Notes under the pieces: generated by a model
What the model was told of the DNA's origin: nothing
The model's input: the letters and a program-made list of their open reading frames with translations, nothing else
The model's database searches: none
Assembly (NCBI GenBank): GCA_016214845.1
Contig: JACRMS010000020.1
Span: forward strand, 62,001-126,000
Source of the DNA: Nitrospirota bacterium
GTDB lineage: Bacteria > Nitrospirota > Thermodesulfovibrionia > UBA6902
Reading direction: 5' to 3'
DNA: 64,000 nucleotides
Position numbers and translations under genes: made by a program
Shown: one piece after another, positions 1 to 64,000 of the stretch
Numbering within the stretch: position 1 is the first letter of the stretch
How the letters are laid out: each line of letters starts with the position of its first letter

Positions 1-1
1 A

Positions 2-208
2 GTGACGCTTGATATACTCATGCCCGATATTGACGGGATAAGCCTCCTGCGGAAGATGAAGGAACAGCGCCCGGCCATCCCCATTATAATGTCTACTGCT
101 TATGATTACAGGGACGACTTCGCAGTATGGGCGTCTGAGGCATACATTGTGAAATCATCCGACCTCAGTGAGTTAAAGAGCACTATTAAAAAGCTTATGA
201 CCGCGTAA
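2..208 (+). CDS. Response regulator receiver domain, C-terminal part (5' end outside window)
   Basis: This is the end of a CheY-like receiver domain whose start lies before the window. The reading frame is open from the left edge. The visible 68 residues begin at the phospho-acceptor strand (LDILMPDIDG, where the first Asp is the probable phosphorylation site). They continue through the switch Thr/Ser strand (IPIIMSTAY) and the conserved Lys loop (YIVKSS). The protein stops right after the last helix, so no output domain follows; it is either a stand-alone receiver or the C-terminal receiver of a longer protein. Its kinase and target cannot be read from this window. Confidence 0.8.
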   Translation: MTLDILMPDIDGISLLRKMKEQRPAIPIIMSTAYDYRDDFAVWASEAYIVKSSDLSELKSTIKKLMTA

Positions 209-424
209 TTCTTAACCGCTGTAAAACTTTTAAAAGTGGTTCCATTCTTTTTCTATCACTGCAGGGCCGGGGATTTAATGAAAATCTTCAGGCCTGCATC
301 TTATTTTCGCTTTGGAAAAAATGTTGAGTGTCTGAAAAGGTTTACAAAATAAGCAGCTATTGGGTAATATTCAATGGTAGCTGATAGCAGGCAAGCGGGT
401 AGCTGTCAGCTGATAACTTTTTTT

Positions 425-517
425 GGAGAGGTGGCCGAGCCGGTCGAAGGCAGCCGCCTGCTAAGCGGTTGTGGGGGTAATACCTCACCCAGGGTTCGAA
501 TCCCTGCCTCTCCGCCA
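425..517 (+). tRNA. tRNA-Ser (anticodon GCU)
   Basis: A class II tRNA with a long variable arm. The acceptor stem GGAGAGG pairs with CCTCTCC (507-513), the discriminator is G514 and CCA is encoded (515-517). The anticodon loop CTGCTAA gives anticodon GCT, reading AGC/AGU serine codons. The T-loop GGTTCGAATCC is canonical. Confidence 0.95.
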
Positions 518-547
518 TTAACCTTAACTTTTAGCAGGAGGATTTGC

Positions 548-844
548 ATGCAGGAGAACAAAATTTATGTAGGAAATCTCAGCTACTCTGTAACCAATGA
601 TCAACTGGCAAAGTTATTTGCCGATTACGGAGAGGTTAAACAGGTAACTATAATTGAAGGCAAAGGCTTTGGATTTGTTGAAATGTCAAACGCCTCAGAA
701 GCAGATAAAGCGCGGGAGGCCTTAAACGGGACCGATTTTAACGGAAGGGCCCTGAAGGTTGATAAAGCCCGCCCGCCCAAAAGCACCGGACCAAGGAGAG
801 ATTTCCCGAGAAGGGACAGGGATGACAGAAGGGGGAGATTTTAA
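548..844 (+). CDS. RRM-type RNA-binding protein
   Basis: A 98-residue single-RRM protein of the bacterial glycine/arginine-tailed type, probably an RNA chaperone-like factor. RNP2 is visible as IYVGNLS (about residues 5-11) and RNP1 as KGFGFVEM (about 39-46). The tail after residue 78 is rich in Arg, Asp and Pro (PRRDFPRRDRDDRRGRF) and is probably disordered. The start at 548 is chosen because a strong AGGAGG lies just upstream and RRM homology begins at once. An upstream extension of the same frame runs through the tRNA-Ser gene and is not credible. Its stop codon directly abuts the ATG of the next gene, so the two are probably co-transcribed. Confidence 0.9.
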   Translation: MQENKIYVGNLSYSVTNDQLAKLFADYGEVKQVTIIEGKGFGFVEMSNASEADKAREALNGTDFNGRALKVDKARPPKSTGPRRDFPRRDRDDRRGRF

Positions 845-1408
845 ATGAAAAAAACATTATTGATAATATTAGCGGCCGTCGTACTTTTTTCATTCTTGTC
901 ATGCAAGAGAAAAGAAGAGCAGAAACCAGTGCCTCAACAAAGCACTGCCGCCCCAAGAGGGCCGATCGTGGATTCTCCACTGACCCCTCCGCCCGGACAT
1001 GGCACTTCTGGTCAGGGACAAAAGGTTGAGTTTCAGGTGGTAGTCCCTCCTGAAGTGAGCGCTAAATGGTCTGGCGTAAAATTCATTGTTGAGGACCGGA
1101 AGGAGAATAAGAAGCTGGAGCTTACCGCTACTGTTGGCGGTGAGTTTAAAATTCCCGACTCAAGCTTAGTTGTCAAGGTAGGCCCTTTTCTACCCGACTT
1201 CAAGATGAACGGCCCGGTCATTACATCGGCCTCAAACGAGCTGACCAATCCCGCAGTTGGCGTGACGGTCCTTGAAAACGGCTCCCAGATATTCCCGGCG
1301 CCGGGAGGGACCGCAAAGTGGGGATGGCTCTATCAGAAATTCCCGGCAGTTCACGCTTTTCAGCATGAGCGCTTTGCCCTGGCTTTGAAAGAAGGGATAC
1401 AGAAATAA
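845..1408 (+). CDS. Putative lipoprotein, unknown function
   Basis: A 187-residue exported protein. The N-terminus MKKTLLIILAAVVLFSFLSC is a lipoprotein signal peptide with a probable lipobox ending at Cys20. A charged and then Pro-rich linker (about residues 21-55) follows. The remainder looks like a beta-rich globular domain, and its end (WGWLYQKFPAVHAFQHERFALALKEG) is unlike anything I can name. The ATG follows the stop of the RRM gene with no spacer. I do not recognise the family. The tRNA-Arg gene begins 6 bp after its stop. Confidence 0.75.
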   Translation: MKKTLLIILAAVVLFSFLSCKRKEEQKPVPQQSTAAPRGPIVDSPLTPPPGHGTSGQGQKVEFQVVVPPEVSAKWSGVKFIVEDRKENKKLELTATVGGEFKIPDSSLVVKVGPFLPDFKMNGPVITSASNELTNPAVGVTVLENGSQIFPAPGGTAKWGWLYQKFPAVHAFQHERFALALKEGIQK

Positions 1409-1414
1409 AAGGAT

Positions 1415-1488
1415 GCGCCCATAGCTCAATTGGATAGAGTGCCGGACTACGAATCCGTAGGTTGCAGGTTCGACTCCTGCTGGGCGCG
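1415..1488 (+). tRNA. tRNA-Arg (anticodon ACG)
   Basis: A 74-nt cloverleaf. The acceptor GCGCCCA pairs with TGGGCGC, with G as discriminator and CCA not encoded. The anticodon stem-loop GGACTACGAATCC gives anticodon ACG (wobble position presumably modified to inosine), reading CGN arginine codons. The T-arm GGTTCGACTCC is standard. Confidence 0.95.
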
Positions 1489-1568
1489 CTTTAGTAAAGA
1501 CAGACTTAAGAAGAGCACAGAAGTCAGAGAACAGAAAACGGAAATAAACCTTGCAACTCTTTAGTCTG

Positions 1569-2636
1569 TCATCTGTGTTCTATGTTCTGTGTGTCTGAAC
1601 TTGTCTTGTACCAGATATTGCACGCCCCTTCAAAAGAGACCATGCACGGGCCCTTCGGTGTTTTCGGAGTGCATACTTTCTTAAACAGTTTGCAGGCAGA
1701 GGGATAAGCCTTCCCTAATATTATCGTCCCGCAAATGCAGCCGGGGATTTTCGCCTCTTTCACTTCTTCAAGCTCAAAGACCTTCCTCGCATCCCTTGAA
1801 GAATATTCGTCCCTCAATTCGAGTCCCGAACCGGGGATATGTCCGATGCCCCTCCAGTTTACATCCGCTACTTCAAAATACTTCTCCATAAGTCTCTGCG
1901 CCTGAGTATTGCCTTCCGGTTTCACCACGCCTTTATACACATTTCCTGTTTGCGCCTTTCCGCTCTTCAACTGCCGGAGTATTTCCACAATGCCAAGCAA
2001 AAGATTGTCCGCCTCAAAGCCCGCTACAACAGTCGGGATGCCGTATTTTTCGGAAAACACATTCCACGCATTCGAGCCAACGATTGCAGAGACGTGTCCG
2101 GGAGCAATGAACCCGTCAATGCCGATCTCCGCGTCTTTGACGAGTATCTCCATGATCGTTGGCGTCAGCCTGTGCGAACTCAGTATGAACAAATTATCGG
2201 GCACTCCCATTTCCAGGATACCCGCAGTCGGAGCAGTTGTGGTTTCAAAGCCGATGGAGAAGAACACTATCTTCGTCCCGGGATTTGATCTCGCAATGTT
2301 CAATGCCTCAAAAGGAGAGGTGATCATCCTGAAGTTTTTCCCCTCAGACCGGATGGAGCCTTTTTGCGTCGGCACCCTCAGCATATCGCCATAAGTTACC
2401 AGAATGACGTCGTCTCTTTTTGAAAGATATATCGCATTGATAATATCGCTTTCAGGACAAACGCACACGGGACAGCCGGGGCCGGGGATGATCTCAAGAT
2501 TTTCAGGCAGCAAACTCCTCATCCCTGAAAAGGCGATGGTGTGCTCATGCGACCCGCAGACATTCATAATGCGGATTTTCTTATCGGAAGGGACGAGAGA
2601 GTGGATGAGCCTGATTATGTCATTTGTCTTGTCCAT
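1569..2636 (-). CDS. hypD: Hydrogenase maturation protein HypD
   Basis: A 355-residue iron-sulfur scaffold protein. With HypC it assembles the Fe(CN)2CO group of [NiFe]-hydrogenases, taking cyanide ligands from HypE. Family signatures are present: the N-terminal MNVCGSHEH and GPGCPVCVCP cysteine motifs (about residues 24-58), GFETTTAPTA near 150, PGHVSAIVG near 180, and the C-terminal cysteine cluster CICGTI...ACKLFKKVC...CMVSFEGAC that holds the [4Fe-4S] cluster. It is the last gene of the minus-strand hypC-A-B-E-D operon. No strong Shine-Dalgarno precedes the ATG. The last nine or so residues (SDTQNIEHR) lie outside the usual family end and are encoded by an ACAGAA-rich repeat that runs past the stop. 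Confidence 0.97.
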   Translation of the reverse strand: MDKTNDIIRLIHSLVPSDKKIRIMNVCGSHEHTIAFSGMRSLLPENLEIIPGPGCPVCVCPESDIINAIYLSKRDDVILVTYGDMLRVPTQKGSIRSEGKNFRMITSPFEALNIARSNPGTKIVFFSIGFETTTAPTAGILEMGVPDNLFILSSHRLTPTIMEILVKDAEIGIDGFIAPGHVSAIVGSNAWNVFSEKYGIPTVVAGFEADNLLLGIVEILRQLKSGKAQTGNVYKGVVKPEGNTQAQRLMEKYFEVADVNWRGIGHIPGSGLELRDEYSSRDARKVFELEEVKEAKIPGCICGTIILGKAYPSACKLFKKVCTPKTPKGPCMVSFEGACNIWYKTSSDTQNIEHR

Positions 2637-2641
2637 GGTTT

Positions 2642-2674
2642 TAGCTATTAGCTTATAGCTGAAAGCTAATAGCT
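2642..2674. repeat. AGCTATTAGCT-type palindromic repeat
   Basis: A run of TAGCTATTAG / CTAATAGCT units forming an inverted repeat in the short gap between hypE and hypD. A related TAGCTGATAGC...GCTGATAAC stretch occurs at about 378-416. It fits a dispersed genomic repeat rather than a gene-specific regulatory site. Confidence 0.6.
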
Positions 2675-2681
2675 GCCTCCC

Positions 2682-3674
2682 TCAGCATATCCTCGGCAGC
2701 ATGTCTTCTTCAAGCATATCCAGCAGGCGTTCGCCGCCGATCTTTGTTCTCAGCCTTACTCCCTTGAACTTGGAAGTGACGTGTCCGATGACTGACGCGT
2801 TTTGCCCTAAGGGATGCTTCTTTAGTATGCTTAGAATTTTATTTGCACTTTCGTGCGACGCGATAATGATCGCCTTGCCTTCATTTGCAAGATAGAGAGG
2901 GTCGTAGCCAAGCATGTCGGAAATAAAACGGACATCCTCTCTCACCGGCACATTCTCTTCAAAGATCTCCACTCCGAGCCCGGTTACGTCGGAGACTTCG
3001 GCAAGCACTGTCGCAACCCCGCCTCTTGTCGGGTCTCTCATCCACTTTAGCCCCTCTATCTCAAAAAGAGGCTGAAGCAGGTCATTCAACGGCGCGCAAT
3101 CACTTAAGAGATTCGCCGTTATGGTGAATTCATCCCGCACCAGCGCGATAGCTGTCCCGTGATCTCCGATCGTGCCTGTTATCAGCACCATGTCTCCCAC
3201 TGACACATTATCCAGGGGCAGGGGCTTAACGATCTCGCCGATGCCTGTTGTATTAATGAACATGCCGTCGCATTTGTTTTTCTCAACAACCTTGGTATCT
3301 CCGGTGACTATGTGAACGCCGGATTGTTTTGCGGATTCCGCAATGCCCTTAAGAATTTCTTCGAGATGCTCTATGGGGAACCCTTCTTCCAGTATGAAGC
3401 CGATGGAAAGATATCTGGGGACCGCGCCGCTTACCGCAAGGTCATTGACTGTGCCGCACACAGCGAGTTTGCCTATATTGCCCCCGGGGAAAAAAAGCGG
3501 CCGGACAACATATGAATCCGTGGTCATGGCAACGTGATGGTGTTTAAGGTTGATATACGCGGCGTCTTCAAGCGGCTTCAACTCTTCCGAACTCAGATAT
3601 TTCAGAAATGTTTTTTGTATCAGGTCCCGCGTGAGCCTGCCGCCGCTGCCGTGGCCTATTTCAATTTTTTTCAT
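2682..3674 (-). CDS. hypE: Hydrogenase maturation protein HypE
   Basis: A 330-residue PurM-like protein that dehydrates its C-terminal thiocarbamate to a thiocyanate, supplying cyanide for the hydrogenase Fe centre. It ends in PRIC, the diagnostic C-terminal cysteine that carries the carbamoyl group. Nucleotide-binding features are visible at the N-terminus (GHGSGGR), at TGDTKVVEK and at MRDPTRGGVA. The ATG at 3674 is chosen. A GTG five codons upstream lies at the edge of a palindromic repeat and is less likely. The carbamoyl donor HypF is not encoded in this window, so it must act in trans. Confidence 0.97.
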   Translation of the reverse strand: MKKIEIGHGSGGRLTRDLIQKTFLKYLSSEELKPLEDAAYINLKHHHVAMTTDSYVVRPLFFPGGNIGKLAVCGTVNDLAVSGAVPRYLSIGFILEEGFPIEHLEEILKGIAESAKQSGVHIVTGDTKVVEKNKCDGMFINTTGIGEIVKPLPLDNVSVGDMVLITGTIGDHGTAIALVRDEFTITANLLSDCAPLNDLLQPLFEIEGLKWMRDPTRGGVATVLAEVSDVTGLGVEIFEENVPVREDVRFISDMLGYDPLYLANEGKAIIIASHESANKILSILKKHPLGQNASVIGHVTSKFKGVRLRTKIGGERLLDMLEEDMLPRIC

Positions 3675-3683
3675 TGTATTATT

Positions 3684-3762
3684 ATCCACAGATGTCGCAG
3701 ATTACACAGATTAAATAAAAGTCTCCAGGGAAAATCTGCGTCATCTGTGCAATCTGTGGATT
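3684..3762. repeat. CAGATT-type palindromic repeat between hypB and hypE
   Basis: An imperfect inverted repeat. The left arm starts ATCCACAGATGTCGCAGATT and the right arm ends CAATCTGTGGATT, with a short loop. The same element recurs at 7217-7295, 36397-36462 and 44596-44676, and a diverged one lies at 7903-7954. Its right part is translated as the last residues of HypB (IHRLHR) and contains the hypB stop codon. Confidence 0.8.
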
Positions 3763-4505
3763 AAAAATTTAATCCACTCATCCATTCCTTCCCCGGTCTT
3801 TGATGATACTTCAAGAATATTCAGAGAAGGATTCAGGGACAGCGCATCTTTTTTTATCTTCTGCATATCAAAATCAAAATATTGCACGAGATCGGTCTTT
3901 GAGATGATAAGCAACTGTGCGGTCTTGATGGCCTTCGGGTATTTCAGCGGCTTGTCATGACCTTCGGGAACTGATATGAGCACAACCCTCAAATGCTCGC
4001 CGAGGTCAAAGAATGAAGGGCACACGAGATTGCCCACGTTTTCTATGAAGAGTATATCCAGTCTTTTGCCGTTTAAACTATGCTCAAGTGAATGGAACCC
4101 TTTGTGAACAAGGATGGAATCCAGATGACACGCTCCTCCGGTGGTAAGCTGTACAGCGGGTACGCCTTTTTTCCTGATCCTCTCGGCATCGAGGTCTGTC
4201 TCGATGTCGCCTTCAAGCACCCCGATATTGATCTCGCCTTTCAGCGCGTCAATGGTCTTTTCAAGCAGCGTGGTCTTGCCGGAGCCGGGGGAGCTTATGA
4301 TATTTATCGCGAAGATCCCGTCTTCGTCAAAGTGCTTCCTGTTTCCGGCGGCGGCATCTTCGTTTGCTTTGAGAAGGCTCTGGTTCACGTCTACAACTTT
4401 ATTTTGTAAAATCCCCCCTCGCCCCCCTTTTTCAAAGGGGGGGTGGGGGGATTTTGTATCATGACTATGATCATGGCTGTGACCGCATCCGCACACGTCA
4501 CACAT
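3741..4505 (-). CDS. hypB: Hydrogenase/urease nickel-incorporation GTPase HypB
   Basis: A 254-residue SIMIBI GTPase that delivers nickel to [NiFe]-hydrogenase together with HypA. The N-terminus MCDVCGCGHSHDHSHD is a metal-binding Cys/His stretch. The G1 loop is SSPGSGKTT (about residues 72-80), followed by VLEGDIETD, TTGGACHLD (metal-binding Cys), IENVGNLVCP and SKTDL (G4). Between the His-rich tail and the GTPase domain, residues about 17-32 (KSPHPPFEKGGRGG) are encoded by a palindromic repeat, and the C-terminal IHRLHR by another. The ATG overlaps the hypA end by 8 bp, indicating translational coupling. Confidence 0.97.
   Translation of the reverse strand: MCDVCGCGHSHDHSHDTKSPHPPFEKGGRGGILQNKVVDVNQSLLKANEDAAAGNRKHFDEDGIFAINIISSPGSGKTTLLEKTIDALKGEINIGVLEGDIETDLDAERIRKKGVPAVQLTTGGACHLDSILVHKGFHSLEHSLNGKRLDILFIENVGNLVCPSFFDLGEHLRVVLISVPEGHDKPLKYPKAIKTAQLLIISKTDLVQYFDFDMQKIKKDALSLNPSLNILEVSSKTGEGMDEWIKFLIHRLHR
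4406..4456. repeat. PPFEKGG-type palindrome inserted in frame in hypB
   Basis: A hairpin-forming element with arms AAAATCCCCCCTCGCCCCCC and GGGGGGGTGGGGGGATTTT around a TTTTTCAAA centre. It lies wholly inside hypB, and its length keeps the reading frame. It encodes a charged, Pro/Gly-rich insert between the metal-binding N-terminus and the GTPase domain. Confidence 0.85.
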
Positions 4506-4866
4506 GGGATTCCTCCTCGGTCTCTATTTCCACGTTTTCAATATGCATCTCTTCTCCAGACAAAAGTTTCAGGCTGTATGATCCACAAAACGGGCATGTT
4601 TGAAAGGAAAGATTGTCTGTCTCAAAAGTCTTCTTGCAAGTATTGCATTCATAAACCAAAGGAACTTCTTCAATGGAAATTGCTGCGGAAGACATGAGGG
4701 GATGCTCAAGCTTGACAGCGTCAAAGGCGAATATCAGCGAATCAGCAACGATGCCGGACATCTTCCCGATCTTCAATTTCACGCCCGTGACCTTCTTTGC
4801 ATTATTTTCGAGTGCTATCCTTGTAAGCTCTTTAACCATCCCGATGGCTATTGATACTTCGTGCAC
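4498..4866 (-). CDS. hypA: Hydrogenase maturation nickel/zinc protein HypA
   Basis: A 122-residue metallochaperone that works with HypB in nickel insertion. The family-typical start VHEVSIA (normally MHEVSIA) places the initiator at a GTG (4866) with an ideal GAGGAGG six to seven bases upstream, so a longer reading of the frame is rejected. The His after the initiator is the nickel ligand. The zinc site is two CXXC motifs, ECNTCKKTF and QTCPFCGS (about residues 78-100). The tail is strongly acidic (IETEEESHV). Its start overlaps the hypC end and its end overlaps hypB. Confidence 0.95.
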   Translation of the reverse strand: MHEVSIAIGMVKELTRIALENNAKKVTGVKLKIGKMSGIVADSLIFAFDAVKLEHPLMSSAAISIEEVPLVYECNTCKKTFETDNLSFQTCPFCGSYSLKLLSGEEMHIENVEIETEEESHV

Positions 4867-5104
4867 CTTCGTCCTCCTCATCCATGACACGGAGGACTTC
4901 ATCCAGCGCCTCCCATATTTCGTCAGCAAGCTGTTTGTCCACCTTTTCTATGGCGAACCCGACATGCACAATAACATGGTCGCCGATCTTGATCTGGTCC
5001 TCCGGTAAAAGCTGAAGCCCTATTTCCCTTTTCACGCCTTTGGCTTCCGCTACTCCTGAAGGATAATGAATTTCAACAATCTGCATCGGGACACCGACAC
5101 ACAT
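4832..5104 (-). CDS. hypC: Hydrogenase maturation chaperone HypC
   Basis: A 90-residue chaperone that binds HypD and the hydrogenase large-subunit precursor. It begins MCVGVPMQI, with the essential Cys2 exposed after Met removal, followed by the typical beta-barrel (IGDHVIVHVGFAIEKVD). The C-terminus after about residue 70 is acidic (VMDEEDEGARS) and overlaps hypA by 35 bp. It is the first gene of the hypC-A-B-E-D operon. Neither a hydrogenase structural gene nor hypF follows in this window. Confidence 0.95.
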   Translation of the reverse strand: MCVGVPMQIVEIHYPSGVAEAKGVKREIGLQLLPEDQIKIGDHVIVHVGFAIEKVDKQLADEIWEALDEVLRVMDEEDEGARSINSHRDG

Positions 5105-5312
5105 AACGCCTCCGTTTGTATCAGTTTACCACACCGCTGTCCAAAATTAACCGCAGATTAAAAGCCGAATGCCTCATAAACACAAAGACGACACCTTATA
5201 AAAAAACCGCAAAGTGCATAGAGCAGAGGGGGTACCTGCTCAAAGCGTTACAATCTCCGCCTCTTTGGTAGTCGTGTCGAATATCATGTCCTGCTTGTCG
5301 AAGCCATAGCGA

Positions 5313-5909
5313 TTACTCAAACATCAACGCCTTTCGGACTTTCTTCATATCAGCCTTCCCGTTCAGCATCTCAAGAAGTTTGAATGCGACATCAATTGAG
5401 GTGTCGGGCCCCCTGTTGGTGATCACTCTGCCGGAGACGACGATCCTTTTTTTGACCGGAACGGCCCCGCAGTCCCGGAGGATTTGCAGGTTGTCATGCC
5501 GTTTACTCGCAGTGTAGGTCGTGGCCTTCTTGCCTTTGAGAATTCCGGATCTCGCGGCGGGAAGGGCGCCTACACACATACAAACAACAATGCCGCCGCT
5601 TGAGTAAACCTTCTTTATCAATGAAAGCACTTCCTCTTTGAAAACCTCGGTCCATCCGCTGTCATTGAATCCGCCCGGAATAATAAGAGCGTCATATTCT
5701 TTTGCGGTTACATCCTTAAGCAGCATGTGGGTTTTAATTATGAGATTGTGTTTGGATGGAACGGTCCGTTTAAAACCGGTTATGACCACATCAACGGGTT
5801 TTACTTCTTTTAAAACCCTCGTCCAGCCGAGGACATCAGTAAAGGCCGCAACCTCTATGTCTTCAAATCCACGCGGGAGAAAGAGAAGGACTTTCTTGTC
5901 TGGTTTCAT
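5313..5909 (-). CDS. DJ-1/PfpI family protein
   Basis: A 198-residue protein of the DJ-1/ThiJ/PfpI superfamily (class I glutamine-amidotransferase-like fold). The N-terminal strand VLLFLPRGFEDIE contains the conserved glutamate that supports the nucleophile. ALIIPGG and the elbow VCMCVGALPAA (about residues 110-120, with the reactive Cys) follow, then TTYTASKRHD and the C-terminal ITNRGPDTS. Members act as glyoxalase/deglycase-like enzymes, proteases or redox-sensing chaperones; the sequence alone does not choose between them. It lies 12 bp upstream of the DUF1015 gene stop on the same strand, so it is probably the second gene of a short transcript. Confidence 0.88.
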   Translation of the reverse strand: MKPDKKVLLFLPRGFEDIEVAAFTDVLGWTRVLKEVKPVDVVITGFKRTVPSKHNLIIKTHMLLKDVTAKEYDALIIPGGFNDSGWTEVFKEEVLSLIKKVYSSGGIVVCMCVGALPAARSGILKGKKATTYTASKRHDNLQILRDCGAVPVKKRIVVSGRVITNRGPDTSIDVAFKLLEMLNGKADMKKVRKALMFE

Positions 5910-5921
5910 ATTTAGCGTGTT

Positions 5922-7190
5922 TCAAAACTTATAGATCACCATCCCGGTCAAAAGCTTCGGGTAAAAATATGTCGATTTCGGCGGCATTCTTTCACCAGCG
6001 AGAGCGACTTCCTTGACATCATGAATTGCGGTTGGGTTCAGGAAAAAGACCGCCTCGAACGAACCCTTCCGGGCCCTTTCCACAGCTACCCCGGCGTCCA
6101 TTTCATATTCATAATGCTCTATCTTTAACAGTTTCTCAAATACCAGTTTGTGAAGCACTGTCACATCAAGATTTCGCAAACACTCCGGCATGTCCAATTC
6201 AATTTTTGGGCCGCCGGCCGAAAGCGTGTAATAGTTATTTGTGTTGGTAAGGAACATCCCGAAGGAATGCGTCTTCTGCCGCATGGCCTCAAACATCTGC
6301 TGCCGCGCCTGTTGCTCCGGTAAGCCGGGCTCGCTTATTTTCTGTATGTCGAAATATTTCCTGAGGGTCTCTTTTATGTTGATGTTTGAATCCACCTCAA
6401 CGATCCTGTGTGTCGGCAGAAGGGTCAGGCCGTCGTCTTCGATGTTGGCAAGAAACATCAGAGTAAAATTATACGGTTCATCTCCCGTCTGAATGAGGCC
6501 TTTTTCTTCCATCTCTTTCTTGAACTTGAGAGATGTCTCATAACGGTGATGTCCGTCGGCGATGAAAATGTCCTTATCAGACATTTCTTGTTTAATTGTA
6601 TCGATCGAGGCAGTGTCATTTATCCGCCATAGCCTGTGAATGAAACCGTCCCCGTTCTTTGCCTCTATAAAAGGTTTCTCCCCGGAGATGTTTTCGAGGA
6701 TGGAAGAAGTCTTCTTCTCCACGCTGCTGTAAAGTGAAAAAATAGGGCTTGTGTGCGCCTGGCAATATTTAAGGATATTGAGCCTGTCGGATTTTGGTTT
6801 TGAATAAGTCATTTCATGCGGGTGGATTCTGCCTGTCCCAAGTTCTTCAATTCTGACAGCGCCGAGAAAGCCCCGTGCCTTTTTTGTCTGGCCGTTCATA
6901 TCGTAGCTTATTTCATAACAATAAAATGCCGGCTCCGCGTCCCGGTTTAACACTCCCTCATCAAGCCAGTCAGAAAGAAAATTTGCCGCCCTTGTGTAGC
7001 GGTTTTCATTTTCATTGTCATCATCGCTGTCCTTGCCGAAATCAATGCGGATGATATTGTGAGGACTTTTTCCATAAAGTGTTTCCTTGAATTCAGGCGT
7101 AACAATATCATACGGCGGCGCCATAGTTAAATTGGCGTCCACCTTCTGCGGATTATACAAAACACCTTTAAACGGAATTACCTCTGCCAT
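5922..7190 (-). CDS. DUF1015 family protein
   Basis: A 422-residue cytosolic protein of the DUF1015 family. The diagnostic motif IADGHHRYETSL (about residues 210-220) is present, as are the N-terminal YDIVTPEF and RIHPHEMTYSKPKSDRL segments shared by family members. The function is not established; these proteins are widespread in anaerobes, often near serine or glycine metabolism genes. The start is taken as the ATG at 7190 (MAEVIPFKG). A TTG five codons upstream has no better ribosome site. A CAGATT palindrome lies directly upstream, so any promoter must be in or beyond it. Confidence 0.88.
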   Translation of the reverse strand: MAEVIPFKGVLYNPQKVDANLTMAPPYDIVTPEFKETLYGKSPHNIIRIDFGKDSDDDNENENRYTRAANFLSDWLDEGVLNRDAEPAFYCYEISYDMNGQTKKARGFLGAVRIEELGTGRIHPHEMTYSKPKSDRLNILKYCQAHTSPIFSLYSSVEKKTSSILENISGEKPFIEAKNGDGFIHRLWRINDTASIDTIKQEMSDKDIFIADGHHRYETSLKFKKEMEEKGLIQTGDEPYNFTLMFLANIEDDGLTLLPTHRIVEVDSNINIKETLRKYFDIQKISEPGLPEQQARQQMFEAMRQKTHSFGMFLTNTNNYYTLSAGGPKIELDMPECLRNLDVTVLHKLVFEKLLKIEHYEYEMDAGVAVERARKGSFEAVFFLNPTAIHDVKEVALAGERMPPKSTYFYPKLLTGMVIYKF

Positions 7191-7216
7191 AGTTTTTTTA
7201 TTCAATGGTAAATATT

Positions 7217-7295
7217 ATCCGCAGATTTCGCAGATTGCACAGATTAAAGAAAAATCTTTTAAAAAATCTGCGGGAATCTGAGTAATCTGTGGATT
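7217..7295. repeat. CAGATT-type palindromic repeat
   Basis: Second full copy of the element seen at 3684. The left arm ATCCGCAGATTTCGCAGATT pairs with a right arm ending GTAATCTGTGGATT. It sits alone in the gap between apt and the DUF1015 gene. It could fold into a long hairpin in the transcript. Confidence 0.8.
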
Positions 7296-7344
7296 ATTTT
7301 ATTCTTCTTCATGTCTCTGTGGTAATTTATCCATCCAACATATA

Positions 7345-7878
7345 CTAATCTCCCTCAAACTCTGTGAGATAGTAATATTTGTATCCTTTCTCTTTTAATT
7401 TTTTCGCCCCGCCGACGTCCGGGAGATTGACGATAAATGCCATCTCAACTACAACTCCTCCGAGTTTTTCGATCAGCGTGGCAGCAGCCAATGCAGTGCC
7501 TCCTGTTGCAAGGAGATCGTCAACAATAAGGACTTTCGCCCCTTTGACCATCGCGTCCTTGTGTATTTCAATCGTATCTGTACCGTATTCTAATTGATAC
7601 TCGTGCCTTACAACCTCAGCGGGAAGCTTGCCGACTTTCCTGACAGGCACGAAACCTTTTCCAAGTGTATAAGACAACGCGCCGCCGATAATAAAACCCC
7701 TTGCCTCTATGCCGACGATAAGATCGAAATTAATGTCGCCCTTTATATATCTCTGCGTGAAGTTATCGATCACCAGCCTGAACCCCACCGGGTCTTTGAT
7801 AAGGGTAGTGATGTCCCTGAACATGATCCCTTTCTTGGGGTGATCGGGAATGGTCCTTATTTTTGATTTGATCGGCAT
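7345..7878 (-). CDS. apt: Adenine phosphoribosyltransferase
   Basis: A 177-residue type I phosphoribosyltransferase making AMP from adenine and PRPP (purine salvage). The PRPP loop VLIVDDLLATGGTALAA is complete (about residues 115-131). The family N-terminus IPDHPKKGIMFRDITTL and the hood motif VGIEARGFIIGGAL are also visible. A clean AAGGAG precedes the ATG. It lies directly downstream of mtnP, the phosphorylase that releases adenine, so the pair forms a coherent adenine/methylthioadenosine salvage unit separated only by a repeat. Confidence 0.95.
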   Translation of the reverse strand: MPIKSKIRTIPDHPKKGIMFRDITTLIKDPVGFRLVIDNFTQRYIKGDINFDLIVGIEARGFIIGGALSYTLGKGFVPVRKVGKLPAEVVRHEYQLEYGTDTIEIHKDAMVKGAKVLIVDDLLATGGTALAAATLIEKLGGVVVEMAFIVNLPDVGGAKKLKEKGYKYYYLTEFEGD

Positions 7879-7902
7879 ATCGTTCTCCTTTATAAATTAT
7901 TT

Positions 7903-7954
7903 AGCCGCAGATTAACACGGATTCGCACTGATTTTTCCGTGTTTAATCGTGGCT
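7903..7954. repeat. Diverged CAGATT-like inverted repeat
   Basis: The left arm AGCCGCAGATTAACACGG pairs with the right arm CCGTGTTTAATCGTGGCT across a short loop, in the mtnP-apt gap. It is a relative of the elements at 3684 and 7217 with a different core. Confidence 0.65.
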
Positions 7955-7969
7955 GAAAGATTATTCATG

Positions 7970-8731
7970 TTATATGCAATGGTCCTCATATTCTTTTATC
8001 TTAGGTATCACGTCCAGGAACAATTTGATGACATTGCTGGCATTTTTTTTCATTGTATCGAGGATCATCTCCCAGGTTACCGGGGCCTCTTCCTCGTGCC
8101 AGCAGTCATAATCCGTTGACATAGCTATCGCGGCGTAGTGCATTTTCTTCTCCCTGGCGAGAACAACTTCGGGGACCGTGCTCATATTAATAACGTCCGC
8201 GTTCCAGCTCCTGAACATGTGGCTCTCAGCCTTTGTGGAGAAACGGGGGCCTTCGATAGTGATGACGGTCTTGTTTTTATGAAAAGGCAGTCCCATATGA
8301 TTTGCGGACAGTGAAAGCAGATCAATCAGGTCCTGACAGAACGGCTCCGCCATCGGTGTATGCACGACAACGTCCTCGTCAAAAAATGTTGTCTCCCTTT
8401 TTCTCGTGTGGTCAATGAACTGGCTGGGGAACACCAGATGTCCCGGGGCTATCTCCTGCCGCAGCGAGCCTACAGCAGTTGACGCAAGGATGTGCGTGCA
8501 CCCCTGTTCCTTCAGGGCATAAATGTTGGCCCTGAAATTTACCTTGCTCGGATAGATCGAGTGGTTCTTGCCGTGGCGTGCGATGATCACAGCGTCCACC
8601 CCTTCAATTGAGCCGCACGTAAGCACGGACGTCGGCGAGCCGTACGGCGTTTCAACTTCGATCTCCCTTGCGTTCTTGAGGATATTGGGGTCATCAAGCC
8701 CCGAACCGCCGATAATTCCGACTTTAATCAT
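7970..8731 (-). CDS. mtnP: S-methyl-5'-thioadenosine phosphorylase
   Basis: A 253-residue PNP/MTAP-family enzyme that phosphorolyses 5'-methylthioadenosine to adenine and methylthioribose-1-phosphate. Motifs are GIIGGSGLDDP at the N-terminus, RHGKNHSIYPSKVNFRANI (phosphate/ribose site, about residues 53-71), NMSTVPEVVLAREK and STDYDCWHEEE. The Asp in the last motif favours 6-aminopurines, as in MTAP, over the Asn of PNPs. A good AAGGAG precedes the ATG. About 260 bp upstream, up to the GHKL gene, carries no gene that I can see. Confidence 0.93.
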   Translation of the reverse strand: MIKVGIIGGSGLDDPNILKNAREIEVETPYGSPTSVLTCGSIEGVDAVIIARHGKNHSIYPSKVNFRANIYALKEQGCTHILASTAVGSLRQEIAPGHLVFPSQFIDHTRKRETTFFDEDVVVHTPMAEPFCQDLIDLLSLSANHMGLPFHKNKTVITIEGPRFSTKAESHMFRSWNADVINMSTVPEVVLAREKKMHYAAIAMSTDYDCWHEEEAPVTWEMILDTMKKNASNVIKLFLDVIPKIKEYEDHCI

Positions 8732-8992
8732 GATTGCTCCTTGAAATTTTATTGATATGCTGATTGAAAAAGACTGCCTATGATTATAGACGATTCAATA
8801 TTTACAACTCAACTTGTTTAATTCTTTTCCCCTGAGAATTATTGCTGAATGAGGATTTTGGCGACGAGGGTGATGTTAGAATTCCTTAATTACAATGTTC
8901 TTTCAAAAAAGCTCTGAATGGCCTGCTTTTGTGATCCGCCCTGAAACAATAAATGGGGTTCTGTCCTTAATCGCCCTTGGTAATACTACTGC

Positions 8993-11338
8993 TTAATCAA
9001 TTGCCGCAATCAATTCTTGCGTTCCTCCAAATTTAAGCAGAAACTCACCGTAGCTCGATTTAAAAAGGTCCCGAAGTACATCATCTAATTCCATTGGTTT
9101 GTCTCCCGGTGGGTCTTCTAAAGAAAATCGGAGCTTCTTTTGCTTAAGGATCGAATATAAAAACAGTGTATGAAAATAAACCTGAGAGACATACTTATTG
9201 TCTGCAATCTGTAATACTTCATCCCCGTCTAATTTGGATTTATATGTCCGCAAGAGGCTGCTGTCCATGTTGATGAATATTGTTTCAAGTTCATCCTTAT
9301 CATTCGTATCAGTTGCCATAATTTCTACTTCATCAAATGGACTGCCAGAGGCCTCGAAGTCACTCCATGTTTTAACCCCTTCTCTTTCATCTTTATACAC
9401 CAAAACCATTTGAGGTAATCCGATCTGAGGTACATTTTCCTCCTCAGGTCTTGGCTCTTTTTCTTTCAACTCTTCGATCTTCACATAGAATATCGATTCA
9501 AGCGCTCCGTCAGGCTGAACAATGGACGATAGATTAGCTTTAATTTGAAGCTCATCTCCTGCTTTTAAAGTATTCTTTGGCTGCATATTAACCCGTATTG
9601 TTCCATCTTGCGGGCTTGATTTTACCACTTGAAAGTATTCATCGATCTCTCGTGGTTTGCCGGGAGCATTTCCGCCAACAGCATCATTAGGAGCATGTTG
9701 CAAAACATAAAGATTGAGTTCTCCTTTATCTTTTATCCGGTCGAAGTATTCATTTTCAACATCTGTATCAAACCGAATTGTCTTATCTCCTCCTAAAGGA
9801 ATCGTCTTGAATATTTTCCCGTCCTTGTCCGGCTTACCCTGTATCTTAAAAATTGACGGGTATCTTTGCGATATAAACGGTTCCTTAGTTTTCGGTTTGC
9901 TATCCGTTTTAATTTTGCTTTTCTGTGTTTCGTCTTTTTTCTTATCTATTTCTTCAAGCTTAAAAGTCTGTTTCAGCAATTTGAGCATTTCAGGGTTTAG
10001 TGGAAGATTCTTGGAAAACTTTTTCAGCAATTCATTTGCATCACTCGTATCTGCCGAAAATGAATCTTTCCTCTGTTTGTATATATCATTAAGCTCACTT
10101 TTCCGGAGATATTCTGCAAGAAGACTTCTGATAATTTCGGATTCTTTCCCGTTTTTCAACCTGTCTCTTGATGCCATAAAAAGGTTATTTCGATAATGCA
10201 AGGTCATATTTGTACAGTCAACATGTATGAGCAAGTAGTCTTTGAGTAATTTATATTTCAATGATCTTGTTATAAATTCCGAGGTATAAAAGCCATGTAC
10301 CTGCCCATTAAGACTGAAGGCGACACTCATATTATTCTTGAAAAACTCGTTCTGGATTGTGTCTTTAAATTCTTTAACAGTCTTATCTTCGCTCTTAACT
10401 TTGAAAACAGTAACTGTTGCCCTGATTTTCCCAACCTCTTTATTACCTGTTATTTCCAAAGAGAATTGCCTGTCTACATATTTGTCCTTCTGATATAAAA
10501 GCCTGTTGGATATACCAAACATTATCCTTTCAAGGCCGATGTCCTTGGGATATCTTTCCTTACGGTCGATGATATAAATTGGTAGAGCCGGATTATGGAG
10601 GTATTCATTAACGCTCTGATTTAAGTCTCTGGAAATAACCGACTTGCTCCCCGGAGGCAGATCGTAGGAGTAGAGTTTAATAATGGTACCGGTTCTAAAC
10701 TTACGCCTATAAATGTTCAGGTCTAATTCATCGATTGGGAATTCAGGTATCTTGCCGTCTGGGCAGAAATACTCATAGTATGTGTTTTTCTTGGTTTCCT
10801 CTTCTTCTTTGGTAAGAGGATGTATTCTCAGCAGGCTGAATCCGAAGTTCCCTGTACTGTCATATCGTTTGGAAGCTACAAGCTGGTATCTTTTTTCACC
10901 ACAATATACAAGCGCCCCGGCTCCGCCCATATTGTACTTGCCCTGGACGAACTTGATATCGTTTTTATTCCCTCGTAAAAGTGATAGAAAAGTATTAGGG
11001 AAATCCTGAGGATGCTGCCCTTCACCGTTATCGAATATTACAAGTGAACTATCACCCCGTGGGCTGTTGGGATCGGCTAAAATCTGGATGTCTTGAGCTA
11101 CTTCATTCCTGTATACTTGAAGATCGAAGTTTTCATAGCTGTAAAAACTGCGCACCGCATCATGCATATTCTTTGGTGCAACCTGTGAACGAGGGTCAAT
11201 GCCCTGTTCATAGCACTTCTTCATCAGCATGGCATCGATAGAGTTTGTTAGTTTTTCGACGAGGGCTGCGACAGGTTTTGCTTGCTGGTTTTCAACGACA
11301 CTAACGTTGCTTTCGTAACTGAAAAAAATATATGCCAA
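8993..11338 (-). CDS. GHKL (Hsp90/MutL/MORC-like) ATPase, probable defence-island protein
   Basis: A 781-residue protein with a complete Bergerat ATP-binding fold at the N-terminus. The N box is EKLTNSIDA (28-36, the Asn coordinating Mg2+), the G1 box FDNGEGQ (102-108) and the G2/lid GKYNMGGAGAL (133-143). No HisKA or receiver domain is present, so it is not a sensor kinase. A long middle region follows, then a charged Lys-rich linker near residue 460 and an unrecognised C-terminal half. MutL/MORC-like ATPases of this kind occur in bacterial restriction-modification neighbourhoods. It faces away from the other defence genes and has its own upstream region. Confidence 0.75.
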   Translation of the reverse strand: MAYIFFSYESNVSVVENQQAKPVAALVEKLTNSIDAMLMKKCYEQGIDPRSQVAPKNMHDAVRSFYSYENFDLQVYRNEVAQDIQILADPNSPRGDSSLVIFDNGEGQHPQDFPNTFLSLLRGNKNDIKFVQGKYNMGGAGALVYCGEKRYQLVASKRYDSTGNFGFSLLRIHPLTKEEEETKKNTYYEYFCPDGKIPEFPIDELDLNIYRRKFRTGTIIKLYSYDLPPGSKSVISRDLNQSVNEYLHNPALPIYIIDRKERYPKDIGLERIMFGISNRLLYQKDKYVDRQFSLEITGNKEVGKIRATVTVFKVKSEDKTVKEFKDTIQNEFFKNNMSVAFSLNGQVHGFYTSEFITRSLKYKLLKDYLLIHVDCTNMTLHYRNNLFMASRDRLKNGKESEIIRSLLAEYLRKSELNDIYKQRKDSFSADTSDANELLKKFSKNLPLNPEMLKLLKQTFKLEEIDKKKDETQKSKIKTDSKPKTKEPFISQRYPSIFKIQGKPDKDGKIFKTIPLGGDKTIRFDTDVENEYFDRIKDKGELNLYVLQHAPNDAVGGNAPGKPREIDEYFQVVKSSPQDGTIRVNMQPKNTLKAGDELQIKANLSSIVQPDGALESIFYVKIEELKEKEPRPEEENVPQIGLPQMVLVYKDEREGVKTWSDFEASGSPFDEVEIMATDTNDKDELETIFINMDSSLLRTYKSKLDGDEVLQIADNKYVSQVYFHTLFLYSILKQKKLRFSLEDPPGDKPMELDDVLRDLFKSSYGEFLLKFGGTQELIAAID

Positions 11339-11394
11339 AAGATTTATAATCCTGTATCAATGCATACACGATAATTCATGAAAGGAGGATCGGC

Positions 11395-11634
11395 ATGAGG
11401 TATTCTGTTCTTGCATATGATGTCCCAATGAAAATAAATCATCCGATTGAGGGGCATTATTTTGTTCATGAGGAGGAATTGGGTTATTACAAAACTCTTA
11501 AGGGGGCATTAAAGAAATGCGAACGCTTTTGCAAAGAAAACAAACATGAATTATATCTGTGTTATGTCACTGAATACGATGACGATGGCAATCAGCTTGC
11601 ACACAAACCTTATGATGAATGGGTAACCGTGTAA
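11395..11634 (+). CDS. Small hypothetical protein
   Basis: A 79-residue acidic, Tyr-rich protein (MRYSVLAYDVP...YDEWVTV) with a very strong ribosome site (AAAGGAGG, six bases before the ATG), so it is probably translated. I do not recognise the family. It looks like a compact alpha/beta fold with no signal peptide, membrane segment or metal motif. It starts 56 bp from the divergent GHKL ATPase gene and precedes the antitoxin-like/nucleotidyltransferase pair. A small regulator or antitoxin is possible but unproven. Confidence 0.65.
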   Translation: MRYSVLAYDVPMKINHPIEGHYFVHEEELGYYKTLKGALKKCERFCKENKHELYLCYVTEYDDDGNQLAHKPYDEWVTV

Positions 11635-11715
11635 ATGCAATTTGTTCGAATTATTGGCTTAAACGAAACCGCATCCCAAAATTAGATTTTTAACCGACAA
11701 TCAAAACTCTTGCGC

Positions 11716-11761
11716 TTTTCCACCACAAAAAGCATAATAACAGCATGAAAGTGGTGGAAAA
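11716..11761. promoter_or_regulatory. Inverted repeat spanning the start codon of the antitoxin-like gene
   Basis: Perfect 11-bp arms TTTTCCACCAC (11716-11726) and GTGGTGGAAAA (11751-11761) flank a 24-bp spacer that contains the ATG at 11745. The geometry fits an autoregulatory operator or a translation-blocking hairpin. A further GTGGTGGAAA copy occurs just after the downstream nucleotidyltransferase gene (about 12774). Confidence 0.5.
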
Positions 11762-12107
11762 TGACAAGGTCATAAGCGGGATGCTTCGGGATGAGCTTAA
11801 ACGTTGCCGGGAGATGATCGACGGTCTTGAGCGGTCTGTATCCGGGCTTCCCAAAGGCGCATTGAATGAGCGGAAGAAAAGATACAAGGGTAAGATATAT
11901 TCATACTCTTGTCTGAAATATCGCGAAGGTGAAAAAGTTATTAGTAAGCACATTCCGAATAAAGAAGTGCCGGAGATATTAAAGAAGCTGGAACTGAGAA
12001 AAAAGTATGAAAAAGAAATACAGTCCTACAAAAAGAAAATATCCTATCTGAACAAGATCACTAAGACCGACAATAAAAGGGGACATGGAGATATCGCTAA
12101 AAAATAA
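11745..12107 (+). CDS. DUF6788-like antitoxin-type protein
   Basis: A 120-residue, very basic, helix-rich protein. The core GLPKGALNERKKRYKGKIYSY followed by YREGEKVISKHI resembles the DUF6788-type small proteins commonly paired with nucleotidyltransferases. The C-terminal third is a Lys/Glu-rich probable coiled coil. Its 3' end overlaps the nucleotidyltransferase gene by 23 bp, a tight coupling typical of antitoxin-toxin pairs. The start codon sits inside an 11-bp inverted repeat. The family assignment is from memory of sequence patterns and should be treated as provisional. Confidence 0.6.
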   Translation: MKVVENDKVISGMLRDELKRCREMIDGLERSVSGLPKGALNERKKRYKGKIYSYSCLKYREGEKVISKHIPNKEVPEILKKLELRKKYEKEIQSYKKKISYLNKITKTDNKRGHGDIAKK

Positions 12108-12768
12108 AAACATATTCCCGGCGGAAGTCATAAAGCTCCTTCAGGCATTTTATTCGGTCGGGTTTTTCGACGAGTCCCTGCTGATCGGAAGCTGGGTCAT
12201 GTCTCTTTATCAGGAGGCTTTTGGCATTCAGTATGTTTTGCGCACGATGGATATCGATTTTGCAGTAAAGTTTGCTCTATCTGACAGAAACAAAGAAATA
12301 GACCTTGAGAAAGTCATTACTGATCTCGGTTATATCCCTGTCGTTATGCAGTCTGGTATTCGCAAGTTTACCCGTGAAAACTTCACTGTTGAATTTGTTA
12401 CCCACCGAAAAGGCGGTAGAGACGTTCAGATTGTGCCAATAAGAAAATGGAATATCACAGCTTCGCCACTCCCGTTTGTTGACCTCCTTCTTGGTTTTCC
12501 ATTTATAGCGGATTTAGGGAATTTCAAGGTAAGAGCTCCATTGCCTGAAGCCTTTTTTGTCCATAAATTAATTACTGCACAAAGACGACCGGGTGAGGGC
12601 AAGAAAGCTAAAGATCTCGATCAATGTTCAATCATTGCCCGTCAGCTCGATCCCGACCGTTTGGATACGGTTGTCGGGTCATTCAAGTTCAGCAGGAAAA
12701 CTCAGAAAGCGTTAAGAGCCTCATGTGAGGCGATCGAATTTCCCCCACAAAAGTTGAGATTAAAGTAA
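12085..12768 (+). CDS. Nucleotidyltransferase-fold protein (toxin-like partner)
   Basis: A 227-residue protein of the NTP-transferase superfamily, close to the GSU-type NTP_transf_8 group. The core LIGSWVMSLYQ followed by RTMDIDFAV contains the GS and DxD catalytic signature (about residues 33-62). VEFVTHRKGGRDVQI supplies the probable third acidic strand. Together with the overlapping upstream gene it forms a likely toxin-antitoxin or defence pair in which the transferase would modify tRNA or another target. It is followed by a direct copy of the GTGGTGGAAA motif. Alternatively it is a plain nucleotidyltransferase of unknown role. Confidence 0.7.
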   Translation: MEISLKNKNIFPAEVIKLLQAFYSVGFFDESLLIGSWVMSLYQEAFGIQYVLRTMDIDFAVKFALSDRNKEIDLEKVITDLGYIPVVMQSGIRKFTRENFTVEFVTHRKGGRDVQIVPIRKWNITASPLPFVDLLLGFPFIADLGNFKVRAPLPEAFFVHKLITAQRRPGEGKKAKDLDQCSIIARQLDPDRLDTVVGSFKFSRKTQKALRASCEAIEFPPQKLRLK

Positions 12769-12895
12769 TGATGTGGTGGAAACACTGTAATATAAAACTC
12801 ACAAATTGTGTTTAGAACAACATGTAAATGCAAATGGTGTCATCAAAATGAAAAAGGAAAAACTATAGCCAAAGACGAGGGGAAAAAGAAGAAGT

Positions 12896-13717
12896 ATGGG
12901 CGATAAGCACATTAGGCACGTATTAGGATTATCCGGCGGCAAGGATAGCGCCGCTCTTGCAGTATATCTTCACGACAAAATTCCCAACATCGAGTATTTC
13001 TTTTGTGACACAGGTTGTGAGTTGCCGGAAACATATGAGTTTTTGGAACGTCTCAAAGCTCGTCTCGGGATAGAAATAACGTATCTGAATAAGGAGTTGA
13101 TTCCTAAAGATGATCCTGAGGCTATCTTTAAACACTGGTTAACTATTTATAATGGTTTTTTGCCTTCCGCTATGGCGCGCTGGTGCACTAAGCAATTGAA
13201 GATTGTCCCTCTTGAGAAGTTTATTGGAGATAATGAGACTATCAGTTATATTGCGATAAGAGCGGATGAGGATCGCGACGGCTACATATCTTCCAAAGAT
13301 AATATCAATCCTGCCTACCCATTTAAAGAAGCTGGTATTACAAAGAAAGATGTTTTTCAGATACTGGAAGACAGCGGAATAGGCTTCCCCAAATATTATG
13401 AATGGCGGTCCCGCTCCGGATGCTATTTTTGTTTTTTTCAGCGGAAGATAGAGTGGATTGGACTTTATGATAACCATCCTGATCTTTTTGAGAAGGCGGC
13501 GAGGTATGAGGGCGAACATTCTGATGGACGGAAGTTCACCTGGAATGATAATGAAACTCTTCGGGAGTTACTTGAACGACGGGGAAGAATAATTGACGAG
13601 CATAAGAAGCTTGAAGCACGTTTGACGAAAGAAAAATCCAATAAGACGTTGATCGATGTTTTATCACAGCTTGATGAGGATGAGGGTTTTAATCCGTGTT
13701 CTGCTTGTCATTTGTAA
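12896..13717 (+). CDS. PAPS-reductase-family PP-loop protein, SspD/DndC-like
   Basis: A 273-residue PP-loop ATP pyrophosphatase. The P-loop LSGGKDSAALAVYL (about residues 12-25) is intact. RWCTKQLK (96-103) and RSGCYFCFFQRK (about 172-183) match the cysteine pattern of the phosphoadenosine-phosphosulfate-reductase-like enzymes that activate DNA for phosphorothioation. A further CSACH closes the protein. It is shorter than typical DndC and nearer SspD size. No assimilatory sulfate genes lie nearby, and the convergent neighbour 42 bp away is a sulfur-binding HNH nuclease. This favours a DNA-modification role over sulfate reduction. A cysteine desulfurase partner is not in the window. Confidence 0.78.
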   Translation: MGDKHIRHVLGLSGGKDSAALAVYLHDKIPNIEYFFCDTGCELPETYEFLERLKARLGIEITYLNKELIPKDDPEAIFKHWLTIYNGFLPSAMARWCTKQLKIVPLEKFIGDNETISYIAIRADEDRDGYISSKDNINPAYPFKEAGITKKDVFQILEDSGIGFPKYYEWRSRSGCYFCFFQRKIEWIGLYDNHPDLFEKAARYEGEHSDGRKFTWNDNETLRELLERRGRIIDEHKKLEARLTKEKSNKTLIDVLSQLDEDEGFNPCSACHL

Positions 13718-13759
13718 TTCTTTTGAAGTTGCCACTGCGACTTTAAAAAGGTTGAATAA

Positions 13760-14647
13760 TTATAACTCTCTGTATTCACCACGAAATACTTCTCTTACAT
13801 GCCACTCGATAAATTCTCTATCGGGATAGTAGGATTTCCTCTGAGGAGGAGTAGTTTTTTTGCCATGAAAATTCATCAGCCATTCCTGAAATCCAACTGT
13901 CCCGTATGCGTGGGCCGATACTAATATTTTCATTTTGTCAGATATGGTAAAGGCGCCTCTATCAAACAATTTGTGGTGTAATGCGCATAAAGCAAGTCCA
14001 TTAACTTCAGTATCAGGGCCTCCAGCCTGGTACCATTTAATATGTGCTGCTTCTAATGCAATGGGAAAGTGGCCTAATCTCACATCAAAACCACACACAG
14101 CACATCTGTATTTATATGCCCTCAAAATATTTTCCCAAAATTCAGGATGCCTCTTTTTTCCCTCAGATATTTGTGACTCAATATCGATTCCCACTGATTG
14201 CAGAATATCCTCATGAATTGATGAAGGGAAATTTGAGTCTAAAAGTTCCTGGACTACTTTGACTAACAATTTCTTATCTGCCTGAAATGTATCGAAAAGA
14301 TGTTTCGGGAATCCACCTGCAACCTTGTAATTAATAAGATCAGCCTTTTGGGGATCGCCGCTTTTGTTGAGTTCAATCTCCTCAGTCCCGGAAACTTCCC
14401 ATAAATTGTCATTTTGCAATCTCCAAAATGGATATTCAGTTCGATAATTCAAACGCACAGGACCAAATTCTCTCAATAATATACCCAAGGTTTTGTCTAT
14501 TTCCTCATAAGAAATCATTCTGCTTTTGTTTTGAAATAGTTTCCCAAGAGCAAATAACAATAATAGTGGTTTATGAGGAGCTCTTTCTCCGCCTCTTTTC
14601 CAGACTGTAATTTTTCTGAATTGTTTTAAGATCGTTTCCTTATTCAT
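13760..14647 (-). CDS. Sulfur-binding-domain HNH restriction endonuclease (ScoMcrA-like)
   Basis: A 295-residue two-domain nuclease. The N-terminal part has HKPLLLLFALGKL (25-37), FGPVRLNYRTEYPFWRLQND (61-80) and LWEV. These match the sulfur-binding domain that recognises phosphorothioated DNA in ScoMcrA-type type IV enzymes. The C-terminal part is an HNH/McrA domain: CAVC (182-185), AAHI (200-203), NGLALCALHHKLFDRG (216-231). Metal-binding and catalytic residues all appear present. Its ATG follows the short ATPase gene by 5 bp and uses a GAAGGA site inside that gene's end. It should cut foreign PT-modified DNA or act with a local PT system. Confidence 0.85.
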   Translation of the reverse strand: MNKETILKQFRKITVWKRGGERAPHKPLLLLFALGKLFQNKSRMISYEEIDKTLGILLREFGPVRLNYRTEYPFWRLQNDNLWEVSGTEEIELNKSGDPQKADLINYKVAGGFPKHLFDTFQADKKLLVKVVQELLDSNFPSSIHEDILQSVGIDIESQISEGKKRHPEFWENILRAYKYRCAVCGFDVRLGHFPIALEAAHIKWYQAGGPDTEVNGLALCALHHKLFDRGAFTISDKMKILVSAHAYGTVGFQEWLMNFHGKKTTPPQRKSYYPDREFIEWHVREVFRGEYREL

Positions 14648-14652
14648 TTACA

Positions 14653-15135
14653 TTATCCTTCGACAACTATGGCTGTAGCCAATATCCCTGGTTTGGTTCC
14701 CCTGACACCCTCCCAATATTTTTCGCTTCCATTCTTTAAGGCGCGCACTAAAGTATAAGCAATAGGCTCTCTTTGTGATGTCGCCACCGCTTTGATCAGT
14801 CCCCTATCATTTATGCTCTTTAGTGATTTGCTTATATGTTTCCCTGAATCATTAAGAATACTGATTGCATTCGACCTGATCTTGTCATCCTTGCCCGAAC
14901 ATAGAGCTGCCAGGAAATGAGCGAAGGCCGACTTCCCTGTGCCATAGACCTCGGTTAATGTCCAGGCCCGTACAGAATTAGGAGAATTCAAAGCATCGCA
15001 AAAGCGCTGGATAAAATCATTTGCCTTGGGCGTTGGAATATACCCATTGACGCTGTCTGCAATATTAAGATCGCGCTCAAGATTTACGGAGCGAGTATAC
15101 CTGCGTTTTATTTTTATGCAATCATAAAGAGACAC
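14653..15135 (-). CDS. Truncated P-loop ATPase fragment
   Basis: A 160-residue N-terminal piece of an ATPase. The Walker A-like TEVYGTGKSAFAHFLAALC (about residues 60-78) is clear. No Walker B, sensor or arginine finger follows before the stop. Partners of DUF4007 in such islands are normally far longer (on the order of a thousand residues, by recollection), so most of the protein seems to be missing. It starts at a GTG 3 bp after the DUF4007 stop, with a GAGG site. It ends 5 bp before the HNH gene and supplies that gene's ribosome site. The short frame is therefore clean and coupled, either a neat deletion or a genuinely minimal protein. Confidence 0.6.
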   Translation of the reverse strand: MSLYDCIKIKRRYTRSVNLERDLNIADSVNGYIPTPKANDFIQRFCDALNSPNSVRAWTLTEVYGTGKSAFAHFLAALCSGKDDKIRSNAISILNDSGKHISKSLKSINDRGLIKAVATSQREPIAYTLVRALKNGSEKYWEGVRGTKPGILATAIVVEG

Positions 15136-15138
15136 TGT

Positions 15139-16068
15139 TCAGCCTCGCTTCCGGTAATAATGCTTTAAGAGCCTTTCAGATAATTCCTGAGGGTTTTTAT
15201 CGTAAGACATCTGAATTAATCCCGCAGTTTCAGATAGAAATATATCATCAAATTGTGTAGAGATTATTTCAATTGCCTCACAGAGCACATTTTCCCTGAT
15301 CTTAAAGCATAACCCCGGACTTCCCTCATCATATAATAAACGGGAGATGGTTATAGTTTTTGCCCCTTCAGCATGAGATGCAGCAAATTCGAGACACGCT
15401 GCAACTATGATTTCGGGGGTCAATCCTGCTTTCGGGCCGATATTCATTGCATATTGTTTCGGATCCCCATAATGCTTAATTAATCCTAACTCAACAAACG
15501 GGCTATCTATTGAATCCTCTATCAGTCCTTCCCGGCTTCTCTGTTCAACGAACATCCTGAGAAGGCAAGTAGTATCTTTGGAAAGAGATGATACATTTAT
15601 GTTGCTTAATGGAAACTCTCGATCTTTGAATTCAATGAGCCCGGAGAGCATATCTTCTGAAGTAAAAACAGGCTGATTGAAGATGTTGAAAGCATAATAC
15701 CAAGCTGTGGCTTGGCAAGGCGCTTTCAAAAGATTCCAGTGTAGCAGCCATAATGAGGCAGTATCCTCAAGATAAGGATCCCATCCTTCACAGCCGAGTA
15801 ATTGTTTTCCAAAATCAGTCGGGATAATTGCTCGACTGTTTTTCTTAGGATCCTCCTGAAGAATTTTATATGCTAAACTCCAATATCTGATAGCCTTCGC
15901 CATGTTCTTCCCCACGCCCAAAATAGAAGGCGCAGACTCCTCAGAAAAAACAGTATTGTTTTCTAATGCCTTCTCAAACCCTTTCTTCAGCCATCCGAAG
16001 CGAGGATGGAAGGTTTCATGTCTTGCAAATATTGGATTGATATTGGATGTTGATTTAGATGTAATCAC
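15139..16068 (-). CDS. DUF4007 family protein
   Basis: A 309-residue soluble protein of the DUF4007 family. It begins with the characteristic ARHETFHPRFGWLKKGFEKA (about residues 14-33), then GVGKNMAKAIRYWSLAYKI, FGKQLL and a helical C-terminal domain. The N-terminal stretch resembles a winged-helix DNA-binding module. DUF4007 proteins occur in defence islands with PAPS-reductase-like and ATPase genes, which matches the genes here. The biochemical role is not known to me. It heads the minus-strand run DUF4007, ATPase fragment, HNH nuclease with gaps of 3-5 bp. Confidence 0.8.
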   Translation of the reverse strand: MITSKSTSNINPIFARHETFHPRFGWLKKGFEKALENNTVFSEESAPSILGVGKNMAKAIRYWSLAYKILQEDPKKNSRAIIPTDFGKQLLGCEGWDPYLEDTASLWLLHWNLLKAPCQATAWYYAFNIFNQPVFTSEDMLSGLIEFKDREFPLSNINVSSLSKDTTCLLRMFVEQRSREGLIEDSIDSPFVELGLIKHYGDPKQYAMNIGPKAGLTPEIIVAACLEFAASHAEGAKTITISRLLYDEGSPGLCFKIRENVLCEAIEIISTQFDDIFLSETAGLIQMSYDKNPQELSERLLKHYYRKRG

Positions 16069-16366
16069 AATTATGGATACCTAACAATTTTAAAATTCAA
16101 CGCTTAATTTTAATCCAACGTCGAGTGAAACGGCAAGGAGAATATGTGCATAGTGCAATAGAGCAGAAGCTCGGAAGGCCAACAACACTCAGCAATAAAT
16201 TATTCTTCCTCACCCCCTCTGCCTCAATTATAGGTAGATTGCCTTTCAAGTGTGCCCCCCATGGAATTTGTGAAACAAGTTGCTTCACAAATAACCTGTC
16301 AGAAAAAAATCCCGGGCGTAAGACTTAACAATAACTCGTGCCAGATTGGTGTACTTTTAATATTAT
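16069..16366. other. Intergenic stretch without a recognisable gene
   Basis: About 300 bp between the DUF4007 gene and the metallopeptidase-barrel gene. Short open frames exist on both strands but show no family pattern and no ribosome site. It probably holds the promoter for the DUF4007 operon and marks the edge of the defence island. Confidence 0.4.
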
Positions 16367-19306
16367 CTACAACTCAGTATAGATCGTAACATACACCTGT
16401 GTCTCGCCGTCTTCTGTAACTCCGCGGGCGATGCCGAAGGCGGGGGTTATTTTCAATTTATATCCAAGCACCATGTCCAGTCTTGCTTCAGCGCCTACAC
16501 CGACGGAGATATCGTTAGAGTGAAATTTTTTCTCGCGTCCCCAGACATTGCCTGCGTCAGCAAAGGCGGCGACATGCACTCTGTCCCAGAAAAACGGTTT
16601 TGTGTTTATGCCCCTGAGGATGTACTTCACCGGGAACCTGTACTCAAGCGTTCCCTTTGCAACGTGTTTGCCTGTCTGGAAGCCTGAAGAAAATCCCCTG
16701 ATGAAATATTCATTGCCGGGGATGCCGCCGACGCTGAACGCCTGCTGGGCGATCAGGTCTCCGCCTGATGTGGCGCCCTTCAGGTTTAAATAGAGCACGT
16801 GGTGTTTCCACGTTTTGATGTACTCTTCATAATTTAATTTATACTCTTCCTGGCCCAGGTCGCTGCCGACGGCTTCGGAATAATTTTTATACAGGAAGGA
16901 GATGTTCCTTCCCTCTTCCCTGCTTATTGAATAGGGATATTTCAACGCGTTTGTAAATTCAAGGCCCGCAAAAACATTGCTCCTTCTGCCTTCGAATACT
17001 TCAAGCCCGTCAACTCTTCTGCCCTCAATGTCCGTCAGGTGCTTGAGAGTTTCGGTATTGAACCCGGCAACAAGGTTGAGACTTGTCTCAAGGTTGGTAA
17101 AGAGCGGGAACCTTGCGCCCGCTGTGAAACCGCTCCGCCTCTCATAGTAATTGTCATCGTCATTGAAAAACTCAGAATAAAAAATTGGCGCACTGTATGA
17201 CCTGAAAAAAAACGTGGGATACCATCTGTCATAGATATAATTAAAATCATAATACCCCCGATGGCTCACGCCGTATCCGCCCTGCAGGATGTAGGTATGA
17301 TATCCAAGCACGTCCTGCCCAGCAGTGAATGCGCCGAATACCGCGCCGTCATTGTCAAACGAAAGAGTGGGCATCCAGAATTTTGGCAGCAGGGTTTTGC
17401 CCGGGCAGTACGGCCTTTTTTCAGAGAGCGGTTGGGGGGCTGCTGTAGGTGCGGGTTTTAAACCCGCCCCTACGGGTGAATCTGGATTTTCATTTATTTG
17501 CTGCCCCTCACTTTTCCATTCCGGGGTTATCCTCGGGCTCAAAGTATCAGACCATTGTGAGGCTTCATAGGGCATCTCCGCAAGGTAAAAACCTTTTGAA
17601 CTATATCCGGTGAAGAATATTTTCCCGTCCTTTGATACTTCGGGGTGAAAGGTCCCGCCTAACACGTGCGACACCTGAGAGAGTTTTTTGTCAGTGATGG
17701 AATGCGCAAAGAGGTTATACACCCCTGTCCTGTCCGACGCAAATATAATGGTCTTCCCGTCAGGGGCCCACGCAGGATAAACGTTGTTGTAATTGTTGGT
17801 GATGAGCGTCTCCGCGGTTTTTGTCTCAACGTTGAGCAGCTCAATGGATGTTTGCCCTGAGTAGTTGTGCCTTGCAAAGACGATAAACCTTCCGTCAGGC
17901 GACCATCTCGGAGATGACAGGGCTGAATCCTGAAAATCAGCAATGACATTGACCCCGTTAGAAGCGATCTCCAAAATAGAAATATCCTGCCTGCCGGTCT
18001 CCACCTTTACAAAAGCAATCTGTTTGCCGTCAGGAGAGACGTCAACATCCTTGGCGCGTAATTTTTCTGTTATGCGGCTGACTGACCTCGCCGCAAGGTC
18101 ATATGAATAAATGTCCTGATAAAGGTTGTAGACGTTCTTCAATTCAGCCTGCGTGAAATAAAGTTTCTGCCCGTCAGGCGACCATGAAAGGTTTGAATCA
18201 GAAGGGAATCTTCTGACGGTTGCAGCCTCTTTCAGCGTTGCCGTTTCAACGATCACAATTTCCTCATGCCGGTGCGGGTCTTTCCTGTTTACCGCGAGAT
18301 ACCTGCCGTCAGGAGAGAGCCGTGCGTTTGTGACCCTTTCGCCTTCAATTTTTAATTTGGTGTAATTTGTCAGGGGCCTTGCATTCAGCTCCTGGATTTT
18401 TTTGTTTTGGTCTTTTTTCAGCTCTGCAATCGTGTCTTCATAAAGCTCGGAATAATCCTTTCCCGTAATATTTTCAGGCGGACTGCTTATAAGAAACGGA
18501 AGCCGTCCCGAGTGCGCGTAACTGAGCTTGCCGATATTTTCATTCCCATAGGTTTGCGCGATATGTTTTTCAAGCAGCATCCCGTAGATGTAAGGGATGT
18601 TTCCCGACGGCCAGTAGGGGATGTCACCGTTTATCTGGTCAACGCCTGGAAGGCTGTCCTCCAGGACCGCCATCCTGAATATCATTTCAACATAAGGGCT
18701 CTTTCCCCTTCCATCAGGTGTATATTCGCTCTCCGCCCATGTGGCAGTGCCCTCAAGCCACCAGTCAGGCATGAATACATTGGGCGGGGCAGTTAATAAA
18801 AACGCGAGGAACGAAAGCGGATCGTAACCCGGCAGCGGCTTGCCGAAGATGCTTCTCGTTGTCTCTGAATAACCTCTTGAAGAGTCCATTGTCATGATAT
18901 GTGTATATTCGTGCAGGATAATATACTCAAGCCAGTCATCATACTCGGAAATGGTCATGTCGGGCATCGGGGGCACGGCAAAAATATATATCATGTTATA
19001 GGGAAGGACATTGGCAAAACCGTTTGCGAAATCGGAGTTGTCTATAAGAACGATCTGGGTCTTTTCTTTTGGATACCACTGAAAGCTGCCGGACATTTTC
19101 TGATGAATGTCTTCGGCAATTGCAGCCGCCCTGTTTGCTATCCCGTCTTCGCCCTGATGGAAGTGGATGGAGAAATGTTCAGTCTCGATGGTTGAAAATC
19201 TGAATGACGGGTCAATGGTTGCAGAAAGGGCAGGTGAAGATGGGAAAAAGATCGCGCAGGTAAAAAGCAAAAATATAAAGAGGGACAAACTATAGCGTTT
19301 TTTCAT
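16367..19306 (-). CDS. Exported metallopeptidase / TolB-type propeller / outer-membrane barrel fusion
   Basis: A 979-residue protein. A signal peptide (MKKRYSLSLFIFLLF..., cleaved after about ALSA) is followed by a gluzincin-type zinc peptidase domain with HEYTH (132-136) and WLEGTATWAE (about 183-192, distal Glu ligand). A PD40/WD40-like beta-propeller follows, with repeated SPDGRYLAV, WSPDGQKLYF and APDGKTIIFASDR units (about 320-590). The C-terminal third resembles a surface-antigen/Omp85-type barrel (GGIPGNEYFIRGF, FADAGNVWG). The linker at about residue 611-621 (VGAGLKPAPT) is encoded by a palindromic repeat. The ATG at 19306 has GGAG six bases upstream, so a longer N-terminus is rejected. 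It probably displays or processes protein at the outer membrane. Confidence 0.82.
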   Translation of the reverse strand: MKKRYSLSLFIFLLFTCAIFFPSSPALSATIDPSFRFSTIETEHFSIHFHQGEDGIANRAAAIAEDIHQKMSGSFQWYPKEKTQIVLIDNSDFANGFANVLPYNMIYIFAVPPMPDMTISEYDDWLEYIILHEYTHIMTMDSSRGYSETTRSIFGKPLPGYDPLSFLAFLLTAPPNVFMPDWWLEGTATWAESEYTPDGRGKSPYVEMIFRMAVLEDSLPGVDQINGDIPYWPSGNIPYIYGMLLEKHIAQTYGNENIGKLSYAHSGRLPFLISSPPENITGKDYSELYEDTIAELKKDQNKKIQELNARPLTNYTKLKIEGERVTNARLSPDGRYLAVNRKDPHRHEEIVIVETATLKEAATVRRFPSDSNLSWSPDGQKLYFTQAELKNVYNLYQDIYSYDLAARSVSRITEKLRAKDVDVSPDGKQIAFVKVETGRQDISILEIASNGVNVIADFQDSALSSPRWSPDGRFIVFARHNYSGQTSIELLNVETKTAETLITNNYNNVYPAWAPDGKTIIFASDRTGVYNLFAHSITDKKLSQVSHVLGGTFHPEVSKDGKIFFTGYSSKGFYLAEMPYEASQWSDTLSPRITPEWKSEGQQINENPDSPVGAGLKPAPTAAPQPLSEKRPYCPGKTLLPKFWMPTLSFDNDGAVFGAFTAGQDVLGYHTYILQGGYGVSHRGYYDFNYIYDRWYPTFFFRSYSAPIFYSEFFNDDDNYYERRSGFTAGARFPLFTNLETSLNLVAGFNTETLKHLTDIEGRRVDGLEVFEGRRSNVFAGLEFTNALKYPYSISREEGRNISFLYKNYSEAVGSDLGQEEYKLNYEEYIKTWKHHVLYLNLKGATSGGDLIAQQAFSVGGIPGNEYFIRGFSSGFQTGKHVAKGTLEYRFPVKYILRGINTKPFFWDRVHVAAFADAGNVWGREKKFHSNDISVGVGAEARLDMVLGYKLKITPAFGIARGVTEDGETQVYVTIYTEL
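17445..17473. repeat. VGAGLKPAPT-type palindrome inserted in frame in a gene
   Basis: A near-perfect palindrome, GTAGGTGCGGGTTTTAAACC running on to CGCCCCTAC, wholly inside the metallopeptidase-barrel gene. It codes for VGAGLKPAPT in the linker between propeller and barrel. A relative of the same hairpin class lies in an intergenic gap at 60624-60656. Confidence 0.85.
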
Positions 19307-19414
19307 AATGAACTCCGTTCTAAATTTGCACTGCATGCAGGGAAAGAATAGAGTCAATAGTTATGCGTGAAGAGTTTAAAAATGATGCATAATGATTCTT
19401 TTCACTTTTAACTT

Positions 19415-20419
19415 TTAACTCCCAACTTTTGACTTTTCATTGTTCTTCATTTCTTTTTTTATCGCTGCAAAGACTTTCTTCTGGACTTCTTTCAGCGGCC
19501 CTTTTATCCTGCATCCCGCGGCAGCGAAGTGTCCGCCCCCGCCGAAGCTCTTTGCGATCTTCTCTACATTGACCCTGCCTTTTGAGCGGAGGCTGAGCTT
19601 GAATACGTCTTTGTCATCTTCCCTGAAAAAGACAGCAGCCTCGATGCCCTTTACCTTTCTGGGGAAATCGACAAAGTCTTCGGAGTCCTCGGCTGTTGTG
19701 CCGGTCTTTTTGAACATGTCCGCAGTCGTGGTAATCCAGGCTATCCCGTCCTTTGTATCAATGGTGGCAAGTGAAAGTCCTAAAAGCTTCATTGATTTAA
19801 AAGGGATGCTTTCGAACAGCTCCTTTGCAATGCTCCACGGTTGTGCGCCGGCCTGAATGAGGTGACACGCTATCCTTAAAGATTCAGGCGAGGTATTGGA
19901 ATATCTGAAGCCTCCTGTATCTACAAGCAATGCAGTGTATAAATTCGTGGCAATGTTTTTATCAATAGTTATCTTGAGCGCGGTCAGGAGTTTATAAATG
20001 AGTATGCCTGTTGCCGCGGCCCCTGGATCAATAACGCTTGCGGACAACTTTTTGTACAGCTCGGATCTTTCAGCATCATCAGGCGGTATGTGGTGGTCGA
20101 TGATAACGGTTTTTTTCGCCTTCAATTCCTTAAACCCCGTCCTATCCAAAGTATTGCAATCTACGATGCACAAGACATCAACTTCTTTTTTAGGCTGTGT
20201 CTGTTTTATAGACTTTGCCGAGGGCAGGAACTTCAGGATTTCAGGAACGCCGTCTTTGCTCAGGGCATAGATCTCTTTCTTTCCCATCTGCTTAAGTCCG
20301 AGCGCAAGCGCCAGTACCGAGCCGATGGCGTCGCCTTCTGGATTGATATGCCCGACAAGTATAAAAGATTTATTCTGCCTGAGAACATTAAGAAGCCTAG
20401 AGGAGATCTTCGTCTTCAT
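19415..20419 (-). CDS. nrnA: DHH-family oligoribonuclease / pAp phosphatase
   Basis: A 334-residue bifunctional nanoRNase/3'-phosphoadenosine-5'-phosphate phosphatase. DHH-superfamily metal motifs appear in order: GHINPEGDAIGS, VDCNTLDRTG, IIDHHIPPDD, VDTGGFRYSNT. The C-terminal DHHA1 motif is FGGGGHFAAAG. The ATG at 20419 is used because GGAG lies eight bases upstream; a frame start 10 codons earlier lacks one. It overlaps the 3' end of rbfA by 23 bp. The order infB, DUF503, rbfA, nrnA is the classic translation operon, here ended by an unrelated gene in place of truB. Confidence 0.92.
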   Translation of the reverse strand: MKTKISSRLLNVLRQNKSFILVGHINPEGDAIGSVLALALGLKQMGKKEIYALSKDGVPEILKFLPSAKSIKQTQPKKEVDVLCIVDCNTLDRTGFKELKAKKTVIIDHHIPPDDAERSELYKKLSASVIDPGAAATGILIYKLLTALKITIDKNIATNLYTALLVDTGGFRYSNTSPESLRIACHLIQAGAQPWSIAKELFESIPFKSMKLLGLSLATIDTKDGIAWITTTADMFKKTGTTAEDSEDFVDFPRKVKGIEAAVFFREDDKDVFKLSLRSKGRVNVEKIAKSFGGGGHFAAAGCRIKGPLKEVQKKVFAAIKKEMKNNEKSKVGS

Positions 20420-20774
20420 CAATGGGACTCCTTTCCGATTTGATTTCATTTAGAAGTTTGTCAATCTTCATGCCGTATTGAATGGACTCATCAAGTTTGA
20501 AAGTAAGTGACGGGACGTACTTCATCTTCAATCTCCTGCCGAGCTCGCTCTTGAAAAGCGCTGACAAAGAGCTTAGTTTCCGCACTGTCTTTTCAGCATC
20601 TTCTACTTTCAGGACGCTGATATATATGGTCGCGTTCCTCAGGTCATCGCTTACCTTTGCGCCCGTGACAGTAACAAACCCGAGGTTTTTGTGTTTGATC
20701 TTGTTCATTATCATGTCGGCGATCTCTTCCCTGATCAGATCACCGACCCTTGCCGAACGTTTGTATGGATGCAT
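20397..20774 (-). CDS. rbfA: Ribosome-binding factor A
   Basis: A 125-residue KH-fold factor for 16S rRNA 5'-end maturation and 30S assembly. The family start YKRSARVGDLIREEIADMI is followed by VTVTGAKVSDDLRNATIYISV, typical of RbfA. A ribosome site AGAGGA precedes the ATG. The acidic tail (SPIDEDEDLL) is translated from DNA that also contains the ribosome site and start of nrnA, so the two are translationally coupled. Confidence 0.95.
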   Translation of the reverse strand: MHPYKRSARVGDLIREEIADMIMNKIKHKNLGFVTVTGAKVSDDLRNATIYISVLKVEDAEKTVRKLSSLSALFKSELGRRLKMKYVPSLTFKLDESIQYGMKIDKLLNEIKSERSPIDEDEDLL

Positions 20775-20989
20775 GGTTTCCTCTTGTTATGTCATTCCCG
20801 CTTGCCGGGAATCCGAATTTATAATTTCATGCTCAAGCGGACACACGAATAAAATGTGGATTAATTTTAGCATAATTATCTGAATGGATGGGAAGGGGTG
20901 CAGAGCGCAGAAGTGCAATAGTGCAAAAGTCAAAAGTGCGGAAGAGGGAAAGAAGGGAAACTTAGCTGCGCTCGCAATGACAATCAGTA

Positions 20990-21271
20990 TTACAGCAGCT
21001 CCATGGTTGCATCTATTAATTCCACGGAGTGAATACTGATAACCAGGTTCTTTATCTGCTCGAAGACCTTGTTTATCATGACTGTCTCATTGGAGACAAA
21101 TGCGATGCCGATCACGCTTCGCTGCCAGAGGTCATTGGCGTCGACCTCAGCCACGGAGACGTTGAACTTGTTTTTTATCCTGTCGATCAAACTTTTAATG
21201 ACGAAGCGTTTCTCTTTAAGGGAGTGTGACTCGTGGATGTGCAGATCTAAAGTAAGAAGGCCGACGATCAT
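20990..21271 (-). CDS. DUF503 family protein
   Basis: A 93-residue ferredoxin-like-fold protein of the DUF503 family. The signature HIHESHSLKEKRFVIKSLID (about residues 11-30) is followed by VSVAEVDANDLWQRSVIG. These are nearly always encoded between infB and rbfA, as here, which suggests a role in translation or ribosome assembly; the exact function is unknown. The gap to rbfA (about 215 bp) and that to infB (about 105 bp) are wider than usual and filled with short repeat-like sequence (GTGCAATAGTGCAAAAGTC; AGTAGTC units). Confidence 0.9.
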   Translation of the reverse strand: MIVGLLTLDLHIHESHSLKEKRFVIKSLIDRIKNKFNVSVAEVDANDLWQRSVIGIAFVSNETVMINKVFEQIKNLVISIHSVELIDATMELL

Positions 21272-21272
21272 A

Positions 21273-21296
21273 TCAGTAGTCAGTAGTCAGAAGTTA
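21273..21296. repeat. AGTAGTC short tandem repeat
   Basis: CAGTAGTCAGTAGTCAG followed by AAGTTA, directly upstream of the DUF503 start. The same unit is expanded at 33768-33802. It is a simple-sequence repeat shared between intergenic gaps. Confidence 0.6.
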
Positions 21297-21376
21297 GGCT
21301 AACGACTGACCACTCATTTGTCATTTGGATTTCGACATTGTCCGTTAGAAGATTTATTGACCAAATAAAATTGAAA

Positions 21377-23821
21377 TTATTCCAGTTTTGAGGCGACCTC
21401 TTCCTTGACGTAGTTTTCAATTATGTCGCCCACCTTGAGGTCATTGAAGTTTTCTATCATGATACCGCATTCAAAACCTGAAAGCGCTTCTTTTATATCT
21501 TCTTTGAATCTCTTCAGCGATGACAGTTTGCTTTCATAGATGACGACATTGTCTCTGATGACCCTGACGCCGGAGCTGGTCCTTGTGATCTTCCCGTCGG
21601 TCACGTAACAGCCCGCGACTGTTCCGAGCCTCGATATATAGAAGAGGTTTCTTACCTCAGCCCTTCCCAAGATCTTTTCAGTAATGGTAGGGGCGAGGAG
21701 GCCTTCGAGGGCTTTTTTGATCTCATCGATCGCTTCGTAAATTATGTTATAGAACCGGACGTCCACGCCTTCTTTTTCAATAAGGGCTGACGCCTTCGCA
21801 TCCGGGCGTATGTTAAATCCTATAATGATCGCGTTTGACGCGGTGGCAAGCATGACGTCTGATTCGTTAATGCCGCCTGCGCTTGCGTGGATCACGTTTA
21901 CTTTGACCTGCGGGTGCGTGATGGCGGAGAGGGCGTCTTTGACCGCTTCCGCTGAACCCTGGACATCAGCTTTGATAATGACGTTAAGGTCCCGTATCTC
22001 ACCCTGTTTTACTTTTTCATAAATTTCATTAAGGGTAAGTTTCTTCATCTGCGAGGCGGCGGCGGTCTTCTGCTTTTGCATCCTGTTCAGGGCGATCTGC
22101 CTTGCCTTCCTCTCATCATCCATGACAATAAAGATGTCGCCTGCCTGCGGCACATCAGGAAATCCTATAACCTCAACAGGAGTAGAAGGTCCGGCCTTGT
22201 CGATCTTCTTTCCGGTATCGTCGATAAGCGCCCTTACCCTGCCTGCTACTGTTCCAACGAGAAATGGGTCACCGACTTTCAGCTCTCCGGCGTTGACAAG
22301 CACGGTGCCTACAGGGCCCCTGCCTTTATCAAGCTTGGCCTCAACGATCGTGCCCTTTGCGGGCCTGTGGTAATTCGCCTTGAGCTCCATTACCTCTGAC
22401 TGAAGCAGGATCATCTCGAGCACTTTCTCGATCCCTATTCTTTTTTTAGCGGAAACCTCAACGAATATGTTCTGTCCTCCCCATTCCTCGGAAACTACGC
22501 CGTACTGGGAGAGCTCATTTCTGACCCTGGTAACGTTTGCTTCAGGTTTGTCGATTTTATTTATTGCTACCACGATAGGCACGTTTGCCGCCTTCGCGTG
22601 GTTGATGGCCTCGATGGTCTGCGGCATTACGCTGTCATCGGCCGCAACTACAAGGACCACGATATCAGTGACCTTTGCGCCCCTGGCCCTCATCATTGTA
22701 AACGCCTCATGGCCGGGTGTATCAAGGAACGTTATCTCTTTATCTTTAAGCTTCACCTTATATGCGCCTATGTGCTGCGTTATCCCGCCTGCCTCTGTTT
22801 CAGTGACCTTTGTCTGCCTTATAGCGTCAAGCAGGGTGGTCTTACCGTGGTCGACATGCCCCATAATTGTGACGATCGGCGGGCGAGGGCTAAGCACGGT
22901 TTCATCAGAATCCTTCTCTTCAAGGATTGCTTCTTCATCTTCTATCTGCGCCATCTCGATCTTCAGACCGAAGGCCTCCGCGACGATCTGCGCCGCGTCA
23001 GCGTCAACAGGCTGGTTGATCGTCGGCATGTAGCCAAGCTCCATGAATTTCTTTATCACTTCATTCATCTTCTGCCCTATGAGATCGGCGAATTCCTTTA
23101 CTGTTGTGCCTTCCTGAAATTTAATAACACGCTTCCTCGGCTGGGTGATCTGGGGAGGCGGAGCAGGTTCTGTCTTCTGGGCAAACGGCCTTTTGTCGTG
23201 CTTTTTGAACTGGGGTTTGAAATCCTGGATCTTCTTTGTTACATCAACCCTTCTTATGGAATCAAAGGCCCGCTGCATCCCGGGTTTGGCCTTGAACTTA
23301 TCAAGCTTTCCGCGCTCGATCTCTTTTTTGAACCTGTCAAGGACCAATAAGTCTTCTTCTTCTGTTGTAGTTGCCGGTTTTGCTTTGGTCTCTAAGGGCG
23401 CAACTGGCGGCTTCGCGGCCGGCGGCTTGACCTCTTTAACAGGTTCTTTGTGGGCCGGTTTAGCCGGGGCTTCGGGTTTATGTTCTTTAACGGGTTTCTC
23501 AGTCTTCGGTTTTTCAACAGAATGTCTTATAACAGCCGGGGCTTTCTCAACAGGTTTGGCTGCTTCCGCGGGTTTCTTTTCTTCCTGGGGAACGGCGGGT
23601 TTTACTGCCGGGGCTTCTTTTTTAGGAGGGGAAGGTTTTTCTTCAGCCTTTTTTAATAACTCCGTTTTCCCGAAGATGCCGGCCAGCTTGTCGACAAGTT
23701 CAGCGTCTAGATTGGACATGTGGGTCTTTACCTGGATCCCCATGCCCGCAAGCTTGACAATGATCTCCTTATTGGTAACGTTTATCTTTTTAGACAGCTC
23801 GTATATTCTCATTCCGGGCAT
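21377..23821 (-). CDS. infB: Translation initiation factor IF-2
   Basis: An 814-residue GTPase that places initiator tRNA on the 30S subunit. It has an IF2-N winged domain (MRIYELSKKINV), a long Lys/Pro/Ala/Glu-rich linker (about residues 55-150) and a second IF2-N module. The G domain follows, with GHVDHGKTT (about 318-326), DTPGHEAF and NKIDK, and then domains II-IV ending YVKEEVASKLE. The first ATG is preferred because AGGA lies seven bases upstream; a second ATG three codons on is equally family-like. It is the first gene of the infB-DUF503-rbfA-nrnA run. nusA is not upstream; the divergent rpmB gene is. Confidence 0.97.
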   Translation of the reverse strand: MPGMRIYELSKKINVTNKEIIVKLAGMGIQVKTHMSNLDAELVDKLAGIFGKTELLKKAEEKPSPPKKEAPAVKPAVPQEEKKPAEAAKPVEKAPAVIRHSVEKPKTEKPVKEHKPEAPAKPAHKEPVKEVKPPAAKPPVAPLETKAKPATTTEEEDLLVLDRFKKEIERGKLDKFKAKPGMQRAFDSIRRVDVTKKIQDFKPQFKKHDKRPFAQKTEPAPPPQITQPRKRVIKFQEGTTVKEFADLIGQKMNEVIKKFMELGYMPTINQPVDADAAQIVAEAFGLKIEMAQIEDEEAILEEKDSDETVLSPRPPIVTIMGHVDHGKTTLLDAIRQTKVTETEAGGITQHIGAYKVKLKDKEITFLDTPGHEAFTMMRARGAKVTDIVVLVVAADDSVMPQTIEAINHAKAANVPIVVAINKIDKPEANVTRVRNELSQYGVVSEEWGGQNIFVEVSAKKRIGIEKVLEMILLQSEVMELKANYHRPAKGTIVEAKLDKGRGPVGTVLVNAGELKVGDPFLVGTVAGRVRALIDDTGKKIDKAGPSTPVEVIGFPDVPQAGDIFIVMDDERKARQIALNRMQKQKTAAASQMKKLTLNEIYEKVKQGEIRDLNVIIKADVQGSAEAVKDALSAITHPQVKVNVIHASAGGINESDVMLATASNAIIIGFNIRPDAKASALIEKEGVDVRFYNIIYEAIDEIKKALEGLLAPTITEKILGRAEVRNLFYISRLGTVAGCYVTDGKITRTSSGVRVIRDNVVIYESKLSSLKRFKEDIKEALSGFECGIMIENFNDLKVGDIIENYVKEEVASKLE

Positions 23822-23899
23822 TTATTTTTCCTGAAAAATATAAGTGTTAAATCGTTGCAAGCCCTTAAACTTCAGAAAATTTTTGATGTAGTTTAAGGG

Positions 23900-23929
23900 T
23901 TGTAAGTTTGTCTGGGTTAATGTTATCAT
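23900..23929 (+). promoter_or_regulatory. Possible promoter for rpmB
   Basis: A TTGTAA hexamer (23900) and TATCAT (23924) are spaced 18 bp apart in the infB-rpmB divergent region, about 60 bp before the rpmB start. This is a pattern match only. Confidence 0.3.
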
Positions 23930-23989
23930 AACTTCTCTTTTTAAAGCAATTATACCGTCCGCTTAATAACATAAGGAGGTAAGAAAACA

Positions 23990-24178
23990 ATGGCAGAATG
24001 TTCAATTTGCGGTAAGAAAAAGGTGACCGGCAACAATGTCAGTCATGCCAATAACAGGACCAAACGCGTATTCATGCCCAATCTGCAGAAGGTGAAGATG
24101 CAGACTGCTCATGGAGTAAGAAGGTCTTCTGTCTGCACCAGATGCCTGCGCTCAGGAAAAGTTAAAAAGGCAGTCTAA
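23990..24178 (+). CDS. rpmB: 50S ribosomal protein L28
   Basis: A 62-residue zinc-binding form of L28. The start [20 protein letters not shown] and the distal [12 protein letters not shown] give the two CXXC pairs of the zinc-ribbon version. A strong AAGGAGG precedes the ATG. It is divergent from infB and monocistronic, followed by an inverted repeat that may end transcription. Confidence 0.96.
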
Positions 24179-24190
24179 ATTTAGACGCTG

Positions 24191-24266
24191 AGAAGATAAG
24201 AAGCTTGGGAGATGAGAAGAGCAAGAGGACACACCTGATCTCATCTTCTCAACTTCATATCTTCTT
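24191..24266. repeat. Imperfect inverted repeat downstream of rpmB
   Basis: AGAAGATAAGAAG...GATGAGAAGA (24191-24220) pairs imperfectly with TCTCATCTTCTC...ATATCTTCT (24240-24266). It lies between rpmB and the DUF721 gene. It could act as a hairpin terminator or be another dispersed repeat. Confidence 0.5.
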
Positions 24267-24288
24267 TCCATAATTTTCTTAATTACAC

Positions 24289-24720
24289 ATGCAGTCCCTT
24301 CAGAATATCCTCAATACATTCATCAAAGATTACGGCATTGAAGGCGGTGTGGCCCTCAATGCCATCAGAAATCAGTGGGACAAGCTCGTCGGACAGGCCG
24401 TTGCAGCTCACACCTTCCCGGACACCATTAAAAACAAAGTTATTACTTTAATAGTAGACACCCCCCAGTGGCTGCATCATCTCGGTTTTTTCAAAGAAGA
24501 GATCATCACAAAACTCAAGCCTTATAAAATAGACGAGATACGTTTCAGGATCGGCAGGCTCCCGGAAAAGACAAATGAAAAACAGGTGACACAAGACAAC
24601 GAATTGTCCGAAGATGATTCGAGGTTCCTCGAAAATACGCTGAAGGACCTGAAGGATGAGGAGCTTAAGGAAAAATTCAGGACCCTGATCGTGCACGGGT
24701 TAAAGAGGGGAAAGAAGTAA
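24289..24720 (+). CDS. DUF721 (DciA-like) family protein
   Basis: A 143-residue protein of the DUF721 family. The fold core NQWDKLVGQAVAAHTFPD (about residues 28-45) is followed by VITLIVDTPQWLHHLGFFKEEI and DEIRFRIG, characteristic of the KH-like DciA domain. DciA proteins help load the replicative helicase in bacteria that lack DnaC. Whether this member does so is inference. The C-terminal half is acidic and helical. It has weak ribosome-site evidence and converges on the tRNA-Arg gene 22 bp away. Confidence 0.82.
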   Translation: MQSLQNILNTFIKDYGIEGGVALNAIRNQWDKLVGQAVAAHTFPDTIKNKVITLIVDTPQWLHHLGFFKEEIITKLKPYKIDEIRFRIGRLPEKTNEKQVTQDNELSEDDSRFLENTLKDLKDEELKEKFRTLIVHGLKRGKK

Positions 24721-24742
24721 CACTATTTTCGTTGAAAAAAAG

Positions 24743-24816
24743 TGCCCCCTGCAAGGATCGAACTTGCGGCCCCAGGTTTAGGAAACCTGTGCTCTATCCT
24801 ACTGAGCTAAGGGGGC
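24743..24816 (-). tRNA. tRNA-Arg (anticodon CCU)
   Basis: A minus-strand cloverleaf of 74 nt. The acceptor GCCCCCT pairs with AGGGGGC, with A as discriminator and no encoded CCA. The anticodon loop TTTCCTAAA gives anticodon CCT, reading AGG codons. The T-arm AAGTTCGATCCTT is normal. Confidence 0.93.
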
Positions 24817-24979
24817 TCTCTTTGGGTTAAAGACTAATGAGTTAAGAGTTTGAAAAAAAAATATAACCAGCCGCCGATTAGTTTAGCATATCATCACAGT
24901 AAAATTGTAGTAAATCATGTTCTATTGTATCTTCTCTTGACCGACACAGTATTTTATTTCCTGAAGCAGTCAGCAATAT

Positions 24980-25008
24980 TTGATTTTTACAGGCTGATAT
25001 GATATAAA
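24980..25008 (+). promoter_or_regulatory. Probable sigma-70-type promoter for rpsF-ssb-rpsR
   Basis: TTGATT (24980-24985) and TATAAA (25003-25008) are spaced exactly 17 bp apart in AT-rich DNA, about 100 bp before rpsF. The predicted leader then contains a small CCCGC/GCGGG hairpin (25054-25083) that could serve as an S6:S18-type autoregulatory site. The rest of the roughly 290-bp gap after the tRNA shows no gene. Confidence 0.4.
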
Positions 25009-25109
25009 AATATACTCTTTGCTCTTACTTTGTATAAAGAAAGGGCTGCTCTCCCCGCTTAAAGAGTAAATACATCATGCGGGAAGAATTAATCCATAAG
25101 GAGGTGTAA

Positions 25110-25517
25110 ATGAATTATTACGAAAAAGTCATGATTCTTGACCCGAATCTTGACGACAATGCCGCAGAAGAGACCGTTGGAAAGATCAGGGACCTAATCA
25201 CCAAACAGGGCGGAGAGATCCTAAAGAAAGAAAATTGGGGCCGCCGCAAGTTAGCTTACGAGCTGAACAAGCATCAAAAGGGAAACTATATTTTCCTGTT
25301 TTTTAAATCCACCCCCGCAACCATATTTGAAATCGAAAAACTCTGCAAAGTGCTTGACCCGATCATAAAGTTCATGGTTGTTAAGCTGACGAAAAAGAAA
25401 CAGATAGAAGCAGTGCTGCAATCTCTGGCGCAGGCAGCAGCAAAGGTCGCCGCTCACGATACGAAGCCTGCTGTGTCAGGCGAGAAAGTTACGGAGGAGA
25501 AAAAGGATGTTCAATAA
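25110..25517 (+). CDS. rpsF: 30S ribosomal protein S6
   Basis: A 135-residue S6. The start MNYYEKVMILDPNLDD and RRKLAYELNKHQKGNYIFLFF are typical. The C-terminus is extended with an Ala/Lys/Glu-rich tail (about residues 105-135). AAGGAGGTG precedes the ATG. The 3' end overlaps ssb by 11 bp, and the order rpsF-ssb-rpsR is the conserved one. Confidence 0.96.
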   Translation: MNYYEKVMILDPNLDDNAAEETVGKIRDLITKQGGEILKKENWGRRKLAYELNKHQKGNYIFLFFKSTPATIFEIEKLCKVLDPIIKFMVVKLTKKKQIEAVLQSLAQAAAKVAAHDTKPAVSGEKVTEEKKDVQ

Positions 25518-25908
25518 AGTTATCCTGATAGGCAATCTTACGAGAGACCCCGAGATGAGATATACCCCGCAGGGTACGTCCGTCTGTAATTTCGGGCTTG
25601 CAGTTAATCGCAGATACAAACAGGGTGATGAAGCGAAAGAAGAGGTCACTTTCATAAGTATAGTGGTCTTCGGCAAGCAGGCCGACACATGCGGGCAATA
25701 TTTAAATAAGGGCAGCTCTGTGCTTGTTGAGGGCAGGCTGCAGGAGAGACGCTGGGAGACGGAAGACGGGCAGAAAAGGAGCAGGCACGAGGTCGTAGCG
25801 CAGTCTGTCCGGTTCCTCGGCAAAAAACAGGGCCCTGCCGGGTTTGACGCCCCAGGCGGGGAGGAGACCGCCCCTCCGGACGAAACCACTGAACTGGAAC
25901 CTTTTTAA
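25507..25908 (+). CDS. ssb: Single-stranded DNA-binding protein
   Basis: A 133-residue OB-fold protein that coats ssDNA and recruits repair and replication enzymes. It begins MFNKVILIGNLTRDPEMRYT and carries VNRRYKQGDE and VFGKQADTCGQYLNKGSSV. It closes with the acidic tip ELEPF, the interaction tail of SSB proteins. The linker between the core and the tip is shorter than in E. coli SSB. The ribosome site (GGAGG) lies inside the end of rpsF. Confidence 0.96.
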   Translation: MFNKVILIGNLTRDPEMRYTPQGTSVCNFGLAVNRRYKQGDEAKEEVTFISIVVFGKQADTCGQYLNKGSSVLVEGRLQERRWETEDGQKRSRHEVVAQSVRFLGKKQGPAGFDAPGGEETAPPDETTELEPF

Positions 25909-25942
25909 CCGGATCAAAATTTAAAAAATAAGGAGTTATAAA

Positions 25943-26167
25943 TTGCAATTTAAAAAATTTCAGAGAAGAAAATACTGCAGGTTCTGCGCGGACCATAGTG
26001 TATTTATCGACTATAAAGACATCAAGACCCTCAGGAACTACCTGACCGAGAGGGGAAAGATGATTGCCGGCAGAATGACCGGCAATTGCGCGAAACATCA
26101 GAGGGAGCTTACAATCGCCATCAAGAGGGCGCGTAATATAGCCCTCCTTCCGTTTGTAGAGAGATAA
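25943..26167 (+). CDS. rpsR: 30S ribosomal protein S18
   Basis: A 74-residue S18 of the zinc-binding type. CRFC (12-15) and CAKH (about 49-52) provide four ligands. It starts at a TTG codon, seven bases after AAGGAG; no ATG is available in the family-consistent position. It shares its final base with the ATG of the following DUF507 gene. Confidence 0.94.
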
Positions 26168-26448
26168 TGAGAGTACCTAAAGGGTGGGTGCCTGTTGTAT
26201 CAAGGGAGATCCTGGAAGAGCTCCTGAAGAAAAGTTTGATTGAACTGACGGTATCCAAAGAAAAGGCCGCCGAGTTATTAAATGAGCTGATGCTTGAAGA
26301 GCTGACGGTAGAAGACAGGCTCAACGAAGAAGTAAGGCAGATGTTGAAAAAATTCGATTCGGAAATAGAAAAGGGCCGGCTGGACTACCGTAAACTTTTT
26401 GATATGACAAAACAGAAACTGGTCAAGGAGCGGAATATTATTTTATGA
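26167..26448 (+). CDS. DUF507 family protein, first of a tandem pair
   Basis: A 93-residue, mostly helical, charged protein of the DUF507 family. The N-terminal PVVSREILEELLKKSLIELT and the later DRLNEEVRQMLKKFDSEIEKG match the family layout; function unknown. It starts one base inside the rpsR stop and overlaps the second DUF507 gene by 4 bp (ATGA), so all are in one transcript with rpsF-ssb-rpsR. Confidence 0.85.
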   Translation: MRVPKGWVPVVSREILEELLKKSLIELTVSKEKAAELLNELMLEELTVEDRLNEEVRQMLKKFDSEIEKGRLDYRKLFDMTKQKLVKERNIIL

Positions 26449-26723
26449 GGCTCTCCGACGACAAGATCAGCCATCTTTCACACATTGTCCTGAAAGGGCT
26501 TGCCGATAAAAAGGCAATTGCTCCCCCCGCGGACGAGGGGGCCATCAGGCGGGAGATAAAAAGGATTTTAGTTAAAGAATCAAAACTCGCCGAAGAGATG
26601 GACGAATCCATCAGGAAGAAGCTACAATCCTACTCAAAGAAGATACCTGAGGGGACTTCCGAATGGGACGTCCTCTACCAGAAATTCTTCCAGGAAGAAT
26701 CAGCCAAAAAAGGCAGGGGATAA
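26445..26723 (+). CDS. DUF507 family protein, second of a tandem pair
   Basis: A 92-residue DUF507 protein beginning MRLSDDKISHLSHIVLKGL and continuing EMDESIRKKLQSYSKKIPEG...WDVLYQKFFQEE. It is clearly related in layout to the preceding gene but well diverged. DUF507 genes are often found as adjacent pairs, which suggests a heteromer. It is the last gene of the rpsF transcript; a hairpin and T-run follow. Confidence 0.85.
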   Translation: MRLSDDKISHLSHIVLKGLADKKAIAPPADEGAIRREIKRILVKESKLAEEMDESIRKKLQSYSKKIPEGTSEWDVLYQKFFQEESAKKGRG

Positions 26724-26733
26724 ACGTCGCACG

Positions 26734-26767
26734 GTCAATCCGCATTGATTGACAATTAAGCTTTTTT
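26734..26767 (+). terminator. Probable intrinsic terminator after the rpsF operon
   Basis: A 7-bp stem GTCAATC / GATTGAC with a six-base loop, then AATTAAGC and a run of T. It separates the DUF507 genes from tRNA-Ile. Confidence 0.4.
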
Positions 26768-26798
26768 AGGGTATTTTTTAATTCGCTTGTTTTGTGAA

Positions 26799-26875
26799 GG
26801 GCCTATAGCTCAGCTGGCTAGAGCGCACCCCTGATAAGGGTGAGGTCATTGGTTCGACTCCAATTAGGCCCACCA
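26799..26875 (+). tRNA. tRNA-Ile (anticodon GAU)
   Basis: The acceptor GGGCCTA pairs with TAGGCCC, the discriminator is A and CCA is encoded. The anticodon loop CTGATAA gives GAT. The T-arm GGTTCGACTCC is canonical. It is followed 134 bp later by tRNA-Ala, the usual order in an rRNA spacer, but no rRNA gene flanks the pair. Confidence 0.95.
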
Positions 26876-27009
26876 TGCTGATTTTGCGGCAGGCAAAATC
26901 AGGGTTGAAAGTTAAGAGTTAAAAATTATAAGATATAACACGGTGAGAGGGTTCAGGATTTATCACCGTTCATTTTTTGCCTCAAAATTTGTGAAATAAT
27001 TTTTGGTTC

Positions 27010-27085
27010 GGGGGTGTAGCTCAGCTGGGAGAGCACCTGCTTTGCAAGCAGGGGGTCATCGGTTCGATCCCGTTCACCTCCACCA
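27010..27085 (+). tRNA. tRNA-Ala (anticodon UGC)
   Basis: The acceptor GGGGGTG pairs with CACCTCC (one G-U pair), the discriminator is A and CCA is encoded. The anticodon stem-loop CCTGCTTTGCAAGCAGG gives TGC. The sequence after it has no resemblance to a 23S 5' end. Confidence 0.95.
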
Positions 27086-27220
27086 AATTTTTTTCTCAAA
27101 AATAGAGCAAGTAGCGAAAGAGTGCAAAAAAGTTAGCGGTTTCTGTAAAAATATTTCCTGCTGGAATTTATTTTCGGTCTGCCTGACAGTGAGAGATTGA
27201 TTGTCAGTTGATATTAGGGT

Positions 27221-28177
27221 TTAATTCCTGCTGAATCTCCTGAAACCGGAGCAGGGGATTATCTTAAGCTTTCCGTTTTTCACAACTTCATCGAGCAGAA
27301 AATTCATGCCGACATTGTCGCTCGAAATATGTCCGGCGATCACGACATTAATATGGCGTTTCTCAGCTTCTTTCCTGTGTTCGTCGCTGAGATGCATTCC
27401 GACGATAGTGTTTACGCTTGAATTGGCAAGGCTTTCAAATATATCTTTTGAGCCTTCGGTCCCGCCTGTCATGTCGACAAATATTTTCCCCGCGCTCCTT
27501 TCGCCGGAGCCAAGGAGTATCTTCGGCCCTGAGTTGTTCTTTGCGGCCTCGCGGTATTCGGGAATCTCTTTCAGGATCTTAATGATATCGCCAAGCGTGT
27601 CAGGGGATTTTTTATCAAAGGTTTTCTGAAGAAAGTCCACAACCATATTGTCTGCGGGAGTATGCATGCACATAAACGGTATATCAAGCAGGGCAGCCAC
27701 ATCCACAGCGCGGGTATGGTTGGCTGGGGAAAGCCGTCTCTCGATTTCTTTTATCCTGCCCTCAAGAAGTCCCTCCGCAATATTAATAGGTACTCCGAAC
27801 TTATTGAGTATGTCAGCCTGCATGTACATGACCTCGTAAAAATTGGCGAATGCCTTCCCGGAAGGATGGTGGGTGATGACAAGGTCGATCTTTGTCCCTT
27901 TTGACGAAAGCCTGTCTGCAAGGAGGATTTCCGCTGCATCCATGTCGATGCCCACAAGCGCGGTCTTTATTTCTTCTTTGCCTGTGCCGTGCAGTATCCT
28001 TGAGTCGGCGTACGGGTTGGTAAGGGCTTCTGTATCAAAGAACTCCTTGTCCTCAGCCTTCATGTCCTTGTAGGCTTTTTTCTTTTTGTCGAGGGACTTC
28101 AGGACTGTCTTTTTACCGCGCGGATCAGCCTCAATTCCCGCCGCAACAATGGTTTCGTAAATCTTTCTTAATTTCAT
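27221..28177 (-). CDS. NIF3-like (DUF34) family protein
   Basis: A 318-residue protein of the NIF3/YbgI superfamily, toroidal proteins with a two-metal centre and debated function (metal insertion or GTP cyclohydrolase-like roles are proposed). The metal-ligand motifs are LVITHHPSG (about residues 100-107) and IAGHISSDNVGMNFLLDE near the C-terminus. An N-terminal helical extension of about 60 Lys-rich residues precedes the core. AGGTCAG lies just before the ATG. It lies downstream of yqeY on the same strand, separated by a long inverted repeat. Confidence 0.85.
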   Translation of the reverse strand: MKLRKIYETIVAAGIEADPRGKKTVLKSLDKKKKAYKDMKAEDKEFFDTEALTNPYADSRILHGTGKEEIKTALVGIDMDAAEILLADRLSSKGTKIDLVITHHPSGKAFANFYEVMYMQADILNKFGVPINIAEGLLEGRIKEIERRLSPANHTRAVDVAALLDIPFMCMHTPADNMVVDFLQKTFDKKSPDTLGDIIKILKEIPEYREAAKNNSGPKILLGSGERSAGKIFVDMTGGTEGSKDIFESLANSSVNTIVGMHLSDEHRKEAEKRHINVVIAGHISSDNVGMNFLLDEVVKNGKLKIIPCSGFRRFSRN

Positions 28178-28201
28178 CTGACCTCACAATATTAATGAAT
28201 A

Positions 28202-28368
28202 GCAAAAGCAGGAAGGCTGGCGAGTAATTTCTATGCGACACCTTTTAAAAAAAGCTGAGAGCACACGGCAAAGTACTTAGTGCTAAGCAACAACAGGCAT
28301 TGCCACTGAAGCAAAATGTAATATCTTGTCGATTATAGAAATTATTCGCCAGCCTTCCTGCTCTTGCG
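28202..28368. mobile_element. MITE-like element with about 33-bp terminal inverted repeats
   Basis: Arms at 28202-28234 and 28336-28368 are inverted copies with only two mismatches; the conserved core is GCAGGAAGGCTGGCGA followed by TAATTTCTAT. The interior of about 100 bp is non-coding and holds an AGTACTTAGTGCTAAG palindrome. The right arm ends exactly at the yqeY stop codon. No clear target-site duplication is visible. It could instead be one very long transcript hairpin. Confidence 0.6.
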
Positions 28369-28815
28369 TTAAACTCCCAGTAACTCTTTCACAAGATTAT
28401 TGACAAGCTTGCCGTCCGCCTGCCCCTTTGTTTTTGCCATCACGGCCTTCATTACCTTACCCATATCCTTTGCCCCGGCTGCCCCTGTCTCGGCAATAGC
28501 GTCTTTCACTATTGCTTTTATTTCGTCTTCGCCAAGCTGTTTCGGGAGGTAGCCCTGTATTATGACGAGTTCCGATTTCTCTTTCTCCGCGATATCGGTC
28601 CTGCCGGCTTTTGAAAACTGCTCAATGGATTCATTCGCCCTTTTAACAAATGTGCGAAGAATGCCGGAGATCTCATCGTCATCAAGGGGGCCGCCTTTTT
28701 CAATCTCCCTGTTCTTTATCGCGGCCTTGATCATCCTCAGGATTGAGACTTTATCTTTGTCCCCTGACTTGAGGGCGTTTTTAAAATCACTTGCTATCTT
28801 TTCGGATAAGGGCAT
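28369..28815 (-). CDS. yqeY: GatB/YqeY domain-containing protein
   Basis: A 148-residue helical protein of the YqeY family, related to the C-terminal tRNA-binding domain of GatB. It begins MPLSEKIASDFKNALKSGDK, continues LRMIKAAIKNREIEKGG and ends DGKLVNNLVKELLGV, all typical. Its role (perhaps tRNA amidation or recognition) is unproven. It lies 2 bp after the rpsU stop in the common rpsU-yqeY arrangement. An inverted-repeat element abuts its stop codon. Confidence 0.92.
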   Translation of the reverse strand: MPLSEKIASDFKNALKSGDKDKVSILRMIKAAIKNREIEKGGPLDDDEISGILRTFVKRANESIEQFSKAGRTDIAEKEKSELVIIQGYLPKQLGEDEIKAIVKDAIAETGAAGAKDMGKVMKAVMAKTKGQADGKLVNNLVKELLGV

Positions 28816-28817
28816 TT

Positions 28818-29015
28818 CTACCTCGAAGGAGATTTGAATCTCTTGAGGGCTTTTTTCCTTGCGGCTATAGCCTTCTTTTTCTTCTTTACGCTTGGTTTAT
28901 CGTAATGCTCTCTTTTCTTTATCTCGGAGAGGATGCCTTCCCTTTCGCACTGTTTTTTAAACTTGCGAAGGGCATTTTCAAAAGAGTCATTGTCGCCAAT
29001 TTTCACATAAGGCAT
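28818..29015 (-). CDS. rpsU: 30S ribosomal protein S21
   Basis: A 65-residue, strongly basic S21. [21 protein letters not shown] and [15 protein letters not shown] are family hallmarks. GGGAGGTGAAC precedes the ATG. It is the first gene of rpsU-yqeY; the 200-bp gap upstream (to gatC) is AT-rich and may carry its promoter. Confidence 0.95.
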
Positions 29016-29217
29016 ATCAGTTCACCTCCCTCTCGATAAGATTACGAATAATATACATTTTATCAACGGGTTAAAGCAAGAGCCAAGCCATTTTTTCCTT
29101 GAAGGTTTAAAACGGGCAAACATGAAGAAGTTATTTTACTGTCCGGTTTTTTTCATCAAGCTTAATAATTCCGTGACAGTGGGCCCTTTTTGCTCTTAGT
29201 ATACATCTTAGCATGGG

Positions 29218-29490
29218 TCATTCGATTATCTTGGGCACTCTGTAAAAACTCTCGTCTTTATCGGGGGCATTCTGCAGGGCGCTTTCCCGCGGGAGAGAGG
29301 CGGTCAAGCTGTCTTCCCTGAGGACATTTTTCACTGAAAGCACGTGGGCCGTAGGCTCAACGCTCGTTGTGTCAAGCTCGTTCAGCTTATTTATGTAGTC
29401 AATGATGCTGCCGACCTGTCTGGAGAAAAGTTCTTCTTCATGCGTTGTAAGTTTCAGCCTTGCAAGCATGGCTATATGTTCAATCTTCAT
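29218..29490 (-). CDS. gatC: Asp-tRNA(Asn)/Glu-tRNA(Gln) amidotransferase subunit C
   Basis: A 90-residue GatC, the small clamp holding GatA to GatB in the transamidosome. It begins MKIEHIAMLARLKLTTHEEE and carries YINKLNELDT, TAHVLSVKNVLREDS and a final DESFYRVPKIIE. It is joined to the helicase gene by a TAATG overlap and is not followed by gatA or gatB, so the complex is encoded at several loci. Confidence 0.94.
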   Translation of the reverse strand: MKIEHIAMLARLKLTTHEEELFSRQVGSIIDYINKLNELDTTSVEPTAHVLSVKNVLREDSLTASLPRESALQNAPDKDESFYRVPKIIE

Positions 29491-31598
29491 TATATCTTTT
29501 CAAGGTTGGCGAATTTAAGGGAAAGCCTTTTCATGCCAACGGACGGAAAGTTTACTGTAACTTTTAGATCATCGGTCTCGCCGTAACTGTCTCTTACGAC
29601 CCCTATTCCCCACTTGGGATGTTTCACCCTCGAACCCGTTACAAACGGAGATACGTTCAACAGTTTGGACGGCACCTTAACAACATTAGAAGTGAATGCG
29701 TCTGCTCTCGGCCTTTTCTGTATCAAGCAGTAGCACGCTTCAGGTATGTCGGGAAGGAACCTCGACGGCTGCTGCTCCTGCACGGAAGTATATAAACGTC
29801 TTTTCTTGGCGGCTGTTAAAAAGAGGCGGTCCTGCGCTCTTGTGATACCTACGTAAAAGAGTCTCCGTTCTTCGGCAAGCTCATCTTTGTCGTTAATGGC
29901 ATGAAAATGCGGGACAAGCCCGTCTTCAAACCCGGCAATAAATACCACGGGGAATTCAAGCCCCTTTGCGCAGTGAAGGGTCATAAGAGAGACAGTGCTG
30001 TCATCGCTTAGTTCGTCAGTGCTGCTGTAAAGCGAGGCGGTATCAATAAAGCCCCTTATGTCCTTGCCTTCGGCAAAGTTCACAAGCTCCATCACATTCC
30101 CTGCTCTCTCTTCACCGACCCACTCGATGTAGCCTGTTTTTTCAAAAATAAGTTTCAAAAGTTCGGGCAGGGCAATATCTCCATGGGCGATCAATTCATC
30201 CATGATGCTGACAAAGCCGCTCAGTTTGTCCTTTAAGGCATTTGTATATGCGCTGCTTTTTACAATGTGTTTCATTGTCCTGTAAAGGCTCTCTTCTCTC
30301 TTGCGCGCTTCGTTCTCCACCCTCACAACGGTCGCGTCTCCGATCTGGCGCGTCGGGCAGTTAACGATCCTCTTAAGACTGACGGAATCATCCGGATTGG
30401 CGATGACCCTCAGGTAGGAAATAATGTCTTTCACCTCTTTGCGGTGAAAGAAGCTTATTCCCCCGTAGATGCGGTACTGCAGGTTATTTTCCCTCAACGC
30501 CTCTTCAAGGACCCTTGACTGCTGGTTCACCCTGTAGAGAATAGCGATGTCTTGATAGGAATATTTGCCCATCAGGTACAATTCTTTAATGGTCTGGGCT
30601 ATGTATCTTGCTTCCTCCACCTCATTGCTTGCGGTGCAGTAATATATCTTCTCGCCTTCGCCCCGATCTGTCCAGAGCTTCTTGGGCATCCTCGCGGGGT
30701 TTTGCGCGATGATACTTCCGGCTATGTTGAGTATATTTTGGGTGGACCTGTAATTCTGTTCAAGCCGTATGACCTTTGATTTTGCATAGTCCTTTTTAAA
30801 GTTATGGATATTCTTTACCTCTGCGCCCCTGAATTTGTAAATGCTCTGGTCGTCGTCTCCTACCACGCAGATGTTTTTATGTTTTGAGGCGAAGAGCCTC
30901 GCGAGCCTGTACTGTGATGTGTTGGTGTCCTGAAATTCATCGATCATCAGATGCGAAAATTCATTTTGATATTTCTTCAGCACCGCGGGATGTTTTTCAC
31001 ACAGTTTTACGCACAGCATTATAAGGTCGTCAAAGTCGAGGGCGTTATTTTTCTTTAGTTCGTCCTGATATCTAACATAAACCCTTGCGAATTTTTCATC
31101 AAAACCATAACTGTCTTCATTGGCAAGCAGTTCTTCCGGGCCAACCAGGGAGGCCTTCAGGGAAGATATCTTTGACAAAATGCCTTTATAAAGGGCTTCG
31201 TGGATCTTAAACTCTTTTAATATTGAGCGGACCAGATTACCTGAGTCATCATCGTCATAGATACAGAAATCTCTCCGGTACCCAAGCTGCTCTATCTCTT
31301 TTCTCAAAATCTTTGCTGACAATGAATGAAAAGTTCCTACCCACAGGCCCTTTGAGCTCTTTCCCGTAAGGGATTCTATCCGTTCCCTCATCTCGTCGGC
31401 AGCCTTGTTTGTAAATGTCATTGACAGTATGGACTGAGGATGGACCTTCTGCGCAGTTGTGAGATACGCAAAACGATGGGTAATAACCTTCGTCTTGCCG
31501 CTTCCAGCCCCCGCAAGGACGAGAAGGGGGCCGTCAGTATGAAGGACAGCTTCTTTTTGTTGAGGATTAAGATCGTTTAGTAACACCTGTCTTGTCAT
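29490..31598 (-). CDS. pcrA: UvrD/PcrA-type 3'-5' DNA helicase
   Basis: A 702-residue superfamily 1A helicase. The Q motif LNPQQKEAVLH and Walker A AGAGSGKT (29-36) are followed by motif Ia MTFTNKAADEMRERI, motif II LMIDEFQDTN, motif III VGDDDQSIYKFRGA, motif IV RLEQNYRST, motif V TLHCAKGLEFPVVF and motif VI YVGITRAQDRL. The C-terminal GSRVKHPKWGIGVV module is the RNA-polymerase-binding tail of PcrA/UvrD. Roles are nucleotide-excision and mismatch repair and removal of recombination intermediates. gatC overlaps its stop. Confidence 0.93.
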   Translation of the reverse strand: MTRQVLLNDLNPQQKEAVLHTDGPLLVLAGAGSGKTKVITHRFAYLTTAQKVHPQSILSMTFTNKAADEMRERIESLTGKSSKGLWVGTFHSLSAKILRKEIEQLGYRRDFCIYDDDDSGNLVRSILKEFKIHEALYKGILSKISSLKASLVGPEELLANEDSYGFDEKFARVYVRYQDELKKNNALDFDDLIMLCVKLCEKHPAVLKKYQNEFSHLMIDEFQDTNTSQYRLARLFASKHKNICVVGDDDQSIYKFRGAEVKNIHNFKKDYAKSKVIRLEQNYRSTQNILNIAGSIIAQNPARMPKKLWTDRGEGEKIYYCTASNEVEEARYIAQTIKELYLMGKYSYQDIAILYRVNQQSRVLEEALRENNLQYRIYGGISFFHRKEVKDIISYLRVIANPDDSVSLKRIVNCPTRQIGDATVVRVENEARKREESLYRTMKHIVKSSAYTNALKDKLSGFVSIMDELIAHGDIALPELLKLIFEKTGYIEWVGEERAGNVMELVNFAEGKDIRGFIDTASLYSSTDELSDDSTVSLMTLHCAKGLEFPVVFIAGFEDGLVPHFHAINDKDELAEERRLFYVGITRAQDRLFLTAAKKRRLYTSVQEQQPSRFLPDIPEACYCLIQKRPRADAFTSNVVKVPSKLLNVSPFVTGSRVKHPKWGIGVVRDSYGETDDLKVTVNFPSVGMKRLSLKFANLEKI

Positions 31599-31929
31599 CG
31601 TATCCCCTTAAAGTGAAATATATATAATGTGTAAAACAAACTGCAGACCGTACGACTTACATTGATAATTATATCATAGATTAGCGATAAAATTGTTACA
31701 TTTATCAGGTAATTGATAAAACTTATAATTCTGATAATTGTAATTAACCACAGAGTACACGGAGAACAAAGAGATAAAAGATTTTATATTCAAAAAGTTA
31801 CTCGGATTATTTGCACTTGTTTTGCTCTCACCATGAAGGTGAATTGGCTTTATGCCTGACTATATCGACTGGCAGGTCTTTCTCTGTGACCTCTGTGGTT
31901 TACTTTTTAGAGTGGGGAATCTTTTCTGT
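31599..31929. other. Non-coding gap with a CACAGAG-type inverted repeat
   Basis: A 331-bp gap between pcrA and glmS on the same strand. TAACCACAGAGTACACGGAG (from 31744) is inverted at about 31880-31905 (CTCTGTGACCTCTGTGGTTTA), with about 115 bp between. The same CACAGAG motif flanks the repeat at 44570-44710. The rest is AT-rich and may contain the pcrA promoter. No gene is visible. Confidence 0.5.
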
Positions 31930-33762
31930 CTATTCTACCGTGACGCTTTTTGCGAGGTTCCTCGGCTGATCTACATTACATTTTCTCAGCACCGCCATAT
32001 GATAAGCGAGCAGGTGAAGCGGGATAGAGAAGATAATGGGAGTCAGATAGTAATTGGTCTTCGGCATAGACAATACATGCGAGGCATGTGAAAGCACTTT
32101 GGCGTTTCCCTCTGTCGCAACCGCTATCACTTTTCCGCCTCGGCTCTTAACCTCTTCCATGTTTGAAATAATCTTTTCAAAAACATTGTCGTCAGGCGCC
32201 AGCGCGAGCACGGGCATATCATTATCAATAAGGGCTATAGGGCCGTGCTTCATCTCCCCGGCAGGATATCCCTCAGCGTGAATGTATGAGATCTCTTTCA
32301 GTTTCAAAGCGCCCTCAAGCGCAATAGGGTAATTTATCCCCCTGCCGAGATAGAGGAAATCCCTTACCTGGCAAAATTTCCTGGCTATCTTTAAAACAGC
32401 GTTATTACACTGAAGGGCCTTTTCCACTTTTTCAGGCAGCAGCAGCAATTCATTGAACAGTTCTTTTATTTCACGAGGCTGAAGTTTCCCCTTGGCCTTG
32501 GCAAGCGCTATCGAAAAAAGATAAAGCCCCGTCAATTGAGTGGTAAATGCCTTTGTCGAGGCCACGCCGATCTCCGGGCCTGAATGGGTGTAAAATACGC
32601 TGTCAGCCTCTCTTGCAGAGGTGCTGTCTACAACGTTGCAGATAGTAAGGACCCTGGCCCCTAATTTTTTTGACTCCTTCTGGGCCGCAAGCGTGTCGGC
32701 GGTCTCTCCCGATTGTGTAATGACAATAACAAGGCTGCCTTTCGGGATGAAAGGTTTTCTGTATCTGAACTCGGATGCGATATCAACCTCACACGGCACT
32801 CTTGCCATGTCTTCGATCATGTATTTTCCGATGAGGGCGGAATGCCATGATGTGCCGCAGGCAACAAGGAATATTTTGCTCAGATTTTTTAAAGCGCTCT
32901 CCTTCATGGAAAATTCATCGAGATTGACTTCGCCCTTTCCCATTGAAAACCTTCCCCTGATCGTATCAGCGATGGCCCTCGGCTGCTCGAATATTTCCTT
33001 GAGCATGAAATGCTTGTAGCCGCCTTTCTCCGCCATCGAAGGACTCCACGAGATCTTTGATGGCACTTTCTTTAAAGGTTTTTTGGTTTGAACATTGGAG
33101 AATGAAACTCCCTGATGCGTGAGCGTCGCCATATCGCCGTTTTCGAGGATCACCACGTTCTTTGTATATTTAAGGAATGCCGGGATGTCTGAGGCTATAA
33201 AAAATTCTCCGTCGCCTGTCCCCACGACAAGAGGGCTGTCCTTTTTCACGGCTATGATCTTGTCCGGCTCTTTCTCATTTATGATCCCGACAGCGTATGC
33301 GCCATCCACGTGTTTCAAGGCCTCTCGCGTTGCGTCCTCAAAACCAAGGCCCTTTTGCGAGTAGCTATTTATCAGGTGGCAGATGACTTCTGTATCGGTT
33401 TCGGAAGTAAAGACGTGTCCTTTTTTCTTCAGATCCTCTCTCAGCTCGAAATAATTTTCTATGATCCCGTTATGCACGAGGACAATGCCTCCTGCCCTGT
33501 GAGGATGCGCGTTTTCTTCAGAGGGCCTTCCATGTGTCGCCCATCTGGTGTGTCCCAGTCCTATGACGCTTTTCAGGTTTTCATTTTTGATGGAGGCTTC
33601 CAGGTCCCGTATCTTGCCGGCGCAGCGCCTGACCTCTATCTTGTCATTCCTGAAAAATGCTATACCCGCGGAATCGTATCCGCGATATTCGAGGCGTTTG
33701 AGCCCGTTAATAAGGACCGGGATTGAGTTTCTTTTGCCTATGTAACCGATTATTCCACACAT
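31930..33762 (-). CDS. glmS: Glutamine-fructose-6-phosphate aminotransferase (isomerizing)
   Basis: A 610-residue enzyme making glucosamine-6-phosphate for cell-wall and outer-membrane sugars. The start MCGIIGYIG exposes the catalytic Cys of the N-terminal glutaminase domain, and GHTRWATHG is intact. Two SIS isomerase domains follow (CGTSWHSALIG, ITQSGETADT), ending LAKSVTVE with the essential C-terminal Lys. It follows glmU on the same strand, so the two steps toward UDP-GlcNAc are linked. No glmS ribozyme fits in the 70-bp leader. Confidence 0.97.
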   Translation of the reverse strand: MCGIIGYIGKRNSIPVLINGLKRLEYRGYDSAGIAFFRNDKIEVRRCAGKIRDLEASIKNENLKSVIGLGHTRWATHGRPSEENAHPHRAGGIVLVHNGIIENYFELREDLKKKGHVFTSETDTEVICHLINSYSQKGLGFEDATREALKHVDGAYAVGIINEKEPDKIIAVKKDSPLVVGTGDGEFFIASDIPAFLKYTKNVVILENGDMATLTHQGVSFSNVQTKKPLKKVPSKISWSPSMAEKGGYKHFMLKEIFEQPRAIADTIRGRFSMGKGEVNLDEFSMKESALKNLSKIFLVACGTSWHSALIGKYMIEDMARVPCEVDIASEFRYRKPFIPKGSLVIVITQSGETADTLAAQKESKKLGARVLTICNVVDSTSAREADSVFYTHSGPEIGVASTKAFTTQLTGLYLFSIALAKAKGKLQPREIKELFNELLLLPEKVEKALQCNNAVLKIARKFCQVRDFLYLGRGINYPIALEGALKLKEISYIHAEGYPAGEMKHGPIALIDNDMPVLALAPDDNVFEKIISNMEEVKSRGGKVIAVATEGNAKVLSHASHVLSMPKTNYYLTPIIFSIPLHLLAYHMAVLRKCNVDQPRNLAKSVTVE

Positions 33763-33767
33763 AATAA

Positions 33768-33802
33768 AGTAGTCAGTAGTCAGTAGTTAGTAAACAGTAG
33801 TC
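33768..33802. repeat. AGTAGTC short tandem repeat in the glmU-glmS gap
   Basis: About five imperfect copies of a 7-bp unit (AGTAGTC, AGTAGTC, AGTAGTT, AGTAAAC, AGTAGTC). The same unit occurs before DUF503 at 21273. Confidence 0.7.
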
Positions 33803-33832
33803 AAAGACAAACCCTCAACCGCCTGCTGCAAA

Positions 33833-35224
33833 CTACTTGCTACTTTTTTCTCCTTTCACTTTTAACTGTTTCTGCTTTACCCAACCAATTAAATTTTGCT
33901 GTTTGGCCCTGCTTATTGCAAGCGCGCCTGCCGGGACATCCTTTGTTACCGTAGATCCCGCAGCCACATATGCGCCTCTTTCAATTTTAACAGGAGCGAC
34001 AAGCTGGGAGTCGCTTCCTATAAATACCCCGTTCTCAATAACGGTGGTAAATTTATTCTTTCCGTCATAATTACAGGTGATGGTGCCTGCCCCTATATTA
34101 ACATCTTTGCCGACAACAGCATCTCCGAGATAGGTCAGATGAGACGCCTTTGTCCCGTTGCCGATGTTAGATTTTTTTACTTCTACGAAATTTCCTATCT
34201 TAACATCGCGGCCAATCACGCTGTGGGGCCTGAGATGCGCAAAAGGCCCGATAGTGCTTCCAGTGCCTACTCTGCTTTTTTCAATAAGAGAGTTGTCTTT
34301 GACCGTGACTCCATCTCCGAGAACGCTTTCAGAGACCCTCGCTCCAGGATATATAACGCAATTCTTCCCGATTTTTGTTTTGTCTTCGAGGTAAGTGTTT
34401 GGATAAATGACCGTGTCCTTTCCTATTGTCACAGATGGATGAACGAATGCTGTGCCGGGGTCAATGAACGTAACCCCGTTTTCCATCCATTTTGCAATTA
34501 TCTTTCTTTTTATAATGTCTGAAATTTTGTACAACTCTTCCCTGTTGTTCACTCCGCTTATCTCTTCCGCGGGACAGACATACGCCTCAAGCCTCCTGCC
34601 TGCCCTGGAGACAATCCCTACGATATCGGTGAGATAATATTCGCCAGAGGAACTGTTCATTTTAATCCTGTCGAGATGTTTCAGGACATCAGTCTCCATC
34701 ACATAAACGCCGCTGTTCAATTCTTTACACATGCTCTTTTCTTCAGGTGTGGCGTGCTTATCTTCCACAATACCGGTGACCCTGCCTTTATCATCGCGCA
34801 GGACCCTGCCATAGCCGGACGTTGAATCATCAATAAAAGTCAGAAAAGACAGGACATTTTTATTCCGCCTGTGTTTTGCCAGCAGACCTTTCAATGTATT
34901 TGTAGTTATAAGGGGACAGTCTCCGTTGAGGACAAGCACGGTGCCCTTTATTAATTCCTTTTTAGCGGTTGAAACAGCATCCCCGGTGCCAAGAAGTTTT
35001 TCCTGCACAACGAATGACAGGTGGTCTTCGCCGCTCATTCTTTTCTTAACCGCCTCAGCGCCGTTGCCGATGACTACGACGGTTTGTTGAGGCTTCAGAG
35101 GTTTAACGGCATCAATGGTGTATTGAAGCATAGGCCTTCCCAATATCTTATGAAGGACTTTGGGCAGAAGGGATTTCATCCTCTTTCCTTTGCCCGCTGC
35201 AAGTATAACTACCGACAGGTTCAT
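33833..35224 (-). CDS. glmU: Bifunctional N-acetylglucosamine-1-phosphate uridylyltransferase / glucosamine-1-phosphate acetyltransferase
   Basis: A 463-residue enzyme for the last two steps to UDP-GlcNAc. The N-terminal pyrophosphorylase carries VVILAAGKGKRMKS, VLNGDCPLI and LNSGVYV. The C-terminal left-handed beta-helix acetyltransferase carries hexapeptide repeats from about residue 255 (GKDTVIYPNTYLED onward) and the KASHLTYLGDAVVG and NIGAGTITCNYDGKNK active-site motifs. It is upstream of glmS, separated by a simple repeat. Confidence 0.97.
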   Translation of the reverse strand: MNLSVVILAAGKGKRMKSLLPKVLHKILGRPMLQYTIDAVKPLKPQQTVVVIGNGAEAVKKRMSGEDHLSFVVQEKLLGTGDAVSTAKKELIKGTVLVLNGDCPLITTNTLKGLLAKHRRNKNVLSFLTFIDDSTSGYGRVLRDDKGRVTGIVEDKHATPEEKSMCKELNSGVYVMETDVLKHLDRIKMNSSSGEYYLTDIVGIVSRAGRRLEAYVCPAEEISGVNNREELYKISDIIKRKIIAKWMENGVTFIDPGTAFVHPSVTIGKDTVIYPNTYLEDKTKIGKNCVIYPGARVSESVLGDGVTVKDNSLIEKSRVGTGSTIGPFAHLRPHSVIGRDVKIGNFVEVKKSNIGNGTKASHLTYLGDAVVGKDVNIGAGTITCNYDGKNKFTTVIENGVFIGSDSQLVAPVKIERGAYVAAGSTVTKDVPAGALAISRAKQQNLIGWVKQKQLKVKGEKSSK

Positions 35225-35310
35225 TTGAATATGATAAACTTTTATCGCCTTGTTTGCAATTTGGTTACATTATTTAATTCGGTATTTTAATTAAACATCT
35301 TAATTCCAAC

Positions 35311-36390
35311 TTACAACTGCACATACTCCTTCAGCAGCGCTGGATACATAAAGGGATTGAACAAAATGTTTGTCATGAAATAACATTCGTGCGTGCAATA
35401 GCAGCTTTTGTTCTGAATTGATTGCAGGACCTTCTGCGCCCCGCTGTCTTTCAATATTTTTCTCAGATCGTAACCGTTGTCTCTAACATTTCCCATCTTC
35501 ATATTAAATGATTCGCAGGGATAAACATCTCCTGTCTCTGTCAGGACAAGGTTCAACTTCCCCGCGTAGCATGGGACCAATTGTTTCTTCTGAATCATTG
35601 TCTCATAGATCAACCTGCGCTGAAGTATGTCCTGGGCAGCTTTCAGCTTTGCCCCTTTGAAGCTGTAGATGCCGGAAACTTTTTTCTTCAGGTTTGTTGC
35701 CAGCCTGTCAATGGTTTTATGATACTTTTCAATGTCAACATCCTTCAGCCCTTTATCGGAAACACTTCCCCTTATAAGCGACACGGTGTGGGTCCTGACC
35801 TTGTCCAGCCCGTTGACAAAGTCAATAAGTCCATCAATATGGCGCTGGTTTGCGGAACAAAAAACCGTGTTTATGCCGAGGTCGAAATTCGGGTATGCGT
35901 CAAGCAGTTCACCGAGGACTTTGTATGTTTGCAGAGTCTTCTGGAAACTCCCCTTCATTCCCCTGATCGAATCATGCACACCTTCCAGTCCTTCCATGGA
36001 AAGCTTCACGACTATCGTGCTTCTTTTGCAGTGTTTCAGAATCGCTTCGATCTTCTCTCTGATCACACCGGTGAGCAGTCCGTTGGTCGGGAAGAGGATT
36101 ATTGCAGGCTTGTTTCTTTCATAAAATATTTTTGTGATCTCAACTATGTCATCCCTCAGAAATATTTCGCCCCCTGAGAATGCGAGCCAGAGGAGGCTGC
36201 CAAGTGATGAAGATATTTTTTCAATCTCACCGAGGGACAATTCGGGCAGACTCTCTTTCTTTTTTTCCCCGGAGAGGTAAAAACAGAAGGGGCATCTGAG
36301 ATTACATCTTCTGGTGAGGAAGAAGGTCAATTGGACCGGGCTTCGTTTCCAGAAGACTGAACCGATATGGCGAAAAGGAGAGTAGGGCAT
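35311..36390 (-). CDS. Radical SAM protein with SPASM-like C-terminus
   Basis: A 359-residue radical SAM enzyme. The cluster motif CNLRCPFC (CXXXCXXC, about residues 29-36) and the SAM-binding FSGGEIFLRDD are clear. The C-terminal cysteines (CYAGKLNLVLTETGDVYPCES and later CYCTHECYF) form a twitch/SPASM region for auxiliary Fe-S clusters. The substrate cannot be told from sequence. The family includes peptide-modifying and heme- or cofactor-related enzymes. The ATG at 36390 is chosen; a GTG four codons upstream lies within a repeat. It directly follows a glycosyltransferase gene, so a role in envelope glycan or glycopeptide modification is possible. Confidence 0.85.
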   Translation of the reverse strand: MPYSPFRHIGSVFWKRSPVQLTFFLTRRCNLRCPFCFYLSGEKKKESLPELSLGEIEKISSSLGSLLWLAFSGGEIFLRDDIVEITKIFYERNKPAIILFPTNGLLTGVIREKIEAILKHCKRSTIVVKLSMEGLEGVHDSIRGMKGSFQKTLQTYKVLGELLDAYPNFDLGINTVFCSANQRHIDGLIDFVNGLDKVRTHTVSLIRGSVSDKGLKDVDIEKYHKTIDRLATNLKKKVSGIYSFKGAKLKAAQDILQRRLIYETMIQKKQLVPCYAGKLNLVLTETGDVYPCESFNMKMGNVRDNGYDLRKILKDSGAQKVLQSIQNKSCYCTHECYFMTNILFNPFMYPALLKEYVQL

Positions 36391-36391
36391 A

Positions 36392-37492
36392 TTAGTATCC
36401 ACAGATTACACAGATAGCGCAGATTAAAAAAAACATCTGAGTAAATCCGCGTAATCTGTGGCCTTTTAAGTATTCAATCACTCCAGCAATTGCCCCGGTC
36501 CCGACCGGAAGGGGATAGAGCATACTGTAGTATATTAAAGCCTGCGCGGTGAATAAAATGCCCTTTGTCTCAAAAAATGCCTTTAACAATCTCCTGCTTA
36601 TAAATGCATTCAGGATGAAGAGGAGAAGCAGAACGAATAATAAGGCAGGCTGTTGCAAAACCGCCATTACGGCCAGGGTTATCACGCTCAGAAGATATGA
36701 AGCAACATCGGTCTTTAATTCTACCGAGGCAGTGCCGGAGTCTGAGAGCAGGTCTTTGTTTTTCAACGAATACATGTTCCAGTATTTGGATTTCCGGTAG
36801 GCGTTCTTCAACGATCTAAGGAGAGAAAAATTAAATATGTGCTGCACCTGGATTTCAGGCTCCATAATAAGCCTGCATCCCATCCTCCTCAGCCTATGGC
36901 TGAACTCAACGTCCTCGATGATCGGCAGAAAAACTTCAGGGAAGCCGTCGCTATTTTTAAAGGTCTCAGCGTCAATTATCATTGCATGGGCGGCGATATA
37001 ATCGGGGTCCTCAATGTTTTTGGTCTCGGAATAATTTATGTACACAGACTGAAAGATGCTGAAGAAATTATTGTCATAAGGCATTCGGGTATATGTGCCC
37101 CCGATGATAACCCCTCCTTGATTTTCCTTGCTCCTCTCCTTATTTAAGGGGAGGCCGGGTGGGGTTATGGGGTGTGAAGACACGAATGCCCTGTTTGCAA
37201 TCGCCAGCGTATCTTTCTGAAAGATGCAGTCTGCGTCGGTGAAGAAGATGATCTCGCCGCTGCTGTTCTCTGCCCCGGTGTTACGCGCCTTTGATGTCCC
37301 TGAGCGTTTTTCAAGGCTGATGAGTTTGCAGGGAAACTTTTTAATGACCTCAAAGGAACCGTCTTCTGAACGGTCATCAACAACGATGACTTCAAAGTTC
37401 TTATATTCGGAGGCAAATACGGACTCAAGACATTTGCCTATGGTCGCGGCCTTATTGTAATTCGGGATGACTACGGAGATACTTTTTTCCAT
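36392..37492 (-). CDS. Family 2 glycosyltransferase, membrane-associated
   Basis: A 366-residue GT-A glycosyltransferase. SVVIPNYNKAATIGKCLESV begins the protein; VVDDRSEDGS and FFTDADC (84-90, the DXD-type metal site) are intact. A transmembrane C-terminal part (about residues 260-345) anchors it. Residues about 107-130 (SHPITPPGLPLNKERSKENQ) come from an in-frame palindromic repeat inserted after the DXD strand. The last 23 or so residues (GHRLRGFTQ...CAICVICGY) come from a second, CAGATT-type repeat. It is uncertain whether the enzyme tolerates both; the frame is unbroken. The stop lies one base before the radical SAM start. Confidence 0.88.
   Translation of the reverse strand: MEKSISVVIPNYNKAATIGKCLESVFASEYKNFEVIVVDDRSEDGSFEVIKKFPCKLISLEKRSGTSKARNTGAENSSGEIIFFTDADCIFQKDTLAIANRAFVSSHPITPPGLPLNKERSKENQGGVIIGGTYTRMPYDNNFFSIFQSVYINYSETKNIEDPDYIAAHAMIIDAETFKNSDGFPEVFLPIIEDVEFSHRLRRMGCRLIMEPEIQVQHIFNFSLLRSLKNAYRKSKYWNMYSLKNKDLLSDSGTASVELKTDVASYLLSVITLAVMAVLQQPALLFVLLLLFILNAFISRRLLKAFFETKGILFTAQALIYYSMLYPLPVGTGAIAGVIEYLKGHRLRGFTQMFFLICAICVICGY
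36397..36462. repeat. CAGATT-type palindrome coding the glycosyltransferase C-terminus
   Basis: Third copy of the element at 3684: ATCCACAGATTACACAGAT on the left, GTAATCTGTGG on the right. It is fully inside the 3' end of the glycosyltransferase gene and is translated in frame. Confidence 0.8.
37106..37172. repeat. Palindromic repeat inserted in frame in the glycosyltransferase gene
   Basis: GATAACCCCTCCTTG at the left end is inverted against GGGGTTATGGGG at the right, around CTCCTCTCCTTATTTAAGG and GGAGGCCGGG. It adds about 22 codons without breaking the frame. Confidence 0.75.
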
Positions 37493-37567
37493 TTCGATTG
37501 TTTATTATAATATACCCTAAGAAAGGCTGAAGGCAAAAGGAAGAAGCCTGGAAAAAAGGAGAGAAGA

Positions 37568-37837
37568 ATGGCGAAAAAGATAGCGGTACTCGTCAGGGAC
37601 AGAAAGCCTGAGGCGTTGAGGATGGCGGTCGGGGCCACGCTTGCAAATGACCAGGTAACAGTATTTGTCATGGATGATGAACTTGAGGAAGATGAAGATA
37701 TATTGCTGAACCTGGAAATGCTGAGCTCGTTAAAGGCCCGGATAATCTCCAATAACAAAAAGAACAAGTTTGAACAGAAAACCACAGAAGAGATCGCCGC
37801 GCTGCTTGCAGACTATGATGTTGTAGTCCCTTACTGA
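37568..37837 (+). CDS. DsrE-like small hypothetical protein
   Basis: An 89-residue soluble protein beginning MAKKIAVLVRDRKPEALRMA with a central VTVFVMDDELEEDED. The alternating strand/helix pattern resembles the DsrE/F-like fold, but no catalytic Cys is present, so a sulfur-relay role is not supported. GGAGAGAAG precedes the ATG. It lies 82 bp before tig on the same strand. Confidence 0.7.
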   Translation: MAKKIAVLVRDRKPEALRMAVGATLANDQVTVFVMDDELEEDEDILLNLEMLSSLKARIISNNKKNKFEQKTTEEIAALLADYDVVVPY

Positions 37838-37919
37838 TTACAGTTCTCAACCGTCAACTCATTGACAAATTGCGTGTATAATTCTAAATTATAATCAAAC
37901 TAAAAATTCGAGGTATTCA

Positions 37920-39188
37920 ATGCTCAATAAAGTAGAAGCACTATCGCCGACAACAAAAAGGCTCCAGATCAATATCCCGCCGGACGTCATCAAGTCCGAA
38001 ACGGACAGCGTTTACAGCAAGCTCAGCAGCACCACTAAGATACCGGGCTTCAGGCCTGGCAAGGTACCTAAGGCCATTCTTGAAAAGAGGTTCAGCAAGA
38101 ACGTTGAGGCCGAGGTCATTGAAAAGATCGTACCCAGGTATTATCTGGAGGCCCTCAAGGAGGCGAATTTAGAGCCGGTCAGCTATCCCAACATAGACGA
38201 TAAAATAGAGATTGTGCCGGGACAGCCGCTTTCATTCAGTGTGACAGTGGAGGTAAAGCCGGAAATTGGTGAGATAAAATATGAAGGCATCGTGCTGAAA
38301 GAAAAGGCCGTCACGATTGAAGAAGAGGATGTTGAAAAAACCCTTAAGCTGATGCAGGAGAGCAAGGCGTTGTTTACTGTTACAGAAGAAGCGTTGAATG
38401 AAGACGACATGGCCATCATCGATTGCAATGCCTTTGTTGATGGTAATGAGATCAAGGAAATGTCATACAAGGAATATCCCATGCTCCTTGGCCCTGATGC
38501 GATGCCCAGGGAATTCGTCAGCGCCTTGACCGGCAAGAAGAAAGGCGATACTGTTGAGGCGAAGATAACCATGGAGCAGGACAACCCGAACAAGGTTATT
38601 GCGGGAAAAGAGGTTTTATTTAAAATAAATATTACAGAGGCCAAGAAGAAAAATGTCCCGCCACTGGATGATGAATTTGCAAAGGAAGCCGAATGCGGCA
38701 GCCTTGATGAGCTGAAAAACAAGGTCCGTGAAAATCTCTCCGCCAGAAAGAAAAGCCAGATAAATCTGGAATACAAAAAGGACATCCTGAACGAACTGAT
38801 CAATAAACACGCTTTTGACATACCGGACTCTATGCTGCATGGTGAGATTGAATCCCTGATCTACCAGGCGAAGCAGAATGCGGAGAGAAAGGGCGAGGCC
38901 GTAACAACCCCCGACGAAGAATTGAAAAGGCAATATGAGACAACCGCAAAAGAAAACGTCAAGGGCGTGCTCCTGCTCGAGGCAATCGGCAGGCAGGCAC
39001 ACATCGAGGTAAGCGATGCCGATGTTAAGGAAGCGGTCGGTGAGATCGCGGCCCGTAACGGCATGAAACCTGAAGAGGTGATGCGGCTTTACAGCATGAG
39101 AGAAGGCTCATTGGACGCCATGAAAAGCAGGCTGTTTGCGGACAAGGTCCTCGAATTTATCTTAGGCAAAGCGAAGATAGAAAATTAA
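37920..39188 (+). CDS. tig: Trigger factor
   Basis: A 422-residue ribosome-associated chaperone/prolyl isomerase. The N-terminal ribosome-docking domain carries [19 protein letters not shown] (about residues 38-56). A degenerate FKBP-like middle domain (about 150-240) and a long helical C-terminal substrate cradle follow. It heads the conserved tig-clpP-clpX run, coupling folding of new chains with ATP-dependent proteolysis. Confidence 0.96.
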
Positions 39189-39234
39189 CGGGGTGTATCG
39201 CGATACGCCTCTACTTTCCAACCAAGGAGACAAA

Positions 39235-39831
39235 ATGAGTTTAATACCTATTGTAATAGAACAAACCGGCAGGTCTGAAAGAGCGTATGATATCTATTCA
39301 AGGCTTCTGAAAGACAGGATCGTCTTTATAGGCACTCCCATTGACGATATAGTGTCAAATACGGTCATTGCCCAGCTGCTTTTTCTTCAGACCGAAGACG
39401 CTGAAAAAGACATTCACCTTTATATAAATTCTCCAGGCGGCGTTGTTTCCTCGGGCCTCGCGATCTATGACACGATGCAATACATCAAGCCTGACATATC
39501 CACATACTGCATCGGGCAGGCAGCCAGTATGGGCGCACTGCTTTTGACCGCGGGCACAAAAGGGAAAAGGTTTGTGCTGCCCAATTCCCGCGTCATGATA
39601 CACCAGCCCATAGGAGGTTTCTACGGGCAGGCCACCGATGTGGAGATCCACGCAAGGGAGATCCTGAAGATGAAGGACAATCTCAATAAGATCCTCGCAA
39701 AACACACAGGCCAGACTCTTGAAAAGATACAGGTTGACACCGAAAGGGATTATTTCATGTCCGGGCAGGAGGCCAAGGACTACGGCCTCGTTGATGAAGT
39801 GATAGAGACCCTGAAAAAGCGGGCGGAATAA
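39235..39831 (+). CDS. clpP: ATP-dependent Clp protease proteolytic subunit
   Basis: A 198-residue serine peptidase. The catalytic triad is S98 ([11 protein letters not shown]), H123 ([11 protein letters not shown]) and D172 (TERDYFM). The ATG at 39235 ([10 protein letters not shown]) is used because AAGGAG lies five bases upstream and homology begins there; a frame start 14 codons earlier lacks both. It works with ClpX encoded next door. Confidence 0.97.
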
Positions 39832-39855
39832 TCAAGGTAATTTTGGAGACTCACT

Positions 39856-41109
39856 ATGAATGATAAAAAAACAAACAAAAGCGAAAACAGTATTCTAACA
39901 TGCTCTTTCTGCGGCAAGACCCAGAAGGAGGTAAGGAAGCTCATTGCGGGGCCTACAGTGTATATCTGCGATGAATGCATAAACCTCTGTAACGAAATAA
40001 TGGCAGAGGAGTTCAGTTCATCCTTTGACATCAATATCACGCAGAAGATCCCCACGCCAAAGGAGATAAAGCACTTTCTTAGTGATTACGTAATAGAGCA
40101 GGATCATGCCAAGAAGATCCTGTCAGTGGCGGTGCACAATCATTACAAGAGGGTTAACAGCCCCAAGCAGGCCGATATAGAATTGCAAAAGAGCAACATC
40201 CTTCTCATCGGCCCGACCGGAACAGGCAAGACCATTCTCGCGCAGACGCTCGCGAAATTCCTTGACGTACCTTTTACCATTGCTGACGCCACAACTCTTA
40301 CGGAAGCGGGATATGTCGGGGAAGACGTTGAGAACATTATCCTCAAGCTCATACAGGCGGCGGATTATGACGTTGAAAGGGCGCAGCGCGGCATCATCTA
40401 CATTGACGAGATCGACAAGATAAGCCGTAAGACCGAGAACGTTTCAATAACGAGAGATGTCTCAGGCGAAGGTGTTCAGCAGGCGCTTCTGAAAATCATA
40501 GAAGGCACCATCGCGAATGTCCCGCCCCAGGGCGGCAGGAAACACCCGCAGCAGGAATATATCCCGGTCAACACCGCCAACATACTCTTTATCTGCGGAG
40601 GCGCGTTTATCGGCCTTGAAAAAATAATAGAGGAGAGGATCGGCAAGAAGGTTGTCGGCTTTGGTTCAGAGCCGAAGGTGCACGGCAAAAAAATAGATGA
40701 GTCGCTCAAGCATGTGCAGCCCCAGGACCTGATCAAGTACGGGCTTATCCCTGAATTCGTGGGCAGGCTTCCTGTTGTTGCAACACTGGAAGAGCTGAGC
40801 GAATCAGCGCTTGTGAGGATACTTACGGAACCAAAGAACGCGATTATAAAACAGTACCAGAGGCTTCTCTCGTTTGATAATGTTAAGCTGAAATTCACAG
40901 AGACCGCGCTTGCGGCCATTGCAAAAGAGGCCATCAGGCGCAAGACCGGCGCGCGCGGACTGAGGGCGATCCTCGAAGAAATTATGCTTGACGTGATGTA
41001 CGAAATGCCGTCACAGAGCGAAGTCAGGGAATGTTTGATAACGGAAGAAGTGGTCACCAAGAAGGAAAAGCCTATCCTCGGCTACAAAGAACACGCAGAG
41101 TCCGCATAG
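39856..41109 (+). CDS. clpX: ATP-dependent Clp protease ATP-binding subunit ClpX
   Basis: A 417-residue AAA+ unfoldase. The N-terminal zinc-binding domain has [11 protein letters not shown] and CDECINLC (about residues 15-45). Walker A is GPTGTGKT, Walker [11 protein letters not shown], the ClpP-docking loop IGF appears as VVGFGSE, and sensor 2 is [10 protein letters not shown]. It ends only 22 bp from the convergent giant cytochrome gene. Confidence 0.97.
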
Positions 41110-41131
41110 GGCAGGAAGAAAGTTAGCGTTC

Positions 41132-43669
41132 CTATTTCGGCATTCCCTGCGCGAATGAGCCCTTTTCCACCCTCTCATTGGGATCATGATAATATTTAAA
41201 CCTGAAAAGCGCGTCAAGGCCATGGCAGTCGATGCACAGCAGGCTGTAAGTCTGCATCCTGAGAAAACTGTTGGTTGCTGTGCCTTCAACATTCGCGCCC
41301 GTGCCTTTGTTATGAAATTTCGGGTCCCATTGATGAACGTTGTGACACGACGGGCATGAGATATTGCCGACTGACACGTTCTTCCCTGTATGCTGCTCAA
41401 AGAGCGGGAAATAGTTGGGCTTCCCCTTTGCATCTTTTCCAACGTTGGTAATAAGCTGCCCTTCAGGATGAGAGGCAATTGTGGGGACCTTGTTTTTTGC
41501 AACGCCGTTATCAGAGTGACAGGAATTACACATCATGTCCATCAGGTTGCCCCCTTTTGCAAAGCTTTGTCCCCAGAGTTTTAATTTGTTCTTGCCGTTG
41601 TGAACAATATGACAGACGCCGCACGGGCCTGATTCAGCAGGGGTCTCTCCGGTAATATTTTTTGAATCAGGCGCGGTAACAATCATGTCGTGGTCGGTCC
41701 TTTCAATATAGCTTTGTTCGGGATGGCAGTTCCCGCAGAGACTGGAAGACGGTGAGTTTGCAAGCCTCAGGAAACTGTTTTGTGAAGTGCCCTCAACGGT
41801 TGAATGATCTCCCGGTATAATTTTTGCGGGGTCCCAGCGGTGAGGGTCGTGGCAGGTCTGGCATGCCATCAGGCCGCTTTTCGATACCTTCCCGTTTTTG
41901 TCAAAAAGCGGCAGGGTGGTGGTGAGCCCTTTTTCTGCAGGAGTGATATTTAAGGGATGGGAATAGTCCTTCACTATTTTTTTCTTTGCCATGCCGTTTT
42001 CATTATGGCAGCTTATGCACAAGTCCTGCACGACCTGCCCGCTCTTCGTGGTTATTTCCCTGGCCCAGAGGTAGCTTTTCTGGCCTCCGTGCACGTTGTG
42101 ACAGGACCCGCATAGCCCTGACTGGGCCGGCGTTTGGTCAAGGTAATTTTTTGTCTCAGGGGCGACCTTCGCGATATCATGCTTGGAGTCGGCAATGTAA
42201 AATTTATTGCTGTGACATTCCTTGCACAGATCAGGAGCGGACCTTCTGAGAAAGGATGTTTTATTGTCACCCTTTATGTCTTTCCTTATCTCTCCTTCAG
42301 CGGAATCAGCGCGCCATCTGTGAGGGTCATGGCAGGTCGCGCATGTGACATTGCCGCCTTTGTCCTGGATGCCGAATTTATTGAAAAGCGGAAGGGTCAA
42401 CTTGTCCTTTTCGACCCCGATAACTGTCAGCAATGTGTCCGGCGAGTTGCTTTCAAAGGGGTTAACATCCACAGGATGACGATAGTCTACCGGAATGGCC
42501 TTCTCCGCGATATTTCCCTTACTGTGACAACTGAGGCAGAGCCGTGTAGTGAAGTCCGTCCCTTCTCCGGCCTTTCTGGCCTCTTTATGCGGCAGGTGAC
42601 AGGGCGAACAAATGCCCGACTCTGCTACGTTCTTTCCGTCAAGATTCTTTTCTCCCGGTGCGGAATTCTGGAGATTGTGTTTTGTGACCTCAATATATTT
42701 TTTATCGGTATGGCAGGTCAGACACAGCGTGGACTTGTTGTCCCTTTTGATCAATAACAGTTTCTCCTCGATCTTGTTATTGTGCACCTTATGACATGTC
42801 TGGCATATGATCTCGGCATTGAACCCTAATTCCGCCCCTTTCTGAAACAGCTCTTCCGGTATCTTCACTTTTTCAGGTTTTACATTTATGACGTGATAGT
42901 GGTTCCTTTTGCCGTCAGGGGTAAAGATGTTTTTGTCCGTATGGCATTCGAGGCAGAGGCGGGAGTCCTTTGCGCTCTCTATAAGGAAACTTGCGTTCGG
43001 AGACCCGTGGACCGTGTGGCAGGTTTCACAGATGATCTGGTTCTTCCCGTCCCCGATTACAGCGCCGTAAGAAACGAGGGCCTTCGGAATCTCTTTCTCT
43101 CCCGGGCCGACAGGGTGGTTGCCGAAGGCAGTTCCCCCGTCCTTGTCAGCGTGGCACATTACGCACATTGCTGAGTTCTTGTTTGACGTCCTGACAAAGA
43201 TGGTCCTCTCCATCCCCATCTCGCTCGGCACTCCGTGCGCGGTGTGGCAGGTAAAGCACTGCATCTTGCCGTCTTTGTCCAGCGGAAATATTTTCGGTAT
43301 CTTCATTGAGGCGGGAGGCGGCTGGTTGATCTTGTGCCTTAAGTCATTATATACCCTTGCCCTCGAATCAACTACGCTTCCGTCGTGACATGAAAAACAC
43401 ATCTCGGGCTTTGCCACGGTCTTTTCACTTGTATACGGCACAAGGTCCGAGCCCCTTCCCTCGATATAGAAGGTGTCTATCCAGTTGTAATGGCATATCG
43501 CGCATTCTTTGGCCGAATCCGGATTTCTCGGCGCAGTTTCCGAGGCGGCCGAAATGCTTTCAAAATAAAAAATGCAAAATGCAAAATGCAAGATCAGGGA
43601 TATTTTTAATATATTCTTTCCCCGGACTTTTGACTTCTGACTTTTGACTTCTGACATCTCCCCTGTCAT
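41132..43669 (-). CDS. Giant multiheme cytochrome c, 20 CXXCH motifs (module A)
   Basis: An 845-residue exported cytochrome with 20 CXXCH heme-binding motifs spread evenly from residue about 55 to 825. Repeated units of the form CxxCHDPHxWDP, SFLR, LCxxCH and GPCGxCHxVHN show internal duplication. The end (CIDCHGLDALFRFKYYHDP) is almost identical to that of the paralogue at 57354. The N-terminus is charged and then hydrophobic (LKISLILHFAFCIFYF), fitting a signal peptide, but much of it is encoded by short tandem repeats. The ATG overlaps the NHL gene by 4 bp (ATGA). It probably acts as an extended periplasmic or extracellular heme wire. I see no exact named homologue. Confidence 0.88.
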   Translation of the reverse strand: MTGEMSEVKSQKSKVRGKNILKISLILHFAFCIFYFESISAASETAPRNPDSAKECAICHYNWIDTFYIEGRGSDLVPYTSEKTVAKPEMCFSCHDGSVVDSRARVYNDLRHKINQPPPASMKIPKIFPLDKDGKMQCFTCHTAHGVPSEMGMERTIFVRTSNKNSAMCVMCHADKDGGTAFGNHPVGPGEKEIPKALVSYGAVIGDGKNQIICETCHTVHGSPNASFLIESAKDSRLCLECHTDKNIFTPDGKRNHYHVINVKPEKVKIPEELFQKGAELGFNAEIICQTCHKVHNNKIEEKLLLIKRDNKSTLCLTCHTDKKYIEVTKHNLQNSAPGEKNLDGKNVAESGICSPCHLPHKEARKAGEGTDFTTRLCLSCHSKGNIAEKAIPVDYRHPVDVNPFESNSPDTLLTVIGVEKDKLTLPLFNKFGIQDKGGNVTCATCHDPHRWRADSAEGEIRKDIKGDNKTSFLRRSAPDLCKECHSNKFYIADSKHDIAKVAPETKNYLDQTPAQSGLCGSCHNVHGGQKSYLWAREITTKSGQVVQDLCISCHNENGMAKKKIVKDYSHPLNITPAEKGLTTTLPLFDKNGKVSKSGLMACQTCHDPHRWDPAKIIPGDHSTVEGTSQNSFLRLANSPSSSLCGNCHPEQSYIERTDHDMIVTAPDSKNITGETPAESGPCGVCHIVHNGKNKLKLWGQSFAKGGNLMDMMCNSCHSDNGVAKNKVPTIASHPEGQLITNVGKDAKGKPNYFPLFEQHTGKNVSVGNISCPSCHNVHQWDPKFHNKGTGANVEGTATNSFLRMQTYSLLCIDCHGLDALFRFKYYHDPNERVEKGSFAQGMPK
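43565..43657. repeat. Simple tandem repeats in the 5' end of the giant cytochrome gene
   Basis: AAAATGCAAAATGCAAAATG (about 43569-43592) and two copies of a 14-bp unit GACTTTTGACTTCT (43625-43652) lie in the codons for the N-terminal charged region and signal peptide. Related AAAGTC stretches occur in intergenic gaps (19410-19440, 20925-20940). Slippage here would change the start region of the protein. Confidence 0.7.
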
Positions 43670-44688
43670 TCCGCATCCTTTTCCAACTGGTACACGCTTA
43701 CCTTTTCTGCGAACATTTCCACGACATAGAGCCTGTCTTTATTGTCTATGAATATCCCTGCTGGCGTAACGAATTTCCTGACCGCTCCTTTGTCCGGATC
43801 GCCGATCGCCGAATAAAAATCGCCGACCGGTTCAAATACCTGGACCACTCCCATATAGCTGTCGCTGACATATATCTTCCCGTTCCTGTCAATTGCGACC
43901 CCTTTGGGCCTGAAGAATTCACCTTTTTCAACACCCCATTTGCCGACGCTTGCGACATACAACCCTTCGGGACTTAAGATCTGGACGCGCGTATTGATGA
44001 CATCCACTATGTAAAGATAGCGCTCTGCGTCAAGGGCCATCAAGAACGGGTATCTGAATTCCCTGTCTCCTTCTCCAGGCGCGCCGTAAGATTCGATCTT
44101 CTGCAATGTCGCGCGGTCATATGCGTGAATGCAGTGATTATCATTGTCGACTATGTAGATTTTGCCCGCGGATTCGTCAATTGAAACATCTGTCGGGTCT
44201 GCAGGCCTGCCGTTTTTTGAAAGGACCCTGATCTGTGAAAGAAAACCCCCGGTTGAATTGAAGATCTGCACGCGGTGATTGCCGGAGTCCGCCACGTAAA
44301 CTCTCCCCGCGCTGTCAATGCCTATGCCCAGCGGAAATTTAAACTCTCCCTCTGCCGGTCCCTTTGCTCCGAATGAAAATATGAACTTGCCGTTTTGATT
44401 GAAGACCTTGACAGCGCTGTTTACGCCGTCCACGACATATATCAGCCCTTCCTTTGAAACTGCCACATCGCTGGGCTGTTTGAAGCTGTAAGTTATATCA
44501 AAGAGATGCTGAACATTCGTCAGCCTGACGGCTTGGGCCGGGGCAGGCAATGCTGAGAAGGCGATCAAAAAAACACATAGTACACAGAGATAAGCAATCC
44601 GCAGATTGCTCAGGATTACGCAGGTTTTTAATAAGAGCCTTTTGCTTAATCTGAGAAATCTGCGGCATCTGTGGATGAAATTTATCAT
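43666..44688 (-). CDS. Exported NHL-repeat beta-propeller protein (module A)
   Basis: A 340-residue protein whose body is six or so NHL repeats (DVAVSKEGLIYVVDGVN, GIGIDSAGRVYVADSGNHRVQ, GVAIDRNGKIYVSDSYMG and similar), forming a beta-propeller. Before it is a hydrophobic segment ending AFSALPAPAQA, a probable signal peptide. The first 30 or so residues (MINFIHRCRRFLRLSKR...) are encoded by a CAGATT-type repeat, so the native start may once have been further in. It is conserved in both cytochrome modules between triheme and giant genes. This suggests a scaffold or assembly partner for the heme wire. Confidence 0.85.
   Translation of the reverse strand: MINFIHRCRRFLRLSKRLLLKTCVILSNLRIAYLCVLCVFLIAFSALPAPAQAVRLTNVQHLFDITYSFKQPSDVAVSKEGLIYVVDGVNSAVKVFNQNGKFIFSFGAKGPAEGEFKFPLGIGIDSAGRVYVADSGNHRVQIFNSTGGFLSQIRVLSKNGRPADPTDVSIDESAGKIYIVDNDNHCIHAYDRATLQKIESYGAPGEGDREFRYPFLMALDAERYLYIVDVINTRVQILSPEGLYVASVGKWGVEKGEFFRPKGVAIDRNGKIYVSDSYMGVVQVFEPVGDFYSAIGDPDKGAVRKFVTPAGIFIDNKDRLYVVEMFAEKVSVYQLEKDAE
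44596..44676. repeat. CAGATT-type palindrome coding the NHL protein N-terminus
   Basis: AATCCGCAGATTGCTCAGG on the left is inverted against AATCTGCGGCATCTGTGGAT territory on the right. It is nested in an outer CACAGAG/CTCTGTG pair (about 44575-44705). It is translated as part of the NHL protein N-terminal extension. Confidence 0.75.
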
Positions 44689-44715
44689 TCTTTGCGCACT
44701 CTGTGGTTAATTAAT

Positions 44716-45609
44716 TTATATCTCACTTTTTACCGCTTTTTTTTCCTCGACCTTCGGCAATTCTTCTCCCGGATGGAGCATCCTCGGCATGTAGAACTTT
44801 GTGTAGTTCTTTATCATCCCGACGACTTCCGTGCTCACTATGGAATCTATTCTCTCTTTCGGATACCCGAGGTCGGCAAACGGCAGCAAAGACGCCTCCT
44901 TCTGGTGGCAGTCCTCGCAGATGGCCGGCTGTTTACTGACTATCTTATGTATCAGTTTTTTGGCCCTTGATTTCTGCGCCTCCGAGAGGGATTTTTCTTT
45001 TTCCCTGTATTCGCGTGAAAAGGCCATCCGTTCCTCCGAGTCGATCCTCTGGAGCTTTCCGTCAACGCGCTCAAAAGGAATGATTTTTGCCTTGTACGCG
45101 CCCGGCGCTGAACCCTTCACAGGGCTTTCGACCAGTTCCCCGTTGGTCCTGTCATACCATTTATAGACCCTTGTCTTCTGCGCCCCCTCGAGTTTTACGT
45201 GGCAGGTCTCGCAGCCGACAAAGAACGCGTGCATATTCAGAAAGGCCCTCAGCTCTTTTATGTGATCATGCGGCATATCGCCGTGGCAGTCCACGCAGTA
45301 TGACCGTTTGTCCGGGCCGATCTGGAACCCGATATGGTGGAAGTGCCCCTTTATCCTTCTCTCTTCGAGGATCTTGTAACCGAGGTAATGTTTTATCTTC
45401 TCGTCGCTTTCGAGTATGATCTTTTCAAAAGAGGTCTTTGTCGCTTCGTGTTTTTTCTGCTCTACTATCTGCCCGATCTCCAGGGCGCGCTCCCTGCCGT
45501 GATATTCTTCTATTATATGCGCGAAGGTCACTTCCCAGATTATATAGATGAAGAACACCGTGAGCGCCATAAAACCCAGCATATATATTTTATAGAATAG
45601 TTTTTTCAT
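44716..45609 (-). CDS. Membrane-anchored triheme cytochrome c (module A)
   Basis: A 297-residue protein with one N-terminal membrane helix (about residues 8-30), a charged coiled region and three CXXCH motifs (CVDCH, CETCH, CEDCH). The segment LNMHAFFVGCETCHV...RVYKWYDR is closely matched in the module-B homologue (LNMHTEFFVCETCHI...VAYKWYNP). It is predicted to face the periplasm. It overlaps the cytochrome b gene by 4 bp and is presumably its redox partner, passing electrons on to soluble cytochromes. Confidence 0.85.
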   Translation of the reverse strand: MKKLFYKIYMLGFMALTVFFIYIIWEVTFAHIIEEYHGRERALEIGQIVEQKKHEATKTSFEKIILESDEKIKHYLGYKILEERRIKGHFHHIGFQIGPDKRSYCVDCHGDMPHDHIKELRAFLNMHAFFVGCETCHVKLEGAQKTRVYKWYDRTNGELVESPVKGSAPGAYKAKIIPFERVDGKLQRIDSEERMAFSREYREKEKSLSEAQKSRAKKLIHKIVSKQPAICEDCHQKEASLLPFADLGYPKERIDSIVSTEVVGMIKNYTKFYMPRMLHPGEELPKVEEKKAVKSEI

Positions 45610-46439
45610 GCAGAATGCCCTCCTTCCGTAGATTCATGCGTATGCCCGCCGTGCGGAGGCAGTATCTCATGCTCCAGCCCCGCCTCTTTCATGACTTTTA
45701 CGTAGTGTTCGTAATGTTCTTCCGCCATAAGTTCCTCGGACATGTATCCCGTCAGAAATACCGTCCCCATAGGGAAAACGGATATTGAGAAATGGACGTT
45801 GTACCAATGCCAGATGAATAGAAATAGAGCGGCAAGCAGGGCCTCATCGCTGTGGGCAATCAACATGAAGTTTAAAAGCCCGCCCGGCAATAAATGCGTG
45901 GCGAGTTCCTTGTTCCATATGATGAGGCCGGACAGCCCTATGATGACCATGCCCCAGAACGGCGCCCAGTAATCAAATTTTTCTTTCCATGTAAAATTGT
46001 CGCCATCAGGCCGTTTGTTCGTCAGGAACAACAGATACTTCATAAGGTCCCTGATGTCAAACGCGTCTTTGAGGTTCGGGACGAGGGGTTGTTTGGCCAG
46101 TATCATGAGGACCTTCATTACACTCAACTCTCCTTTCTGCTTTAAGGGGAGGACCTGTTTTTTGTAAATAACATATGCCAGGTATCCGATGTGATACACA
46201 AACAGTATCAGCAGTATTACCCCGGTAGTTATGTGGACAATAGGGGCGGCCTTTATGCCTCCAAACAGTGCGTAGAGATACGGCGCCCACGCGGCATTGG
46301 AGAATTTCAGCGGCATCCCGGTCAGTACCAATGTAACTACCGACCATGCGAGGATTATATGCTGTATCCTCTGGTTCATTGAAAATCTGTAAAAATACCT
46401 TTTCCCGTCTTTTATCTTTATCGCAGGATAGCGTTTCAT
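45606..46439 (-). CDS. Di-heme cytochrome b (formate dehydrogenase gamma/cyt b561-like), module A
   Basis: A 277-residue integral membrane protein with at least four membrane helices. Histidines suited to heme b sit in RIQHIILAWSVVTLVLTG, IVHITTGVILLILFVYHIGY and FIWHWYNVHFS. The N-terminus carries the typical RFSMNQRIQH motif of cytochrome b561-like quinone-reactive subunits. No molybdopterin or iron-sulfur catalytic subunit is near, so it is better read as a quinol-cytochrome c exchange subunit than a formate dehydrogenase part. AGGA precedes the ATG. Confidence 0.87.
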   Translation of the reverse strand: MKRYPAIKIKDGKRYFYRFSMNQRIQHIILAWSVVTLVLTGMPLKFSNAAWAPYLYALFGGIKAAPIVHITTGVILLILFVYHIGYLAYVIYKKQVLPLKQKGELSVMKVLMILAKQPLVPNLKDAFDIRDLMKYLLFLTNKRPDGDNFTWKEKFDYWAPFWGMVIIGLSGLIIWNKELATHLLPGGLLNFMLIAHSDEALLAALFLFIWHWYNVHFSISVFPMGTVFLTGYMSEELMAEEHYEHYVKVMKEAGLEHEILPPHGGHTHESTEGGHSA

Positions 46440-46442
46440 GTC

Positions 46443-47501
46443 TTATTTCCTCCTTTTAATGACAGCATTAGGGAAGAACCTTCTTATCAGGTCAAGTAAT
46501 ATTATGCCCATTAAAGGAAGCAGTGTGCCGCCTGTCAGCACAATGAAAAACACCGTGAAGAAGTATTGGGCAGGGCTCTGTTTAAGATTGAATTCAGCAT
46601 GAACATTATACGTTGCAAGCTTGGGTGAGGCGTTAGGATGACAATCTATGTTTGAGCAGATCTTTCCCCGGTTCATATCATTGGTGGAAGCCTGGGTGTT
46701 TTTATGGCTCAACATCTGGTGAGCGGACTGGCCCTTGTTTACGTGACAGTCAAGACAATCCGGGATCCTTTCATCAAGGAACCGGGCGGCCTTCCCGTGG
46801 AAAGTCTCTCCGTAGGAGAATACGGCCTTTGTTGACAGCCCGTGTCTCTCCACAAGCTGTGAATCGTTGTGACACCTTGCGCAGACCTCAGCGATGTTGA
46901 TGGGGTTTCTGCTCTTATGCAGTCTTGTTGTAACGTGATTGTAGAACCTGTAGATAAACTCGTCCTTCTTGTGGCACACCCTGCATCTGCCAAGCGACGC
47001 CTCGGATATCCCGGGACGCACTTTCTTAAAGAAAGACAGGGGCCTGTATAACGGCTCATCATGGCAGTCCTTGCATTCAGGAAAATCGTTGGCATATTTT
47101 TTTGATTTGCCTGCCGGATCAATCCTGCCGTGTACGCTCTGGCTCATGTCGGCGTCCACGCTTTTGTGAGAGAACTTTTTTTCGCTTGACGGCTCGATAA
47201 TATGACACTCCACAAGACAGTCAACCTTTTTTGCGGGTTTGTGCGGGATCTCCGTGATGTCCGTATGGCATCCTTCACATTTGACCTTGGAGTGGACGCC
47301 GTTGTTATAGATGGATTCGTTGATGAAGAAAAGCCTGAACTTCCCTTCTTCATCAACCCTGCTCATTCCGGGATACTTGTGACACAAAAGGCAGTTGCCT
47401 ATGTCCGCCGCAAAGGCGCTGCCGGGAGAGGAGAAAACCAGGAATGGAATGGACAGAAAGAGTAAAAGATAAGACTTTAGATTTGGTAGTGATACCTTCA
47501 T
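46443..47501 (-). CDS. Membrane octaheme cytochrome c with atypical heme motifs (module A)
   Basis: A 352-residue cytochrome with a signal peptide ending at about GSAFA and six CXXCH motifs (CLLCH, CEGCH, CKDCH, CRVCH, CARCH, CLDCH). It also has two atypical sites, CLVECH (CX3CH) and CSNIDCH (CX4CH), giving eight potential hemes. A C-terminal membrane helix (about residues 315-340) and a basic tail (RRFFPNAVIKRRK) anchor it. It is the first gene of module A and is read from a GGGGG ribosome site. It is related in layout to the module-B gene at 62433. Confidence 0.85.
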   Translation of the reverse strand: MKVSLPNLKSYLLLFLSIPFLVFSSPGSAFAADIGNCLLCHKYPGMSRVDEEGKFRLFFINESIYNNGVHSKVKCEGCHTDITEIPHKPAKKVDCLVECHIIEPSSEKKFSHKSVDADMSQSVHGRIDPAGKSKKYANDFPECKDCHDEPLYRPLSFFKKVRPGISEASLGRCRVCHKKDEFIYRFYNHVTTRLHKSRNPINIAEVCARCHNDSQLVERHGLSTKAVFSYGETFHGKAARFLDERIPDCLDCHVNKGQSAHQMLSHKNTQASTNDMNRGKICSNIDCHPNASPKLATYNVHAEFNLKQSPAQYFFTVFFIVLTGGTLLPLMGIILLDLIRRFFPNAVIKRRK

Positions 47502-47770
47502 ACTTCGCCCCCTTCTACTGCAAGTTTCTGTTATTTGATTTGTAAGACTATACCCTCTATGATTCTTTTATATCACAGATTTTTTGTTTGTAAAATAAAT
47601 TATTATTATGGTGAGATAATCGGGGTGGGACTTCATTTACAAAATGATTAATAAAGGCGGAGTAATTAAGAATAAAAATCACAGAGAGTGCAGAGGTTTT
47701 AAATTTGCCAACAAAAGAGAAGGAGAAGCTGCTTCCGGTTTCGCAACTTCTCATTCTCATTTTTTCATTA

Positions 47771-48439
47771 TCAGTCTCCAATCCCCGGGCCCGGAGCTTT
47801 GCCGTAATACTTGCGCCAGATGTTGAAGTCCTGTATCCAGACAGTCCCGTTTCCGTCCAGATCTACATATGCAGGAGCTGGCGGAACTGTCTGGCCAGAC
47901 CATCTGCGCCATTCGTTATAATCTATGATATTTACAAATCCGGTGTTGTCAAAATCCGGATCACACAGGTCGCCGTAATGTTGTGTGCCTGCCACAGATA
48001 GGTTGTCATCATCTGCTGAGTTGCTGTCCCTTTGATCAGGATTTGCAACCAGTCGGCAGTTGTCACATACGTCACCAACTTTGTCACCGTCTGAATCGGC
48101 TTGGTCTGGGTTTGGAGTAAGGTAACAGTTGTCGTCACAATTTACTGTGTTGCCTCCGGTACAAGAATTGTCCCCCGCGGTACCACTTAGGTCCCCATCA
48201 TCAGGAATACCATCGCCGTCTGTGTCAGCCATAGTGACAATCTTATTTTCCCGGTTGCCTACTTCGTCGTAGTAATAATCAATCGCAGCGCCGTTTTCGT
48301 AAAGAACACTCTCCAGCCGGTTCAGGTCGTCATAGACATAATCTATGGTCTCTGCTGAATACGATAACGTTGCTCCAAAGAAGATAAATGTGACAATTGC
48401 TAACCCTGTTAATGCTTTGCTCCCTGATTTAAATACCAT
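47771..48439 (-). CDS. Exported YD-repeat / thrombospondin type 3 / dockerin-like protein
   Basis: A 222-residue protein. A signal peptide (to about TLSYSA) is followed by a stub of YD-repeat sequence (IDYVYDDLNRLESV, YYYDEVGNRENK). Calcium-binding thrombospondin type 3 repeats follow (DTDGDGIPDDGD, DSDGDKVGDVCDNC, DPDFDNTGF), then a dockerin-like segment (VDLDGNGTVWIQDFNIWRKY). The ATG at 48439 is preferred: it stands seven bases from the GGGGG ribosome site, whereas the ATG at 48445 stands one. It looks like an eroded or deliberately short RHS-type protein that binds calcium outside the cell. It ends the four-gene exported set between the two cytochrome modules. Confidence 0.75.
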   Translation of the reverse strand: MVFKSGSKALTGLAIVTFIFFGATLSYSAETIDYVYDDLNRLESVLYENGAAIDYYYDEVGNRENKIVTMADTDGDGIPDDGDLSGTAGDNSCTGGNTVNCDDNCYLTPNPDQADSDGDKVGDVCDNCRLVANPDQRDSNSADDDNLSVAGTQHYGDLCDPDFDNTGFVNIIDYNEWRRWSGQTVPPAPAYVDLDGNGTVWIQDFNIWRKYYGKAPGPGIGD

Positions 48440-48590
48440 TTCCATGCCCCCCCTTTTGTGAGTTTTTTTATGATAAGTCCTCAGATTTTAGCTTATTTGT
48501 ATCATCGTTTAGGTTTTAATACCTATTCATTTTTTCATCTATTAGAATATATCTTGTATGATTGCCCCCGTTCTTTTACCTTTCTTTATA

Positions 48591-49652
48591 TCATTTTCCA
48601 GACTTGCCACCTTTCTGAGGCTCTTTAATTTTATACTCACGCATCCAGTCTTTCCTTTTAACATCCTCGCGCCAAGGCTTTCCAACTTTATAAGATTCTA
48701 ATTGCGAAACCAAATTATTCATCAGATTCTCATTATTATCTTTTTTAAGTAACGTAATGGCTCTTTCCCCCGTCTGGACTGCCTCTTTGAAATTACCTGA
48801 TTCAGCATAAGCTGCAGCCAGCGTACCCAAGAAAACCACTTCACCCGGACGAAGTTCAATTGCTTTCAACGCCAATTTTAAAGCCTTAGTTCCATCTCTA
48901 AACTTGCCGTCAGTACATGAAGATAAGAGAGCTGAATAGTTGTTGTATACTAATGCATTCTGCGGGTCTAACTCTATTGCTTTTTCGTAATCTTTAATAG
49001 CAGAGGCAAAATCTCTTTTTTCGTGCCAGGTATTTGCACGGTTAAACACTGCCTGAGCATACTTCGAATTAAACTCTATTGCTTTTGTATAGTCAGAGAT
49101 AGCGTTGTCAAGATTACTCTTTTCATACCATGCCTCAGCTCTAAAATAGTATGCCTCAGAGTTGCTTGTATCAATTTTTATCCCCTCTGTATAATTATCA
49201 ATGGCACTCTCATAATCTCCCTTACCGAAGAGTGTTGATGCCCTGTTAAAATAAATTCTACCTTTTAAAGAATTATTAGGGTTAAGCTGTAACGCCTTTG
49301 TATAATCAGATAAAGCAAAGTCATAATTACCCTTACTATTCCAAATAAAGCCACGATTAATATATGCCTCGATAAGTTCTTTATTTATTTCCAATGCCTT
49401 TGTGTAATCAACAATGGCATTATCCAATTTACCCATCTTAAACCAAGCAACTCCACGATTATAATATATATCCGCATTGCGTGGATTTATTTCTAAAGCC
49501 ATGTCATAAATTTTTATAGCCGATTCATAGTTCCCATCCCTGTTTTCACGATTACCTCTGCTAATTAGATAATTTTCTTCTGAGCAGCCATTTAACAATG
49601 GAATTGTAATTATTAGACACAAAACAATAACGTTAGAACTCTTCATAATCAT
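48591..49652 (-). CDS. TPR-repeat lipoprotein
   Basis: A 353-residue protein with a lipoprotein signal (IVLCLIITIPLLNGC). About eight tetratricopeptide repeats follow (YESAIKIYDMALEINPRNAD, LDNAIVDYTKALEIN, FASAIKDYEKAIELDPQNA and others), then a Lys-rich tail (KEPQKGGKSGK). TPR proteins are protein-docking scaffolds. It starts 9 bp after the RHS gene stop, so it is almost certainly co-transcribed. It may bind, stabilise or neutralise the RHS protein; an immunity role is possible but not shown by sequence. Confidence 0.85.
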   Translation of the reverse strand: MIMKSSNVIVLCLIITIPLLNGCSEENYLISRGNRENRDGNYESAIKIYDMALEINPRNADIYYNRGVAWFKMGKLDNAIVDYTKALEINKELIEAYINRGFIWNSKGNYDFALSDYTKALQLNPNNSLKGRIYFNRASTLFGKGDYESAIDNYTEGIKIDTSNSEAYYFRAEAWYEKSNLDNAISDYTKAIEFNSKYAQAVFNRANTWHEKRDFASAIKDYEKAIELDPQNALVYNNYSALLSSCTDGKFRDGTKALKLALKAIELRPGEVVFLGTLAAAYAESGNFKEAVQTGERAITLLKKDNNENLMNNLVSQLESYKVGKPWREDVKRKDWMREYKIKEPQKGGKSGK

Positions 49653-49661
49653 ATTCTGCTC

Positions 49662-52600
49662 CTATTTACACATGTTCATTATTTTATTGTACACAGGTTT
49701 CATGGTATCAATGGGATGAACAATTGTTTCGTATATATTAGCGTCAAGTGCATTTTTGAATGCAATTGGCATTGTTATTATATTTACAGTTGTGGATAAT
49801 GAGTCTCCATATGCATTCTTAACGCCTAAGTTATTTAACATTGCATCATGCTGTATTGATGTTTCATAAAAATTAGGCACATTATATTCAAAAAACTCCA
49901 TGAGGGAACTCCCGGGTTTTAGTACATCTGCAGGAGCATTAACGGATCCCATCACTGCGGGATCTCCTTGCTTACGTAACCATTCCGCTAATCCCTCAGA
50001 ATCAATCAGCAATATCGGGTTGTTGCCAACATACGCCATGAGGTTAGTATCACCCCCCTCAAAGCCAATGGGGTCTTCGCTTATGAATCTCCCAACCTCA
50101 GGGTCATAGTAACGTGCTCGCATGTAATACATTCCGTTCGGCTCAGTCATAACTCCATGTTGCCCAACAAACTTGAGCGGCTGAGGAATCGCTTCTACTT
50201 GATTGAGAATTTTCCCGAATGGATCATACGCATATTTATTCACAACCGCCTGTGATGAATTACTCATGGCAATCGTGCTGCCTACTGCGTTGAAATGATA
50301 AGTATACACCTGATTCGCCGGGGTAACCCTTGCGAGCAAACCCGCTCCATAGATGTAATAGCTTGTAATGTTATTCGATCCATCCGCCTCTGCAAGCAAA
50401 TTCCCGCTTGCATCGTATATGTAGCGTGTAGTTACTCCGTCTCTCACAGCCTGAACACGATTACCTTTACCGTCATAAAAAAACTGAGTATTACTGCCAA
50501 TTCCGGTCAACCGATGCTCATAGTCGAACGAATATGTCGAACCGTAAGCTGTAGACAACTGTCCCTCAAAGTCATACCCGAAACTTGCGGTATTGGCAGC
50601 TAACAGACGGTTCTTTTTGTCGTTGTACGTATAGCTTGCGTTCTCAGGTGAAAGTATCTGCACCAATGGTTCATTCTGAACAACCTGCGTCCGGTTGCCG
50701 TTACCGTCAAGAGTGAAACTATAGCTCGCCAGTGTCGTGGCATCCGACTTTTTATTCTCAAGTGAAATCAATCTGTTTGCATTATCATAGCCATAGATCG
50801 TTACTGTGCCGTTGAAGTTCATAACGAAGTATAAGCGCCCTGCATCGTCATAATAATATGTCGCCGTCTGATTCAGCCAGTCAATCTTGACCGTCTCCAA
50901 TCGATTCAATTCGTCATAAGTATAACTCACCGATTTATTCCCCGTATATATTAGCTTGGTCATATTGCCGTTAGCGTCGTACTCGTATGATACGGAAAAG
51001 CTTGCCGGATTCAGAGAGTAGGTGAATGTGGAAGATGTCAGCCGCCCGATAGTGTCATAAGCATAGCCTGTATTGCCTATTGAATCCTGCATTACCGTAA
51101 GTTGATCGTATTGGTCATAAGTGTAATTGACTGTCGAGGTATCAGGATATGTGACTCTTTCAACTTTATCGGTCGGCGTGTAAGCATAATCTATCATGTG
51201 ACCCTTGCGGTCTATTTTATAAAGCAGCCTTCCCGCGTCATCGTAGGTAAACGATGTAGTCTTGCCCAGAGGGTCGGTCTTGAGTTTGAGTTGCAGGCGG
51301 TTATTATACTCGTTAAAATTTGTAGTGCTGCCAACCTGATCGGTGAGGCTGTACATTATGCCAATTGGATAGTAATTGGTAGTCAGCACGGGATGAGCGC
51401 CAACCTTTGTGGTCTGCGGATTGCCGTAGCTGTCATATGTCAGTGTTGTTACCGCGCTGCGTCCGTCAGTGGTCGTTTGCGTCAGTCCATTCGCATAGTA
51501 AGAAGCTGTTGTCTGTGACAATCCATTGTCAGTCGGCAGAAGATTTGCGTCATAGAGAACGCCATACCTTGACAATGCCGGATGATGTTCGCTGTCATAT
51601 TCAACATGACTGCCGTGAAAAACGTGATCAACGGTGTCGGTCAGTCTGAATTGCGCATCGTAAACATAATCGGTAAATAAGCCCAACGCATTGATGGTAG
51701 TCGTTAGATTATGGTTCCCGTCGTAATAAAACCACGCCTGATTCCCTTTCGCATCTACCGTCTCGACGACATGGTTTTGCCCATCGTATTGAGTTGTCTT
51801 TAAGTTTTCAAGCGCATCCTTCTCGGCAACTGTACGCCTCTTATCATCAATGAAATAGATCGTCTGGCTGCCGGATTCTTCCCGGATGTTCCTGTATCCT
51901 GAAAAATAATATTTGTGAATCGTGCTCGTCCCCTGTCGCGGCTCGGTCTGCTCTTTGACTCTGCCGAGACTGTCATAAACATTGGTTACAGTTGTGATGC
52001 TCATAGGAGTTGCCTGTGTAGTCATTCTGTGACTGCCGTCGTATCCGTAACTCCATACTTTGCTTTCAGGATCGGCGTAGCCAGTTAAATCATCGATGGT
52101 ATATCCATATGATACAAACCTGCCTGCTGAATCGGTGACAGACGTAAGCTTGCCTCCCGGATAACCCAGAGTAAGTGAGCGGTTAAAGGCATCCCTCACT
52201 GTTATTAAGTCATTTCCGCTGTATGTAAACGTCATTGTATTGCCGTCCACATCAACCCATGAACTGATCTTGTTGTCGGAGTTGAAATTGATCCGCGTTC
52301 CAAAACGCTCCTGTAGTTGATAAAGACCCGTCTGTTTTACAAGCCCTGTAGTCACGCCCGGCGGGGAGCTGTATGTTCCGTCCGGCAGCATAATGTAAGT
52401 CAGCACTTTGTCCTGCAAGTGGACCGAGACGGCATTTTCAAAAAGTTCATCCATTTGCCATTTGCCTGTAAGAGCCGCTGTTGTCCATTCTTTAACGGTT
52501 GGCATGGATGAACTCATGAGATCGAGTGTGACTACTGAAGCCACTAATGACGCGACCGCATCAACAGGCTGACGCATTGCAAGTCCTGAATCCACATCGC

Positions 52601-55600
52601 TGTGAGTATTCACATATATGTTGTAGCTGTGCGTCCATCCATAGCCAAGATTGCTCTTCTCATTATGATTATCGCTGTTGTAGTAGCGTTTGAAATGCAG
52701 GCCAAGCGGCTCCTCGCCTCCAAGCCCGATGTCTTCCTGATCGAGGACATATGCGCCGGTGGTCATATCTACAGGATCCCCGCATTGAGCGGTTGAGATA
52801 TGGGATGGAAAGAGTAGCTCTGAGCCGAATTCATTTTGCACGCAATAGGTGCAGGTCTGCAGCGGATATGCTCCATACCCTCCGTAATAATCACCTCCTA
52901 TAATCATGCCTAATTCCGCTTTGCCGGAGACATCCTGGCTGTACTTCACGTATCCCTTGCCCCTCCATTGCAACAATGCTATCTGGCCGTTTGCAGGCAG
53001 CACTAACGTCACGCCGCTATTGACCGCACTCTGAAAATCCTGCAAGTCCTGCGTGCTGTAGCCTGTCAACTGGGTTTGAATACCTGAGAAGTTTGCGCTG
53101 TTTGCGAGAAATATTTTGCTGCCCTGTGAATTGGCCAAATGAATCAACTTAATTGTAGACGCTGCCGGTCTGTCCACTCCCTGCAACTGTTCAAGCACCC
53201 CGTGTTCAAGTGCGCTGCCAAGAAAACTGCCTGCCTTAAAACAAGCATTCTCATCGGCAGTGATGTTGTTTCGGGAAATATATGAGTTCACCTGCGTCTT
53301 GACATCAACATAATAACCTTGTTCCTGCGCCATTATGCCGAACCGGTGATGCCTGATGCCAATTACGTTTGAAAGCCGGGCAAGCAGATTGTCTGACAGC
53401 GTGGTCTGCTGCATCCATGTTTGCCCCATAACATTGAGCGTTTCGGTCAATACCTCCTTTGATGCATCTGATAACCCGCCTGTGCGGTAGTCTTCAAGAA
53501 TCCTCTGACGTTTTTTGAGATGCTGTCCTTTCTCACTACCGCCAAAGTCGGAAATAATGACATAAGAAGAGCCGCGTTTCAAATTATACGTTGAGGTCTG
53601 GTCCCCATACGTTCCGGAATCATCGGCATAAGGATGATCAATCGTTAATGTCATCTGTGCAAGGCCAGCTCCTGAAACAGGAGGTGTTTCCACTGCAATC
53701 AATTCATCATCAAGCCATAATTGCGCAGCAGGAGCAGAGACCGTCTCACCGGTAAGCGGCAAGTCTATTGTATTAGAAATGCCGTCATAGGTGAAGCTTA
53801 CCCGAATGTCTGCGTTATGAACACCCACTGCATTTGCAAGATATTTTACATCGATATTGCGAGACTGACCCGATGAGAGAGTCCCGCTTCCACCGCCGCT
53901 GAGTATCTGGAAACGGCTGCTGTCGGTCCCGACTAAGCTAATGCTATTGATGGTCAAACTCAGCGTCCCGCTGTTTTTCAGTATTGCCGTGCCCTGAGTA
54001 AAGTCATTTAGATACCTTTGTCCGAAGCTTATGCCATAAGAGCCCGTGAAGTCAGGCGCATACACTGTTTGCCCTGAAAGCGGAAGGTCAATCTGATATC
54101 CTGAAATACCGTCATAGTTGAATACGATGTGTATATTTGCGGTATGTGTGCCTCTTGTTGTTGCCAGATAGCGGACGACGATATCCCTGTAACTTCCCGC
54201 AGAAATATTTCCCGTGCCGCCGCCGCTTATAATCTGAAACATATTAGGATTGCTTCCCGTTAGTGACATGCCGGTAATCGTTAGCGTCTGTGAACCGCTG
54301 TTTTTCAGACGGGCCGTATTGTCCAACGGCTGGTTTAAATAAGCCAGCATGCTGACGCCGTATGAGCCGGAGAGATTAGGAGATTCAGCTACAAATCCCG
54401 TTAAAGTCCAGGTATCAGTATTATGTGAATATCCTGAATACCATGTTTCCAGATTAAAGGTTGCAGTCTTGGTTCCCCTGCTTTGCCCGGATCCCGAAAA
54501 CCTCACCTCAATCGTAAAGCTTCCACATGGCGCTACGGTGCGATAACCACCACCGCTTATAATTGAATATGCGCCGTTTGAATTGTTGCTGAGCCATGAG
54601 TTCACATATAATGTCGGATTGGAACAAGAATTGGTCCATGTAGGAGGCCATGTGGAAGAACCGCTGCTGTTAACACTGCCGAAATCTATCGAGCCCTGAA
54701 AACTCTGCGTGGTAACAGTTCCGCTATCCCGTGTCCGGGGAGGTACAATCTCTCCGCTTGAAATAGTTACAGTCTCCGAAGTTAAAAACGGCTCCTCTGT
54801 TAACGGCAAAGTTGTACTTGCAGGAAGTGCGGCAGATTGCCCTTGAACTGGAAGCGGGAGACCGGATACCTCTGCAGATGTCGTATGGGGATCGAGAGAT
54901 GTTGCTCTGACAGGTGCGCCTGCTCCGCTGCCGCCCGTGTCATATGTTATTGCCAGCCTTTTTCCGGCTATATCATGAATTGAGAGTAATTGATCTATCT
55001 GTCCGTGCTGGATATGGACTTTATGAACATAAGTATCCGGGATACTGTCCCAAGATGCTGTAATTGTATATGGAAATCTCAACCCTGCCGGATACTGTTC
55101 AGTTATTTCAGTAACAATCTTTCTGTCTCCGAGTATCTCAGACATTTCAGAATTCGGATAATTTGTGCGGAGAAATGATGTCAGGTTTGTTGAGTATTCC
55201 ACAAGCTTGCTGCGGAGAGCGGTCATTGTACCGTATACATACTGAATCGCACCGATGCCCGCATTATAAGTCTTACTCTCTGTCAACAACGCAATCATCA
55301 ACGACGCCTGGTCAAAATCATTCCCGCTGCCGTCAAGATAAGTAAGAGTAGCTCCCTTTAGCGAGCCGAAATAAGGTACGTAGTCAATGTGATTATGGAC
55401 ATAATCATAAATCAATTTTGGGTCATATTGCAGGCCGCGTGCGAGTTCCTTAATTTCATCGGATATCACAGTTGCGGAAGCAGCGAAAGAAGCAACGCCC
55501 GTAACACCCACTGTTCCCTGCACCCCTGTTCTTCCTTGTTTGGAATTAAAGTAAGCCATTGCTGCTTCAGGACTTACAGGGTCAGCCGTTCCCATAAACC

Positions 55601-55712
55601 AGCCAGGGCCAAGCACCACGGCATTTACTCCGGTAGCAATAAATATTAAGAATAGCAAAGCAAAGATGACAACTGCAAATAGATACTTTTTTTCTGATAA
55701 TACTTTTTCCAT
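49662..55712 (-). CDS. Giant RHS-repeat protein with transglutaminase-like N-terminus
   Basis: A 2016-residue secreted protein. A signal/membrane segment (residues 9-32) is followed by a transglutaminase-like region (LARGLQYDPKLIYDYVHNHI, GNDFDQASLMIALL), whose usual catalytic Cys is not evident. Two or three beta-sandwich 'choice-of-anchor' repeats follow (LKNSGTLSLTINSISLVGTD, SRFQILSGGGSGTL), then an RHS/DUF6531 entry motif (CGDPVDMTTGAYVLDQEDI). Many YD repeats lead to the core YMRARYYDPEVGRFISEDPI. The last 110 residues after DSEGLAEW are a variable C-terminus, with an HDAMLNNLG motif of unknown activity. It uses an AAGGGGG ribosome site and shares a 5' palindrome with the DUF1566 gene. 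Confidence 0.88.
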   Translation of the reverse strand: MEKVLSEKKYLFAVVIFALLFLIFIATGVNAVVLGPGWFMGTADPVSPEAAMAYFNSKQGRTGVQGTVGVTGVASFAASATVISDEIKELARGLQYDPKLIYDYVHNHIDYVPYFGSLKGATLTYLDGSGNDFDQASLMIALLTESKTYNAGIGAIQYVYGTMTALRSKLVEYSTNLTSFLRTNYPNSEMSEILGDRKIVTEITEQYPAGLRFPYTITASWDSIPDTYVHKVHIQHGQIDQLLSIHDIAGKRLAITYDTGGSGAGAPVRATSLDPHTTSAEVSGLPLPVQGQSAALPASTTLPLTEEPFLTSETVTISSGEIVPPRTRDSGTVTTQSFQGSIDFGSVNSSGSSTWPPTWTNSCSNPTLYVNSWLSNNSNGAYSIISGGGYRTVAPCGSFTIEVRFSGSGQSRGTKTATFNLETWYSGYSHNTDTWTLTGFVAESPNLSGSYGVSMLAYLNQPLDNTARLKNSGSQTLTITGMSLTGSNPNMFQIISGGGTGNISAGSYRDIVVRYLATTRGTHTANIHIVFNYDGISGYQIDLPLSGQTVYAPDFTGSYGISFGQRYLNDFTQGTAILKNSGTLSLTINSISLVGTDSSRFQILSGGGSGTLSSGQSRNIDVKYLANAVGVHNADIRVSFTYDGISNTIDLPLTGETVSAPAAQLWLDDELIAVETPPVSGAGLAQMTLTIDHPYADDSGTYGDQTSTYNLKRGSSYVIISDFGGSEKGQHLKKRQRILEDYRTGGLSDASKEVLTETLNVMGQTWMQQTTLSDNLLARLSNVIGIRHHRFGIMAQEQGYYVDVKTQVNSYISRNNITADENACFKAGSFLGSALEHGVLEQLQGVDRPAASTIKLIHLANSQGSKIFLANSANFSGIQTQLTGYSTQDLQDFQSAVNSGVTLVLPANGQIALLQWRGKGYVKYSQDVSGKAELGMIIGGDYYGGYGAYPLQTCTYCVQNEFGSELLFPSHISTAQCGDPVDMTTGAYVLDQEDIGLGGEEPLGLHFKRYYNSDNHNEKSNLGYGWTHSYNIYVNTHSDVDSGLAMRQPVDAVASLVASVVTLDLMSSSMPTVKEWTTAALTGKWQMDELFENAVSVHLQDKVLTYIMLPDGTYSSPPGVTTGLVKQTGLYQLQERFGTRINFNSDNKISSWVDVDGNTMTFTYSGNDLITVRDAFNRSLTLGYPGGKLTSVTDSAGRFVSYGYTIDDLTGYADPESKVWSYGYDGSHRMTTQATPMSITTVTNVYDSLGRVKEQTEPRQGTSTIHKYYFSGYRNIREESGSQTIYFIDDKRRTVAEKDALENLKTTQYDGQNHVVETVDAKGNQAWFYYDGNHNLTTTINALGLFTDYVYDAQFRLTDTVDHVFHGSHVEYDSEHHPALSRYGVLYDANLLPTDNGLSQTTASYYANGLTQTTTDGRSAVTTLTYDSYGNPQTTKVGAHPVLTTNYYPIGIMYSLTDQVGSTTNFNEYNNRLQLKLKTDPLGKTTSFTYDDAGRLLYKIDRKGHMIDYAYTPTDKVERVTYPDTSTVNYTYDQYDQLTVMQDSIGNTGYAYDTIGRLTSSTFTYSLNPASFSVSYEYDANGNMTKLIYTGNKSVSYTYDELNRLETVKIDWLNQTATYYYDDAGRLYFVMNFNGTVTIYGYDNANRLISLENKKSDATTLASYSFTLDGNGNRTQVVQNEPLVQILSPENASYTYNDKKNRLLAANTASFGYDFEGQLSTAYGSTYSFDYEHRLTGIGSNTQFFYDGKGNRVQAVRDGVTTRYIYDASGNLLAEADGSNNITSYYIYGAGLLARVTPANQVYTYHFNAVGSTIAMSNSSQAVVNKYAYDPFGKILNQVEAIPQPLKFVGQHGVMTEPNGMYYMRARYYDPEVGRFISEDPIGFEGGDTNLMAYVGNNPILLIDSEGLAEWLRKQGDPAVMGSVNAPADVLKPGSSLMEFFEYNVPNFYETSIQHDAMLNNLGVKNAYGDSLSTTVNIITMPIAFKNALDANIYETIVHPIDTMKPVYNKIMNMCK

Positions 55713-55792
55713 ACCATGTCCCCCTTGGTGAATTGAAAAATTGGTAAAGATTTTTTTGGATGGATTAATTTAACATTTCAGAAACGCCTTGT

Positions 55793-55813
55793 CACCTGTC
55801 CGAAAGGACAGTG
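55793..55813. promoter_or_regulatory. CACCTGTCC palindrome upstream of the RHS gene
   Basis: CACCTGTCC-GAAA-GGACAGTG is an almost perfect inverted repeat about 80 bp before the RHS start. It matches the one at 57310. It could be an operator or a transcript hairpin shared by two genes for exported proteins. Confidence 0.5.
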
Positions 55814-55869
55814 TTGATTTTGTTTACAAAGCGGAGTTTACTTAGTGGTCCTGCTGCTTTTTCATATTC

Positions 55870-57234
55870 TCAGCGGACACAGCGGACATAATGTTTCATA
55901 GAAAATGAATTGCTGTTCTTGGCATCGAATGACACATTGCCGCCATTAAATATAATCTGCCACGCGTAGACTGGATTTAAACTGCTGGTTGAGGACCAGT
56001 AACTGCTTGCAGAAAACTTGGTGTCGGGGAAATACCCGGCATTTATTGAAGGGGCTGACACTGAGTAGTCAACAAGGCTCTCAAGCTCCTTTATGTCCGG
56101 CACCCGCCAGTCGGTATGGTCCGCGAGATCGAGATCTTCACAATATGACAAAGCCTCCTGCCAGGACCTGTTGCCGCTGTCGTCTTTTTGTTGCCACATC
56201 AGTTTTGTATTATTGTCAGTCACTGTGCCGTTCCCGTTGTCGGTGAAGTCATCGGTACTCGCATAAGGACCGCGCACGCAGCGCACATAGTTGTCGCTGT
56301 CTTTAGCTGCAGGTGATATAAAGCCGAGGTAGAAGCTCACGAACCATGCGGAGCCGCCGGCCGGATATTCGCTTGAAGTCCAGTAGTAGTCTGACGTGGC
56401 ATCAGGGAAGTATGCAGTGTTTATCGAAGGGTAATACGTCCCGTAATTTACAATGCTCATCAATTCCCTTTTTGAAGGCAGCCGCCAATCTGAAAACCCG
56501 GATAACGTCAATGAGCCGCAGACGTCTTCTGTGCCGGGATTATGCGCGGCGTCATATATGCCCGCAGCCTCATACCAGCTATACACCTTTCCGTCATTAA
56601 TTTTCTGCCACATGAGTCCGGTCACGTTGTCGGTCACCGTGCTGTCATCATTGTCCGTGAAACTCATGGGATTGGCTGAATACTGGGCGTCTTGTCCGTA
56701 ATGAGGCGATCCTGAGGACGGACAAAGTATTTGCCCGGAGTCATCAAGGCATATCTCCTGTCCGGTATCAGGGATGGTTGATGTCACCGGAATTGCCGGT
56801 GCAACGGCTGTTATTATCACCACATCGGCAGCGCTGTCTGACTTTCCATCATTGACAATGAGGCTGATTACATATGTGCCCAACATATCCACTGTGAAAG
56901 CCGGACTTGTGATGGCCGGGTCTGATAAAACCGCCGCACTTCCTTCAGGCAAAAATACAATGGACCAACTATAGATCAACGTATCTCCGTCCGCATCCGC
57001 GCAAGCTCTTCCGTCGAGAGTAACAACAGAGCCGATCACAACATTACGGTCAGCCCCTGCATCAGCGGCAGGCGCTGAATTTACAGAAGGATTTTCCAGG
57101 GCATTTTCGCTGGAATTCCCATCGGGCTTCACATTGTTGTATGCCTCTCCCATATCTCCGCCAACACCGCATCCGGCAAGCAGCAATAATAAAATTGAGT
57201 ATACCGCCAGATGTCTCATCCCCGTTGACAACAT
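55870..57234 (-). CDS. Exported lipoprotein with PKD-like and two DUF1566 (Lcl) domains
   Basis: A 454-residue lipoprotein. The signal MRHLAVYSILLLLLAGC carries the lipobox. A PKD/REJ-like beta-sandwich (about residues 55-145: VVTLDGRACADADGDTLIYS, GTYVISLIVNDGKSDSAADV) follows. Two DUF1566 (Lcl C-terminal) domains come next, each with NGTVTDNxTxLMWQ, DWRLP/DWRVP and a closing YVRCVR. Such domains are adhesin-like, often with lectin fold relatives. The start at 57234 is set by GGGGG four bases upstream; a longer frame lacks a site and would bury the signal peptide. It sits between the RHS gene and module B. Confidence 0.82.
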   Translation of the reverse strand: MLSTGMRHLAVYSILLLLLAGCGVGGDMGEAYNNVKPDGNSSENALENPSVNSAPAADAGADRNVVIGSVVTLDGRACADADGDTLIYSWSIVFLPEGSAAVLSDPAITSPAFTVDMLGTYVISLIVNDGKSDSAADVVIITAVAPAIPVTSTIPDTGQEICLDDSGQILCPSSGSPHYGQDAQYSANPMSFTDNDDSTVTDNVTGLMWQKINDGKVYSWYEAAGIYDAAHNPGTEDVCGSLTLSGFSDWRLPSKRELMSIVNYGTYYPSINTAYFPDATSDYYWTSSEYPAGGSAWFVSFYLGFISPAAKDSDNYVRCVRGPYASTDDFTDNGNGTVTDNNTKLMWQQKDDSGNRSWQEALSYCEDLDLADHTDWRVPDIKELESLVDYSVSAPSINAGYFPDTKFSASSYWSSTSSLNPVYAWQIIFNGGNVSFDAKNSNSFSMKHYVRCVR

Positions 57235-57309
57235 TGTTCCCCCTTTGAGTTCAAAAAAGACTGGACGATTTCTTGGATAAATTAGATTAGCAGGTTTGAA
57301 AATATCTGT

Positions 57310-57331
57310 CACCTGTCCGAATGGACAGGTG
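57310..57331. promoter_or_regulatory. Perfect CACCTGTCC palindrome upstream of the DUF1566 gene
   Basis: Nine-base arms CACCTGTCC and GGACAGGTG flank GAAT, about 75 bp before the DUF1566 start. Flanking bases (TGTC before the palindrome) are shared with the copy at 55793. Confidence 0.55.
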
Positions 57332-57353
57332 TGGTCTTGTTACATGATGGGAA

Positions 57354-59621
57354 TTACTTGGTGATCCTGACGCCTTCCTGCTGCTTTTCCACCCTGTCTT
57401 CGGGGTCGTGATAATACTTATACCTGAAAAGCGCATCAAGGCCGTGGCAGTCGATGCAGATGTTATTGTAGCTGACGTTCCTTAAGAAGCTGTTTGTTGC
57501 GTTGCCTTCGAGCTTTTCATTATTCCCTTTTTCTTTTATCAGTGGACTCCACTGGTGGGCGTTGTGGCATGTAGGACAGGAGATATTTCCTACACTTGTA
57601 TCCTTGCCGGTCCTCCTGTCGTATATCGGAGCATAGTCCAATGATTCCTTGTTGCTCCTCATGACGTTGTTTATCAGCCTCTCCTCAGGATGAGTTGCGA
57701 TAGGCGGGATCTTGTTCTCGGCTATATTCCCCTTTGAATGGCAGCTCTTGCACAATGAATTTATAACGTCTTCACCCTGCGCGATTGTGCCGTAAGGCCT
57801 TGCCCACAACTTAAGCTTATTGGGAGCGTTATGAACGAGATGGCAAGCGCCGCACGTGCCTGATTCTTTCACGGGTTGCCCTATCAGGTTTTTGGCATCG
57901 GGGGCCGTTACGTTCAGGTCGTGGTCTGTCCCGTCTACCAGCGCCTTGTCCTCGTGACAGGATTTGCACAAATCGGACGAAGGGAAATTCTCTTTTCTTA
58001 AAAAGCTGTTGGTGGCGTCTCCCTCCATATTTTTGAACGCGTAATTAAGGACGGGTTTTCCCGGGTCCCATGTGTGTGGCTCGTGACAGGTGATGCAAAC
58101 CAGTTTCCCGTCTGCTGTTTTATTGCCTTCGCTGTCAAAGAGGGGCAATTCCGTCTTGATGTTATATTTTTTTATAAAGACATCCACCGGATGATAGTTG
58201 TCCCCGATAAGTTTCTCCTTTGCCGGGCCTTTATTGTTGTGGCAGGTAGTGCACATTTGGGTGACGAAATCAGTGTTTCCGTAAAGTTTTTTGGACCAGA
58301 GATGGGGCGCCTCAGCGTTGTGCGGTATGTGACACACGCCGCACGGCCCTGAGACAGGCGCATTGAATCCCTGAATATTTTTTTCCTCAGGCGCGGTCAC
58401 TTCGAGGTTGTGGTCCGATGTGATCAACTGTTTTTTATCTTTGTGACATTCAAGACAGAGGGCGGACGCGTGGTTGGACATCCTCAGAAAGCTGTTTGAC
58501 GCGTCGCCTTCCACTTCTTTCCCTCCCTTGTTCGTCAGGAAATTCGGGTCCCATGTGTGTACGTTGTGGCAGGTAAAGCACTGGACTTTGCCTTCGGGGT
58601 TCTTGGTCCCGTCCTCTGAAAATAAAGGCAGGTTCTCCGGCAGCTTTTCCTTTGAGGAAGGCTCAATGTTTATGGGATGTGAATACTTTCCCGTGTGTTT
58701 TATCTTGTAAGCGGTGTCCTCCCCGTGGCATGTCAGGCACATCTGGGTTGCGGGGTTCCCTGATTTAAGACCTCTTGCCCACAGCCTTTTCCCGGAGGAG
58801 TTATGAGGCATATGACACGCGCTGCACGGGCCTGATTCCGACGGCAACTGCTGTTTAAGATTTTTCTCTTCAGGCAGGGTGGAGCGGAGGTCGTGCTTTG
58901 TCTCGATCAGGGTTTTCTGCTGCTCATGGCAGGTCGCGCAAAGTTCGGAGCCTTTATTGCTGACCACTAAAATTTTTTCTCCCCTGGCGCCGTGTATTTT
59001 GTGACAGGTCTGGCAGATCACCTTGTTCGGGTCGGTCGCCTTTCTGCTGCCCATTGAAAATAATTTATCAGGCAGTTTCATCGCAGTTGTATGCACGGGG
59101 TGTCCGTTTGAGAATTTGTAGGAGGCCTCATTCCTGTGGCACATCTCGCAGAGGCTTGAATCGATGTTCACTTCCCTGTAAACAGCGGTCCTTCCAAACG
59201 GGTCTCCGTGAGGAGCCGCGCCTTTCCCGTGAGCGGAATGGCAGGTGCCGCAGTATAATTCGTCTTTGACGCTAAGCGGCAGTTCGGGAGGGATGGTAAC
59301 GTTCTTTGACGGTTTTACATACACTGGATGCCTGTTATATTTCCATACTATGTCGCGGGAATCTTTAACATAACCGTCATGACAGCTATAACATATCTCC
59401 TCCGAGCTTACAACTCCCTGGGTGTCTCTCATAAGGACGTTGCCGGGCTGCCATTCAACCAGAGTTTCTTTGTCCGTCCTGAAGTCATCCATCCACATGA
59501 TATGGCAGACAACACAGTCCCTTTTGGAAGAAAGCTCAAGGGAGAAAACCGGTGTGGCCGTAATGCAGAACATGATTATGAGAACTCCAATTAATAAGGA
59601 GATCCTATATTTGACCGACAT
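57354..59621 (-). CDS. Giant multiheme cytochrome c, 18 CXXCH motifs (module B)
   Basis: A 755-residue exported cytochrome with 18 CXXCH motifs. It has the same internal repeat style as the module-A protein (CHxPHxWDP, ATNSFLR, LCxxCHxD, GPCGVCHIPHN) and an almost identical end (CIDCHGLDALFRYKYYHDP). The ATG at 59621 (MSVKYRISLLIGVLIIMF) gives a normal signal peptide; a GTG 11 codons upstream is an alternative. It is the last gene of module B, 57 bp after the NHL gene. It probably serves as a long electron-conducting protein in the periplasm or outside the cell. Confidence 0.88.
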   Translation of the reverse strand: MSVKYRISLLIGVLIIMFCITATPVFSLELSSKRDCVVCHIMWMDDFRTDKETLVEWQPGNVLMRDTQGVVSSEEICYSCHDGYVKDSRDIVWKYNRHPVYVKPSKNVTIPPELPLSVKDELYCGTCHSAHGKGAAPHGDPFGRTAVYREVNIDSSLCEMCHRNEASYKFSNGHPVHTTAMKLPDKLFSMGSRKATDPNKVICQTCHKIHGARGEKILVVSNKGSELCATCHEQQKTLIETKHDLRSTLPEEKNLKQQLPSESGPCSACHMPHNSSGKRLWARGLKSGNPATQMCLTCHGEDTAYKIKHTGKYSHPINIEPSSKEKLPENLPLFSEDGTKNPEGKVQCFTCHNVHTWDPNFLTNKGGKEVEGDASNSFLRMSNHASALCLECHKDKKQLITSDHNLEVTAPEEKNIQGFNAPVSGPCGVCHIPHNAEAPHLWSKKLYGNTDFVTQMCTTCHNNKGPAKEKLIGDNYHPVDVFIKKYNIKTELPLFDSEGNKTADGKLVCITCHEPHTWDPGKPVLNYAFKNMEGDATNSFLRKENFPSSDLCKSCHEDKALVDGTDHDLNVTAPDAKNLIGQPVKESGTCGACHLVHNAPNKLKLWARPYGTIAQGEDVINSLCKSCHSKGNIAENKIPPIATHPEERLINNVMRSNKESLDYAPIYDRRTGKDTSVGNISCPTCHNAHQWSPLIKEKGNNEKLEGNATNSFLRNVSYNNICIDCHGLDALFRYKYYHDPEDRVEKQQEGVRITK

Positions 59622-59678
59622 TAGCTTTAAATTGAGTAAATACCGCACCACCACCTGAACCCCTTAGTCCTACTTTGG

Positions 59679-60599
59679 TTATAAAATCTTCAGCACCGTT
59701 ATCTTATTTCCCCTCATCTCCACTACTAACAGCCTGTTATTTTTATCAATGAAAATCCCGACAGGCGTGTTGAATACTTTCCTCTTGTTGTTTTCACAGA
59801 CGACCCCGAGAAATCGTCCCAGGTCTGTAAAGCCCTGCACCGCTCCCGTATAGCTGTCGCTGACAAACACCCTGCTTTGTTTATCAAGGGCCACCCCCTT
59901 GGGCCTGAAAAACCTGCCGGGCAGGACACCCCACTCACCGATAATGGAAACAAAGTTTCCAAACGGGTCGAATTTCTGGACCCTCGTATTCAGGACATCC
60001 ACAACGAGGAGTTCATTGAACTGGTTGACCGTCATCATTCCGGGGAACCTGAATTCGCCGGTCCCTTCCCCGATCTTTCCCCATTCGAATTCAAAGGCGC
60101 CGTTCTGGTCATATACCTTTATTTTGTGATTGTCGTTATCTGACACGTAAAGATAATTTTTTATCTTGGAGACCGCCACGTCTACGGGGTCGGATTTTGT
60201 CTGCGGCGAATTGGTCTTGACTGAAAACATGTTCAGGAAATTGCCGCTCTGATCAAAGACCTGGATTCTATGGTTGCCTGTGTCGGCGATGAACACGCTG
60301 CCGCTTTCAGATATATCAATTCCGAGGGGCCGGTTGAACTGCCCTTTCTCAGGGCCTTCGCTGCCGAACGCAAACTTCCAGGTGCCGTTGCCGTCAACCA
60401 CAACTATCCTGTTGTTCAAACCGTCAACCAGGTAGATGTCCCCGTTGGGGGCAACAGCGATGTCGCTGGGCTGGTCAGCGCCCGGCTTGATGTCGAAAAG
60501 GAATTTGGTGTTAATACAGTCTATGGCGAATGAATTTTGAGGGGATAAATCAGCGAGAAGGGATACGACAATTATTATATAAATGTATATTCGCTGCAA
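59679..60599 (-). CDS. Exported NHL-repeat beta-propeller protein (module B)
   Basis: A 306-residue protein with a signal peptide (IYIYIIIVVSLLADL...NSFA) and about six NHL repeats (DIAVAPNGDIYLVDGLNNR, GIDISESGSVFIADTGNHRIQ, GVALDKQSRVFVSDSYTGAV). It is a close relative of the module-A NHL protein, without the repeat-derived N-terminal extension. It appears to start at TTG; no ATG is placed suitably and the ribosome site is weak, so the start is uncertain. Confidence 0.85.
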   Translation of the reverse strand: MQRIYIYIIIVVSLLADLSPQNSFAIDCINTKFLFDIKPGADQPSDIAVAPNGDIYLVDGLNNRIVVVDGNGTWKFAFGSEGPEKGQFNRPLGIDISESGSVFIADTGNHRIQVFDQSGNFLNMFSVKTNSPQTKSDPVDVAVSKIKNYLYVSDNDNHKIKVYDQNGAFEFEWGKIGEGTGEFRFPGMMTVNQFNELLVVDVLNTRVQKFDPFGNFVSIIGEWGVLPGRFFRPKGVALDKQSRVFVSDSYTGAVQGFTDLGRFLGVVCENNKRKVFNTPVGIFIDKNNRLLVVEMRGNKITVLKIL

Positions 60600-60623
60600 C
60601 GTTGTCTCTCATTACGGGAATCT

Positions 60624-60656
60624 GGCGGGCCGGGCTTTTAAACCCGGACCCGCGCC
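60624..60656. repeat. GC-rich palindrome between the NHL and triheme genes
   Basis: GGCGGGCCGGGCTTTTAAAC is inverted against CCCGGACCCGCGCC. It belongs to the same hairpin class as the coding repeat at 17445 but here lies in an intergenic gap. Confidence 0.65.
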
Positions 60657-60677
60657 TTTGTATTATACATTAATAAG

Positions 60678-61508
60678 TTATTCCTGGAAAAGATTGGGGA
60701 TATAGAATTTTTCGTACTTGGTTATCATGCCCGCTATATTGAGCTGTTCTATATCTACGATCCTGTTCTCCGAAAAGCTGAGGGCCTTGAAATCCATGAG
60801 GCCGCCCTTTGAATGACATTTTTTGCATTCATGGCCCTTTGCCTTGATACCCACGTGAAATTTCTTCTTGACATTGTCTCTCTGTTCCGGCGTGAGCTGG
60901 TCTCTCACTTTCACGTAATCCTGCGCAAGCGGCGCGTCCTGTATCTGGATCGCCGACTCAAACTTCCCGCCTATTCTGTAGAAAGGGGCTATCTTTGAGA
61001 ACTGGTCCTCAACCTCCACAAGATTGCCGGTATCAGGTTCATAGCTCGTGCCGAAAAACGGGCCCTTAGGCTCTTTCTCAAGGGGGTTGTACCATTTATA
61101 TGCTACGGTCACTCCCGGCTTGTCTTCTATATGGCATGTCTCGCAGACGAAGAACTCGGTGTGCATATTTAACATTGCCCTGACCTTTTTGTTCTTGCTG
61201 TGAGGATAATCCGAGTGACAGATATAGCAGACCGGACGCATATTTTCCGGAAGCTTCTGGGTCTCAACCATATGGTGGAAGTGCCTGTGCTTTTCGTATT
61301 CCTCCTGTCGCTTCACTTCTTCCATGATAGCTGACTTCTGCTTTTCCTCCATCTTCTTTTGAATGGGTACCAGCAGTGCGGGGCCATGAGGCGCGAAGGT
61401 TATCTGATAGACGACAGCTATCAGCACTGAAAGCGTAATTATTTTAAAGATAAAACCGATTACATAAACTATCTTCGGATGTTCTAATCGTTTTGGTTCG
61501 CCTGGCAA
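60678..61508 (-). CDS. Membrane-anchored triheme cytochrome c (module B)
   Basis: A 276-residue protein with an N-terminal membrane helix (about residues 13-37), a Lys/Glu-rich coil and three CXXCH motifs (CYICH, CETCH, CKKCH). HFHHMVE and LNMHTEFFVCETCHI align with the module-A protein. The start is a TTG ten bases after AGGAGG; no ATG fits. It lies 17 bp downstream of the cytochrome b gene and should share a quinol-to-cytochrome path with it. Confidence 0.85.
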   Translation of the reverse strand: MPGEPKRLEHPKIVYVIGFIFKIITLSVLIAVVYQITFAPHGPALLVPIQKKMEEKQKSAIMEEVKRQEEYEKHRHFHHMVETQKLPENMRPVCYICHSDYPHSKNKKVRAMLNMHTEFFVCETCHIEDKPGVTVAYKWYNPLEKEPKGPFFGTSYEPDTGNLVEVEDQFSKIAPFYRIGGKFESAIQIQDAPLAQDYVKVRDQLTPEQRDNVKKKFHVGIKAKGHECKKCHSKGGLMDFKALSFSENRIVDIEQLNIAGMITKYEKFYIPNLFQE

Positions 61509-61525
61509 TGTAAAGTCACCTCCTC

Positions 61526-62401
61526 TTAGTGTGTATCGAGTCCTTTTTCTCTTAAGATTTTTTTAATGTATTCTCTTTCTTCCGGGAATTCTTTCAGATT
61601 ATTAACATATTCCAGAAAGTGTTCTTCTATTTGATGTTCCCTCGTGATCCTTCCTGTTAAAAAAGACCACTGGAGGGGGAATCTCCCCGGCACAAGATGC
61701 ACATTGGTCCAGTGCCAGAAAACAATGACTGTGATCGCCATGACTGCCTCGTCGGCGTGCATTAACCTCGCGAGGTCCTGAAAGAATTCCGGATTGGGCC
61801 ATATGGTCGACATTGTCTCCGGATATAATAAGGTGGTGCCGGCAGTTACCAGAACAAAAGTCCCCCATATTATTGCAATATAATGGAGCTTTTGCTTGTA
61901 CATGAATTTGTACATCTTGGGTCTGTAAGGCTCACGCCCCGTAAAGTATTTGACGTCGTGGACAATATCCTGGACATCTTTTAACCACGGGATCTGTGTC
62001 CTCTTGAAGTCAAACTGTTTTTTCATTATCTTTTGAAAGGTGCCGCCAACAATTGTTAAAAGATGATACGCGCTTGCAACGACCATAAAGATCGCTGATA
62101 TCCTGTGGATAAGCCTTGCTGTATCAGGCCCGCCGAAGAGAGACATCACGTACGGCGCCCACCAGAGGCTGCTGAAATGCAGCGTAAGCCCTGTAGCAGC
62201 TAAGATCAGAAATGTTAGAAATGTCGCGAAATGCTGAATTACTATGTGAATTGAATATCTCGGCAGGTCGCCCAACGGATCTGATTTAACATGCTTGTAA
62301 ATGTCCCTCGGAATATTGCCTACGCCGTCTACATAGGTAAGATAATCATCTGTGTTCGTTATGTTATTTGCATCTGTTGTATCTTCACTGGAAGCCGCCA
62401 T
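61526..62401 (-). CDS. Di-heme cytochrome b (formate dehydrogenase gamma/cyt b561-like), module B
   Basis: A 291-residue integral membrane protein with an acidic Asn/Thr-rich N-terminal tail of about 45 residues absent from the module-A protein. Heme-ligand histidines are in VIQHFATFLTFLILAATG, LIHRISAIFMVVASAYHLL and VFWHWTNVHL. SLWWAPYVMSLFGG matches the other copy's AAWAPYLYALFGG. AGGAGG precedes the ATG. No catalytic dehydrogenase subunit is nearby, which favours a quinol-oxidising role. Confidence 0.87.
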   Translation of the reverse strand: MAASSEDTTDANNITNTDDYLTYVDGVGNIPRDIYKHVKSDPLGDLPRYSIHIVIQHFATFLTFLILAATGLTLHFSSLWWAPYVMSLFGGPDTARLIHRISAIFMVVASAYHLLTIVGGTFQKIMKKQFDFKRTQIPWLKDVQDIVHDVKYFTGREPYRPKMYKFMYKQKLHYIAIIWGTFVLVTAGTTLLYPETMSTIWPNPEFFQDLARLMHADEAVMAITVIVFWHWTNVHLVPGRFPLQWSFLTGRITREHQIEEHFLEYVNNLKEFPEEREYIKKILREKGLDTH

Positions 62402-62432
62402 TTTACCTCCTGGTTTCTATAGAGAATTTATC

Positions 62433-63500
62433 TTAAACTTTTGGTTTCCGTTTTGCGATACCGCGCCATGAAGTGCCCTTCTTTATCTGCCATTCAATGC
62501 CGTCCTTCTTCCTGCCGAGTGTTTCAACTATCGATAATCCGATAAGGCCGAAAACAGATCCATAAAAAGCGAATGTAAGTCCAAACGCTATAAAATGTAT
62601 TATGGGTTTTTTATGGCTTGAGTGGACATCTATCTTGACAAACCGGTCATTGACGTTTGTGTGACATTGCCTGCAGGTGTTGGCCTTGTTTCTCAGGTTG
62701 ACGGTAGACTGAGATTCATCCTTTTTATATATATCGTGTATTGAATTGGTAGCATGACAACTCACGCAGTCGGCGGAGACCTGTGACCCGAGGGACACGG
62801 ACTTACCGTGGATCGAATTTTTGTAAGTATCTACAGCCTCCAGGCTCACCTCTGATACCCTGAATCTCTTCATCTGCTCAGCATTTTCATGGCAGTTCTT
62901 GGAGCATAGCTGGACTATTTCCTGGGGTGAGCGTGAGGTCTTGTTCCTGAGACGGTGCGTGATATGCTTGTATGCCATTGTGACGCCCTGTCTTTCGTGA
63001 CAGTTCAAACAGCGCAGAAGGCTCGTTGACGCAACCCTCTCCTCATCCACTTTTGTATAGATCGGGTTCTGGTGGCAGTATTTGCAATACGGCTTTGCTT
63101 TTTTCAATTCGGTCGAGTCATTGGGTTTTAGCCCGTGCACGCTCTTGTTATACACATCTATGATTTTCTTGTGCGAAAAGTTTTCACTTGAAAAAGGAGG
63201 CTTGATGTGGCATTCGTTGGCACAGTTGACTTCCTCTGTCACAGGGTCGTGGGGAAGCTTATTAATATAGGTGTGGCAGTCTCTGCAGGGGACGTTTCTG
63301 TGGACAGTATTGGAATAGATATTTTCGTTAACATAATAACTTCTCTTCCTTCCCTGCTCGTCTATTCGTCCGATCTGGCGGTACTTGTGGCACATAAGAC
63401 AGTTTTCCTTATCTGCCGCTTCAGCATTAACTTCAATGAGTGAAAAAAAAGTTACTGTCAAAATGAACAAAGTGATTTTAAATATAGTTGAGCGTTCCAA
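62433..63500 (-). CDS. Membrane octaheme cytochrome c with atypical heme motifs (module B)
   Basis: A 355-residue cytochrome with signal peptide, six CXXCH motifs (CLMCH, CRDCH, CKYCH, CLNCH, CVSCH, CRQCH) and two CX3CH sites (CANECH, CSKNCH), eight potential hemes in all. A C-terminal membrane helix (about residues 300-325) and a basic tail follow. ADKENCLMCHKYRQIGRIDEQG closely matches the module-A start of the mature protein. It begins at TTG seven bases from GGGGG; no in-frame ATG lies ahead of the first heme site. It is the first gene of module B. Confidence 0.85.
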   Translation of the reverse strand: MERSTIFKITLFILTVTFFSLIEVNAEAADKENCLMCHKYRQIGRIDEQGRKRSYYVNENIYSNTVHRNVPCRDCHTYINKLPHDPVTEEVNCANECHIKPPFSSENFSHKKIIDVYNKSVHGLKPNDSTELKKAKPYCKYCHQNPIYTKVDEERVASTSLLRCLNCHERQGVTMAYKHITHRLRNKTSRSPQEIVQLCSKNCHENAEQMKRFRVSEVSLEAVDTYKNSIHGKSVSLGSQVSADCVSCHATNSIHDIYKKDESQSTVNLRNKANTCRQCHTNVNDRFVKIDVHSSHKKPIIHFIAFGLTFAFYGSVFGLIGLSIVETLGRKKDGIEWQIKKGTSWRGIAKRKPKV

Positions 63501-63767
63501 TTTTCTTCCCCCTTCTATCCTGCTTATTTTGTATCTCTACAACCTCTACAGGAAAGAATTAGTTAGTTTTATTTATAGAATTATAAGCTCTACTTAAAAT
63601 AGGATTTTTTGGTAAAACAAATATTATTAACATTTGCTTTTTCTAAAGTCAATATTACGAATTGCTTCATTAAAAATTTAAATGAGGTTTGGCCAGTTAC
63701 CTTTGGGTAAAACATCATCAGAAAATTGAACTTTTGGTTATAATAAAAAAATTACCGGGAGGTTTAC

Positions 63768-64000
63768 ATGCCTGAAGTAACAGTGGAAAAGATTTCATAT
63801 GGCGGGTGGGACAATTGCGTGCAGGTAAAAAACGAGTCCATTGACCTTGTAATTACTGTTGATGTTGGTCCGCGGATCATCAGGTATGGTTTCATTGGCC
63901 GGGACAATGAGATGTGTGAAGTCGAATCAACGATGGGAATAACAGGCGGGAACGAATGGAGGATTTATGGCGGACACCGCCTCTGGCACAGCCCTGAATC
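63768..64000 (+). CDS. Galactose-mutarotase-like protein, N-terminal part (3' end outside window)
   Basis: An open frame that runs off the right edge (77 codons visible). GGGAGG lies just before the ATG. The sequence MPEVTVEKISYGGWDNCVQV, VDVGPRIIRYGF and YGGHRLWHSPE resembles DUF4380/aldose-epimerase-like carbohydrate-binding proteins; GGHRLWH is typical of that group. The sugar or function is unknown. It is divergent from module B, with 267 bp of AT-rich DNA between that should hold both promoters. Confidence 0.6.
   Translation, partial: MPEVTVEKISYGGWDNCVQVKNESIDLVITVDVGPRIIRYGFIGRDNEMCEVESTMGITGGNEWRIYGGHRLWHSPE

Follow-up and report, generated by a model that had tools for sequence, protein, structure and literature searches.

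What is a palindromic repeat doing inside the reading frame of a conserved hydrogenase maturation gene, and what could have brought it there? The window, by which we mean the whole 64,000-nt stretch of contig JACRMS010000020.1 that was analysed (Nitrospirota bacterium; its genome is G000 below), carries on its minus strand a 254-aa open reading frame (3741-4505) encoding the hydrogenase nickel incorporation GTPase HypB, as identified by Pfam (cobW/HypB/UreG, E = 3e-25) and NCBIfam (TIGR00073 hypB, 277 bits versus a cut-off of 121). An inverted-repeat search combined with shuffles located a solo copy of a 48-nt palindromic repeat at 4408-4455 (no strand assigned), which an earlier note, made from the letters of the sequence, had placed at 4406-4456. 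The left (4408-4429) and right (4434-4455) arms, both given on the plus strand, are 22 nt each, 86% complementary and separated by a loop of 4 nt, and the hypB frame reads through the hairpin to give KSPHPPFEKGGRGGIL; the translated hairpin described in that note is therefore real. The order of its parts is a C-tail, 2-3 nt, a C6/G6 hairpin, 2-3 nt and a G-tail (AAAATCCCCCC..GGGGGGATTTT), the copy itself being one hairpin with a tail at each side. A half-palindrome pattern that tolerates up to 3 mismatches gave three overlapping matches in the window, all at this hairpin, with 0.00 expected from 100 dinucleotide shuffles. The 8-nt direct repeat ATTTTGTA, read in the sequence at 4401-4408 and 4451-4458 (no strand assigned), lies at both edges of the palindrome, which it overlaps, and is a possible target-site duplication; it was not seen at the hypB copy of genome G008.

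HypB was matched in 49 of 61 genomes, and 30 fetched HypB loci were compared. The insert site follows the Cys/His-rich N-terminus and precedes the GTPase domain. A peptide encoded by a linker palindrome was found in 8 of the 30 genes (G000, G006 as a remnant, G008, G042, G036, G018, G032 and G019) and was missing from the other 22, so that the segment is not shared by all relatives and the in-frame insertion proposed in the earlier note is borne out. The AAAATCCCC type is common to G000, G008 and G042, and a second repeat type occupies a slightly different codon in G036, G018, G032 and G019. On a HypB tree computed with the insert removed, the linker palindrome requires at least five gains or losses, with 5 to 8 for shuffled labels. 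Since at least two repeat types are present and at least five gains or losses are needed, the linker was hit more than once, which fits the idea of tolerated sites.

Further copies, the other expectation raised from the first look at hypB, are present inside and outside genes. In the genome of the window the pattern matched 19 times, at 14 distinct places, some intragenic and others intergenic, with no match for the reversed-pattern control. Of the 61 genomes, 48 contain the type-A pattern (none for the control), with a maximum of 198 copies in G005; a type B pattern showed no excess over its reversed control. The anatomy of the family is constant: C-tract tail, short spacer, hairpin. By eye, and uncounted, L003, L009 and L018 are arranged as tail-hairpin-hairpin-tail, inverted doublets whose tails face outward. 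The idea that the units are open in all six frames, which would ease in-frame insertion, is unsupported by open-frame counts, with a mean of 4.16 of six frames open per unit (all six in 29/173) compared with 3.84 in far windows (9/153) and 4.71 in shuffles (44/173). As a separate observation, a ketosynthase-like ORF of the same genome (L006) contains the peptide HSRESGNP, which is typical of CGTC-type palindromes.

The first lead to a partner gene was a copy in a methylase gene, in which an extra domain is flanked by two palindromes. This domain is DUF559 (PF04480), which was matched in 36 of 61 genomes. Forty-nine loci of the relatives were counted, comprising the full-length DUF559 genes and L078 (partial, over 75 positions); the count excludes 20 other partial loci, which were read only, and matches fused to helicases, such as L022 and L079. 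A second set came from a scan of named genomes, with 80 DUF559 loci of which 74 had flanks of sufficient length. A locus was scored as matched if its two flanks were more alike than in all 40 shuffles. Matched flanks were found at 44/49 loci in relatives and 67/74 in named genomes, and windows 700 bp further out gave 1/42 and 2/62, respectively. When the 3' flank was swapped between loci, the match fell to 9/49 and 26/74. A rerun per phylum with a different shuffle gave 66 matched loci of 74, spread across 13 named phyla, among them Candidatus Melainabacteria (20/20), Pseudomonadota (11/16), Thermodesulfobacteriota (5/5) and Chloroflexota (5/6).

The shared flanking DNA consists of the same kind of unit as in hypB. 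Hairpin-tail units flank DUF559 at both sides at 45/49 and 59/74 loci (control 2/103), with tails pointing inward at both sides in 34 of these 45 and 32 of these 59. A strict hairpin detector found, at the 49 loci, hairpins at two sides in 25, at one side in 16 and at none in 8, and a loosened version was two-sided at 38/49 and 26/74 loci with controls of 0/90 and 0/128; as short arms or mismatches are common in these hairpins, flank similarity took the place of the detectors. By eye, palindromes stand at both sides of DUF559 in Picosynechococcus sp. PCC 7002 (its pAQ6 copy), Azospirillum lipoferum 4B and Deinococcus sp. NW-56, and a C-tract unit at one side only in Synechocystis sp. B12 and E. 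coli KE47. In Synechocystis sp. B12 (L225, on a plasmid) and Picosynechococcus PCC 7002 (with L226 as the second locus) the DUF559 gene adjoins a DUF1156 gene.

Compared with the PDB, the DUF559 profile matched 3hrl (E = 6e-34) and 3r3p, 'Mobile intron protein' (E = 6e-5), which we take to be I-Bth0305I. In the DUF559 alignment (A1), residues E25, D54, E65, D67, H71 and D80 are invariant. A DUF559 gene is assigned to the EDxHD homing family of I-Bth0305I in an excerpt of PMC9403480, a Caulobacter DUF559 protein is treated as a Vsr-like repair enzyme in PMC12907096, and the recombination hotspots of Legionella include DUF559 and GIY-YIG segments according to an extract of PMC12308824.

The methylase gene (N6_N4_Mtase DNA methylase) allowed one insertion site, ...IEVKPHV|VAVELTDF..., to be compared between genomes. 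The site is empty in G009, whose flanks are 93-95% identical, and in G003; it holds a solo palindrome in frame in G032, the complete palindrome-DUF559-palindrome arrangement in frame in G000, and a different hairpin, GTAGGGGCGCATGGCAATGCGCCC (GTAGGGGC-type), in G005 (L211, G005:C140). One methylase codon position was hit by different palindrome families, the DUF559 element of G000 and the hairpin of G005. DUF559 with palindrome-coded linkers was also found, by Pfam and NCBIfam profiles, in ORFs with PriA in two genomes at a similar position (L120:787-3291 and L125:787-3288) and with HydF (L154:961-2790), as well as in ORFs with PrmA, with KsgA plus GHMP kinase, with a TIGR03960 radical-SAM protein, with HsdS, and in further methylase ORFs (L021, L076, L084); Mod, too, carries a full element in frame. 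No intein domain was detected in the DUF559-carrying ORFs by a Pfam scan with E up to 1e-5.

Repeat type follows nuclease clade. By regular expressions on flank DNA, written after the flanks had been read, 42 of the 49 DUF559 loci were given eight tail types, and these change 10 times on the DUF559 tree compared with 24-32 times in 1000 shuffles. Physical linkage of gene and flank is enough to make the two co-vary, and what the test demonstrates is the cohesion of the unit, not recognition of the repeat by the enzyme. In a rank Mantel test the coefficient was 0.29 for all 105 loci together and 0.25 for the 63 from the other set, each with 0/1000 permutations as high; within the 42 relatives it was not significant (rho 0.09, 71/1000 permutations as high). 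Solo type-A copies had a median of 26 where a type-A nuclease is present (6 genomes) versus 6 where it is not (55 genomes; p = 0.0025), and solo type-C copies of 4 with the cognate nuclease versus 0 without (p = 0.0006), both uncorrected for kinship and with copies beside the nuclease included in the counts. High type-A counts were also found where no intact type-A nuclease was detected (G003, 115; G041, 80; G006, 64; G008, 63), and clade A is not represented in the genome of the window, where the two full-length copies of DUF559 belong to other clades.

We propose that the hypB insert is a non-autonomous, solo member of a family of mobile palindromic repeats whose full form reads [hairpin-tail]-DUF559 gene-[tail-hairpin], with DUF559 as a small Vsr/EDxHD-type nuclease and spread by cutting and repair; we give this reading a probability of roughly 0.6. 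What the data show directly are the matched palindromes around most stand-alone DUF559 genes in many phyla, the empty, solo and full states of the methylase site, and the agreement of repeat type with nuclease clade. From the profile match to 3r3p and the placement in the EDxHD family we infer cut-and-repair spread, and on sequence grounds the palindromes would be mobilised by the DUF559 nuclease. The nuclease would recognise the palindrome of its own type and make its cut there, close by, or at a target; repair of the break would copy the whole element, or the palindrome alone, into the cut, and in-frame insertions in flexible linkers, such as that of hypB, would survive.

The same arrangement could arise the other way round, if the palindromes are spread by some other process and their existing copies are invaded by DUF559 as a homing endonuclease gene, the palindrome being target and not cargo. 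The solo palindrome of G032, which lies exactly where the methylase gene of G000 has the full element, agrees with such homing, as do the likeness of the DUF559 profile to a homing endonuclease and the many solo copies without an intact cognate nuclease. Simple insertion, however, predicts two half palindromes or outward tails, and most loci have a whole hairpin per side with inward tails, which speaks against it; moreover, the spread of the palindrome itself would be left without explanation. We therefore consider this course of events unlikely, but a serious contender.

A nuclease of another family is paired with another class of palindrome. CGTC repeats, to which R. conorii RPE-4 and RPE-6 belong, are apparently without a dedicated transposase according to Di Nocera 2013 (PMC3733652). 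For GIY-YIG nucleases (PF01541), 70 small-ORF loci among the matches listed were taken, the 30 best-scoring and 40 more chosen mostly by score. Palindromes of the form GTCATT..AATC stand at both sides of 11/12 and 14/15 loci in two GIY-YIG subclades (25/27 in total), where motif and subclades were fixed after inspection of the data, which the 70-locus test partly re-uses. The remaining two loci of these subclades have a CGTC palindrome at one side. Among the other GIY-YIG loci, 0/43 had CGTC palindromes at both sides and one had them at one side, and among DUF559 loci the numbers were 0/129 and 7. Conversely, C-tract units were found by one and the same regular expression at both sides of 0/70 GIY-YIG loci versus 40/49 and 49/74 DUF559 loci. 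Far windows contained the CGTC motif in 7/29 cases for one subclade, 0/23 for the other and 2/77 for the rest; an earlier, narrower CGTC motif had been two-sided at 10 of the 70 GIY-YIG loci. The pairs of nuclease and palindrome thus dissociate doubly, DUF559 with C-tract versus the GIY-YIG subclades with CGTC.

In 24 genomes of other groups, CGTC palindromes bracketed 6 of 30 fetched GIY-YIG loci, including those in the genomes behind records of Bradyrhizobium cenepequi, Nitrospira, Hellea and Smithella. All six were among the 12 loci with 'GTLY' in the domain and none among the other 18, a grouping made by reading and post hoc; the script's grouping of the same 30 loci gave 4/8 and 2/22. By eye, the flank repeats of some small GIY-YIG genes (L231, L236, L240, L244, L256 and L257) resemble pieces of tRNA genes, as if these nucleases were inserting at tRNA genes.

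REP/REPIN sequences are short palindromes that form doublets and bracket the gene of their presumed mobiliser, RAYT (Bertels and Rainey 2011, PMC3116915; Di Nocera 2013, PMC3733652). The present family is similar in its dispersed short palindromes, its doublets with outward tails and the one gene flanked by repeats, and the copies could on these features be REP/REPINs with RAYT, a HUH tyrosine transposase, as their mobiliser. The bracketed gene here, however, codes for a Vsr/EDxHD nuclease (DUF559) and not for a HUH transposase, and the hypB copy has a C-tract tail in place of the GTAG tag. Both PF01797 genes of the window's genome (2/2) are free of C-tract units in the flanks examined, and RAYT was rejected as the partner in this genome; movement by RAYT is accordingly improbable. 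Still less credible is that the palindromes beside DUF559 serve small genes as transcription terminators or regulatory hairpins: they are strong hairpins near gene ends, but they occur on both sides with the tail inward, even when the nuclease is an in-frame part of a larger ORF, and the regular expression that detects them yields no two-sided pair at any of the 70 GIY-YIG loci. That the HypB peptide is simply part of a low-complexity Pro/Gly linker and the palindrome incidental, for which its position in a variable linker would speak, is refuted for practical purposes by the 22 HypB genes without it and by the recurrence of the same DNA throughout this genome and of the type-A pattern in most others, with empty controls.

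Other known systems share part of these features with the DUF559 elements. The mitochondrial double-hairpin elements are likewise GC-rich hairpins scattered in genomes, although in an organelle setting, and we know of no DUF559 partner for these. Free-standing EDxHD homing endonucleases (I-Bth0305I, PDB 3r3p) have a related nuclease profile, and a site empty in one genome (G009) and occupied in another (G000) is also in keeping with them; unlike these, no intron or intein was found here, and DUF559 has on either side hairpin repeats of which many solo copies exist as well. With the Rickettsia palindromes, to which the earlier note had likened the hypB hairpin, the family shares in-frame insertion in conserved protein genes (here hypB and the methylase gene). 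A kinship in sequence did not hold, since the hypB copy is of the C-tract kind and lacks the CGTC end of RPE-4 and RPE-6 and the CCA tail, as defined in PMC3733652, and the partners of CGTC repeats here are GIY-YIG nucleases, not DUF559. In the open-licence literature searched, no paper tied DUF559/COG2852 or GIY-YIG nucleases to these repeats, and in a 2025 REP survey (PMC12306157) the terms endonuclease, transposase and GIY-YIG are all absent from the main text.

The HypB hairpin thus leads to a testable answer to the question of what moves dispersed palindromes without a transposase. Tentatively, and at slightly less than even odds, dispersed bacterial palindromes, protein-coding ones included, may form a class of mobile elements that need no transposase and are driven by small stand-alone nucleases, DUF559 acting on C-tract palindromes and a GIY-YIG subclade on those of the CGTC class (Rickettsia RPE-4/-6, Neisseria dRS3), with each clade spreading its own type by cutting and repair and with whole nuclease elements able to live in frame within conserved proteins. 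The pairing provides candidate enzymes for both palindrome superfamilies, C-tract and CGTC, and would give a function to a domain still called 'unknown' (DUF559), the genes of which can nest in frame in PriA and HydF. The nuclease-bearing full-length form suggests what spreads protein-coding palindromes in bacteria.

Follow-up and report, generated by a model that had tools for sequence, protein, structure and literature searches.

The window, the whole 64,000-nucleotide stretch of DNA analysed here, contains what is probably a decayed Ssp operon in a small defence island. On this reading, DNA phosphorothioation (PT) is dead at the locus and a separately acquired HNH nuclease serves as a working type IV restriction enzyme. 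The source genome is a draft assembly of 3.45 Mb that is 96% complete. Profile searches use the PADLOC, Pfam and NCBIfam sets, and phmmer comparisons are made against the proteins of solved structures. The family survey covers 37 genomes and the phylum sample 396 genomes. The nearest intact reference locus, L010, comes from a Desulfobacteraceae MAG (RPRI01000037.1).

Table 1. Positions of the features within the window and the matches that identify them.
Feature	Position	Strand	Evidence
Island bounded by a phosphorylase-like gene (7970-8731) and a TolB-like gene of 996 aa (16367-19357)	8816..16367		Comparison with G406 and G407
GHKL/HSP90-like ATPase, 781 aa, lacking about 44 N-terminal residues	8993..11338	-	Weak Pfam HATPase_c_3 match, 8e-4
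Two-gene module: 120-aa ORF (11745-12107) and NTP_transf_8 nucleotidyltransferase (12085-12768)	11702..12782	+	Pfam PF12281, 1.4e-27
SspD, PP-loop/PAPS-reductase-like sulfurtransferase, full length	12896..13717	+	PADLOC SspD, 3.4e-109
SBD-HNH nuclease, predicted PT-dependent type IV restriction endonuclease, 295 aa	13760..14647	-	NF045808
SspC stub, 160 aa	14653..15135	-	PADLOC SspC, 7.7e-44, profile positions 2-133 of 1104
Ribosome-binding-like AAGGA at the stub's 3' end, 8 nt upstream of the HNH start codon	14656..14660	-	Sequence
SspB (DUF4007), full length	15139..16068	-	PADLOC SspB, 2.6e-114; Pfam DUF4007, 1.8e-94

Ssp genes of the locus

The earlier note, made from the sequence without database searches, placed a PP-loop protein, a sulfur-binding HNH nuclease, an ATPase and a DUF4007 protein together at this locus, and all four have strong family matches at those positions. 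From these matches the locus reads as the wreck of an Ssp, not a Dnd, PT operon. The DUF4007 protein also matches the solved SspB structure (6juf/6lb9; phmmer, 4.5e-55) and is the predicted DNA-recognition and nickase subunit of the Ssp modification complex. The PP-loop protein contains SGGKD at residues 13-17, SGCYFCFF at residue 174 and a C-terminal CSACHL, and its gene is convergent with the HNH gene. The BrxP and DndC models score it far lower than the SspD model does. A profile search of the whole genome with PF01507 has SspD as its single match, and the genome therefore encodes no DndC or BrxP, the PAPS-reductase proteins of Dnd and type 4 BREX PT systems.

The closest relative found is the intact sspB-sspC-sspD locus of L010, with 57% identity in SspB, 53% at the start of SspC and 58% in SspD. 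It differs from the window in having a complete SspC and a co-directional SspD, and in lacking an SBD-HNH gene. When compared with four outgroups, SspB and SspD of the window show about the same similarity as the L010 copies and have not evolved faster. These two genes are undecayed and were therefore either recently orphaned or retain some role. A recent loss of SspC is favoured over another retained use of SspB and SspD.

The arrangement resembles the single-strand PT system SspABCD(-E or -FGH) in its adjacent homologues of SspB, SspC and SspD. It differs from that system in that SspC is cut short, SspD lies on the opposite strand, the predicted PT-dependent nuclease occupies the place of SspC, and neither SspE nor SspFGH is found in the island. 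In L010, sspBCD is followed by a gene for a 769-aa protein (L010:13613-15922) with an SspF-like NTPase region, residues 177-480 of which match PADLOC SspF (2.4e-28). The N terminus of this protein resembles a sulfur-binding domain by eye, and the protein is possibly a PT-reading effector fusion.

The earlier note reported that both a cysteine desulfurase and a nickase were missing. The second statement fails because SspB, which is full length, is itself the reported Ssp nickase (PMC7188994). The first is correct for the locus, where no desulfurase is encoded. A search of the rest of the genome, which the note had suggested, yields seven PF00266 matches, and three of these are strong; they are class V aminotransferase/desulfurase-type genes at the level of the family. 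Such an arrangement is usual for PT clusters, to which an iscS gene at another genomic site often supplies the desulfurase (PMC12707154). Vibrio anguillarum FF-93 likewise uses iscS and does not encode a desulfurase locally (PMC8092258), although SspA of V. cyclitrophicus FF75 proved irreplaceable (PMC7188994). The absence of a local desulfurase is normal because IscS can serve.

Truncation of SspC

SspC provides one of the three core activities of PT modification (PMC12707154). In the window it is reduced to the first ~150 residues of a ring ATPase of ~1170 aa, with nothing beyond about residue 153. The Walker A motif GTGKS is retained at residues 65-69 of the stub, in line with the earlier description of a stunted ATPase of 160 residues with only its Walker A part. 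The search for full-length relatives beside DUF4007, also suggested there, finds intact loci such as L010. Of the 1171 residues of the L010 SspC, only 4-156 have a match in the window, and ~87% of SspC is therefore missing. SspC is at least 1150 aa long in every intact relative examined. Similarity of the stub to the outgroups is slightly below that of L010 in three of four comparisons, which are too few to conclude from.

The rest of SspC is absent from the window and from the whole genome, where a search returns the stub only. No SspC occurs elsewhere among the 37 genomes of the family, and this stub is the sole occurrence. A complete SspC ring ATPase, which a functional Ssp system requires, is thus lacking at the locus and genome-wide. 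A complete modification operon elsewhere in the genome, which would have made this locus a solitary remnant, is not found; SspD is the only PF01507 protein and the stub the only SspC. With the ring ATPase no longer made, SspB and SspD are very probably unable to place sulfur in DNA. Counts of SspB and SspD hits alone would wrongly call this genome PT-modifying, which is a warning for annotation.

The SBD-HNH nuclease

The nuclease matches the NCBIfam model NF045808, 'phosphorothioated DNA-binding restriction endonuclease', over profile positions 2-284 of 284 (4.4e-108). Its score of 360.7 bits is twice the curated cut-off of 180 bits. It also matches ScoMcrA (5zmm), TagI (6ghs) and the SBD structures 7cc9 and 7ccd in phmmer comparisons. 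The sulfur-pocket motifs HK (H25-K26) and YP (Y72-P73) align to those of ScoMcrA and TagI, the nuclease residues H202, N216 and H225 are present, and the HNH motif is intact. The NF045808 enzymes EcoWI and SprMcrA share its domain order, its pocket motifs and its HNH motif. Membership of this family suggests a specificity for PT-DNA. Most of the SBD-HNH relatives examined are solitary or lie in other defence islands, whereas the window copy is inside an ssp operon, behind the stub.

SBD-HNH enzymes cut near PT sites and destroy PT-modified DNA, and expression of EcoWI blocks the uptake of dnd+ plasmids (PMC7461809). Nucleases that cut PT-DNA should kill a cell that makes it. These enzymes and PT clusters are predicted not to occur together, and the enzymes lie beside dnd in <3.6% of cases; the rare coexistences are explained in the literature as probable mutants, a mutated cluster being one explanation among others (PMC7461809). 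In the phylum sample, full-length SspB is present in 9 of 396 genomes and an NF045808 protein above the cut-off in 4, with no overlap. This is no proof of exclusion, because the expected overlap is only ~0.1.

The stop codon of the stub (14655-14653) and the ATG of the HNH gene (14647-14645) are separated by 5 nt. This gap and the AAGGA motif make translational coupling of the two genes plausible, in agreement with the earlier note. The HNH gene, placed where SspC had been, probably depends on the former sspB promoter for its transcription and on coupling to the stub for the start of its translation. In a scan for promoters and terminators, promoter counts are close to chance and no promoter is claimed. 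When DNA enters from other bacteria that modify with PT, or from the phages or plasmids of such bacteria, the sulfur-binding domain would recognise its PT linkages and the HNH domain would cut near them. The host would be spared, and the nuclease safely kept, because its own DNA would be unmodified without SspC.

Closely related nucleases are present in two other genomes, G140 and G403, each in a different context. Across the three pairs formed by these two copies and that of the window, dN/dS is 0.10-0.17, which indicates purifying selection and a function kept through most of their history; these values average over the time since divergence, and a very recent silencing would escape notice. 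This bears on the possibility that the entire island, including the nuclease, is non-functional debris with no current role. Such an outcome would agree with the missing N terminus of the GHKL gene, the many truncated genes in related loci, and the low G+C content of the island and its absence from the same-genus genome G406. It is unlikely given that the nuclease is intact and has been under purifying selection in three genomes and three contexts.

Separate histories of the nuclease and the Ssp genes

The neighbours of the nuclease differ among the three genomes: an SspC stub in the window, an SspB stub in G140 and no ssp gene in G403. In G140, the HNH protein is 82% identical to that of the window, and its gene is flanked by a 101-aa SspB stub on one side and by the start of an SspD gene, which runs off the contig end, on the other. 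The HNH protein of G403 is 84% identical, and its gene stands alone on a contig that lacks ssp genes. In the HNH region, similarity to the window at the DNA level ends ~10-13 nt upstream of the ATG and just past the stop codon.

Between the window and G140, synonymous divergence (pS) is 0.41 for the HNH gene, compared with the saturated values of 0.92 in the SspB stub and 0.90 in the SspD fragment, and with 0.86 in the GHKL gene. Because pseudogene status has little effect on synonymous change, the two Ssp loci must have separated long before their nucleases did. Two long-separated Ssp loci have thus acquired closely related nucleases, and two independent recruitments into two different loci would be the simplest reading. 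By these comparisons the nuclease is a latecomer: it was acquired independently of the Ssp genes and at a more recent date. The suggestion in the earlier note that the modification half had been lost while the nuclease was kept is close to this evidence, except that SspB and SspD are full length, the lesion is in SspC, and the nuclease arrived separately and later.

Other Ssp loci of the family are also ruined. One genome (G342) contains a 91-aa SspB ORF and a 100-aa SspD ORF adjoining unrelated genes. In another (G326), ~11 codons of SspD are left, and they follow a copy of the nucleotidyltransferase module found at 11702-12782 of the window. The pattern is one of ordinary defence-island turnover with repeated loss of Ssp in the family.

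A working minimal Ssp variant, which the earlier note also proposed, would have SspB, the SspC stub and SspD still modifying DNA, possibly helped by a non-cognate ATPase; its cognate effector would be the HNH protein, which would tolerate or use the marks. Such a variant would fit the intact and unaccelerated SspB and SspD, the retained Walker A motif, the apparent coupling of the HNH gene to the stub, and the other HNH effectors described beside Dnd clusters (PMC10853773). It is nevertheless very unlikely. The proposal is weak because SspC is at least 1150 aa in all intact relatives whereas the stub lacks everything past about residue 153, because no other SspC occurs in the family, and because the other Ssp loci of the family are ruins. 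The stub and the nuclease are also not a conserved unit, since the G140 locus lacks SspC and most of SspB and the G403 contig lacks ssp genes. Known SBD-HNH enzymes, moreover, destroy PT-modified DNA (PMC7461809).

An assembly chimera, in which the SspC-HNH junction erroneously joins two unrelated sequences, is highly improbable: the genome is in 41 contigs and relatives of the nuclease occur in other contexts, but G140 independently places its nuclease directly between an SspB stub and SspD, the genes on either side of the island in this contig are those that flank the site in G406 and G407, and a genome search finds no further piece of SspC from which the stub might have been separated.

The preferred reading, a decayed Ssp operon with a separately acquired nuclease, is a clear case of a visibly broken writer, and the family contains another Ssp locus, separated from this one long ago, that holds a closely related nuclease. 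The case favours the view that an operon whose writer is broken offers the opposing enzyme a place that is both safe and already wired; the related nuclease in the second Ssp wreck is consistent with cutters settling where the marking machinery is broken. All components belong to known families, and the repeated takeover of ssp ruins by a nuclease is a modest new observation. There is a slim chance that, in this lineage, defence ORFs travel as bare cassettes, insert directly behind 5' stubs of resident defence genes and take over the promoter and translation start of those genes. In that case the SBD-HNH genes behind SspC and SspB stubs, and the fixed left edge of the orf120/nucleotidyltransferase module beside neighbours that are cut differently, would come from one recombination process and not from unrelated deletions.

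The island and its neighbouring genes

The site of the island is empty in G406, where window position 8815 is joined directly to 16368. In G407, unrelated genes replace the island at the same site; assigned by eye, these encode a 1204-aa protein whose start is TIR-like and a SIR2-like protein of 290 aa. The coordinates of the variable site in relatives are L107:7312-14136 and L108:13892. G+C content is mostly 0.38-0.44 within the island, compared with 0.46-0.47 in its flanks. At the DNA level, 12896-16068 has no match in the phage collection. An Rfam search of the window returns only tRNAs, with no RNA element at the junctions, and the G140 and G403 contigs have no Rfam matches.

The two-gene module at 11702-12782 has inverted-repeat ends (TTTTCCACCAC/GTGGTGGAAA). 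Its left edge is fixed in six genomes with mostly differing flanks, and its right edge is seen in two. The module is possibly a small mobile toxin-antitoxin-like unit. A repeated element of ~60-100 nt around the G403 nuclease was considered as integron-like attC sites and set aside; it also precedes unrelated genes and is absent from the window. A dispersed repeat with the core GGCGATATTTTTATGCCACTGTAAGG has no Rfam match and is often found just upstream of genes in genus g2 genomes (L052:389-424, 1362-1448 and 4486-4570; L031:14717; L085:640, 2383 and 3599).

The GHKL/HSP90-like ATPase of the island is 46-52% identical to the products of genes beside sspBCD in L025, L027 and L028. In these three genomes of one genus, the ATPase gene lies downstream of an intact sspBCD (L025:14583-19245, L028:15286-19931 and L027:17555-19843). 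It is preceded in L025 and L028 by genes for a ParB-N protein, a ParB-HTH protein and a DUF6602/PD-DExK-like protein. The ATPase has no match among the PADLOC models, and the region after sspBCD in these genomes is a candidate for an undescribed Ssp effector module. Identity of the 781-aa protein with the published SspH is rejected; SspH is FtsK-like (PMC8092258), and the GHKL protein is matched by no PADLOC model. The GHKL gene is cut at differing points in the window, G368 and G378. In G140 (L085:12982-14757), its natural N terminus continues in frame with the part that follows residue ~228; the ATPase region is thereby deleted and the reading frame is still open.
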